Positions 1 through 40,310 of a stretch of 40,310 nt of DNA are shown here, one piece after another. The notes below the pieces were generated by a model that had not been told where the DNA came from, made no database searches, and saw only the letters and a program-made list of their open reading frames with translations. The position numbers and the translations under genes are program-made. The stretch spans positions 1 through 40,310 of the forward strand of contig JAUYFG010000047.1 of assembly GCA_030690985.1 (NCBI GenBank). The letters are read 5' to 3'. Each line of letters opens with the position of its first letter. The stretch's first letter is position 1. This DNA comes from Pseudomonadota bacterium. Lineage in GTDB: Bacteria > Pseudomonadota > Gammaproteobacteria > Burkholderiales > Thiobacillaceae.

Positions 1-72
1 CGCACGGATCAGGTCGTCTTTTTCGCCAACACTGAGTCGGTCAAGGTCGGGCAGGGCTTCCATGAACCGCAT
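1..72 (-). CDS. N-terminal fragment of a putative IS66-type transposase, truncated by window edge
   Basis: Minus-strand reading MRFMEALPDLDRLSVGEKDDLIRA..., open to the window edge; resembles IS66 TnpC N-termini (LPDLxxLxxxEKDxLIRA). Only 24 codons visible. Confidence 0.45.
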   Translation of the reverse strand, partial: MRFMEALPDLDRLSVGEKDDLIRA

Positions 73-181
73 TATCCACTTCAACAACCATTTCTAACAC
101 TCGGAATAAACAGGTTTTTTCTGCCTACCTGAGTAGTTACGGCTAACTTGCCTTTAACCCCCAGTTAGATTGACGAACTGG

Positions 182-201
182 ATTCCCGCCTGCGCGGGAA
201 T
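182..201. repeat. dRS3-like inverted repeat ATTCCC-N8-GGGAAT
   Basis: attcccGCCTGCGCgggaat read directly; matches the Neisseria dRS3 consensus ATTCCC-N8-GGGAAT. Confidence 0.6.
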
Positions 202-243
202 GACGGTATTTACCCACTGAGAATCACATAGAGCCGTAAACCC

Positions 244-3200
244 ATGCGCATCCTCCACGTCGAAGACAACCCGGTCGATGCCGATCTGACGCGGCGGCTG
301 CTGGCCCGCCTGGCGCCGGATATCGGCCTTGAGTCCGCGCCCAGCCTGGCGGCGGCGCGGGAATGCCTGCAAGACCCCAGCCGTTACGACCTGGCCCTGG
401 TGGATTTGAAACTGACCGATGGCTCCGGCCTGGAACTCCTGGCGGAAATACGGGAACGGCGGCTGCCGCTGGCGGTGGTCATGCTCACCGGTTCCGGCGA
501 CCAGGAAGCGGCCATCGCCGCCCTTCAGGCGGGGGCCGACGATTACCTCAGCAAGAGCCACGCTGCCCTGGAGCGCCTGCCCGCCACCCTGCGCGATGCC
601 TGGAAGCGCTTTCACGAAGCCAGTGCCCGCCGTTCGCATTCCCTGCGCGTGCTCTATGCCGAGCACAATGCCGCCGACGTCGATCTGACGCGACGCCACC
701 TGGCTCGCGCTGCCCCGCACATCCGCCTGACCGTGGTGCCCGATGCGGTTCAAGCCCTGGCCAGCCTGCCCCCCGATAAGCACACGCCGGCGGCCTATGA
801 CGTGGTGTTGCTGGATTACCGCCTGCCCGGCCTGGATGCCCTGGAAGCGGTCAAGACCCTGCTCATCGAACGGGGCCTGGATATTCCCATCGTGATCGTC
901 TCCGGCCAGGGCAGTGAGGACGTGGCGGCGCAGGCCATCCACCTCGGCGTTGACGATTACATCTCCAAGCACTCCGGCTACCTGCATGAACTGCCGGCGA
1001 TTCTGGAAAAGGTGCATCGCCAGACGGAATTGCTGCGCGAGCGGAGCACCTTGCGGGAAACTTCGCAGCGCCTGGACTATGTGCTCGCGGCCAGTCCGGT
1101 GATCCTCTACACCCTGCGTCTGGACGGCGACAAAGCGACCCCCACCTGGGTCAGCGGCAACATCACCCGGCTGCTCGGCTATTCGGTCGAACAGGCGTTG
1201 CAAGCAGGGTGGTGGCGCGCCCATCTGCATCCCGACGACCGCGCCGCCGCCCTGGCCAGCATGGCCACCCTGGCAGCCACCGGGCAGCTCGCGCACGAAT
1301 ACCGGTTTTTCGACGGCAATGCCCAGACCCGCTGGATACACGACGAATTGCATCTTTCTCACTCGACTGATGGACAGGCCGGCGAAGCAATCGGCGCCTG
1401 GCGCGACATCACCGAGGCCAAGCTGGCCGAACAGTTGCAACAGACCCGGATCGCCGTGCTCGACGGCCTGGTGGCCAACCAGCCGTTGCATGGAATCCTC
1501 AAGGAAATCGCCACCCGTCTGGAACAGATGCACCCGGAAATGCGGGTTTCCATCCTGATTCGAGAGCCGAGTAATGGGCGCCTCTACACCGGCGCGGCGC
1601 CCAGTCTGCCGGCCTTCTACAACGCCGCCGTGAACGGCCTGGAACCCGAGATCGGCCAGGGCTCCTGCGGCACTTCGGCGGCGCTGGGCGAGGCGGTGAT
1701 CGTGGCGGATATCCGCAGCCATCCCTACTGGGCGCTTTACGCCGATCTTGCCGATCGGGCCGGTTTGCGCGCGTGCTGGTCGATCCCGTTCAAGGACGAG
1801 GCCGGCCAGGTGCTGGGCACTTTCGGGATTTATTACGCGCAACCACGCATTCCGATTCAGGCCGAACTCGACCTGATCGGCGAATTCGCCCGCATTGCCG
1901 GGCTCGCGGTGGCGCGGGTGCGCGCTGACACCACCTTGCGCCAGGCGGCGGCGGTGTTCGAGAGCACCCGCGAGGGCGTGGTCATCACTGACCTGGCGCC
2001 GCACATCCTCACCGTCAACCGCGCTTATACCGAGATCACCGGCTACGAAGAGGCGGAAGTGCTGGGACGGAATCCCAGCCTGCTGAAGTCCGGGCGCCAG
2101 GATGCCGCCTTCTATCAGACGCTCTGGGCCAGCGTCCGGGAGGCCGGGTACTGGCAGGGCGAAATCTGGAACCGACGCAAGAACGGCGAGCTCTATCCCC
2201 AGTTGCTCACCATCAGCACGGTTTACGACGCCGAGGGCCTGCCCAGCCACTATGTCGGCGTCATGACCGACATCAGCCAGTTAAAGCAGTCCGAAGCGCG
2301 CCTGGAACATCTGGCCCACTACGACCCGCTCACCGACCTGCCCAATCGCCTGCTGATCCAGTCCCGCCTGGAACATGCGCTGGAACGTGCCGAGCGGCAG
2401 CGGCAGCAGGTTGCCGTGCTGTTCCTCGACCTCGACCGCTTCAAGGACGTCAACGACAGCCTCGGCCACCCGGTCGGCGACGAACTCCTGGAGGCCCTGG
2501 CGCGGCGCCTGGGCGAGCGCTTGCGGGAAGGCGACACCCTGGGCCGCCTGGGCGGTGACGAGTTCCTGGTGGTGCTGGAAAATCTGGAGCACCCGGAAGA
2601 TGCGGCGGCGGTCGCCCAGACCCTGATCCAGTTGCTGGAGCGGCCTTTCACCCTGCCCAGTGGCCATGAGGTCTATGTCGGCGCCAGCATCGGCATCAGC
2701 CTCTATCCGAACGATGGCGCCAGCGTGACCGAGCTGATCAAGTATGCCGACGTGGCCATGTACCAGGCCAAGGAACAGGGCCGCAATACCGCCCGCTTCT
2801 ACACCCCCGCCCTGACCGTGGCGGCCAACGAGCGCCTGGACATGGAAGCCCGCCTGCGCCGGGCTCTGGCCAAGGGCGAATTCGTGCTGCATTACCAGCC
2901 GCAGTTGGCTACCCAAAGCGGCGCCCTGATCGGCTGCGAAGCCCTGGTGCGCTGGAACTCGCCCGAGGAGGGCATGATTTCCCCCGCCCGTTTCATCCCC
3001 CTGGCGGAGGAAACCGGCCTCATCGTGCCCCTGGGGGAATGGGTGCTGCGCACCGCCTGCACCCAGGCCAAGGCCTGGCTGGATGCCGGAATGCCGCCCT
3101 TGCTCATGTCGGTCAACCTGTCCGGTCGCCAGTTGCAGCAGCGCGATGTGGTGCAGCGCGTGGCCGCCATCCTCGAAGAAACCGGCCTGCCCGCCGATCG

Positions 3201-3594
3201 CCTGAAACTGGAACTGACCGAAAGCATGATCATGGGGCGCGGTGAACAGGCGGTGGCATTGCTGCATGCGCTCAAAGCGCTGGGTTTGTACCTGTCGATC
3301 GACGACTTCGGCACCGGCTACTCCTCGCTCGCCTACCTCAAGCGCTTCCCCATCGACGAACTCAAGATCGACCAGGGCTTCGTGCGCGACATCCCGCACG
3401 ATCTCAACGACACCGAGATTGCCGCCGCCATCATCGCCCTGGCCCGCAACCTGAATCTGAAAGTCATGGCGGAAGGCGTGGAAACCCGCGAGCAACTGGA
3501 TTTCCTCACGCGCCAGGGCTGCCACGCCTATCAGGGCTATCTGTTCAGCCGCCCCGTGCCCGCCGACGAGTTCGCGCGCCTGTCGAGATCGTAG
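244..3594 (+). CDS. Multidomain signalling protein: two receiver (REC) domains, PAS, GAF, PAS, GGDEF and EAL
   Basis: ORF of 1116 aa; REC motifs (HVEDNPVDADL, LALVDLKLTDGSG), GAF-like block, LGGDEFLVVL (GGDEF), GCEALVRW (EAL), DDFGTGYSSL. Confidence 0.93.
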   Translation: MRILHVEDNPVDADLTRRLLARLAPDIGLESAPSLAAARECLQDPSRYDLALVDLKLTDGSGLELLAEIRERRLPLAVVMLTGSGDQEAAIAALQAGADDYLSKSHAALERLPATLRDAWKRFHEASARRSHSLRVLYAEHNAADVDLTRRHLARAAPHIRLTVVPDAVQALASLPPDKHTPAAYDVVLLDYRLPGLDALEAVKTLLIERGLDIPIVIVSGQGSEDVAAQAIHLGVDDYISKHSGYLHELPAILEKVHRQTELLRERSTLRETSQRLDYVLAASPVILYTLRLDGDKATPTWVSGNITRLLGYSVEQALQAGWWRAHLHPDDRAAALASMATLAATGQLAHEYRFFDGNAQTRWIHDELHLSHSTDGQAGEAIGAWRDITEAKLAEQLQQTRIAVLDGLVANQPLHGILKEIATRLEQMHPEMRVSILIREPSNGRLYTGAAPSLPAFYNAAVNGLEPEIGQGSCGTSAALGEAVIVADIRSHPYWALYADLADRAGLRACWSIPFKDEAGQVLGTFGIYYAQPRIPIQAELDLIGEFARIAGLAVARVRADTTLRQAAAVFESTREGVVITDLAPHILTVNRAYTEITGYEEAEVLGRNPSLLKSGRQDAAFYQTLWASVREAGYWQGEIWNRRKNGELYPQLLTISTVYDAEGLPSHYVGVMTDISQLKQSEARLEHLAHYDPLTDLPNRLLIQSRLEHALERAERQRQQVAVLFLDLDRFKDVNDSLGHPVGDELLEALARRLGERLREGDTLGRLGGDEFLVVLENLEHPEDAAAVAQTLIQLLERPFTLPSGHEVYVGASIGISLYPNDGASVTELIKYADVAMYQAKEQGRNTARFYTPALTVAANERLDMEARLRRALAKGEFVLHYQPQLATQSGALIGCEALVRWNSPEEGMISPARFIPLAEETGLIVPLGEWVLRTACTQAKAWLDAGMPPLLMSVNLSGRQLQQRDVVQRVAAILEETGLPADRLKLELTESMIMGRGEQAVALLHALKALGLYLSIDDFGTGYSSLAYLKRFPIDELKIDQGFVRDIPHDLNDTEIAAAIIALARNLNLKVMAEGVETREQLDFLTRQGCHAYQGYLFSRPVPADEFARLSRS

Positions 3595-3664
3595 GTTGGG
3601 CAAAGCGTAGCGTGCCCAACGATCAAGCGTGGATGTTGGGCACGCTACGCTTTGCCCAACCTAC
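3591..3664. repeat. REPIN-like inverted pair, family A (GTAGGTTGGGCAAAGCG...)
   Basis: gtaggttgggcaaagcgtagcgtgcccaac ... gttgggcacgctacgctttgcccaacctac; each arm is GTAG plus its own hairpin (GTTGGGCA/TGCCCAAC). Confidence 0.85.
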
Positions 3665-3683
3665 ACCGCCACAGCGCAGCTCA

Positions 3684-3699
3684 TGTTGCAACCGCACAA
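3684..3699. promoter_or_regulatory. Candidate PhaR-type operator half-site upstream of phaA
   Basis: TGTTGCAACCGCACAA; reverse complement TTGTGCGGTTGCAACA closely matches TTGTGCG-CTGCAACA upstream of the phasin gene. Confidence 0.35.
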
Positions 3700-3778
3700 T
3701 TAGCCGGATAGGGCTTTTTTATCCACGTTAGAATCCACGGCGGGGGAGGAAGCGTTCCTTTTCTTCAGGAGACTTCCA

Positions 3779-4963
3779 ATGTTCAACGATGTGGTCATAG
3801 TGGCTGCGGGACGTACCGCTGTAGGTGCATTCGGCGGTGCGCTGGCGGGGATTCCGGCCAGTGAATTGGGTGCGCGGGTCATCAAGGCCTTGCTCGCCCG
3901 CGCCAATCTGCAAGCCGGGCAGATCGACGAGGTGATTCTGGGCCAGGTGCTGCAAGCCGGCGTCGGCCAGAATCCGGCGCGGCAGGCGGCGCTGGCGGGC
4001 GGTTTGCCGGATAGCGTCTCCGCGCTGACCATCAACAAGGTCTGCGGCAGCGGCCTGAAAGCGGTGCACCTGGCGGCTCAGGCGGTGCACTGCGGCGATT
4101 CCGGCATCGTCATCGCCGGCGGCCAGGAAAACATGAGCCTTTCCCCGCATGTCCTGCCCAGGTCGCGTGACGGCCGCCGCATGGGCAACTGGGAACTGGT
4201 CGATACCCTGATACAGGACGGCCTCTGGTGCGCCTTCAACAACTGCCACATGGGCATCACCGCCGAGAACATCGCCGATCAGTACGGGTTCACCCGTGCC
4301 GACCAGGATCTGTTCGCCGCGACATCACAGCAACGCACCGAAGCGGCGCAGCAGAACGGGCATTTCGACGCCGAGATCATTCCGGTCGAGATTCCGCAGC
4401 GCAAGGGCGACCCCGTCGTTTTCGCGCGGGATGAGTTTCCCCGCGCCGGCGCGACCGCCGAGGGCCTGGGCAAGCTGAAACCCGCCTTCAAGAAAGACGG
4501 TACGGTGACTGCCGGCAATGCTTCCGGCATCAACGACGGCGCCGCCGGCGTGGTGGTGATGTCCGGCGCGATGGCCAGGCAGTTGGGTTTGACGCCGCTG
4601 GCGCGCGTGGTCAGCTTCGGCAGTGCCGGAGTGGACCCGGCGATCATGGGCACCGGCCCGATTCCCGCCGTGCGCAAATGTCTCGACCGCGCCGGCTGGT
4701 CAGCCAAGGATCTGGACATGATCGAGGCCAACGAGGCGTTTGCCGCGCAGGCCATGTCGGTGAACAAGGAACTCGGCTTCGACCCGGTCAAGGTCAACGT
4801 CAGCGGCGGCGCGATTGCCATCGGCCATCCGATCGGCGCTTCCGGTGCGCGCATTCTGGTGACGCTGCTGTATGGCATGCAGCGTAGCGGTGCGAAAAAA
4901 GGTCTCGCCACCCTGTGTATCGGTGGCGGTCAGGGCGTGGCCCTGGCGGTTGAACGGATTTGA
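3779..4963 (+). CDS. phaA: Acetyl-CoA acetyltransferase (beta-ketothiolase)
   Basis: 394 aa; NKVCGSGLKAVHLA active-site Cys, SGGAIAIGHPIGASGARI, LCIGGGQGVALAVE; upstream of phaB. Confidence 0.93.
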   Translation: MFNDVVIVAAGRTAVGAFGGALAGIPASELGARVIKALLARANLQAGQIDEVILGQVLQAGVGQNPARQAALAGGLPDSVSALTINKVCGSGLKAVHLAAQAVHCGDSGIVIAGGQENMSLSPHVLPRSRDGRRMGNWELVDTLIQDGLWCAFNNCHMGITAENIADQYGFTRADQDLFAATSQQRTEAAQQNGHFDAEIIPVEIPQRKGDPVVFARDEFPRAGATAEGLGKLKPAFKKDGTVTAGNASGINDGAAGVVVMSGAMARQLGLTPLARVVSFGSAGVDPAIMGTGPIPAVRKCLDRAGWSAKDLDMIEANEAFAAQAMSVNKELGFDPVKVNVSGGAIAIGHPIGASGARILVTLLYGMQRSGAKKGLATLCIGGGQGVALAVERI

Positions 4964-5035
4964 CCCAATTACCCATTAGCCGAGACGCCGAGGGCGACCC
5001 ATGTGTAGCGCAGCAGCCTGCCTCGTGGGGCATGT

Positions 5036-5105
5036 GTAGCGCAGGCGTCCCGCCTGCCTCGTGGGGCTGATTAGATGAACGGTGCAGGCGGGACGCCTGC
5101 GCTAC
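5036..5105. repeat. REPIN-like inverted pair, family E (GTAGCGCAGGCGTCCCGCCTGC)
   Basis: gtagcgcaggcgtcccgcctgc ... gcaggcgggacgcctgcgctac; preceded by a degenerate direct copy at about 5000-5030 (catgtgtagcgcagcagcctgcctcgtgggg). Confidence 0.8.
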
Positions 5106-5149
5106 ATGTACGCCTCGCTAACGGACAATGTGATTAAAAGGAAAAGAAC

Positions 5150-5896
5150 ATGAACGGATTGAATGGAAAAACAGCCCTCGTCACCGGCGGCACCGGCGGC
5201 ATCGGTAGCGCCATCTGCGTGAAACTGGCCCAGGCCGGCTGCAGGGTGGTTTCCACCTATATGGACGAAGCCCAGGCCAATGAGTGGCAAGCGAAGATGG
5301 CCGCCGCCGGCTACGACATGGCGCTGGTCAAGTGCGATGTATCCAACTTCGACGATTGCAAAGCGATGGGCGAGCAGCTCAATAGCGATTTCGGTGGCGT
5401 CGATGTGCTGGTCAACAACGCCGGCATCACCAAGGACGGCACCTTCCGCAAGATGGGGCCCGATCAGTGGAATGCCGTGCTCGATGTGAACCTGGTTTCG
5501 GTGTTCAACGTCACCAGGCAGTTCATCGACGGCATGCTGGGCAAGAACTGGGGCCGCGTGATCAATATTTCCTCGATCAACGGCCAGAAAGGCCAGTTCG
5601 GCCAGACCAACTACGCCGCCGCCAAAGCCGGGATGCATGGTTTCACCATGTCCCTGGCGCAGGAAACGGCGAAGAAGGGCATCACCGTCAACTCCATTTC
5701 CCCCGGCTACATCGGCACGGAAATGGTGATGGCGATTCCCGAAGAGGTGCGCAACGGAATCGTTGCGCAAATACCCGTGGGCCGTCTCGGCAAACCGGAG
5801 GAGATCGCCGCCCTGGTGGCCTTCCTGGCCAGCGAGGATGGCGCTTTCATCACCGGTGCCAACATTGCGGCCAATGGCGGCCAGCACATGTGTTGA
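5150..5896 (+). CDS. phaB: Acetoacetyl-CoA reductase
   Basis: 248 aa SDR; TGGTGGIGSAICVKLAQAG, NNAGITKD, SSINGQKGQFGQTNYAAAKAGMHGF, ANGGQHMC C-terminus. Confidence 0.93.
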   Translation: MNGLNGKTALVTGGTGGIGSAICVKLAQAGCRVVSTYMDEAQANEWQAKMAAAGYDMALVKCDVSNFDDCKAMGEQLNSDFGGVDVLVNNAGITKDGTFRKMGPDQWNAVLDVNLVSVFNVTRQFIDGMLGKNWGRVINISSINGQKGQFGQTNYAAAKAGMHGFTMSLAQETAKKGITVNSISPGYIGTEMVMAIPEEVRNGIVAQIPVGRLGKPEEIAALVAFLASEDGAFITGANIAANGGQHMC

Positions 5897-5958
5897 TGCT
5901 TTGAATGACGCCGACGGCCGGTGCCGTTGGTGTGTGTTGTTTCTGGGGGGGAGCCCAA

Positions 5959-6426
5959 ATGACCACCGAACGCCTGATCAAGAAGTATCCCAATCGGCGC
6001 CTCTACGACACCGAGGAAAGTCGCTACATCACCCTGGCCGAGGTGAAGGATCTGGTCATGCATACGGTGCCCTTCCGCGTGGTCGACTCGCAAAGCGAGA
6101 CCGACATCACCCGCGCGATCCTGCTGCAAATCATCATGGAACAGGAGTCCAGCGGTAACCCCCTGTTCACCGCCACCATGCTGGAGCGGTTCATTCGCTT
6201 CTATGGCGACAGCACCCAAGCCGCGTTTACCGCCTTTCTCGAACAAAGCCTTGATCTGTTCATCAAGCAGCAACGTATGTTTGCCGAACAGATGCAGGGG
6301 GGCTGGAGCGGGAATCCGATGGATTTCTGGATGAAACTCGGACAGCAGAACATGGGCTTCTGGAAAGATATGGAAGAGGCCCACCGCAGTTCAGTGCAGC
6401 CCGGCGGCGACAAGCCCAAAACCTGA
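5959..6426 (+). CDS. phaR: Polyhydroxyalkanoate synthesis repressor PhaR
   Basis: MTTERLIKKYPNRRLYDTEESRYITLAEVKDLV...; classic PHB/PHA accumulation regulator DNA-binding domain. Start taken at ATG 5959, not the ORF-track 5905. Confidence 0.92.
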   Translation: MTTERLIKKYPNRRLYDTEESRYITLAEVKDLVMHTVPFRVVDSQSETDITRAILLQIIMEQESSGNPLFTATMLERFIRFYGDSTQAAFTAFLEQSLDLFIKQQRMFAEQMQGGWSGNPMDFWMKLGQQNMGFWKDMEEAHRSSVQPGGDKPKT

Positions 6427-6473
6427 AACGGTAGTCAAGCGCCACTGGATGCCGGCAAGCCGCCTCAATAGTC

Positions 6474-6546
6474 GTAGGTTGGGCAAAGCGAAGCGTGCCC
6501 AACATGGCGACGGGTTGTTGGGCACGCTTCGCTTTGCCCAACCTAC
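6474..6546. repeat. REPIN-like inverted pair, family A
   Basis: gtaggttgggcaaagcgaagcgtgcccaac ... gttgggcacgcttcgctttgcccaacctac. Confidence 0.85.
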
Positions 6547-6632
6547 GTCTCATTCCATGCTTCAGCGAGGCCGCTTGCCAAACCAGGTTCTTTTTTCCCG
6601 AGGAGTGTTGACAGCCGAAAGGCGCCTGGGTA

Positions 6633-6663
6633 TTGTGCGCTGCAACATTGGTGCAGCGCACAA
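6633..6663. promoter_or_regulatory. Candidate PhaR operator upstream of phasin gene
   Basis: Perfect 12-bp inverted repeat TTGTGCGCTGCA-acattgg-TGCAGCGCACAA, about 45 nt upstream of the phasin ATG. Confidence 0.5.
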
Positions 6664-6705
6664 ATGGCAAGTTACCCGGTTTACTCAACTTTCAGGAGCA
6701 TCACC

Positions 6706-7077
6706 ATGCAAGTCATCGAAATCATCGAAAAAAGCAACGAAACCGTTCTGGAAGCCGTTCGCAAGATCACTGAACTGAACCTGCGCACTTTCGACAAGCT
6801 GTTCCAGCAACAATCCGAAATGGCCGCGTTCTACATGGACGCCAGCGCCCGCGGCATGGAACTCATGACCAAGGCCAAGGGTTACCAGTATCTGATGGCC
6901 GGCCAGACCACCCTCGCTCGCGAACTCGGCGAGCGCAACATGGCTGCCGTGCGTACCGGCATGACCGATGTCTATGCCACCAGCAGCGAATACAGCAACC
7001 TGATTCAGGAAGGCATCAAGCTGGCCCAGGAACAAGTGACCCAGGTTTCCGGCGCGGCCATGAAAGCCGCCGCCTAA
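6706..7077 (+). CDS. Phasin family protein
   Basis: MQVIEIIEKSNETVLEAVRKITELNLRTFDKLFQQQSEMAAFYMDAS...; phasin-like amphipathic helices, next to phaR. Start ATG 6706 after ggagcatcacc. Confidence 0.85.
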   Translation: MQVIEIIEKSNETVLEAVRKITELNLRTFDKLFQQQSEMAAFYMDASARGMELMTKAKGYQYLMAGQTTLARELGERNMAAVRTGMTDVYATSSEYSNLIQEGIKLAQEQVTQVSGAAMKAAA

Positions 7078-7081
7078 GTAA

Positions 7082-7142
7082 AAAAGCGCGTCCTGCTCCT
7101 CCTGCGTCCGTGCGGCCTTTGGCCAATCGGGCGCTTTTTTAT
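7082..7142 (+). terminator. Probable terminator of the phasin transcript, T-tract interrupted by the following element
   Basis: Arms aaaaagcgc ... gcgctttttt after the phasin stop codon. Confidence 0.5.
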
Positions 7143-7287
7143 GGCTCTGTTCGCGTCTTCCGTTGAATCTGGGTTCATTCGAGGGTGTTCCCGTAGGAGC
7201 GGGCTGGCCCGCTATAGGGCGGCGGCTAACGCGGGCACGCCCGCTCCTACGTTCGGGATCGTTCCAACGGAAGACGCGAACAGAGCC
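7143..7287. mobile_element. 145-bp MITE-like element with 23-bp perfect terminal inverted repeats and 8-bp TSD (TTTTTTAT)
   Basis: TIRs GGCTCTGTTCGCGTCTTCCGTTG (7143-7165) / CAACGGAAGACGCGAACAGAGCC (7265-7287); flanks TTTTTTAT at 7135-7142 and 7288-7295. Confidence 0.85.
7193..7250. repeat. REPIN-like inverted pair, family B (GTAGGAGCGGGC), inside the MITE
   Basis: gtaggagcgggctggcccgc ... gcgggcacgcccgctcctac. Confidence 0.8.
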
Positions 7288-7458
7288 TTTTTTATTGGCG
7301 GCTGCATCCACGCGGAAGGGTGGACTGGTCGATGCCGCCATCCAGTTTCCCCCCCGCCTTTATGCGTGACTCTTGGCCGCAATGATGACAAGCTGCCCCG
7401 CTGAGGCGCAGCTCGAAGCCTTGCGTTATCCAAGGACCATCACCTTATCGAGGCCGCC

Positions 7459-8936
<1,478 letters not shown>

Positions 8937-8940
<4 letters not shown>

Positions 8941-9677
8941 GGGAAGAACTGCCCATCCTCTACCGCGACGACTGGCTGATTGCTGTCCACAAGCCTGCCG
9001 GCTTGCTGGTGCATCGCAGTGATCTGGATCGCCACGAAACCCGCTTTGCCCTGCAAATCCTGCGCGACCAGATCGGTCGCATGGTGTGGCCGGTGCATCG
9101 GCTCGACAAAGGCACCTCCGGGGTTTTGCTGTTCGCCCTGGATCGCGATGTGGGGCGGGCCTTGAACGGCCAGTTCGAGCGGGGAGAAGTCGATAAAACC
9201 TACCTCGCCGTGGTGCGCGGCCATCCGCCGGAAAGCGGCGAGATCGACCACCCGCTAGCGCGCATGGCGGACGAACATGCCGGCATCGTGGGCGGTCCGG
9301 CACAAACGGCGCTGACCCGCTACCGGCGTCTCGCCACGGTGGAGTTGCCGTACCAGGTGGATCGCTACCCGAGCAGTCGCTATGCCCTGATGGAACTGAA
9401 GCCGCTCACCGGCCGCCGGCACCAGTTGCGCCGCCACCTGAAGCACATTTCCCACCCCATCATCGGCGATGCCACCCACGGCAAGGGGCGCCATAACCGG
9501 CTGTTTCAGGCCTTGTTCGGGTGCCGGCGACTGTTGCTGGCAGCGACGGAGATGCGCCTGAGCCATCCGATCAGCGGTGAGGCGCTGCACCTGGCGGCGC
9601 CGCCGGCCGAGGATTTCATGGCCGTGTTGGAACGGCTTGGCTGGCGTGTCGGGCATCTTGGCGGCGGATTCAAGTAA
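8937..9677 (+). CDS. RluA-family pseudouridine synthase, TruC-like (tRNA pseudouridine 65 synthase)
   Basis: LYRDDWLIAVHKPAGLLVHRS, PVHRLDKGTSGVLLFAL, ELKPLTGRRHQLRRHLKHISHPIIGD; GTG start overlaps the zwf stop (GTGA). Confidence 0.87.
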
Positions 9678-9789
9678 CGCCGGCCTTTTCAACGGCGCGC
9701 AAATACAGAAGTCGCCGGAATCCGGTGGTGAGTTGGGTTTGATGATCGGCCGGGTCTTTACTGTGCGTAGAGGCGAAGGGGCAATGAGT

Positions 9790-9801
9790 GGGGGGGGGGG
9801 G
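9790..9801. repeat. Homopolymeric G12 tract
   Basis: agt-GGGGGGGGGGGG-cga read directly; about 285 bp upstream of hsdM. Confidence 0.9.
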
Positions 9802-10084
9802 CGACTTACGACACGGAAGCGATGTCCAGGCTACACCGTCATGACGGTCAGCTACCTGGTATCGAGCCGTCGTTGAAATAATTGAGGCGGATGCCGGGTC
9901 ATCGGCCGGAACTGCCTGTTGCCCAGACGGGGCTGAATGTAAGAAATGTCCTGCCAGCAGTCTTTCGTCTGTTGTGCGTGGCCGCTGGCCCATGGCTCCA
10001 ACCTAATAATCAGGCCTCGTCCTACCAGGTAGCGTGAATACAATGCGCGCTTGGCTTAGATCGGCTATTCGTAACAACGAGAAC

Positions 10085-12229
10085 ATGACCCCAACCAACT
10101 TCCAGCAACTCGCCAACTTCATTTGGTCCGTGGCCGACCTGCTACGTGGCCCTTACCGTCCTCCACAATACGAGCGGGTGATGCTTCCGCTCACGGTGTT
10201 GCGTCGCTTCGATTGGGTACTGGAGCCTACCAAGGAGGCCGTGCTCAGAAAACACGCTGAACTCACGGCCAAGGGGCAACCCAACATCGATGCCATCCTG
10301 AACAATCTGGCCAAGGATGAAGATGGCAAGCCGCTGGGTTTTCACAATCACAGCCAACTCGATTTCCGCAAGCTCAAAGGCGACCCGGACAACATTGGCC
10401 GCCACCTCGCCGACTACATCAACGGTTTCTCCGAGAACATCCGCAAAATCTTCGAGCGCTTCGAGTTCGAGAAGGAAATTGAAAAGCTCGAAGAAGCCAA
10501 CCGCCTCTATCAGGTCGTTGCGCAATTCGCCGAGATGGACTTGCATCCCAAGCGGGTGGACAACATCACCATGGGCCTGGTGTTCGAGGATCTGATCCGC
10601 CGCTTCAATGAAGCCGCCAACGAAACGGCCGGTGACCACTTCACCCCGCGCGAGGTCATCCGGCTCATGGTCAACCTGCTGCTGGAACCCGATACCAAGG
10701 TGCTCACACAGGAAGGAATCATCGTCACCATCTGCGACCCGGCTTGCGGCACCGGTGGCATGTTGGCCGAGGCGCAGAACTGGATTCGCGCCCATAACGA
10801 GCACGCCACCGTCAAGGTTTACGGCCAGGATTACAACCCGCGCTCTTACGCTGTGGCCGCTTCCGACTTGCTCATCAAGGGTCACAAGGACAGCCAGGTC
10901 GCACTTGGCAATACGCTCACCGATGATCCTTTTCCTAACAATCATTTCGACTATCTGCTGGCCAACCCGCCTTTCGGGGTGGACTGGAAGGCCGAGAAGA
11001 AGATCATCGACCGCTGGCCCAACTTCCGTGGCTATAACGGCAAGCTGCCGCGCATCAACGATGGTGCTTTGCTCTTCCTGCTCTACATGATGAGCAAGTT
11101 CCAGGACTACGCGCCCACAAAGGATGGAAAAACGCGTGAGAAGCCCGGCTCGCGCACCGCCATCGTCTTCAACGGTTCGCCGCTTTTCACCGGCGGCGCG
11201 GGTAGCGGCGAAAGTGAAATCCGCCGCTGGATCATCGAGCGAGACCAATTGGAGGCCATCGTCGCGCTGCCCGAGCAGATGTTCTACAACACCGGCATCG
11301 GCACCTTCATCTGGGTAGTCACCAACCGCAAGGCAGCCCACCGCAAAGGCAAGATCCAACTCATCGACGCCCGCGAACGCTGGACGCCGATGAAACGCAG
11401 CCTGGGGGACAAGCGCCGCTACCTGGACCAGGCCGCGATCGACGGCATCACCCGCGAACACGGCGCGATGGACAGCAGCACCACCAGCCGAGTGTTCGAC
11501 AACACTGATTTTGGTTATCGCCGCATCACCGTCAACCGTCCACTGCGCCTGCGTTTTCAGCTCACCGCCGACGCTAAAGATCGTTTCCTCAACACCTGCC
11601 CGGAACTCTACGATGCCCTGCAGGCCGTGGAAGATGCCCTGGGCGCCGAGCCCCAGTTCGATTGGAACAAAGCTTGGGAAAAGGTACAAAAGACCTTCAA
11701 GCGCCTGCCTGACGACGTGGAAGCCTGGACGCCCGGAGCCAAGGGCACGGCCCAGAGGAAGATCTTCCGCGAATGCTTCACCACGGTAGACCCCGAGGCC
11801 GAGGCCGTGATTGCCAAGCACACCAAGGTCGATGCTTTGGACGACGAGGCCCTGTTTCCCCAACCGATCATGGTGGATGGCCTCAGCGACGACGCCCTGC
11901 ACGCACTGCTGGGCCTGCATGCTGATGGCAAGGGCAAACACATCGAGTACGAGGCCGACCCGGCGCTTAAAGACACAGAGAACATCCCGCTCAAGGAAGA
12001 CATCGTCAGCTACTTCTTGCGCGAAGTGCGGCCCTATGTGGCCGATGCCTGGATCGACCGCGAGACGCTCGACGAACAGGACGGCGGCATCGGCAAGGTC
12101 GGCTACGAGATCAACTTCAACCGTGAGTTCTTCCAGTACAAGGCGCCGCGCCCCTTGAAGGAGATTGATGCTGAATTGGCCGGTGTAGAGAAGCGGATAT
12201 TGGACTTGCTGCGCGAGGTGACGGAGTGA
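10085..12229 (+). CDS. hsdM: Type I restriction-modification system DNA methyltransferase subunit M
   Basis: DPACGTGGMLAEA (SAM motif), LLANPPFG (NPPF catalytic motif), HsdM N-terminal domain (MTPTNFQQLANFIWSVADLLRG). Start at ATG 10085. Confidence 0.95.
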   Translation: MTPTNFQQLANFIWSVADLLRGPYRPPQYERVMLPLTVLRRFDWVLEPTKEAVLRKHAELTAKGQPNIDAILNNLAKDEDGKPLGFHNHSQLDFRKLKGDPDNIGRHLADYINGFSENIRKIFERFEFEKEIEKLEEANRLYQVVAQFAEMDLHPKRVDNITMGLVFEDLIRRFNEAANETAGDHFTPREVIRLMVNLLLEPDTKVLTQEGIIVTICDPACGTGGMLAEAQNWIRAHNEHATVKVYGQDYNPRSYAVAASDLLIKGHKDSQVALGNTLTDDPFPNNHFDYLLANPPFGVDWKAEKKIIDRWPNFRGYNGKLPRINDGALLFLLYMMSKFQDYAPTKDGKTREKPGSRTAIVFNGSPLFTGGAGSGESEIRRWIIERDQLEAIVALPEQMFYNTGIGTFIWVVTNRKAAHRKGKIQLIDARERWTPMKRSLGDKRRYLDQAAIDGITREHGAMDSSTTSRVFDNTDFGYRRITVNRPLRLRFQLTADAKDRFLNTCPELYDALQAVEDALGAEPQFDWNKAWEKVQKTFKRLPDDVEAWTPGAKGTAQRKIFRECFTTVDPEAEAVIAKHTKVDALDDEALFPQPIMVDGLSDDALHALLGLHADGKGKHIEYEADPALKDTENIPLKEDIVSYFLREVRPYVADAWIDRETLDEQDGGIGKVGYEINFNREFFQYKAPRPLKEIDAELAGVEKRILDLLREVTE

Positions 12230-13536
12230 ACGCCACGGAGCTACTCGCCACACTCCCTGATAACTGGAGCCGAGTGCCACTGAAGGCTGCTTGCTACTAC
12301 ACGGTAAGCAATGTGGATAAGCACTCCATTGATGGCGAGTTGCCAGTTCGACTCTGCAACTACACCGATGTCTATAAGAATGACCGGGTATCTCCGGACA
12401 TGGACCTTATGGTGGCCACCGCCACGAAGGAGGAAATTGATCGCTTCCGCCTTAAGGTAGGTGATGTTGTTATCACGAAAGACTCGGAATCGTGGGACGA
12501 CATCGCTATACCTGCCTACGTGGAGGGAACCGCTGATGATTTTGTGTGCGGATACCACCTCGCGTTTATTCGTCCAGATAAAAATGTTCTAGACGGGCGC
12601 TTTCTATTCCGTTGCATTCAGTCCAGACCAGTGGCACTCCAACTGGAGCTAGAAGCGACAGGCGTGACGAGATACGGACTGCCCAAAGGGGCCATAGGCT
12701 CCGCTTTGCTGCCGTTACCTCCGTTGAGCATCCAAAGTCAGATCGCCGACTACCTCGACCTCGAAACTGCCCGCATCGACGCACTGATTGCCGAGAAGGA
12801 ACACATGCTTGCGCTGCTGGAAGAAAAGCGCGCTGCACTTATCAGCCGCGTTGTCACCAATGGCCTCGACCCCGATGTGACGATGAAGTCATCGCGGATG
12901 CAGTGGCTCCCCTCTGTTCCCGCAGCTTGGGATGTTTGTCAGCTGAAGCGGACCTGGGCTTCATCCGACTACGGCTTATCGGAGAGCATTCGCGATGAAG
13001 GCGATATCGCAGTGCTTCGGATGAGTTGCATCGTCGATGGCAGAGTCGATGTCACAAAAGCGGGAACAATCACGCAGGTTGATGAATCGCTACTACTTCA
13101 GCGAAACGACTTGCTTTTCAATCGAACAAACAGTCTCGACCAAATTGCAAAGGTGGGGGTCGTTGACTTTGATCCGGAAAATCCTTTGACCTTTGCGTCT
13201 TACCTTGTACGACTTCGCGTGAATAATCGCGCTACACCTCACTATCTTGTCTATCTGCTGAACTCAACCCAGTTTTTGGAATACGCGCGCAAGAACGCCA
13301 TCCCTGCTATCGGCCAGGCTAATCTGAGCCCGACGCGCTACGGCGAAATCCATATCCCCCTTCCGCCAGTCGACGAGCAGGAACGAATCGTTCGCTTTCT
13401 TGACGACGACGCCAAGACCGCCAATCCGATCCGCAAACACATTCGTCGGTCATCTGAACTGCTCAAAGAGCGCCGTGCTGCCCTGATTACTGTCGCCGTC
13501 ACCGGCCAAATTCCGCTGGTGGAGATGGCAATATGA
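12226..13536 (+). CDS. hsdS: Type I restriction-modification specificity subunit S
   Basis: Two TRDs separated by conserved spacer (LPPLSIQSQIADYLDLETARIDALIAEKEHMLALLEEKRAALISR..., IPLPPVDEQERIVRFLDDDA); GTG start overlaps hsdM stop by 4 nt. Confidence 0.93.
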   Translation: MNATELLATLPDNWSRVPLKAACYYTVSNVDKHSIDGELPVRLCNYTDVYKNDRVSPDMDLMVATATKEEIDRFRLKVGDVVITKDSESWDDIAIPAYVEGTADDFVCGYHLAFIRPDKNVLDGRFLFRCIQSRPVALQLELEATGVTRYGLPKGAIGSALLPLPPLSIQSQIADYLDLETARIDALIAEKEHMLALLEEKRAALISRVVTNGLDPDVTMKSSRMQWLPSVPAAWDVCQLKRTWASSDYGLSESIRDEGDIAVLRMSCIVDGRVDVTKAGTITQVDESLLLQRNDLLFNRTNSLDQIAKVGVVDFDPENPLTFASYLVRLRVNNRATPHYLVYLLNSTQFLEYARKNAIPAIGQANLSPTRYGEIHIPLPPVDEQERIVRFLDDDAKTANPIRKHIRRSSELLKERRAALITVAVTGQIPLVEMAI

Positions 13537-14909
13537 AACTGCAACGACTCACGCTCGCCAACTTCCGGGGGTTCGACCAAATCGAGCTCGATATCGCCAC
13601 CGACGTTACTGTGATAGCCGGCGTTAATGGTGTTGGTAAGTCCGGTGTGCTGAAAGCCTTGGCGAGTGCGATGTCCTTGGCACTTCCACGATTTACTGCG
13701 TCTACCGAGGTCCCGCTTGGGCTGGCTGATACCGATGTTCAATTCAGCAAGGCGGGGCTGTCCTTGTCTGCCGAGCTCAGTCTTGATGCAGCAGATATCT
13801 ATATCGACATCACCAGAGCCGCACCACTAGAAAAAGACAAGGCTGAAGCCCTACTTAAGCGCCGTGATGATTTGCGGTTCGCAACCCGCGAAACCAAGAA
13901 GGGTTCCAAGGAAGAGCAGGCGATTAATGACGACATTCGCTTGATTGATCTGCAACTGGCCCCAGTGAGCGATGTACCGGTAGTCCGTATCCTACCCAAG
14001 AGCCCAGACATAGTTCCAGAGGAAATCTGCGCAAAGGGTAAGGTCAGCAATGTGCAACCAATTGCGGTGTTCTACTCGACCGCCCGCTTTTTCTCACGTT
14101 TGCCTCCGGTCCTGCCAAAGACAAAATCAGTAGACCTCGCTGCTGCCTACGATAAGGCACTTAATCAGATGGAGGTTTCGCTGAATGACTTTGCCAACTG
14201 GTATCGCGTCCTCGTCGACGATAAACCGCCTGAATTAACAACAAGGATGTTTCAGCAACTTGAAGCGGCGGTCAGTGTCTTTTTGCCTGGCGTCTCTAAC
14301 CTCCAGATCCACGCTGACCGCCCCCCACGTTTTAGTGTCGATAAAAATTGCAGCCACTTTTACCTTGAGCAACTATCAGACGGCGAGCGTGGACTGTTGG
14401 CCCTGGTCTTCGACCTGACTCGCCGCTTGGCCATCGCCAACCCGAACAGCAACAACCCGATTGCCGAGGGCGTGGCGTTGGTAATGATTGACGAGATAGA
14501 GCTGCACCTGCACCCCAAGTGGCAGCGCCAAGTGTTGAGACGGCTGCGCGATGCCTTTAAGAATTGTCAGTTTGTCGTAACGTCGCATTCACCCCAAGTA
14601 ATCGGACAAGTGCGCCCAGAAGCGCTTCGACTATTGCATCACGATGCATCGGGAAAGGTCACCTTGGTCCCAGTGGCGCAATCATTTGGCATGGATAGCA
14701 ACTGGATTCTGCAAAACGTGATGGGCGTTCCAGCACGTGATTATGAAACCGAGCAGCGGCTTTCGACAATTTATCAGGCGATTGACGAAGGCAAGCTCCA
14801 AGATGCGCGAGCGCTTGCCGAGAGCCTGCGGTCGGATATCGGCGATTTTCCTGACCTGCAAGAGGCGCTTGCATTGTTAGACCGGTTCGAGCTATTGGGG
14901 AGCGAATGA
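13533..14909 (+). CDS. AAA/SMC-like ATPase (AAA_21 type), PtuA-like
   Basis: MKLQRLTLANFRGFDQIELDI, Walker A GVNGVGKS, signature LSDGERGLLALVFDL, Walker B VALVMIDEIELHLHPKWQ, H-loop FVVTSHSPQVIGQ; overlaps hsdS stop by ATGA. Confidence 0.88.
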   Translation: MKLQRLTLANFRGFDQIELDIATDVTVIAGVNGVGKSGVLKALASAMSLALPRFTASTEVPLGLADTDVQFSKAGLSLSAELSLDAADIYIDITRAAPLEKDKAEALLKRRDDLRFATRETKKGSKEEQAINDDIRLIDLQLAPVSDVPVVRILPKSPDIVPEEICAKGKVSNVQPIAVFYSTARFFSRLPPVLPKTKSVDLAAAYDKALNQMEVSLNDFANWYRVLVDDKPPELTTRMFQQLEAAVSVFLPGVSNLQIHADRPPRFSVDKNCSHFYLEQLSDGERGLLALVFDLTRRLAIANPNSNNPIAEGVALVMIDEIELHLHPKWQRQVLRRLRDAFKNCQFVVTSHSPQVIGQVRPEALRLLHHDASGKVTLVPVAQSFGMDSNWILQNVMGVPARDYETEQRLSTIYQAIDEGKLQDARALAESLRSDIGDFPDLQEALALLDRFELLGSE

Positions 14910-15577
14910 GGCGAATCACAAAGACACATGCACCCCAGGAACTGCTGAACTGGTGCCATGAGAACAAAGACCTCAACCACACCTACAAAGACCTGTTGGG
15001 GACAAAGGCACATGCCGTACTCAAGGAGAAACTCATTGAGGAGCAGGGCGCACTTTGTGCCTACACGGGTCGAGCCATAGCGGACGCCACGTCACATGTG
15101 GAGCACTTAAAGCCGCAAAACCAATGCGTGGGGTGGGAAGACGTTGAATACAGGAACGTTGTTGCCTGCTTTCCTGCAGATGGGGGAGATACCTCGCATG
15201 GATACGGTGCACCGGTAAAAGCAGGATGGTGGGATGAAGCAAAATTCGTTTCACCAGTGGCGGAAGATTGCGAGCGGCGGTTCCGCTTTGCATGGAGTGG
15301 ACATATCCATCCATGTCCGGATGACCATGAGGCGGCCAAAAAAACAATCAAGATTCTTGACCTAGATAACAAAGATCTACGGGATCTGCGTAAAGCACGA
15401 ATCGATGGTTTTTTCGGATTCGGTGCAAGAACCAGAAATCGACCGCTTTCAGTTGCTGACGCCAAGACGGCACTCGAAAACATTGATCGCGTAGACTCCT
15501 CCGGGCGCCTCCGAGAATTCTGCTTTGTGCTGAAACAATTGCTGCCAAAGTACATCGCGCAAGAGGGTGGACGATGA
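14906..15577 (+). CDS. HNH endonuclease, TIGR02646/PtuB-like
   Basis: EQGALCAYTGRAIADATSHVEHLKPQ HNH core followed by YRNVVACFPADG; 4-nt overlaps with the upstream ATPase and downstream hsdR. Confidence 0.78.
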   Translation: MRRITKTHAPQELLNWCHENKDLNHTYKDLLGTKAHAVLKEKLIEEQGALCAYTGRAIADATSHVEHLKPQNQCVGWEDVEYRNVVACFPADGGDTSHGYGAPVKAGWWDEAKFVSPVAEDCERRFRFAWSGHIHPCPDDHEAAKKTIKILDLDNKDLRDLRKARIDGFFGFGARTRNRPLSVADAKTALENIDRVDSSGRLREFCFVLKQLLPKYIAQEGGR

Positions 15578-18500
15578 CTAAGAGAACCAGCGAAGCCGCC
15601 TTCGAAACAGCCATCGAATCCGTTTTGCTGACGAATGGCTACACCCGCGTAGACGGCAACAGCTTCGACCGTGAACGGGCCATCTTTCCGGCTGAGGCGC
15701 TGGCCTTTATCCGGGAAACCCAGCCCAAGGTGTGGGAGAAGCTGGAAGCCCTGCATGGCGATCAAACCGGCGAGCGGGTGCTGGAATCGCTGTGTAAATG
15801 GCTGGACACCCAAGGGGCGTTATCAACCTTGCGCCACGGCTTCAAGTGCTTCGGCAAAACGCTGCGCATAGCTTTTTTTCGCCCGGCGCATGGGCTCAAT
15901 CCAGCTCTGGCGGCGCGCTACCAGGCCAACCGGCTTGGTCTGACCCGGCAACTGCATTTCAGCTCCAAGAACGAGAAATCGCTGGATGTGGTGTTGTCGG
16001 TAAACGGCGTGCCATTGGTGACGCTGGAATTGAAGAACCCGCTTACAGGTCAAATGGTGGCTAACGCCATTCATCAATATCGCCACGACCGCGATCCGCG
16101 CGAGCTGATATTCCAGTTCACCAAACGCACACTGGTGCATTTTGCGGTGGACACGGAAGAGGTGCATATGACCACGCGCCTCGCCGGCTCTGGCACCTAT
16201 TTCTTGCCCTTTAACCGTGGCAACCATGGCGGGGCTGGCAATGAACCCGACAAGGCCGGCCGTAACTACAAGACTGCGTACTTGTGGGAAGAAGTCTTGC
16301 AGCGTGACAGTTTGCTGGATTTGTTGGCGCGCTTCCTCCATCTGGATGTTCGAGAGAATATCGCCGAGGACGGTAAAAAGGTGCGCAAGGAAATCATGAT
16401 CTTTCCGCGCTATCACCAGCTTCAAGCCATGCGCCAAATTGTGGGGGCTGCCGCTTCCGAAGGGGTGGGCCATAACTACCTGGTCGAACATTCGGCGGGT
16501 AGTGGCAAGAGCAATACGATTGCTTGGCTGGCGCACCGGCTTTCGTCGCTGCACAACGAAAAAGACGAGCGGATTTTCGACAGCGTGGTGGTGATCACGG
16601 ACCGCGTGGTATTGGACCGGCAGTTGCAGAACACGATTTACCAGTTTGACCACCGCCAGGGCGTGGTGCAGAAGATTGACGAGGATTCGCGGCAACTTGC
16701 CGAGGCGCTTGAATCCGGTGTGCCGATCATCATCACTACTTTGCAAAAGTTTCCGTTTGTTTCTGGCCAGTTGATGAAGCTCGCCGAGGAGCGCGGCGAA
16801 GGCAGCCGCAGCCATCTGCCAACCCGCAAATACGCGGTGATCATCGACGAAGCGCACAGCTCGCAGTCGGGTGAAACCGCCACCGAGTTAAAGGGTGTGC
16901 TGGGCGGCGCCGAATTGCGCAAGAAGGCGCAGGAAATGGCCGAAGAAGAAGGCGAAGTTGAATTGGAGCGGCTGTTTCGTTCAATGGCCAAACGCGGCCA
17001 CCAGCCCAACATGAGTTTCTTCGCGTTTACCGCCACGCCCAAACATAAGACGCTGGCAATCTTTGGTCGTAACGGCGAGCCCTTCCACCGCTACACGATG
17101 CGTCAGGCCATTGAGGAGGGTTTCATTGAGGACGTCTTGCTGAACTATGTGACGTACCAAACCTACTACAAGCTGATCAAGAAGGCCGAGGACGACCCCA
17201 ATGTCGAGCGCAAGAAGGCCGCGAAGGCGCTCGCCAGATTCATGCGCCTGCACCCGCACAACATCGGCCAGAAAACCGAAGTGATGGTTGAACATTTCCA
17301 GCAGTTCACCCGCCACAAGATCGGCGGCCATGCCAAGGCCATGGTGGTGACCGGTTCACGGTTGGAGGCGGTCCGCTACAAGCAGTCATTCGATGAATAC
17401 ATCGCCGAGAAGGGCTACCCGATCAAGAGCTTGGTAGCTTTTTCGGGAACCGTGGAAGACGACAAGCTGGCCGAGAAAACCTACACCGAAGTCGAAATGA
17501 ACGCTGGGGTAAAAGAAAAAGAGTTGCCCGACACATTCGCCAAGCCTGACTACCGCGTGTTGTTGGTGGCTGAGAAATATCAGACCGGCTTTGACCAGCC
17601 ACTGTTGCACACCATGTACGTAGATAAACGGCTCTCCGGTATTCAAGCCGTGCAGACACTCTCGCGCCTGAACCGCACTCATCCGCTCAAGGACGAGACC
17701 TTCGTGCTTGATTTCGTGAATGACCCGGCAGAGATTCAGGAGGCCTTCCGCCAATACTACGAAGGCTCAGTGATGGGCGAGCAGGTGGACCCTGACAAGC
17801 TCTATGAGGTGAAGGCTGAGCTAGACGCTTCGGCCATCTATCTGCATACCGAGGTTGACGATTTCGCGAAGGTATTTTTTGCCCCAAAGCGCCGCCAGAG
17901 CACGTCAGATCACAAGACCATGAATGCAATACTTGACCAAGCGGTCGCGCGTTTTACGCAGTTGCAAGCCAGATCAGAGGAGGAGGCTGATTTGTGGCGG
18001 GGCAAGACACAAGCCTTCAGAAACCTATACAGCTTTCTTAGCCAAGTGATTCCATATCAGGACAGCGATCTTGAGAAACTGTTCACCTATTTGCGCCATC
18101 TTGCTCTGAAGCTGCCAAAGAGAAAAACTGGGCCGGGTTACCAATTCGACGAGGAAGTTGAGTTGGATTACTACCGGCTGCAGAAAATCAGTGAAGGTTC
18201 TATTAGCCTCAATGAGGGCTACATCAAGCCGCTGGATGGCCCGCGAGAAGTAGGTACCGGCATGGTGCGCGAGGAGCACGTCTCGCTGTCACGTCTAATC
18301 GACATCATCAATGAACGCTTTGGTGGTGAGTTGAATGAAGCTGACCAATTATTCTTCGATCAGATAGCAGAAGCAGCCAGCAAGATCGAGGCATTACAGA
18401 AGGCAGCGGCGGTGAATTCATTGGACAAGTTCCAGCTTGTGTTCAGGCAAGCGCTAGAGGCGTTGTTCATCGAACGGATGGAACTGAACGAGGCGCTTTT

Positions 18501-18609
18501 CACTGACTATATGGGCAAGCCAGACTTGCAGGAGCTGGTTTCCAAGTCACTGGGTAGCCAGATTTATTACCGGTTATCCGCGCCGAAGAAGAGCCATTTG
18601 CCGCCGTAA
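15574..18609 (+). CDS. hsdR: Type I restriction-modification endonuclease subunit R
   Basis: 1011 aa; VTLELKNPLTGQ (PD-ExK-like), EHSAGSGKSNTIAWLAHRL (Walker A), VIIDEAHSSQSG (DEAH), FFAFTATPKHKTL, YQTGFDQPLLHTMYVDK. Confidence 0.95.
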   Translation: MTKRTSEAAFETAIESVLLTNGYTRVDGNSFDRERAIFPAEALAFIRETQPKVWEKLEALHGDQTGERVLESLCKWLDTQGALSTLRHGFKCFGKTLRIAFFRPAHGLNPALAARYQANRLGLTRQLHFSSKNEKSLDVVLSVNGVPLVTLELKNPLTGQMVANAIHQYRHDRDPRELIFQFTKRTLVHFAVDTEEVHMTTRLAGSGTYFLPFNRGNHGGAGNEPDKAGRNYKTAYLWEEVLQRDSLLDLLARFLHLDVRENIAEDGKKVRKEIMIFPRYHQLQAMRQIVGAAASEGVGHNYLVEHSAGSGKSNTIAWLAHRLSSLHNEKDERIFDSVVVITDRVVLDRQLQNTIYQFDHRQGVVQKIDEDSRQLAEALESGVPIIITTLQKFPFVSGQLMKLAEERGEGSRSHLPTRKYAVIIDEAHSSQSGETATELKGVLGGAELRKKAQEMAEEEGEVELERLFRSMAKRGHQPNMSFFAFTATPKHKTLAIFGRNGEPFHRYTMRQAIEEGFIEDVLLNYVTYQTYYKLIKKAEDDPNVERKKAAKALARFMRLHPHNIGQKTEVMVEHFQQFTRHKIGGHAKAMVVTGSRLEAVRYKQSFDEYIAEKGYPIKSLVAFSGTVEDDKLAEKTYTEVEMNAGVKEKELPDTFAKPDYRVLLVAEKYQTGFDQPLLHTMYVDKRLSGIQAVQTLSRLNRTHPLKDETFVLDFVNDPAEIQEAFRQYYEGSVMGEQVDPDKLYEVKAELDASAIYLHTEVDDFAKVFFAPKRRQSTSDHKTMNAILDQAVARFTQLQARSEEEADLWRGKTQAFRNLYSFLSQVIPYQDSDLEKLFTYLRHLALKLPKRKTGPGYQFDEEVELDYYRLQKISEGSISLNEGYIKPLDGPREVGTGMVREEHVSLSRLIDIINERFGGELNEADQLFFDQIAEAASKIEALQKAAAVNSLDKFQLVFRQALEALFIERMELNEALFTDYMGKPDLQELVSKSLGSQIYYRLSAPKKSHLPP

Positions 18610-18943
18610 ACTGTGCCATTGCTGTGCTTGTCGCTCGACTTAATTGCGAGAAGCCTGTTCCGGCCGAAGTGCAGGATGTCTCCATGCTTTCGCGAACGTC
18701 GGCTACCTGGGTTGCTGCTGACGTTCATTTCTCGAACTTCAGTGATCCGCGAACGGCAGGAACTGGCCGCGATCTCAGTCAACCAAACCTCTCATCCTAT
18801 CAACCATCAATCACGGCGAGCAAAGTCCCGGAAACCCCTTGCGCGCGCGTAGGCGTTCACCGGTCAGCTTATTCAATACCAAGCCCGTGCTTCTGTGACA
18901 TCGGCGGGCTGTGCCCTGACAGGCGCGGTTTTCCGGAACTCCA

Positions 18944-18972
18944 ATAAAAAACGCCGGCAGGTTGCCGGCGTT
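18944..18972 (-). terminator. Rho-independent terminator of the minus-strand M23 peptidase gene
   Basis: Minus strand AACGCCGGCAACCTGCCGGCGTTTTTTATTGG: 10-bp stem with T-run. Confidence 0.8.
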
Positions 18973-18999
18973 ACAGAGGGGTATGCGAGGGCTTCTGGC

Positions 19000-20277
19000 T
19001 CAATCCAGCGATGCGAGATTGGTATGGCGCAGCAAGTCCAGGTTGGCGGCCAGGGGCTGCGCCATGCTGGCGAATTGCGCTTTGGCTCGTGCATCGAGGG
19101 GATAAGAGGTCGGCAGTTTCAGCGCCAGCGGGTTCTTCTGTACGTTATTGATGCGGAACTCGTAGTGCAGGTGCGGGCCGGTGGCCAGGCCGGTGGAGCC
19201 GACATAGCCGATCACTTCGCCCTGGGCGACATGAGCGCCACGTTTGATGCCTTTGCCGAAGCGTGACAGGTGGCCGTAGGCGGTGCTGTAGGTGCCTTGA
19301 TGCTTGAGCAGGACCAGATTGCCATAACCCCCCTGGCGGCCGACAAACTCGACCTTGGCATCGGCCACCGCGCGCACCGGAGCACCGGTGGGAGCGGCAT
19401 AGTCGATCCCTTTATGGGCGCGCCAGGTTTGCAGGACGGGATGGAAACGGGCGCCGCTGAAGCCGGAAGAAACCCGGCTGAAAGGCATCGGCGATTTCAG
19501 GAAGGCGCGCTTCAGGCTTTGCCCATCTGGTGTGAAATAGCCTTCATGGCCCTGGGCATCTTTGAAATACAGCGCTTGGTAGGGCTTGCCCTGGTTGATG
19601 AACTCGGCGGCCAGCAGGCGGCCGGTCTTCACCAGTTGGCCATCCAGATAAAACGCTTCGTAGACCAGGGAGAAGTGGTCACCACGGCGCAAATCCTTGT
19701 GGAAGTCGATGTCGCCGGAAAGCGCCTCGGCCATTTCGGAGGCGATGCGGTCGGGCACATCGGCGGCATCGGTGGCGCCGAACAGGGAGCTTTCGATCTT
19801 GCCGGAACGCATGATCTGGCGGGCTTCCAGCGCCACCGGCAGTTCGCCGGCCTTGAACTCGCCACCGCTGCGGGTGAGCGTGACCAGCTTGTCATCGGAA
19901 ACCAGATAGCGGAACAACATCAGTTGGCCGCCGGAGGTGACCCGCGCCAGGACGCTGCGGCCGGGAGTCAGGCGACCCAGTGATTTGTTTTCATGGGCGG
20001 CGGCAAGCACTTTGCGGGCTTCTTCGCTGTCCACGCCCAGGCGGGTAAGCAGGCTTTGCAGGGTATCGCCACGGCCGATGCGCTCTTCGCGCCAGAAATC
20101 GAAGGCACCGCTGTCGGTGGCCTGAATCTGGGACAGTTCGACGTTTTCAACCACCGTCTCACGTGTGACATTCCCGGTGTGGGTGTCGGGAGCGATACCG
20201 AAGGCGGCGACCACGCCCATGAAGGGCAATGCGGCCAGTGTTAAAAACAGGTGCTTGCGGGTGAAGATACGGTTCAT
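19000..20277 (-). CDS. M23 family metallopeptidase (MepM/NlpD-like, with OapA/LysM-type N-terminal region)
   Basis: RFHPVLQTWRAHKGIDYAAPTGAPVRAVADAKVEFVGRQGGYGNLVLLKHQGTYSTAYGHLS, TGLATGPHLHYEFRINN. Start taken at MNRIFTRKH (20277). Confidence 0.9.
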   Translation of the reverse strand: MNRIFTRKHLFLTLAALPFMGVVAAFGIAPDTHTGNVTRETVVENVELSQIQATDSGAFDFWREERIGRGDTLQSLLTRLGVDSEEARKVLAAAHENKSLGRLTPGRSVLARVTSGGQLMLFRYLVSDDKLVTLTRSGGEFKAGELPVALEARQIMRSGKIESSLFGATDAADVPDRIASEMAEALSGDIDFHKDLRRGDHFSLVYEAFYLDGQLVKTGRLLAAEFINQGKPYQALYFKDAQGHEGYFTPDGQSLKRAFLKSPMPFSRVSSGFSGARFHPVLQTWRAHKGIDYAAPTGAPVRAVADAKVEFVGRQGGYGNLVLLKHQGTYSTAYGHLSRFGKGIKRGAHVAQGEVIGYVGSTGLATGPHLHYEFRINNVQKNPLALKLPTSYPLDARAKAQFASMAQPLAANLDLLRHTNLASLD

Positions 20278-20434
20278 CGATGAAGTCCCGACACGGCAAA
20301 ACAGCCGGCAGGGTAACAGGATTACCCTTTTTGACAAAGCGTTAATCCGCTGGGAAATGCGCTAACACCTTGTGTCTAAAGAAATTCGTGATTAAGCCGA
20401 TATAAAACGCTGAAACTCGAAAGAGAAGCGACTC

Positions 20435-21145
20435 ATGGCCGAAAAACCCCCACGCACGAGCGATGTGCTCGGCAAGATTCAGGACGAGATGGCGCAACAG
20501 CTCAGAAAGAGCGGCGCGCCGGAAGAAGTGCATGCCTTCCTGATGCAGGATTGGTCGCGCCTGCTGGTTGGCATCTACCTGGCCAAGGGTAATCAGCACA
20601 GTGACTGGAATACCGGCTGGGAAACCGTCAATGCCCTGCTCTGGAGTCTGGCGCCGAAACGGGGGAAAGAGGAAACCAGCACGCTGCTGCGCATGCTGCC
20701 CACCTTGCTGTCTCGCCTGCATGCCGGCTGCGCCGCGCTGGCTATGCCGCTGAGCGACCGCGATGCCCTGTTCGAGCGCTTGGCCATGCTGCATGCCGCT
20801 CTGGCGCGGGAAGGGCTGCAAGCCGGGCCGGACGAGGAAGGGCCGATTACTCGCCTGCGCGCGGAAGACGTGACCAGCCCCGATGAATCCGATCTACATG
20901 ATCTGACTGCGCCCGAATTGCCGACTCCCGATCAGCGTATCGCCCAGCCGAAATTGCGGCTGGGTGACCGGGTGGTTTTCACGGGCCAAGGTTCAGCGCG
21001 TGAACTCCTCCTGACCTGGATCAGCCCGATGGGCGGCATGGTCCTGTTCGCCAACGAACAGGGGCTCGATGCGGTGACGCTCACCCGTGCTCGCCTGGAG
21101 GCGAAGTTTCAGGCCGGGGAAGCCAGCCTCCCCCCAGCGCCTTGA
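20435..21145 (+). CDS. DUF1631-like protein (short form)
   Basis: C-terminal block RLGDRVVFTGQGSARELLLTWISPMGGMVLFANEQGLDAVTLTRARLEAKF resembles the DUF1631 C-terminus. Confidence 0.6.
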   Translation: MAEKPPRTSDVLGKIQDEMAQQLRKSGAPEEVHAFLMQDWSRLLVGIYLAKGNQHSDWNTGWETVNALLWSLAPKRGKEETSTLLRMLPTLLSRLHAGCAALAMPLSDRDALFERLAMLHAALAREGLQAGPDEEGPITRLRAEDVTSPDESDLHDLTAPELPTPDQRIAQPKLRLGDRVVFTGQGSARELLLTWISPMGGMVLFANEQGLDAVTLTRARLEAKFQAGEASLPPAP

Positions 21146-22535
21146 ACAATTCCGCCGTGGCCGCCAGTTGCGCGCGGCGTGCCTCGATGCGGTTCTGCTC
21201 GGCCTGATACAGGTTGCGCTGGGCGTCGAGGACTTCCAGGTAATTGGAAATTCCGTTCTGGTATCTCAGGCCGGCCAGTTCGGCGGCGCGGGCCAGCGCT
21301 TGTGCACGCCGGTTTTCCGCCTCGCCGGCTTCGCGCGCCTGGCGGGTAGCCACCAGGGCATCGAGCACTTCCTTGAAAGCGACCCGCAGGGTTTGCTCAT
21401 AGGCCAGCAAAACCTGTTCCTGGCGCGCGGCGTCGCCTTTCAGGGCGGTCTCGGTGCGGCCGGCGTTGTACAGGGTTTGCACCAGGCTGGCGCCGATGCC
21501 CCAGATAGTGGCGGGGCCGCTGAACAGGTTGGAGAGGGCTTTGCTTTCCGTGCCCAGGTTGGCGGTGAGTGACAGCGAGGGGGTGATCGCGGCCCGCGTT
21601 GCCAGCACCCGTGCCTCGGCGCCGACCAGGCGTTGTTCCGCCTGGCGGATGTCGGGACGGCGGGCGAGCAGATCGGAGGGCAGGCCACCCGGAATAACGG
21701 GTGGTGCTGTCAGTACGGCCAGCGGTTTGCCGCGCGCCACCGGGTCATCCGCCAGCGCGCGCGGCGAGCGGCCGAGCAGCAAGGCCAGCGCAGTTTCCTG
21801 TTGCCGTAGTTGGCGGATGAGGTCAGCCTGGGTCGCTTCCACTGCGGCCAGTTCGGCTTCCGTCTGACGCAATGGCAGTTCCGAGACGATGCCGGCATCG
21901 AAACGAAGCTGGTGCAGATCAACTGCCTCGCGCCGGTTGTTCAGCGTGTCCTGGGTAAGCGCCAAGGCGGCATCCAGGGCGGCGATCTGGAAATACCCTT
22001 GGGCGACGCTGCTGGCCAGGCTGCTGCGTACCACATCGCGGGCGTATTCGCTGGCCAGCAGATCGGCACGGGCGGCGGCGCTGGCCTGCCGGTAGCGGTC
22101 CCAGAGATCGACTTCGTAAGCAGCCTGGAGGTTGACCTGGAATTTGTTGTTGACCGGGGAGGGCGGCGGGAAGCTGCCTTTTTCCGTGGCGCGGGTGCGC
22201 CCGGCGCTGCCGCCGATCTGTACTTCAGGGCGGCGGTCGGCGTCGCGCAGCCCCAAGGCGGAGCGGGCTTCCTCGATGCGCGCGGCGGCGAGGAGGAGGT
22301 CGCTGTTGTGTTGTAGTGCCTCGGCGATCAGGCCGGTCAGGGTGGGGTCGTTGAAGTGGGCCCACCCGTCCTGCAGGGGTTGTTCTTCCTTCCCGGCGGG
22401 AACCGAAGATGGCCACGCTTGCGGCAGGTCCGGGTTGGCTTTGCGTAGGGTTGGCATCGAGATGCAGCCGGTCAGGCTGGCAATCAACAGGGCAAGCAGC
22501 AGGGCAATCAGCGTCTTACGCATGGTCGTCTCCAT
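21081..22535 (-). CDS. RND efflux outer-membrane factor (NodT/OprM family lipoprotein)
   Basis: LTGCISMP lipobox, ARIEEARSALGLRDADRRPEVQIGGSAG, RRPDIRQAEQRLVGAEARV, NLYQAEQNRIEARRAQL. Start may instead be MRKTL at 22523. Confidence 0.9.
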   Translation of the reverse strand: METTMRKTLIALLLALLIASLTGCISMPTLRKANPDLPQAWPSSVPAGKEEQPLQDGWAHFNDPTLTGLIAEALQHNSDLLLAAARIEEARSALGLRDADRRPEVQIGGSAGRTRATEKGSFPPPSPVNNKFQVNLQAAYEVDLWDRYRQASAAARADLLASEYARDVVRSSLASSVAQGYFQIAALDAALALTQDTLNNRREAVDLHQLRFDAGIVSELPLRQTEAELAAVEATQADLIRQLRQQETALALLLGRSPRALADDPVARGKPLAVLTAPPVIPGGLPSDLLARRPDIRQAEQRLVGAEARVLATRAAITPSLSLTANLGTESKALSNLFSGPATIWGIGASLVQTLYNAGRTETALKGDAARQEQVLLAYEQTLRVAFKEVLDALVATRQAREAGEAENRRAQALARAAELAGLRYQNGISNYLEVLDAQRNLYQAEQNRIEARRAQLAATAELFKALGGGWLPRPETSPPGEHG

Positions 22536-25500
22536 GCTCGGCGGCGCCGTGGTAGCGGATGGGGCCGGGGAAGATTTTGCGTACCAGCAGGTAGAGCACC
22601 GGCACGACGAATACGGCGAGAACGGTGGCCGCGATCATGCCGCCCATGACGCCGGTGCCGATGGCGTGGCGGCTGGCCGCACCCGCCCCGCTAGAGATGG
22701 CCAGCGGCATGACGCCGAAGATGAAGGCGATCGAGGTCATGATGATGGGGCGGAAGCGCAGGCGGCAGGCCTGCATGACGGCGTCCAGCGTGCTCTTGCC
22801 CTGGGCTTCCATCTGCCGGGCGAATTCCACGATCAGGATGGCGTTCTTGGCCGACAGGCCGATGATCGCGATCAGGCCGACCTTGAAGTAGACGTCATTG
22901 GGCAGGTCGCGCAGGGTCACCGCCAGCACCGCGCCGAACACGCCCAACGGCACCACCAGCAGCACCGCCAGGGGCACGGTCCAGGATTCGTACAACGCGG
23001 CCAGGCACATGAACACCACGATCAGCGACAGCGCGAACAGCACCGGTGCCTGCGCGCCCGACAGTTTTTCTTCGAACGAGGTACCGGACCACTCGAAGCC
23101 GATGCCGGGCGGCAGTTTGCCGGCGATTTCCTGCATGGCTTCCATCGCCTCGCCGGTGCTGCGGCCGGGCGCCGGGCCACCGGCGATCTTCATCGCCGGC
23201 ACGCCGTTGTAACGGTCGAGCTTGGGCGAACCCACCACCCAGCGCGGCGTGGCGATTTCCGCGAGCGGCACCATACCGCCCTTCATCGTGCGTACCCGCA
23301 GCGAGAGCAGGCCTTCCGGGGTGGCGCGCGCGTGGGCGTCGAGTTGCATCACCACGCGCAGGACGCGGCCGTCACGGATGAAGTCGTTGACGTAGGCCGA
23401 GCCCAGCGCCACGGCGAGCGTCTGATTCAACTCGGCCATGTCGATACCCAGGGCGCTGGCTTTCAGGCGGTCGATGTCGAGCAGCAACTGGATGGCCGGT
23501 TCCTTGCCTTCCGGGCGCACGCCGGCGAGACGGACATCCTGCGAGGCCATGCCGAGCGCCATGTTGCGTGCCTCCAGCAACTTCTCGCGGCCAACGCCGG
23601 AACGGTCCTGCAAACGGAAGTCAAAGCCGCCCACCGCCGCCAGTTCCGGAATCGGCGGCGGGTTGAGGGCGAACAGCATGGCCTGCTTGATCCCGAACAA
23701 GGCCATGTTGGCGCGCTGCACCACCTTCAGTGCGTGGTCGTTTTCTCCGGTGCGCTCGTCCCAATCCTTCAGCCGCACGAAGGCGATGGCGGCGTCCTGG
23801 CCCTTGCCGAAGAAGGAGAAGCCGGCCACGCCGACCACCTTGGCCACTTCCGGCTGCTTGAGGAAATGCTGTTCCAGTTGTGACAGCACGGCCACGGTGC
23901 GTTCCTGAGTGGCGCCGGCCGGCAGTTGCACGATGGAAATCAGATAGCCCTGGTCTTCGTCAGGCAGAAAGCCGGTGGGCAGGCGCAGCAGCAGGAAGGC
24001 GGTAATGCCGACCAGGCCCGCGAACAGCAGCATCATGCGCAGCGGCTTCTTCACAGAGGCGGTCACGCCATTGAGATAGCCGGTCGTGGTGCGGTTGAAG
24101 AAGCGGGTGAACCAGCCGAAGAAGCCCGTGTGGTGTTCCATCTGCTCACGGGTCATGCCTTTGAACAGCGTGGCGCACAGGGCCGGGGTCAGGCTGATGG
24201 CGAGGAAGGCGGAGAACAGCATGGTCATCACCAGTGTCACCGCAAACTGGCGGTAGATGGCGCCGACCGAGCCGGTGAAAAAGGCCATCGGGATGAACAC
24301 CGCCGACAACACTACGGTGATGCCGACGATGGCGCCGAAGATCTGGCCCATCGCCTTGGAAGTCGCTTCGCGCGCCGGCAGTCCTTCTTGCGTCATGATC
24401 CGTTCGACGTTTTCCACCACGACGATGGCATCGTCCACCACGATGCCGATGGCCAGCACCATCGCGAACAGCGACAGCACGTTGATCGAATAGCCCAGCA
24501 GGTAAAGGCCGACCAGGGTGCCGACCAGCGATACCGGCACCACCAGGGTCGGGATGATCGCCGCGCGCAGGTTCTGCAAGAACAGCCACATCACCAGGAA
24601 CACCAGGAAGAAAGCCTCGGCCAGGGTGTAGGCCACTTCACGAATGGAGATTTCGACGAAACGCGAGGTGTCGTAGGGCACGTCCCAGCTCACTCCCTTG
24701 GGGAAGAATTTCGCCAGTTCCGCCATGCGTGCCTTCACCGCCTTGGCGGTTTCCAGGGCATTGCCGCTGGGCGCCAATTTGATGCCGATGGCGGCCGTGG
24801 GCTTGCCATTCAGGCGCGCCTGCACGCTGTAATCCTGGGCACCCAGTTCGATCCGGGCGACATCCTTCAAACGCACGGCGGCACCGCTGCTGGCGGTGCG
24901 CAGCAGGATTTCGCCGAACTCGGCCGGGGTTTTCAAGCGCCCCTGGGTAATCACCGTGGCGGTCAGTTGCTGGCCGGGGAGGGCGGGCAGTTGCCCGAGT
25001 TCACCGGTCGCCAGTTGTACGTTCTGCGCCTGTACCGCCTTCAGCGCCTCACCCGGCGTCATGGCGAAACTGGCCAGTTTCAGCGGGTCCAGCCACAGGC
25101 GCATGGCGTATTCCGTGCCGAACAAGTTGGCCTCGCCCACGCCCGGCACGCGACGCAGGTTCTCCAGCACGTTGGCGGCGGTGAAGCTGCCCAGGTCGAT
25201 GGCGTTGCGCGATTGGTCCGGCGAGAACACGGTCACGAACATCAGGAAGTTGCGCCGCGCCTTCGCCACCGTGATGCCCTGCCGCCGCACCTCATCGGGC
25301 AGGCGCGCTTCCACGCGCTTGATGCGGTTCTGCGCCTCCACCGAGGCGATGTCGAGATTGACCCCGGTGGCGAAGGTGAGGGTCAGGGTAAGCACGCCCG
25401 AGGCGTCCGAGTTGGACTCCATATAGAGCAGGTTATCCAGCCCGTTCATCTCCTGTTCGATCAGGCTGGTGACGGCGTCTTCCACCACCTGCGCGCTGGC

Positions 25501-25656
25501 GCCGGGGTAGACGGCGGTGATGGACAGGGCCGGGGGAGCCACTTCCGGATATTGCGAAACCGGGAGTTTGGGGAAAACCAGCGCGCCGGCCAGCAGAATG
25601 GAAAGCGCCACAACCCAGGCGAAGATCGGACGGTCGATGAAGAAGCGGGGGAGCAT
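22516..25656 (-). CDS. RND multidrug efflux permease (HAE1/AcrB family)
   Basis: 1046 aa; RPIFAWVVALSILLAGALVFPKLPVSQYPEVAPP, LFAMVLAIGIVVDDAIVVVENVERIM, LTPALCATLFK, IGLSAKNAILIVEFAR. Confidence 0.95.
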   Translation of the reverse strand: MLPRFFIDRPIFAWVVALSILLAGALVFPKLPVSQYPEVAPPALSITAVYPGASAQVVEDAVTSLIEQEMNGLDNLLYMESNSDASGVLTLTLTFATGVNLDIASVEAQNRIKRVEARLPDEVRRQGITVAKARRNFLMFVTVFSPDQSRNAIDLGSFTAANVLENLRRVPGVGEANLFGTEYAMRLWLDPLKLASFAMTPGEALKAVQAQNVQLATGELGQLPALPGQQLTATVITQGRLKTPAEFGEILLRTASSGAAVRLKDVARIELGAQDYSVQARLNGKPTAAIGIKLAPSGNALETAKAVKARMAELAKFFPKGVSWDVPYDTSRFVEISIREVAYTLAEAFFLVFLVMWLFLQNLRAAIIPTLVVPVSLVGTLVGLYLLGYSINVLSLFAMVLAIGIVVDDAIVVVENVERIMTQEGLPAREATSKAMGQIFGAIVGITVVLSAVFIPMAFFTGSVGAIYRQFAVTLVMTMLFSAFLAISLTPALCATLFKGMTREQMEHHTGFFGWFTRFFNRTTTGYLNGVTASVKKPLRMMLLFAGLVGITAFLLLRLPTGFLPDEDQGYLISIVQLPAGATQERTVAVLSQLEQHFLKQPEVAKVVGVAGFSFFGKGQDAAIAFVRLKDWDERTGENDHALKVVQRANMALFGIKQAMLFALNPPPIPELAAVGGFDFRLQDRSGVGREKLLEARNMALGMASQDVRLAGVRPEGKEPAIQLLLDIDRLKASALGIDMAELNQTLAVALGSAYVNDFIRDGRVLRVVMQLDAHARATPEGLLSLRVRTMKGGMVPLAEIATPRWVVGSPKLDRYNGVPAMKIAGGPAPGRSTGEAMEAMQEIAGKLPPGIGFEWSGTSFEEKLSGAQAPVLFALSLIVVFMCLAALYESWTVPLAVLLVVPLGVFGAVLAVTLRDLPNDVYFKVGLIAIIGLSAKNAILIVEFARQMEAQGKSTLDAVMQACRLRFRPIIMTSIAFIFGVMPLAISSGAGAASRHAIGTGVMGGMIAATVLAVFVVPVLYLLVRKIFPGPIRYHGAAEHGDDHA

Positions 25657-25677
25657 GGGGTGTCAGCGGGCAGATGC

Positions 25678-25751
25678 GTAGGTTGGGCAAAGCGAAGCGT
25701 GCCCAACATCCACCGGTGATTGTTGGGCACGCTTCGCTTTGCCCAACCTAC
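25678..25751. repeat. REPIN-like inverted pair, family A, intercistronic in the efflux operon
   Basis: gtaggttgggcaaagcgaagcgtgcccaac ... gttgggcacgcttcgctttgcccaacctac. Confidence 0.85.
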
Positions 25752-25763
25752 GATAGTCGCGGC

Positions 25764-26879
25764 TCACTTGGCCGCTACCGCTTTTACCGCCATCCCCGGC
25801 CGCGCCTTCTGCACGCCGTTGACGATGACTTTCTCGCCGCCCTTGAGGCCTTCGCTGATGATCCAGTCATTGCCGGAGAGGCCCGCAGTCTTCACCGGCT
25901 GCGCGGCCACCTTGCCGTCGCCGCCGACCAGCAGCACCGTCTGGCCTTGCGGTGAGACTTGTACAGCGCGTTGCGGCACGACGATGGCGTTGTCCACGGC
26001 CGCCACCGGCAGGCGCACGGTAACGAACTGGCCGGGCAACAGCAGTCGCCCCGGGTTGGGGAATTCGCCGCGCAGGCCCACCGTGCCGGTGGCCGGGTCC
26101 ACCGCCAGATCGTTGAACAACAGGCGGCCGGCGTGGGGATATTCGCGGCCGTTTTCCAGCACCAGTTTCAAGGGCGCCTTGCCGGCATGGCCCTGGCGCA
26201 AGGCCAAAAACTCGGCGCTCGACTGCGAGAAGTTCACCCAGATCGGGTCGTACTGCTCGATATTGGCCAGCGGCGTAGCTTCACCCTTGCCCACCAGCGC
26301 GCCCTCACTCACCAGGGCGCGGCCGATGCGGCCGGAAATGGGCGCGGTGACGTTGGCATAGGCAAGGTCGATTTCGGATCGTAATACGGCCGCCTTGACC
26401 GCCATGACATCGGCATCGGCCTGCGCCTTGGCCGCCACGGCCTGATCCAGTTCCTGTTTGCTGATCGCCTTGCTGCCCGCCAGCGATTGCATGCGTTCCT
26501 GGTTCTGATTGGCGATCAAGGCCTGCGCCTGCGCGCGGGCCAGATTAGCGCGGGCGCTGGCCAGGTTGGCCGCGAGGGTGCGGGCGTCGATGCGGAACAG
26601 CAGCGCGCCGGCCTTGACTTCGCTGCCTTCGACATAAGTGCGCCGCTCCAGGATGCCTTCCACACGCGCTGCAACGATCGCCGTGCGCACCGCCTGCAGG
26701 CGCCCCGGTGCGTCGACGGTAAACGGCACGCTGCGCGGTGTCGCGGTGATGACTTCCACCTCAGGCGGCGGCATGCCGGCCATGCCGCCGGGGGGCGGAG
26801 CGGACTGGGGTTTGCAGGCGGTGAGCGAGGCGAGCAGGAGGGCTGGCAGCAGCCGGAAAAATAAAGAATGACGCTTCAA
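25764..26879 (-). CDS. RND efflux periplasmic adaptor (MFP/HlyD family)
   Basis: SLFFRLLPALLLASLTACKPQ lipobox, EVEVITATPRSVPFTVDAPGRLQAVRTAIVAARVEGILERRTYVEGSEVKAG. Likely TTG start at 26879; the ORF-track extension reads through a REPIN. Confidence 0.87.
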   Translation of the reverse strand: MKRHSLFFRLLPALLLASLTACKPQSAPPPGGMAGMPPPEVEVITATPRSVPFTVDAPGRLQAVRTAIVAARVEGILERRTYVEGSEVKAGALLFRIDARTLAANLASARANLARAQAQALIANQNQERMQSLAGSKAISKQELDQAVAAKAQADADVMAVKAAVLRSEIDLAYANVTAPISGRIGRALVSEGALVGKGEATPLANIEQYDPIWVNFSQSSAEFLALRQGHAGKAPLKLVLENGREYPHAGRLLFNDLAVDPATGTVGLRGEFPNPGRLLLPGQFVTVRLPVAAVDNAIVVPQRAVQVSPQGQTVLLVGGDGKVAAQPVKTAGLSGNDWIISEGLKGGEKVIVNGVQKARPGMAVKAVAAK

Positions 26880-27098
26880 GATGGGCTCCAACGCGACAGG
26901 ATTTCGGCAGTGACGTAGGTTGGGCAAAGCGAAGCGTGCCCAACATCGCGGCGGTTCGTTGGGCACGCTTCGCTTTGCCCAACCTACAAGCCCATGCCAC
27001 GAAATCACGAGCCTCTACATCTGGTGGGTGTGTGTGACAACCCGATAAGCACGGAATGACGCTGCAAGATGGGCTCCAACGCGACAGGATTTCGGCAG
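26866..27098. repeat. 45-bp direct duplication (26866-26910 / 27054-27098) flanking a family A REPIN
   Basis: gaatgacgct(t/g)caagatgggctccaacgcgacaggatttcggcag in both copies, 44/45 identical. Confidence 0.9.
26915..26987. repeat. REPIN-like inverted pair, family A
   Basis: gtaggttgggcaaagcgaagcgtgcccaac ... gttgggcacgcttcgctttgcccaacctac. Confidence 0.85.
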
Positions 27099-27190
27099 AC
27101 TGAAAGGGGGCGTGCCGGTTCCCTGAAATAGCTGCCGAGGGTAAACCAATGGCTATAATTCCGCACTGCACAATTTGCCCCAGGCCTGCC

Positions 27191-28498
27191 ATGACCGATC
27201 TTGCCATCGCCCGTCTCGACGCCGCTTCCCCCGATTTCCGCGCCCGCCTCTCCGAACTTCTGGCGTTCAACGACGCCACCGATAGCGCGGTCAGTCACGC
27301 CGTTTCGGAAATCCTCGCCGCCGTGAAAACACGCGGCGATGCGGCGGTCATCGAATACACCGCGCGCTTCGACCGCCTTGAGGTGGCGGACATGGCCGCG
27401 CTGGAAATCTCGCAAGAAGAATTGCATGCGGCGCTGGGCAAGTTGCCGTTGCGCCTGGAGCAGTCTTTGCGCAAAGCGGCCGAACGGGTGCGCGTCTATC
27501 ACGAGAAGCAACGCCAGGAATCCTGGACCTATACCGAGGAAGACGGCACGGTGCTCGGCCAGCAGGTCACCGCCCTGGATCGCGTCGGCCTCTATGTGCC
27601 GGGCGGCAAGGCGGCTTACCCATCTTCCGTGCTGATGAATGCCATCCCCGCCAAGGTGGCGGGCGTGAAGGAACTCATCATGGTGGTGCCCACTCCGGAC
27701 GGTGTGCGCAACGATCTGGTGCTGGCGGCGGCCGCTGTGGCCGGGGTCGATCGCGTATTCACCATCGGCGGCGCCCAGGCCGTGGCCGCTCTGGCCTACG
27801 GCACCGCAACCATCCCGCAGGTGGACAAGATCGTCGGCCCCGGCAACGCCTACGTCGCCGAAGCCAAACGCCGGGTGTTCGGCATCGTCGGCATCGACAT
27901 GATCGCCGGCCCCTCGGAAATCCTGGTCATCTGCGACGGCAAGACCGACCCCGACTGGATCGCGATGGACCTGTTCTCGCAGGCCGAACACGACGAACTC
28001 GCGCAATCCATCCTGATCTGCCCGGATGCCGCCTACCTCGACGCCGTCCAGGCCAGCGTGAACAAACTGCTGCCGACCCTGCCACGCCAGGCGGTGATTA
28101 CCGCATCGATCAGCAACCGCGCCGGCCTCATCCTCTGCCGCGACCTCGACGAAGCGGCGGAAATCGCCAACTTCATCGCCCCGGAACACCTGGAACTGTC
28201 GGTGGAAGATCCCAACGCCATGCTCCCGAAGATTCGCCACGCCGGCGCCATCTTCATGGGCCGCAACACCTGCGAGGCGATCGGCGACTACTGCGCCGGC
28301 CCCAACCACGTCCTGCCTACCTCGCGCACCGCGCGCTTCTCCTCCCCCCTGGGGGTCTACGACTTCCAGAAACGCTCCAGCCTGATCCACGTCTCCGCCC
28401 AGGGCGCCCACACCCTCGGCGAAATCGCCAGCGCCCTGGCCTACGGTGAAGGCCTGCAGGCACACGGCCGTTCCGCTGAATATCGGATGGGGCGTTGA
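27191..28498 (+). CDS. hisD: Histidinol dehydrogenase
   Basis: [89 protein letters not shown]. Confidence 0.95.
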
Positions 28499-28757
28499 AG
28501 TAGCGTCAGCGCGTAGCGCGTAGGGCGGATGAGCCGGCGTCTTCTTGCCGGTGTTATCCGCCGAATGCCAAACATTCGGCGGAAGGCGCGATAAAGCCGC
28601 TTTTCCGCCCTACGCGTGCTGAATATCGGATGGGGCGTTGAAGTAGCGTCAGCGCGTAGGGCGGATGAGCCGGCGTCTTCTAGCCGGTGTTATCCGCCGA
28701 ATGCCAAACATTCGGCGGAAGGCGCGATAAAGCCGCTTTTCCGCCCTACGCGTGCTG
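28475..28757. repeat. Tandem duplication of a family C REPIN unit including the hisD 3' end
   Basis: gctgaatatcggatggggcgttgaagtagcgtcagcgcg... repeated at 28475 and 28619; REPINs at 28520-28613 and 28656-28749 (gtagggcggatgagccggcg...ccgccctac). Confidence 0.92.
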
Positions 28758-28802
28758 GACGTGGCATTTTGAATGTCGAATCGTGAAGGGTGAATTGGGG
28801 CT

Positions 28803-29093
28803 TTACGCGGCGATGGCCAGGGCTTCGTGGGTGTGGCAACCCTTCGGACAGACGCGGGCGCAGGAGCCGCAGCCGATGCAGTCGAGCAGGTTCTTCAGCG
28901 ACATCACGCTCATCTGGTCTTCGTCGAGATCCTCATCCATTTCGTCTTCGTCACGCGCCTCCAGTTCGAACACATCGCGCGGGCAGACCTTGTAGCAGCG
29001 GCCGCAGCCGATGCAGGTCTTCTGATCGAGGGCGACGATAAAGGTCGGGGTGTAGGGCGTGCCGCCTCGGGTTAGTGCGCTATAGGCGTCCAT
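28803..29093 (-). CDS. fdxB: nif-specific ferredoxin III (2x4Fe-4S)
   Basis: CIGCGRCYKVCPRDVFELEA...CIGCGSCARVCPKGCHTHEA; adjacent nif genes. Confidence 0.88.
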   Translation of the reverse strand: MDAYSALTRGGTPYTPTFIVALDQKTCIGCGRCYKVCPRDVFELEARDEDEMDEDLDEDQMSVMSLKNLLDCIGCGSCARVCPKGCHTHEALAIAA

Positions 29094-29095
29094 GT

Positions 29096-29311
29096 TCAGC
29101 CTTTCTGCGCAGCCGCCAGGCGGGCATTGGCATCGGCCCAGGCCTGACAGGCATCGTAGGTGGATTGGGCGATGCCCGGAATTTCCAGGTAGCCGGCCGG
29201 CAGTTTGTCTTCCACCAGGTCGTGCAACTGGGAGGCCCATTCGCTGGAAATGCGCTTGAGTTTCTTGACCTCGCGGTCGAGTGCTTTCAGTTCGTCGTCA
29301 GTCATGGTCAT
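29096..29311 (-). CDS. Rop-like / CCE_0567-type small nif-associated protein
   Basis: MTMTDDELKALDREVKKLKRISSEWASQLHDLVEDKLPAGYLEIPGIAQSTYDACQAW; position between DUF269 and fdxB. Confidence 0.8.
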   Translation of the reverse strand: MTMTDDELKALDREVKKLKRISSEWASQLHDLVEDKLPAGYLEIPGIAQSTYDACQAWADANARLAAAQKG

Positions 29312-29370
29312 GTTCTCAATCCGAAACGCCGGCTCGGCGAAATCGTTCGTGGCGAGCCGACGACTTTCAT

Positions 29371-29546
29371 GTAGCGCCGGCATACCCGCAAGGGGTAGGC
29401 CGTGGTTGTTGCCGCCCAAACCCCGGCGGCAACAACCACGCTCTCCTTGCCGGCGTCTTTCAGGAAAGCCGGCTGGATACCCGCAAGGGGTAGGCCGTGG
29501 TTTGTAAGCCGCTGAAGCGGCAACAACCACGCTCAGCCGGCGCTAC
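29371..29546. repeat. Composite nested repeat: GTAGCGCCGGC/GCCGGCGCTAC outer arms enclosing two family F repeats
   Basis: Outer arms 29371-29381 and 29536-29546; inner tacccgcaaggggtaggccgtggtt...aaccacg at 29384-29440 and 29478-29531. Confidence 0.85.
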
Positions 29547-29998
29547 AGCCCCGCTACTTCCGGGTATTTGCCGATGATTTCCAGCGCCACCGAGAGGTAC
29601 TTGTCGGCCTCGTCCTTCATCTTCGAGTAGCTGTCGTAGCCGTAGCGGTGGACGTCGCGCACGGTGCGGTCCATCACCACCAGCTTGCCGACGGTGATCA
29701 GCGCGCGGCCGAAACCTTCGTGGGTGATGTTGAGCATGGGCACGGCAATCTGGCCGCATTCCTTCTCGATCAACACCGCGATGCCGTTGTAGAAGGCCTT
29801 CACCCGTGACAGGGTTTCTTCGTCCGGGTCGCCGATCACCGGGATCTGGCGGCGCTGCTCCTTGGTGACGATGTACGGTGCGAGGATGCGTTCCACGCTC
29901 CAGCCGTCGTAGGTGCCGTAGTTGTCGAGGGCACGCACCTGCCTGAGCATTTCCTTGATGAAGTCGGTTTCCATGATGGGGTCGTGTGTTTCGCTCAT
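29543..29998 (-). CDS. NifX-associated nitrogen fixation protein (DUF269)
   Basis: MSETHDPIMETDFIKEMLRQVRALDNYGTYDGWS...VIGDPDEETLSRVKAFYNGIAVLIEKECGQ. Confidence 0.88.
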   Translation of the reverse strand: MSETHDPIMETDFIKEMLRQVRALDNYGTYDGWSVERILAPYIVTKEQRRQIPVIGDPDEETLSRVKAFYNGIAVLIEKECGQIAVPMLNITHEGFGRALITVGKLVVMDRTVRDVHRYGYDSYSKMKDEADKYLSVALEIIGKYPEVAGL

Positions 29999-30426
29999 GA
30001 GGTTCTCCTGGGGGTTGATGAAGGAATGGGGTGAGCCTGGATGCGGGGTGTCGGCGCCAGAAAACGCGCGGCGATCAGGCCGCTGGTGAAGCCGAATACG
30101 GCGGCGAGCGCGGCGGCGAGGTCGCCCATGCCGCTCGCATCGGCCAAGGCGGCAGCGGCCACGGCGAGCACGGTGGGCAGCAAGTAGGCGAACAGGCCGG
30201 CGCGCAGCAGCTCGGCTTCGTCCACGCACAGCAGCAGTTCGTCGCCGACTTGGGCATGCGAGTCGGCAATCGGCAGATCAGGCCGGCGGTTCGACAGGAA
30301 ATCGCCCAAGCCGGAAATGCCACAGGTGGATTTCGACTGGCAGGCGGAGCAGCCGGATTCCTGGTTGGCCGCCACCCAGGCCATGCCATTGGCGGCGGAA
30401 ACGACGCGGACGCAGGTTTCGATCAT
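29995..30426 (-). CDS. SoxR-reducing system RseC-like membrane protein
   Basis: [36 protein letters not shown], then two hydrophobic segments; ATGA overlap with downstream DUF269 gene. Confidence 0.75.
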   Translation of the reverse strand: MIETCVRVVSAANGMAWVAANQESGCSACQSKSTCGISGLGDFLSNRRPDLPIADSHAQVGDELLLCVDEAELLRAGLFAYLLPTVLAVAAAALADASGMGDLAAALAAVFGFTSGLIAARFLAPTPRIQAHPIPSSTPRRTS

Positions 30427-30914
30427 TCCGACCACCCTTCCGCTGCCATCGCCGCGAAACGGTCGGCGTCCTTGTTCTGCCAGCGTTTGGCCAGCCAGGC
30501 CGGCGGTTCGTTTTTCAAACTTTGATTGAGGCCGCACAGCAGTTCATCGACCAGCGTGCCTTCTTCGACTTTCATCGGCTGGATGCCGGCGGCGAGCAGC
30601 TGCTTGATCGCGGAAGCGCCGACCGCGTTGCAGTACACCGCCGCACAGCCTTCCAGCAGCTCGATCTTGCGGGCCAGCTTGCCTTCGTGTTTGTCAGTAA
30701 AGCCATCCATCGCGACGTCGCTGTCATGGAATTCGGCGACTTCCACCAGGCGGGCATCATCTTGTGCCAACTGGTAAATGCAGAACGCCTCGGCGGCGCC
30801 GAAATGCTGGTCCACTACCCGGCGATTCGAGCTGGCGAAGGCGATTTTCACGCTGTTTTTGTCACGCATAGCGGCGGCCTTTTCAGTGGAGTGGACGAGT
30901 TTCAGGTGTCGCAT
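30423..30914 (-). CDS. nifX: Nitrogen fixation protein NifX
   Basis: [28 protein letters not shown]...[40 protein letters not shown]. Confidence 0.9.
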
Positions 30915-32307
30915 GTGCGGCCTCCCCCGGACGGCTGGCATAGACGGAACGGGTGGCGGCGACGTCGTGATGGCCGTGCTCGACGATCAAATTGGCGAGG
31001 TCGAACAGCGCCTGGCGGGTGCCGCGATAGCCCACCCATAGTTTCTGATAACCGCCGATCAGGTCGTATTGCGGGAACCCGGCGCGCAGCAGTGGCACGC
31101 CCAGGCGCCGCGCGGTTTCGGCGGCGTGGGAATTGCAGATCACCAGATCGACGCCGTGTTCGCGCGCCGCCAGTTCCAGGTCTTCCAGATCGCCCAGCTT
31201 GACCTGCGCCGCCGGCACCTTTCCCAGAATCGGGGCTTTTGCCGGAGCGACTGCGGCAGTGACTTCACAGCCCATGCCGGCGACCAGGTCGGCCAGCGCA
31301 AACAGCAGGTCCGGGTCGCCGGCGATGGCGACGCGGGCGAAGCCGAGCATGAAATGGGTATCCACCATCGCGTCCTGCAACTGCGCGCGCTGGCGTTCTA
31401 TTTTTTCCGGCACCGGCTGGCCGCTGATTTCGGCCAGGGCCGAGATGAAGACATCCATCGCCTCCAGGCCCATCAGCGTATCGAAGCGGTAGTCGGGCAC
31501 GCCGGTGCGGCTCTTCAACAGGTCGGCGGCGGGATTGAGCGAAGCGCCGATGACCAGCGTTGCCGCCGCCTCGCCCAGCGCCATGATCTCCGAGACCGGC
31601 GTGCCGCCCACGGTCAGCGGGCTGGATTCCTGATCCGTCAGATGGCCATCGAGCGAATCCGACAGGTCCGGCAGCAACACCGGGCGCAGGCCGAACAACT
31701 CGATCAATTCCTTGATATGTTCCAGATCGCCGGGTGTGAGCAGCGAGCCGGCCAGCACGTTGATTCGTTTTGTGGGAGCGGCCTTGGCCGCGATAGGGCT
31801 GGCGGCATTCGCGGCCAAGGCCGCTCCTACAGGTACCAGCACGTCGATCATCGCCTTCACCGCCAGCGCGTAGCCGGATTCCAGGCAACCGGTGAAATCC
31901 GGCGTATTCACCGCAATCACTGGAATGCCGTCGAACTCGGGATGCTTGGCGCGGAACTGGCGCACCAGGCCGTGAATATCCGTGCCCTGGGTTTCCGATA
32001 GCCCCGTGGTCGGCAGCCCGATCAGCGCCGGCTGGTTCTTCTCGGCGATAGTCGCGAGACCCTGGATTACGTTGTCGTCGGCGTTCATCACCGTGGAAAC
32101 CTGATCCATCGCCGTCGTCTGCAAGGGAATCGGTTCGCGGAAATGGCGCACGAAGAACACCTTGCCGAACGCCGTGCAGCCCTGCGAACCATGCAGCATC
32201 GGCACCGCCCGGTCGATGCCCAGGAAGGCCAGCGACGCGCCCACCGGCTGACTGACTTTCAGCGGATTGACGGCAAGCGCCTTGTTGCGTTTGATGATCT
32301 CGGCCAT
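30883..32307 (-). CDS. nifN: Nitrogenase iron-molybdenum cofactor biosynthesis protein NifN
   Basis: [94 protein letters not shown]. Start at 32307. Confidence 0.93.
31772..31830. repeat. REPIN-like element (family B relative) lying in-frame within nifN
   Basis: gtgggagcggccttggccgcga ... tcgcggccaaggccgctcctac; encodes approximately [21 protein letters not shown]. Confidence 0.85.
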
Positions 32308-32347
32308 GGGGATGGGGATGACGAGCGTGGAGGATGGGTACTCCCTC

Positions 32348-32362
32348 GCAATCCGCATGCCA
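32348..32362 (-). promoter_or_regulatory. Candidate sigma54 (RpoN) -24/-12 promoter of nifN
   Basis: Minus strand TGGCATGCGGATTGC (consensus TGGCACG-N4-TTGC); GG/GC spacing correct. Confidence 0.7.
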
Positions 32363-32406
32363 GAGGTAAAACGCTGTTATTTCAGTGGGTTGTCGGTGCG
32401 TGTCGT

Positions 32407-32422
32407 TGTCGCAAAGGCGACA
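32407..32422. promoter_or_regulatory. Candidate NifA upstream activator sequence
   Basis: TGT-cgcaaaggcg-ACA (TGT-N10-ACA), about 45 bp upstream of the -24 box. Confidence 0.65.
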
Positions 32423-32667
32423 AGCGGGGGTGGGGATGGTGACGCCCGACAATCCGGCGGCGCGGTTTTCCGGCGTCCATGCCGCCGAACGTCTCACCTG
32501 TCAGCCAAGAAACCTCTGGAGGCCATGACCCGGGGATTTGCCGGCTCTTGGGCCAGGAGCCCCGGCAAGACTGCGATAGCGGATCTGCGGAGTCGGCTAT
32601 GCTCGCGCCTTTCCATTGGCCGGCGCCGCTGCCTGGGCCGGCGGACCCAATTTTCGGAGCAGCACAG

Positions 32668-33204
32668 ATGGCTTCTTTTGCGGAGCAGTTATTAAAAGCC
32701 GGCCTGGTCGACAATAAAAAAGTCAAACAGGCCAACCACGACAAGAGCAAGCAGAAGAAGGTCGAGCGCCGGACCGGCACGCAAAGTGTCGATGAAGCGC
32801 GCCTGGCCGCGCTCGAAATGCAACGCAAGAATGCCGAACGGGCCCGGGAACTCAATGCCCAGCGCGATGCGGTCGCCACCCAAAAGGCGATCGAAGCGCA
32901 AATTGCCCAGATGGTGCGGCAGAATCGCCAGAGCAAGGGCACTGGCGACATCGCCTACAACTTCACCCGAGGCAACAAGATCGACCGGCTGTATGTGTCG
33001 GCTGCGGTCAAGGCGCATTTAACGGCCGGGCACCTGGTGATCGTCTGCCAGGGCGGCACCACCGAATTGGTTCCCCGAGTGATCGCCGACAAGATCGCCG
33101 AGCGCGATGCCTCGCTCGTCGTTCGGGTGAACAAGACCAACACCGAGATCGCTGCGGACGACCCGTATGCCGCCTTCCAGATACCGGATGACTTGATGTG
33201 GTAA
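32668..33204 (+). CDS. DUF2058 family protein (YaiL-like)
   Basis: MASFAEQLLKAGLVDNKKVKQANHDKSKQKK...IAYNFTRGNKIDRLYVSAAVKAHLTAGHLVIV. Confidence 0.8.
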   Translation: MASFAEQLLKAGLVDNKKVKQANHDKSKQKKVERRTGTQSVDEARLAALEMQRKNAERARELNAQRDAVATQKAIEAQIAQMVRQNRQSKGTGDIAYNFTRGNKIDRLYVSAAVKAHLTAGHLVIVCQGGTTELVPRVIADKIAERDASLVVRVNKTNTEIAADDPYAAFQIPDDLMW

Positions 33205-33334
33205 CTCGGGTGGCCTGCGTGAGTGATGCAGCGGCTACATGGCTGTTCCCGGATTGGAAAAAAGTCCGGAGTGAACTGCGGCAGAATGGCCGCCTTTATT
33301 TCCAGTTCTGAAACCGTTTGCAGGAGCCATTTGT

Positions 33335-33706
33335 ATGGAAATCCCCGCCTGGGTGCGCCAGTTGTTCCAGACCATCGACGCCCGCGACGCGGCTGCCTTC
33401 GCCGCCTATCTGGCCGAAGACGGCACCTTCCGCTACGGCAGCCAGCCCGTCGTGGCCGGCAGAGAAGCGGTACGCGAGTATGTGGCGGCTTTCTTCGCCG
33501 GCATGAATGGCATCAGCCACGAATTGACCGGGTTCTGGTGGAGAGAGGCGGGTGAGGTGTGTTTCGTTCAGGGCGAGGTGACCTATCACTTGCCCAACGC
33601 GGCGGTAGTCACCCTGCCTTTCCTCAATCTGTTCCGCATGCGTGATACGGCCATCGTCGAGTACCTGATCTACACCGACCCGACGCCGCTGTTTCAGGGT
33701 TCGTAG
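33335..33706 (+). CDS. NTF2-like / SnoaL-like domain protein
   Basis: MEIPAWVRQLFQTIDARDAAAFAAYLAEDGTFRYGSQPVVAGREAVREYVAAFF; NTF2-like fold pattern. Confidence 0.7.
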   Translation: MEIPAWVRQLFQTIDARDAAAFAAYLAEDGTFRYGSQPVVAGREAVREYVAAFFAGMNGISHELTGFWWREAGEVCFVQGEVTYHLPNAAVVTLPFLNLFRMRDTAIVEYLIYTDPTPLFQGS

Positions 33707-33791
33707 CTTAGGCAAGGCTCAACGTACCCAACCGATGTGACATCAAGCACGCCAGGGAAATGGCGCGCGAAATACCCGAGAGGAGTGAACC

Positions 33792-34073
33792 ATGACCCGT
33801 TTCACAGCATTCGACGCCGCCGACTATCTGACCGATGAGGAGACCATTGCGGCTTACCTGAGCGCCGCCCTGGAAGACCCCGATCCAGACCTTTTTCTGG
33901 TGGCGGTGAAGGACGTGGCCCGCGCCCGTGGCATGACGCAACTGGCGAAGGATTCCGGGCTCGGGCGCGAGAGCCTGTACAAGGCACTCGCCCCCGGTGC
34001 GAAGCCGCGTTACGAGACGGTGATGAAAGTGGTGCGCGCGCTGGGGGTGAAGTTGCACGCCGAAGTGGCGTGA
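33792..34073 (+). CDS. Putative addiction-module antidote protein (HTH, TIGR02684-like)
   Basis: FDAADYLTDEETIAAYLSAALEDPDPDLFLVAVKDVARARGMTQLAKDSGLGRESLYKALAPGAKPRYETVMKVVRALGVKL. Confidence 0.82.
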   Translation: MTRFTAFDAADYLTDEETIAAYLSAALEDPDPDLFLVAVKDVARARGMTQLAKDSGLGRESLYKALAPGAKPRYETVMKVVRALGVKLHAEVA

Positions 34074-34131
34074 GTGCTTGCGGCATGCGCACGGCCAGCG
34101 GTGAGCGATACTCGATTGCGGCTACGCAGGG

Positions 34132-34848
34132 ATGATTCCCTGGCTCCACCCCGCCACGCCGTTTCCCCCGCTGGAGACAGCGTTGACGGAACCCAACGGC
34201 TTGCTTGCGGCGGGGGATGATCTGTCGCTGCCGCGCCTGCTGGAGGCCTACCGGCATGGCATCTTTCCCTGGTTCAACGAAGGCGAGCCGGTTCTGTGGT
34301 GGTCGCCCGATCCGCGCATGGTGTTGTTTCCGGATGAATTCAAACGCTCCCGTTCGCTCAAGAAAAGGCTCGCGCGCGCCGATTACGAAGTGCGGGTGGA
34401 CACGGCGTTCACCCGGGTGATGCGGGCGTGCGCCGAATCGCGTGGCGAAGGCGGCGGCACCTGGATCGGCGAGCCGATGATCGCGGCGTATGGCGCACTG
34501 CATGAGGCGGGTTATGCACACTCTTTCGAAACCTGGATGGATGGCGAGGACGGTGAAGAACTGGTTGGGGGTCTGTACGGCGTCGCTGTGGGTAGGGCAT
34601 TCTTCGGAGAGTCCATGTTCACGCGTAAGACCGATGCCTCGAAGATCGCACTGGCGCATCTGGTCGCCACCCTCGAACAACATGATTTCGGCGTCATCGA
34701 CTGCCAGATGAACACGGCGCATCTCGCCTCCCTGGGCGCGCGCGCGATTCCGCGCGGCGAATTCAGCCGCCTGCTGGCGGCGCTGACGCAGCAATCGCGG
34801 GCAAGCCCGCTCCTGCCCTGGTGCTCGCCATGTCGCCTCGGCAAATGA
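34132..34848 (+). CDS. aat: Leucyl/phenylalanyl-tRNA--protein transferase
   Basis: [70 protein letters not shown]. Confidence 0.95.
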
Positions 34849-34856
34849 AGCCCGTC

Positions 34857-34933
34857 GTAGGAGCCGGCTTGCCGGCGACAGCAACGGTTTGCCCAAGCGC
34901 TGCCGTCGTAATCGCGGGCAAGCCCGCTCCTAC
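34857..34933. repeat. REPIN-like inverted pair, family B relative
   Basis: gtaggagccggcttgccggcga ... tcgcgggcaagcccgctcctac; a degenerate extra copy at about 34794-34815 inside aat. Confidence 0.8.
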
Positions 34934-34963
34934 GGTCGATCAGCCGGTTTTTCACGGCAACGC

Positions 34964-35710
34964 ATGAGTTTTGCCGCCGAACTGCCCATCTTCCGGCTTC
35001 AGTTCTATCTGACGTCGAGTTATCCCTGTAGTTATCTCGCCAATCAGAGCGCGCGTTCGCAGGTCGCCGCGCCGAGCGGGATCGTGGATACGATGGTTTA
35101 CAGCGAACTGATGCGCGTGGGTTTCCGGCGTAGTGGCCTGCATGTCTACCGCCCACATTGCGACCATTGCCGGGCCTGCACGCCGAGCCGGGTCGTGGTC
35201 GACGGGTTTCAGGCGAGCCGGGCGCAGCGCCGTTGCCTGGCCAGGAACGCGAACCTGGAAATCCGCCTGAAACCTTTGCTGTTCGATGAAGCGCATTACC
35301 GCCTCTATCGCCGTTATCAGGCGGCGCGCCATGCCGGGGGCGGCATGGATCAGGACGACCGCGAGCAATACCGCAGCTTTCTCCTGCAAAGCCGGGTGGA
35401 CAGCGCCCTGATCGAATACCGCCTGGACGGCGAGGTGGTGATGGTGGCGCTGGTGGATCGCCTGCTCGACGGCCTTTCCGCTGTTTACACTTTTTTTGAA
35501 CCTGGCCTGGAGCGCCGCAGCCTGGGCGTATTCGGGGTGCTGGAACAGATCCGGCTGGCGCGCGAACTGGGCCTGCCCTACCTCTACCTGGGTTACTGGA
35601 TCGCCGATTGCCGCAAGATGGCCTACAAACGCGCCTACCGCCCGCTGGAACTGCTGTTGCAGGGGCGCTGGCAAGCCGTGGAGAACGAGCGTGAAAAATG
35701 CGCTGACTGA
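34964..35710 (+). CDS. bpt: Aspartate/glutamate leucyltransferase (arginyltransferase family)
   Basis: LQFYLTSSYPCSYLANQSARSQVA, SGLHVYRPHCDHCRACTPSRVVV, YLYLGYWIADCRKMAYKRAYRPLELLLQGRW. Confidence 0.92.
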   Translation: MSFAAELPIFRLQFYLTSSYPCSYLANQSARSQVAAPSGIVDTMVYSELMRVGFRRSGLHVYRPHCDHCRACTPSRVVVDGFQASRAQRRCLARNANLEIRLKPLLFDEAHYRLYRRYQAARHAGGGMDQDDREQYRSFLLQSRVDSALIEYRLDGEVVMVALVDRLLDGLSAVYTFFEPGLERRSLGVFGVLEQIRLARELGLPYLYLGYWIADCRKMAYKRAYRPLELLLQGRWQAVENEREKCAD

Positions 35711-36257
35711 ATTGCCGGATGCCGTGGAACAGGTGCGGCGCATGCACGCGCCCTTCATTCATGCCGTGGTGGGCGCCTTGCGTGACCGCTCGCGCCTGCC
35801 GGAACTGATGCAGACCCTGGCGGCGGCCGAACAGCAGGGCTGGGCCACGCTGGCCGGCGCCTTGCGCCAGATCATCGCTGGCAAACGCGATGCGACGGTG
35901 AAGCTGGGGCTCGACGAGGAAGACCGGGTCATCGTCGAGTCCGTGTTGCGCGGCATGGAGAATCCGGCCAGTCTGCCGGCCCTGGAGCAGCAACCGGATG
36001 GCCGCGCGGCGGCCCCCGGCCTGGCGTCCATGATTTCTGCCGCCGGGAGGGGTGACGCCAAGGCGCTCGCCGTGCTCGCCGACATGGCGGAACAGATGGT
36101 GCGTGCCGGCGGCGACATGGCGCGCCTGGGCGGCGTCATGCGCCGCCTGGTCAACAGCGAACGCGACGGCGACCTGTTGATGAAAGGGATGGGGCCGCTG
36201 GGCCGCCAGTTGTTGCTGGATATCCTGAGTGAATTGGGCAAGGCGGGGGTGCATTGA
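35691..36257 (+). CDS. Uncharacterised helical protein
   Basis: GTG start at 35691 overlapping bpt end; 188-codon ORF (VKNALTELPDAVEQVRRMHAPFIHAVVGAL...LDILSELGKAGVH). No family recognised. Confidence 0.6.
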   Translation: MKNALTELPDAVEQVRRMHAPFIHAVVGALRDRSRLPELMQTLAAAEQQGWATLAGALRQIIAGKRDATVKLGLDEEDRVIVESVLRGMENPASLPALEQQPDGRAAAPGLASMISAAGRGDAKALAVLADMAEQMVRAGGDMARLGGVMRRLVNSERDGDLLMKGMGPLGRQLLLDILSELGKAGVH

Positions 36258-36304
36258 TGACCACAGAAGCGTTACTGTGAAACAGCCTCCCATCGCCACC
36301 CTGC

Positions 36305-36381
36305 GTAGGATGTGGTGAGCGATAGCGAACCGCATCGACCCGGCTGCCTGATGCGGTTCGCTATCGCTCACCACATCCTAC
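36305..36381. repeat. REPIN-like inverted pair, family D (GTAGGATGTGGTGAGCGATAGCGAACCGCATC)
   Basis: gtaggatgtggtgagcgatagcgaaccgcatc ... gatgcggttcgctatcgctcaccacatcctac. Confidence 0.85.
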
Positions 36382-36445
36382 GTCGTTGTTTTACAAGGCG
36401 GGGGCGGCTGGTTCAGCCACATGAAGGGTCAGGAGATAACAAAAC

Positions 36446-37366
36446 ATGGTCGAAGACAGTTACATGGTGCCGGTGCGCAAGGCGGAGATCGAACTCGGCA
36501 AACCCCTGGGGTTCGCGGTCTACGACACGGACCGCAACCTGTTGTTGAATCGCGGCGTGGTGGTGACTACGGACAACCAGGTCGAAGTGCTGCTGCAAAA
36601 AGGATTGTTCCGCGAGCGGGTGCGGGAGAAATCGGGCCATGTCGCGGCGCGGCTCGATGACGACAAGCCGGCCGAAGCCGGTGGTTACGGCAAACCGCAG
36701 GAGGAGAGCCTAAGTTTCGACGCGATCAAACTGATGCCGGGTGATGCACTGCAACTGCAACCCATGCTGGAAGGCCAGACCGAGCGCTTCACCGTGCATG
36801 TGATTGGCGTGATGAAGCCGAAGAGCGTGCTGGTCACCATGCCGATCGTGGAAGGCAAGCTGATTTTCGTGCGCGACGGCCAGACCTACCTGGTGCGCGC
36901 CTTCTCCGGCCTCAATGTCTGCGCCTTCAAGGCCCGCGTGCTGAAATCGCAGTTGCAGCCCTTTCCCTACCTGCACCTCTCCTACCCGGATTCGGTGCAG
37001 GCCATGCGTATCCGCCGCGCCATGCGCGCGCCCGCCGGCATCATCGTCGCCGCGCAGCAGAGCGAGGAGGGCAAGCCGATCGGCGCCGGCAAGCTGGTCG
37101 ATATCAGCGTCGGTGGCGCCAAGATGGTCTCGCCCATGTCACTCGGCCAGAAGGGCGATTCCCTGTGGCTGTCGTTCAAGGTCAAGCTCGGTGACATGGA
37201 GGAATATGTGAAAACCCCGGTGGTGATCCGCTCAACCGGCGAGGAAGAGGACGATCAGGGCAAGCGCATGAAGTCCTTCGGCATTCAGTTTGGCGAACTC
37301 GGGCAATCGCAGCGGCTCATCATCATGAATCTGGTCTATCAGCATCTTTTGAAGGAAGGCGTTTGA
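36446..37366 (+). CDS. PilZ-domain flagellar-brake-like protein (YcgR-like architecture)
   Basis: [24 protein letters not shown]...[32 protein letters not shown]...FGIQF; RxxxR and DxSxGG PilZ motifs. Confidence 0.78.
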
Positions 37367-38160
37367 TGCGGCAATACCTCGACTTACTGGAGCATGTGCT
37401 GGCTCACGGCACGCGCAAGGACGACCGCACCGGTACCGGCACCGTCTCCGTGTTCGGCCACCAGATGCGCTTCGATCTGCAAGCCGGCTTTCCCCTGCTT
37501 ACCACCAAGAAAGTCCATCTGAAATCCATCCTCCACGAACTGCTCTGGTTCCTGAAGGGGGACACCAACATCCAGTATCTGAAGGACAACGGGGTTTCCA
37601 TCTGGGACGAATGGGCCGATGCGAACGGCGATCTCGGCCCGATCTACGGCTACCAGTGGCGCTCCTGGCCCGCCGCCGATGGCCGCCACATCGACCAGAT
37701 CAGCGAAGTGCTGGAAACGCTGAAGCAGAACCCGGATTCACGCCGCATCATCGTTTCCGCCTGGAATGTGGGCGAGCTGCCCAACATGAAACTGCCGCCC
37801 TGCCACGCCTTTTTCCAGTTCTATGTGGCCGACGGCAAGCTCTCGTGCCAGCTCTATCAGCGCAGTGCCGACATCTTCCTCGGCGTGCCCTTCAACATCG
37901 CCAGCTATGCCCTGCTCACCCTGATGATGGCGCGGGCGACCGGCCTGCAACCCGGCGACTTCGTGCACACCTTGGGCGATGCCCACATCTACCGCAACCA
38001 TCTGGAACAGGTGAAGCTGCAACTGTCACGCGAACCGCGCGCCCTGCCGACGATGCGGCTCAACCCGGCGGTGAGCGATCTGTTCGCCTTCAAATACGAA
38101 GACTTCACCCTGGAAGGCTACGACCCCCACCCCGGCATCAAGGCGCCGGTGGCGGTGTAA
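37366..38160 (+). CDS. thyA: Thymidylate synthase
   Basis: [60 protein letters not shown]; start overlaps the PilZ stop (TGATG). Confidence 0.96.
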
Positions 38161-38335
38161 CCAAGGTGAATGTGTCCGAATGTAGCGCCTGCCCCCAGCC
38201 GGGGTTACAGATGAGTAGGATGGGTTGAGCGCGAGCGAAACCCATCATGGCATCGGGTGCGTGGGGTTGATGGGTTTCGCTATCGCTCAACCCATCCTAC
38301 GCACTACGACCCGCACCCCGGCATCAAGGCGCCGG
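38118..38335. repeat. 32-bp direct duplication of thyA 3' end (38118-38149 / 38304-38335)
   Basis: ctacgaccc(c/g)caccccggcatcaaggcgccgg in both, 31/32 identical. Confidence 0.9.
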
Positions 38336-38341
38336 CGCTAC
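38182..38341. repeat. Nested repeat: family E outer arms (GTAGCGCC/GGCGCTAC) around a family D REPIN (38215-38300)
   Basis: gaatgtagcgcc 38178-38189 / ggcgctacattc 38334-38345; inner gtaggatgggttgagcgcgagcgaaacccatc ... gatgggtttcgctatcgctcaacccatcctac. Confidence 0.82.
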
Positions 38342-38351
38342 ATTCACTCGC

Positions 38352-39536
38352 TCAGAACACCTTGTCGTAACTGAAAGTCAGCAAACGGGCGTCGCCGTAT
38401 TTCGGGGTCCACAGCGGGCCGCTGTTGTCGCGCTGGTCGTCGATCTGGATTTTCACCGCGCTGCTGGTATCCACTTCGTAGCGCAGGGTGAAGGCCGTGG
38501 TGGCGTGGGCTTCCTTTTCCGTGGCGACATTCGTGATGGATTGGTAGTTGGACCAGGTCAGCATGGGTTGCCATTTGCCGATGCGGCGGCCGATGGCGAC
38601 GATCTGCGCCGAGTCCTTGAACGTGGCGCCGGGACGGTCGATATAGATGAATTCGCTTTTCAACAGCCAGTCGTTGCGGTCGATGTTGAACGCCAGGCCA
38701 TAGATTTTCTGGCGAGCATGGTGGCCGTAGTCCGTTTCGATGCCGCTGCCGTAGGTGGTTCCATTCCATGAGCCGGTGACATTGCGGCTGCTCGTTTTCG
38801 ACTGGATGTAGACCAGCCGGGTTTCCAGCCAGTCATTGCTGAAGCTGAGGTCGCCGCCCAGGATGGCGTCCCACTTCACGTCGGTGCGGTTGTTCGGCCC
38901 CCGGTAAATCTTCCAGTAGCCGCTTTCCTTGATCGTTTCGGCGCCGGCCAGCAGGTTGGCGACCAGGTGCCAGCCCTGGTCCAGGGGTTTGTTCCAGGTC
39001 AGGTTGGCGCCGTTGTAATTCACCGCTTCCCAGCCGTAGAGCTGCGGCGGCAGGTGGGTCCAGGGCAGGGCGTAGCCGATGTCCTGGGCGTCGGAGTTGA
39101 AAAACATGGGCAGGCGCTTGCGCCCGACTTGCAGGGTGAGGCCATCGTTGATCTTGTAATTCCCGTACAGCCATTCCAGGTTGACCGCGCCGTCCTGGGC
39201 GCCGCGCGCGACGATCTGGCCGGTCAGCGAGAAGGGGGTGTCGGTCAAGCTCATCGAGCCTTGCAGGCCGAGTTTGCTGTCCGGTTGCCATTGCAGGCCG
39301 CTTTTGCCGCTATAGACACCGTATTGGGCGTAGTCGGAGATGAAGCACGGGCACTGGGTATCGTTGGCGCGGCCTTGCGTGCCGGAGAGCATCTTGCCCA
39401 CGGTGAGGCTGAAAAAACCGGAACCGTCGAACTCGATCGGGCCGTTGTCGTGGTGGCTCTCCTCCGCCTGGCAGGTGCCTCCCCAGCAGGTAATGAGACA
39501 GGCGAGGGCGTAGGTTGCCCAGGGCTTGCTATTCAT
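38352..39536 (-). CDS. Outer-membrane beta-barrel porin-like protein
   Basis: Signal peptide MNSKPWATYALACLITCWGGTCQA; LQVGRKRLPMFFNSDAQDIGYALPWTHLPPQLYGWEAVNYNGANL; C-terminal aromatic residue (KVF). Confidence 0.78.
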   Translation of the reverse strand: MNSKPWATYALACLITCWGGTCQAEESHHDNGPIEFDGSGFFSLTVGKMLSGTQGRANDTQCPCFISDYAQYGVYSGKSGLQWQPDSKLGLQGSMSLTDTPFSLTGQIVARGAQDGAVNLEWLYGNYKINDGLTLQVGRKRLPMFFNSDAQDIGYALPWTHLPPQLYGWEAVNYNGANLTWNKPLDQGWHLVANLLAGAETIKESGYWKIYRGPNNRTDVKWDAILGGDLSFSNDWLETRLVYIQSKTSSRNVTGSWNGTTYGSGIETDYGHHARQKIYGLAFNIDRNDWLLKSEFIYIDRPGATFKDSAQIVAIGRRIGKWQPMLTWSNYQSITNVATEKEAHATTAFTLRYEVDTSSAVKIQIDDQRDNSGPLWTPKYGDARLLTFSYDKVF

Positions 39537-39559
39537 GGAATCTCCGTCGTTGTTTTGAA

Positions 39560-39985
39560 TTATTTGAGTGAAAACAGTACTTTGACGCTGCCGTCCAGCG
39601 CATCTTTAGCAAGATAGGCGATGGCACCCGGTTTGGCGCCGGCGAATTTCTTGATGTCGGCGCTGCTGGGCACCTGCTTCGGCGGGGTGCCCTTGCCGGT
39701 GAACGACATCCTGGCCCAATAGACCTTGATCTGAGCGGCGCTCTTGCCGGTGATCTCGTTGTAAAAGGCCTCGCGTTCCGGGCTGGAAGCGGGCAGATCC
39801 AGGGGGATGGCGCTGGTGCCGCCGGGCAGGGTGGTGACTCGCCCCATATAGATATCGGCCACCTGTTCGCGGCTGAGGTGGTGGAGCGGGCTGTGCGCGC
39901 CGGCCACCACGACCAGGTCGCCGGCGCTGGCCGGCCAGGCCAGGGCGAACGCGAGCAGCGCCGGATAGCATCGTAGGTTGGGCAA
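39560..39985 (-). CDS. PstS-like periplasmic phosphate-binding-type protein, start codon uncertain
   Basis: LLAFALAWPASAGDLVVVAGAHSPLHHLSREQVADIYMGRVTTLPGGTSAIPLDLPASSPEREAFYNEITGKS. TTG at 39985 inside a REP arm would give a 20-aa signal peptide; the ORF track extends to 40153. Confidence 0.75.
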   Translation of the reverse strand: MPNLRCYPALLAFALAWPASAGDLVVVAGAHSPLHHLSREQVADIYMGRVTTLPGGTSAIPLDLPASSPEREAFYNEITGKSAAQIKVYWARMSFTGKGTPPKQVPSSADIKKFAGAKPGAIAYLAKDALDGSVKVLFSLK

Positions 39986-40102
39986 AGCGTAGCGTGCCCA
40001 ACAGACCGTGGCGAAGTTGGGCACGCTACGCTTTGCACCCGCAAGGGGTACGCCGGATTCGTAAGCCGCTAAAGCGGGCAACGACTCCGCTGCCCAACCT
40101 AC
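39973..40102. repeat. Family A REPIN with a 55-bp family F repeat inserted in its right arm
   Basis: gttgggcacgctacgctttgc|acccgcaaggggtacgccggattcgtaagccgctaaagcgggcaacgactccgct|gcccaacctac. Confidence 0.85.
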
Positions 40103-40188
40103 GGAACTGAAAGATGCCTGCATGGGGAGGGCTCGTGATTTTCCGTATGTCAATTTGGTTCGATTCTCTCATCAGGGCAAATTTGTTC

Positions 40189-40308
40189 TCACGAATCCTG
40201 CCGAGCAGGGGCGGAGTTTTTGGTGAGCCGCAGATAGTCGAGAACGATGCGGGGACGCAGACAGAGTTTGCGCATCATCGAAGCGATTGACTGGCCGGGC
40301 TTCTGGAA
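40189..40308 (-). CDS. C-terminal fragment of an unidentified CDS, truncated by window edge
   Basis: Open minus-strand frame FQKPGQSIASMMRKLCLRPRIVLDYLRLTKNSAPARQDS*; possibly transposase-like. Confidence 0.25.
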   Translation of the reverse strand, partial: FQKPGQSIASMMRKLCLRPRIVLDYLRLTKNSAPARQDS

Positions 40309-40310
40309 CG

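Follow-up and report, generated by a model that had tools for sequence, protein, structure and literature searches.

A Septu ATPase-nuclease pair, PtuAB, is encoded inside a type I restriction-modification (R-M) operon, and its PtuA belongs to a lineage that is exclusive to hsd operons among the genomes sampled. The operon is a mosaic: the PtuA core tracks HsdM and HsdR, and the last ~100 residues of PtuA swap jointly with PtuB. We found it in a 40,310-nucleotide stretch of DNA (here, the window) from a bacterium of the Thiobacillaceae. We give a probability of about 50% to the reading that the locus combines a complete type I R-M system with a dedicated Septu module, which would be latent under HsdMSR and released as an abortive effector once restriction is disarmed.

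A PtuAB pair between hsdS and hsdR

Open reading frame calls on the window gave hsdM-hsdS-ptuA-ptuB-hsdR as one unbroken run on the plus strand. The features are as follows.

9650-18935, no strand: inserted segment with the entire five-gene operon (gap in two same-genus genomes; GC contrast)
10085-12229, plus strand: hsdM, with an ATG at 10085 and an alternative GTG start upstream at 10034
12226-13536, plus strand: hsdS, two target-recognition domains (Pfam Methylase_S; PADLOC Specificity_I)
13533-14909, plus strand: ptuA, whole gene, 458 aa (ORF calls; PADLOC)
13533-14606, plus strand: ptuA ATPase core, residues 1-358, the portion tracking HsdM/HsdR
14616-14909, plus strand: ptuA C-terminal tail, residues 362-458, swapped jointly with ptuB; similarity falls here against loci L029 and L030
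14906-15577, plus strand: ptuB, HNH nuclease family, 223 aa (PADLOC, TIGR02646, predicted fold, alignment)
15574-18609, plus strand: hsdR (Pfam HSDR_N, SWI2_SNF2 and T1R_D3-like; motifs)

The initial annotation had reported a 4-nt overlap at each of the four junctions, and these are indeed present (GTGA at 12226, ATGA at 13533, 14906 and 15574). The motifs it had assigned to the pair were also all located: in PtuA, Walker A GVNGVGKS (residues ~30-37), the signature LSDGERG (281-287), Walker B VMIDEIELHLHPKW (~317-321) and an H-loop SHSP (351-354), and in the partner, the HNH core CAYTG...SHVEHLKPQ. Among the R-M genes, HsdM matches Pfam N6_Mtase (3.7e-51) and HsdM_N (7.4e-25), with DPACGTG at ~10736 and NPPF at ~10964. 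HsdS matches Methylase_S in two stretches and PADLOC Specificity_I (7e-105). HsdR carries a nuclease motif, PLVTLELKN (~16012), GSGKS (~16498) and DEAH (~16846); it falls below the TIGR00348 subfamily cutoff (215 versus 285), yet its defining domains HSDR_N, SWI2_SNF2 and T1R_D3 are present. The catalytic motifs of HsdM and HsdR are intact. With N6-methyltransferase motifs in HsdM, target-recognition domains in HsdS, and nuclease and translocase motifs in HsdR, the operon is predicted to encode a type I R-M system.

The proposal that the ATPase and HNH proteins are the PtuAB of Septu was upheld by profile, motif and predicted fold. Profiles for PtuA, PtuB and TIGR02646, the search suggested earlier, all match the pair. 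PADLOC PDLC00271 covers PtuA residues 1-456 (E=9e-112), and PDLC00346 matches PtuB (E=1e-59), which also exceeds the NCBIfam TIGR02646 cutoff (68.5 versus 52.15 bits); PtuA is under the cutoff of NF041760, retron PtuA (237.9 versus 500). In the alignment, C51, Y53, E66, H67 and N84 of PtuB are invariant. The top PDB sequence matches of the pair are solved PtuA and PtuB chains. AlphaFold models (mean pLDDT of 87 for PtuA and 83 for PtuB) resemble PtuAB of Septu (8eea) and of retrons Ec78 and Ec83; in structure comparison, the PtuA model matches 8eea, 9e90 and others, and the PtuB model matches 8eea_G (E=2.7e-9). TM-scores are moderate only, about 0.5-0.8, so these structural matches hold at the level of the fold. 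The pair has the composition of Septu, a PtuA-family AAA/ABC ATPase and an adjoining PtuB HNH protein with the catalytic H and N.

A search for this gene order, also suggested in the initial annotation, found hsdM-hsdS-ptuAB-hsdR in 24 distinct loci from five phyla (by the organisms named, Pseudomonadota, Gemmatimonadota, Cyanobacteriota, Acidobacteriota and Chloroflexota). Since order, slot and strand repeat in all of these, the arrangement is far above chance, and an isolated insertion of the pair is ruled out. Scanning 85k species genomes with a PtuA alignment yielded 80 loci, and in 16 of them ptuAB lies within an hsd operon, invariably in the hsdS-hsdR slot and on the same strand; a few of the 16 end at contig ends. 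The other eight are the window, a Ketogulonicigenium vulgare plasmid, genome G372 and five loci from a phylum sample. A plasmid search yielded a single informative family of records. Translational overlaps are kept at most junctions and in most loci.

The operon appears to move as a unit. In two genomes of the same genus (loci L148 and L149; genomes G025 and G021), the pseudouridine synthase gene is followed directly by that for an M23 peptidase, without the ~9.3 kb. Because this entire segment is missing there, the whole unit was gained or lost as one. The GC content of the operon is 0.52-0.59, and that of its flanks is 0.61-0.64. The window contains no tRNA, which rules out a tRNA integration site.

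A PtuA lineage confined to hsd operons

In a tree of 89 PtuAs, the window protein falls in a clade of 16 rows (SH-aLRT 100), all hsd-embedded; none of the 16 stands alone. Two more lineages, L057 and L058/L060, entered hsd operons independently. The labels hsd and stand-alone change 3 times on this tree, versus 17.4-17.5 times when shuffled, and 0 of 500 shuffles gave a number as low. In a phylum sample of 398 genomes, all seven close PtuA matches (E<=1e-45), the window among them, are hsd-linked; one of them, G598, duplicates locus L030, and two break off before hsdR, where the contig stops or an insertion sequence intervenes. In a class sample, three of seven matches (E<=1e-40) are hsd-embedded, and these are the three strongest. 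Invariable type I hsd linkage, a trait of PrrC, was found in 16/16 clade rows and 7/7 matches of the second sample. The clade also has residues of its own, T55, R286, G287 and G358; among 36 stand-alone sister PtuAs, these occur seldom or not at all. Two of them, R286 and G287, follow the signature, which reads LSDGERG in the hsd clade versus mostly LSDGEK in the sisters.

We then consider the slot itself. This type of HsdR (E<=1e-200) occurs in 20 of 369 genomes, and ptuAB fills the slot in 3 of the 20. Elsewhere the slot holds an OLD-like ATPase, a D12 methylase/SLFN set, DUF3800, YhcG, IrrE with DUF4411, RelBE, SLFN/AlbA, or nothing. In the HsdR tree, the three separate PtuA lineages share this one slot within a single HsdR clade. 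PtuAB is overrepresented in that clade, as most of its rows were collected through PtuA. Nested in it, L129 and L130 bear other cargo.

Defense genes embedded in hsd operons are already known, including PrrC and the restriction-linked orfs of Campylobacter (PMC2610378), as is DarTG2 between hsdS and hsdR (PMC12255303). Embedding of Septu in Hma systems is likewise known (cited in PMC12255303). Neither an hsd-exclusive PtuA clade nor an exchange of tail and PtuB is described in the literature searched, which does not include the Payne 2024 preprint on guilt by embedding.

Joint exchange of the PtuA tail and PtuB

Close relatives with 83-90% identity in HsdR bear very different PtuBs. Compared with L029 and L030, the window PtuA is mostly 50-90% identical over residues 1-340 and 25-40% identical after ~360; PtuB is 25-26% identical although HsdR is at 83-88%. 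We located the crossover at PtuA codons ~310-360. L165 and L167, which share a family code, are 90% identical in HsdR, 19-29% in the tail and 30% in PtuB, and L012 versus L042/L056 is a further case of exchange. Across 13 loci, identity of the PtuA core correlates with that of HsdR (r=0.68) and HsdM (r=0.75). Identity of the tail correlates with that of PtuB (r=0.82; partial 0.81 given the core), and the correlation of PtuB with HsdR is r=0.26 (p=0.06). The core tree conflicts with the tail-plus-PtuB tree, with high support on each side. Furthermore, PtuBs from hsd operons match differing PADLOC PtuB models and spread over several lineages of the PtuB tree, interspersed with those of stand-alone Septu.

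Rapid divergence of PtuB could be mistaken for exchange, and we ruled it out for the clearest cases. The window PtuB shares 37-41% identity with PtuBs of distant operons but 25-26% with PtuBs from its nearest relatives, which argues for exchange. So does L034, which changes partner at the DNA level within ptuA: it is L033-like (80-91%) from the start of the gene to codon ~300, and from there on, tail and ptuB included, it resembles L031/L032 (mostly 64-88%). The middle region of PtuA (61-262) likewise occurs as distinct types.

Possible coupling to restriction and relation to known systems

Given its exclusive hsd linkage and co-inheritance, the PtuA core stands out as the component bound up with R-M; the tail and PtuB, freely exchanged, stand out as the effector. 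Coupling of the PrrC type would fit the co-inheritance of the core with HsdM and HsdR. We propose that the ATPase core would be the coupled, sensing part and that the tail would dock PtuB, the HNH effector. HsdMSR, or DNA or ATP states under its control, would most likely hold PtuAB latent, and we infer this gating from the patterns above. A phage that disables or evades the restriction enzyme would trigger release, and PtuB would cut an essential nucleic acid, tRNA or DNA, to abort the infection. Two precedents suggest such a latent module. The type Ic R-M system linked to PrrC keeps it silent until phage Stp frees it, and PrrC orthologues are "invariably linked" to R-M (PMC2610378); PtuAB of retron-Eco7 is toxic and neutralized by RT-msDNA (PMC11555353).

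The pair had earlier been called DNA-cutting, a label we found unsupported, as characterized PtuABs vary in target. tRNA-Tyr is the target for both retron-Eco7 and Septu EcB88, but the retron-Eco4 pair does not act on tRNA (PMC11555353, PMC13096335), so family membership does not predict what the window's PtuB cuts. A review describes degradation of phage DNA by PtuAB (PMC12198126).

Position alone need not mean coupling, since the slot of related hsd operons holds unrelated cargo. It could be a favored, co-expressed docking site, with PtuAB an independent Septu that gains only shared expression and transfer. Replacement of cargo within the PtuAB-HsdR clade, at L129 and L130, favors this reading. 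Such a passenger would be expected outside hsd loci too, however, and the window clade was found in hsd operons in every row and every close match; moreover, PtuB moves freely but the PtuA core does not. We consider the passenger explanation rather unlikely. Two further observations run against the proposed coupling: the independent lineages L057 and L058/L060 resemble stand-alone PtuA, and correlated trees are also obtainable from linkage and co-transfer.

Coupling could also have the opposite sign, with HsdMSR recruiting or activating PtuAB on unmethylated phage DNA or DNA ends and so adding damage instead of providing backup. The same linkage and coupling data speak for this idea. RloC, a homologue of PrrC, is activated by DNA breaks (PMC12707154), and the retron-Eco8 holocomplex, and not the effector alone, cleaves DNA (PMC12887533). 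PrrC, the best-studied hsd-embedded ATPase-nuclease, does the opposite and is kept silent by R-M (PMC2610378), and we regard activation as improbable.

Returning to a latent module released when restriction fails, we tentatively extend it to a class of restriction guards, a possibility that we hold with less than even confidence. A fixed PtuA core would be the sensor tied to one HsdMSR subfamily, and the tail with PtuB would be a plug-in cassette, recombining at the conserved Walker B-to-H-loop stretch much as HsdS swaps recognition domains. Weapons would come from the wider Septu pool, altering the target that is cut. The exchanged cassettes are natural chimeras for probing the role of the PtuA tail and whether it is PtuB that sets tRNA or DNA as the target. 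The trigger of Septu is entered as "Unclear" in PMC12198126, and the hsd-locked PtuA lineage offers a concrete candidate for its regulator.

Like Septu, the window pair has a ptuA ATPase followed by a ptuB HNH gene and matches solved PtuAB in both profile and fold; unlike Septu, it is embedded in, and as sampled confined to, a type I hsd operon, and its PtuA core forms its own clade. Type I-A retrons (Eco7/Ec78, Eco4/Ec83) provide the best structural matches and use PtuAB as a toxic effector restrained by a partner. The window PtuA is shorter (458 versus ~542-550 aa), and the partner would be HsdMSR. A retron is ruled out by the lack of an RT domain in the operon genes and scanned neighbors, and there is no room for msr-msd because ptuA and ptuB directly overlap hsdS and hsdR. 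PARIS (AriA/AriB) also joins an ATPase to a nuclease and is described as an R-M guardian (PMC12707154), but AriB is a Toprim nuclease, and the weak sequence match to the window pair rules PARIS out. MADS is ruled out by scores far under the curated cutoffs (MAD2, 57 versus 720; MAD3, 37 versus 420; MAD5, 23 versus 400 bits). DarTG2 and other cargo of the RRDM island (PMC12255303) share the insertion slot but are unrelated genes, for which no exclusive linkage of an ATPase lineage with effector exchange is reported.

PrrC of EcoprrI is likewise an R-M-linked ATPase-nuclease within a type I operon. It is a single polypeptide with an ABC ATPase and an ACNase triad, whereas the window system has two separate proteins and an HNH nuclease in the hsdS-hsdR slot; it is not a member of the PrrC family, and the likeness we propose is in gating, in how it would work. 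If gated in this way, PtuAB would be a second, widespread and independently built answer to the problem addressed by PrrC, how to punish a phage that disarms restriction.

The intergenic G tract upstream of hsdM

About 12 consecutive G residues lie in the intergenic region roughly 285 bp upstream of the hsdM ATG (window 9790-9801). Phase variation might explain this run, as might an effect of assembly.

Insertions and interruptions in related operons

In L029, a near relative of the window operon, a 633-aa gene is inserted close to the 3′ end of hsdM and is followed by a 93-aa hsdM piece, with 4-nt overlaps at every join (L029:4368-8718). At another locus, ptuB is broken off after about 40 residues, by appearance through a transposase-bearing insertion (L163:~1000-1884); upstream of the break, the hsdM part, hsdS, and ptuA are all still open.

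A second ptuA-like gene in genome G000

The window's own genome, G000, carries a second ptuA-like gene, which is divergent (L021:7439-8767, contig C281, minus strand). It is apparently split, occupying two frames of 314 and 115 aa, and is adjoined by a ptuB-like gene, with housekeeping-like genes on the flanks.

Cargo between hsdS and hsdR

Two more genes, of 332 and 874 aa, separate ptuB from hsdR at L164:4566-8181; these are cargo stacked in the same slot as ptuAB. Among close relatives of the window's hsdR, the slot holds other cargo: at one locus a D12 adenine methylase and an SLFN/AlbA protein (L129:6902-11931), at another an OLD-like ATPase that matches TOPRIM weakly (L130:3789-5708).
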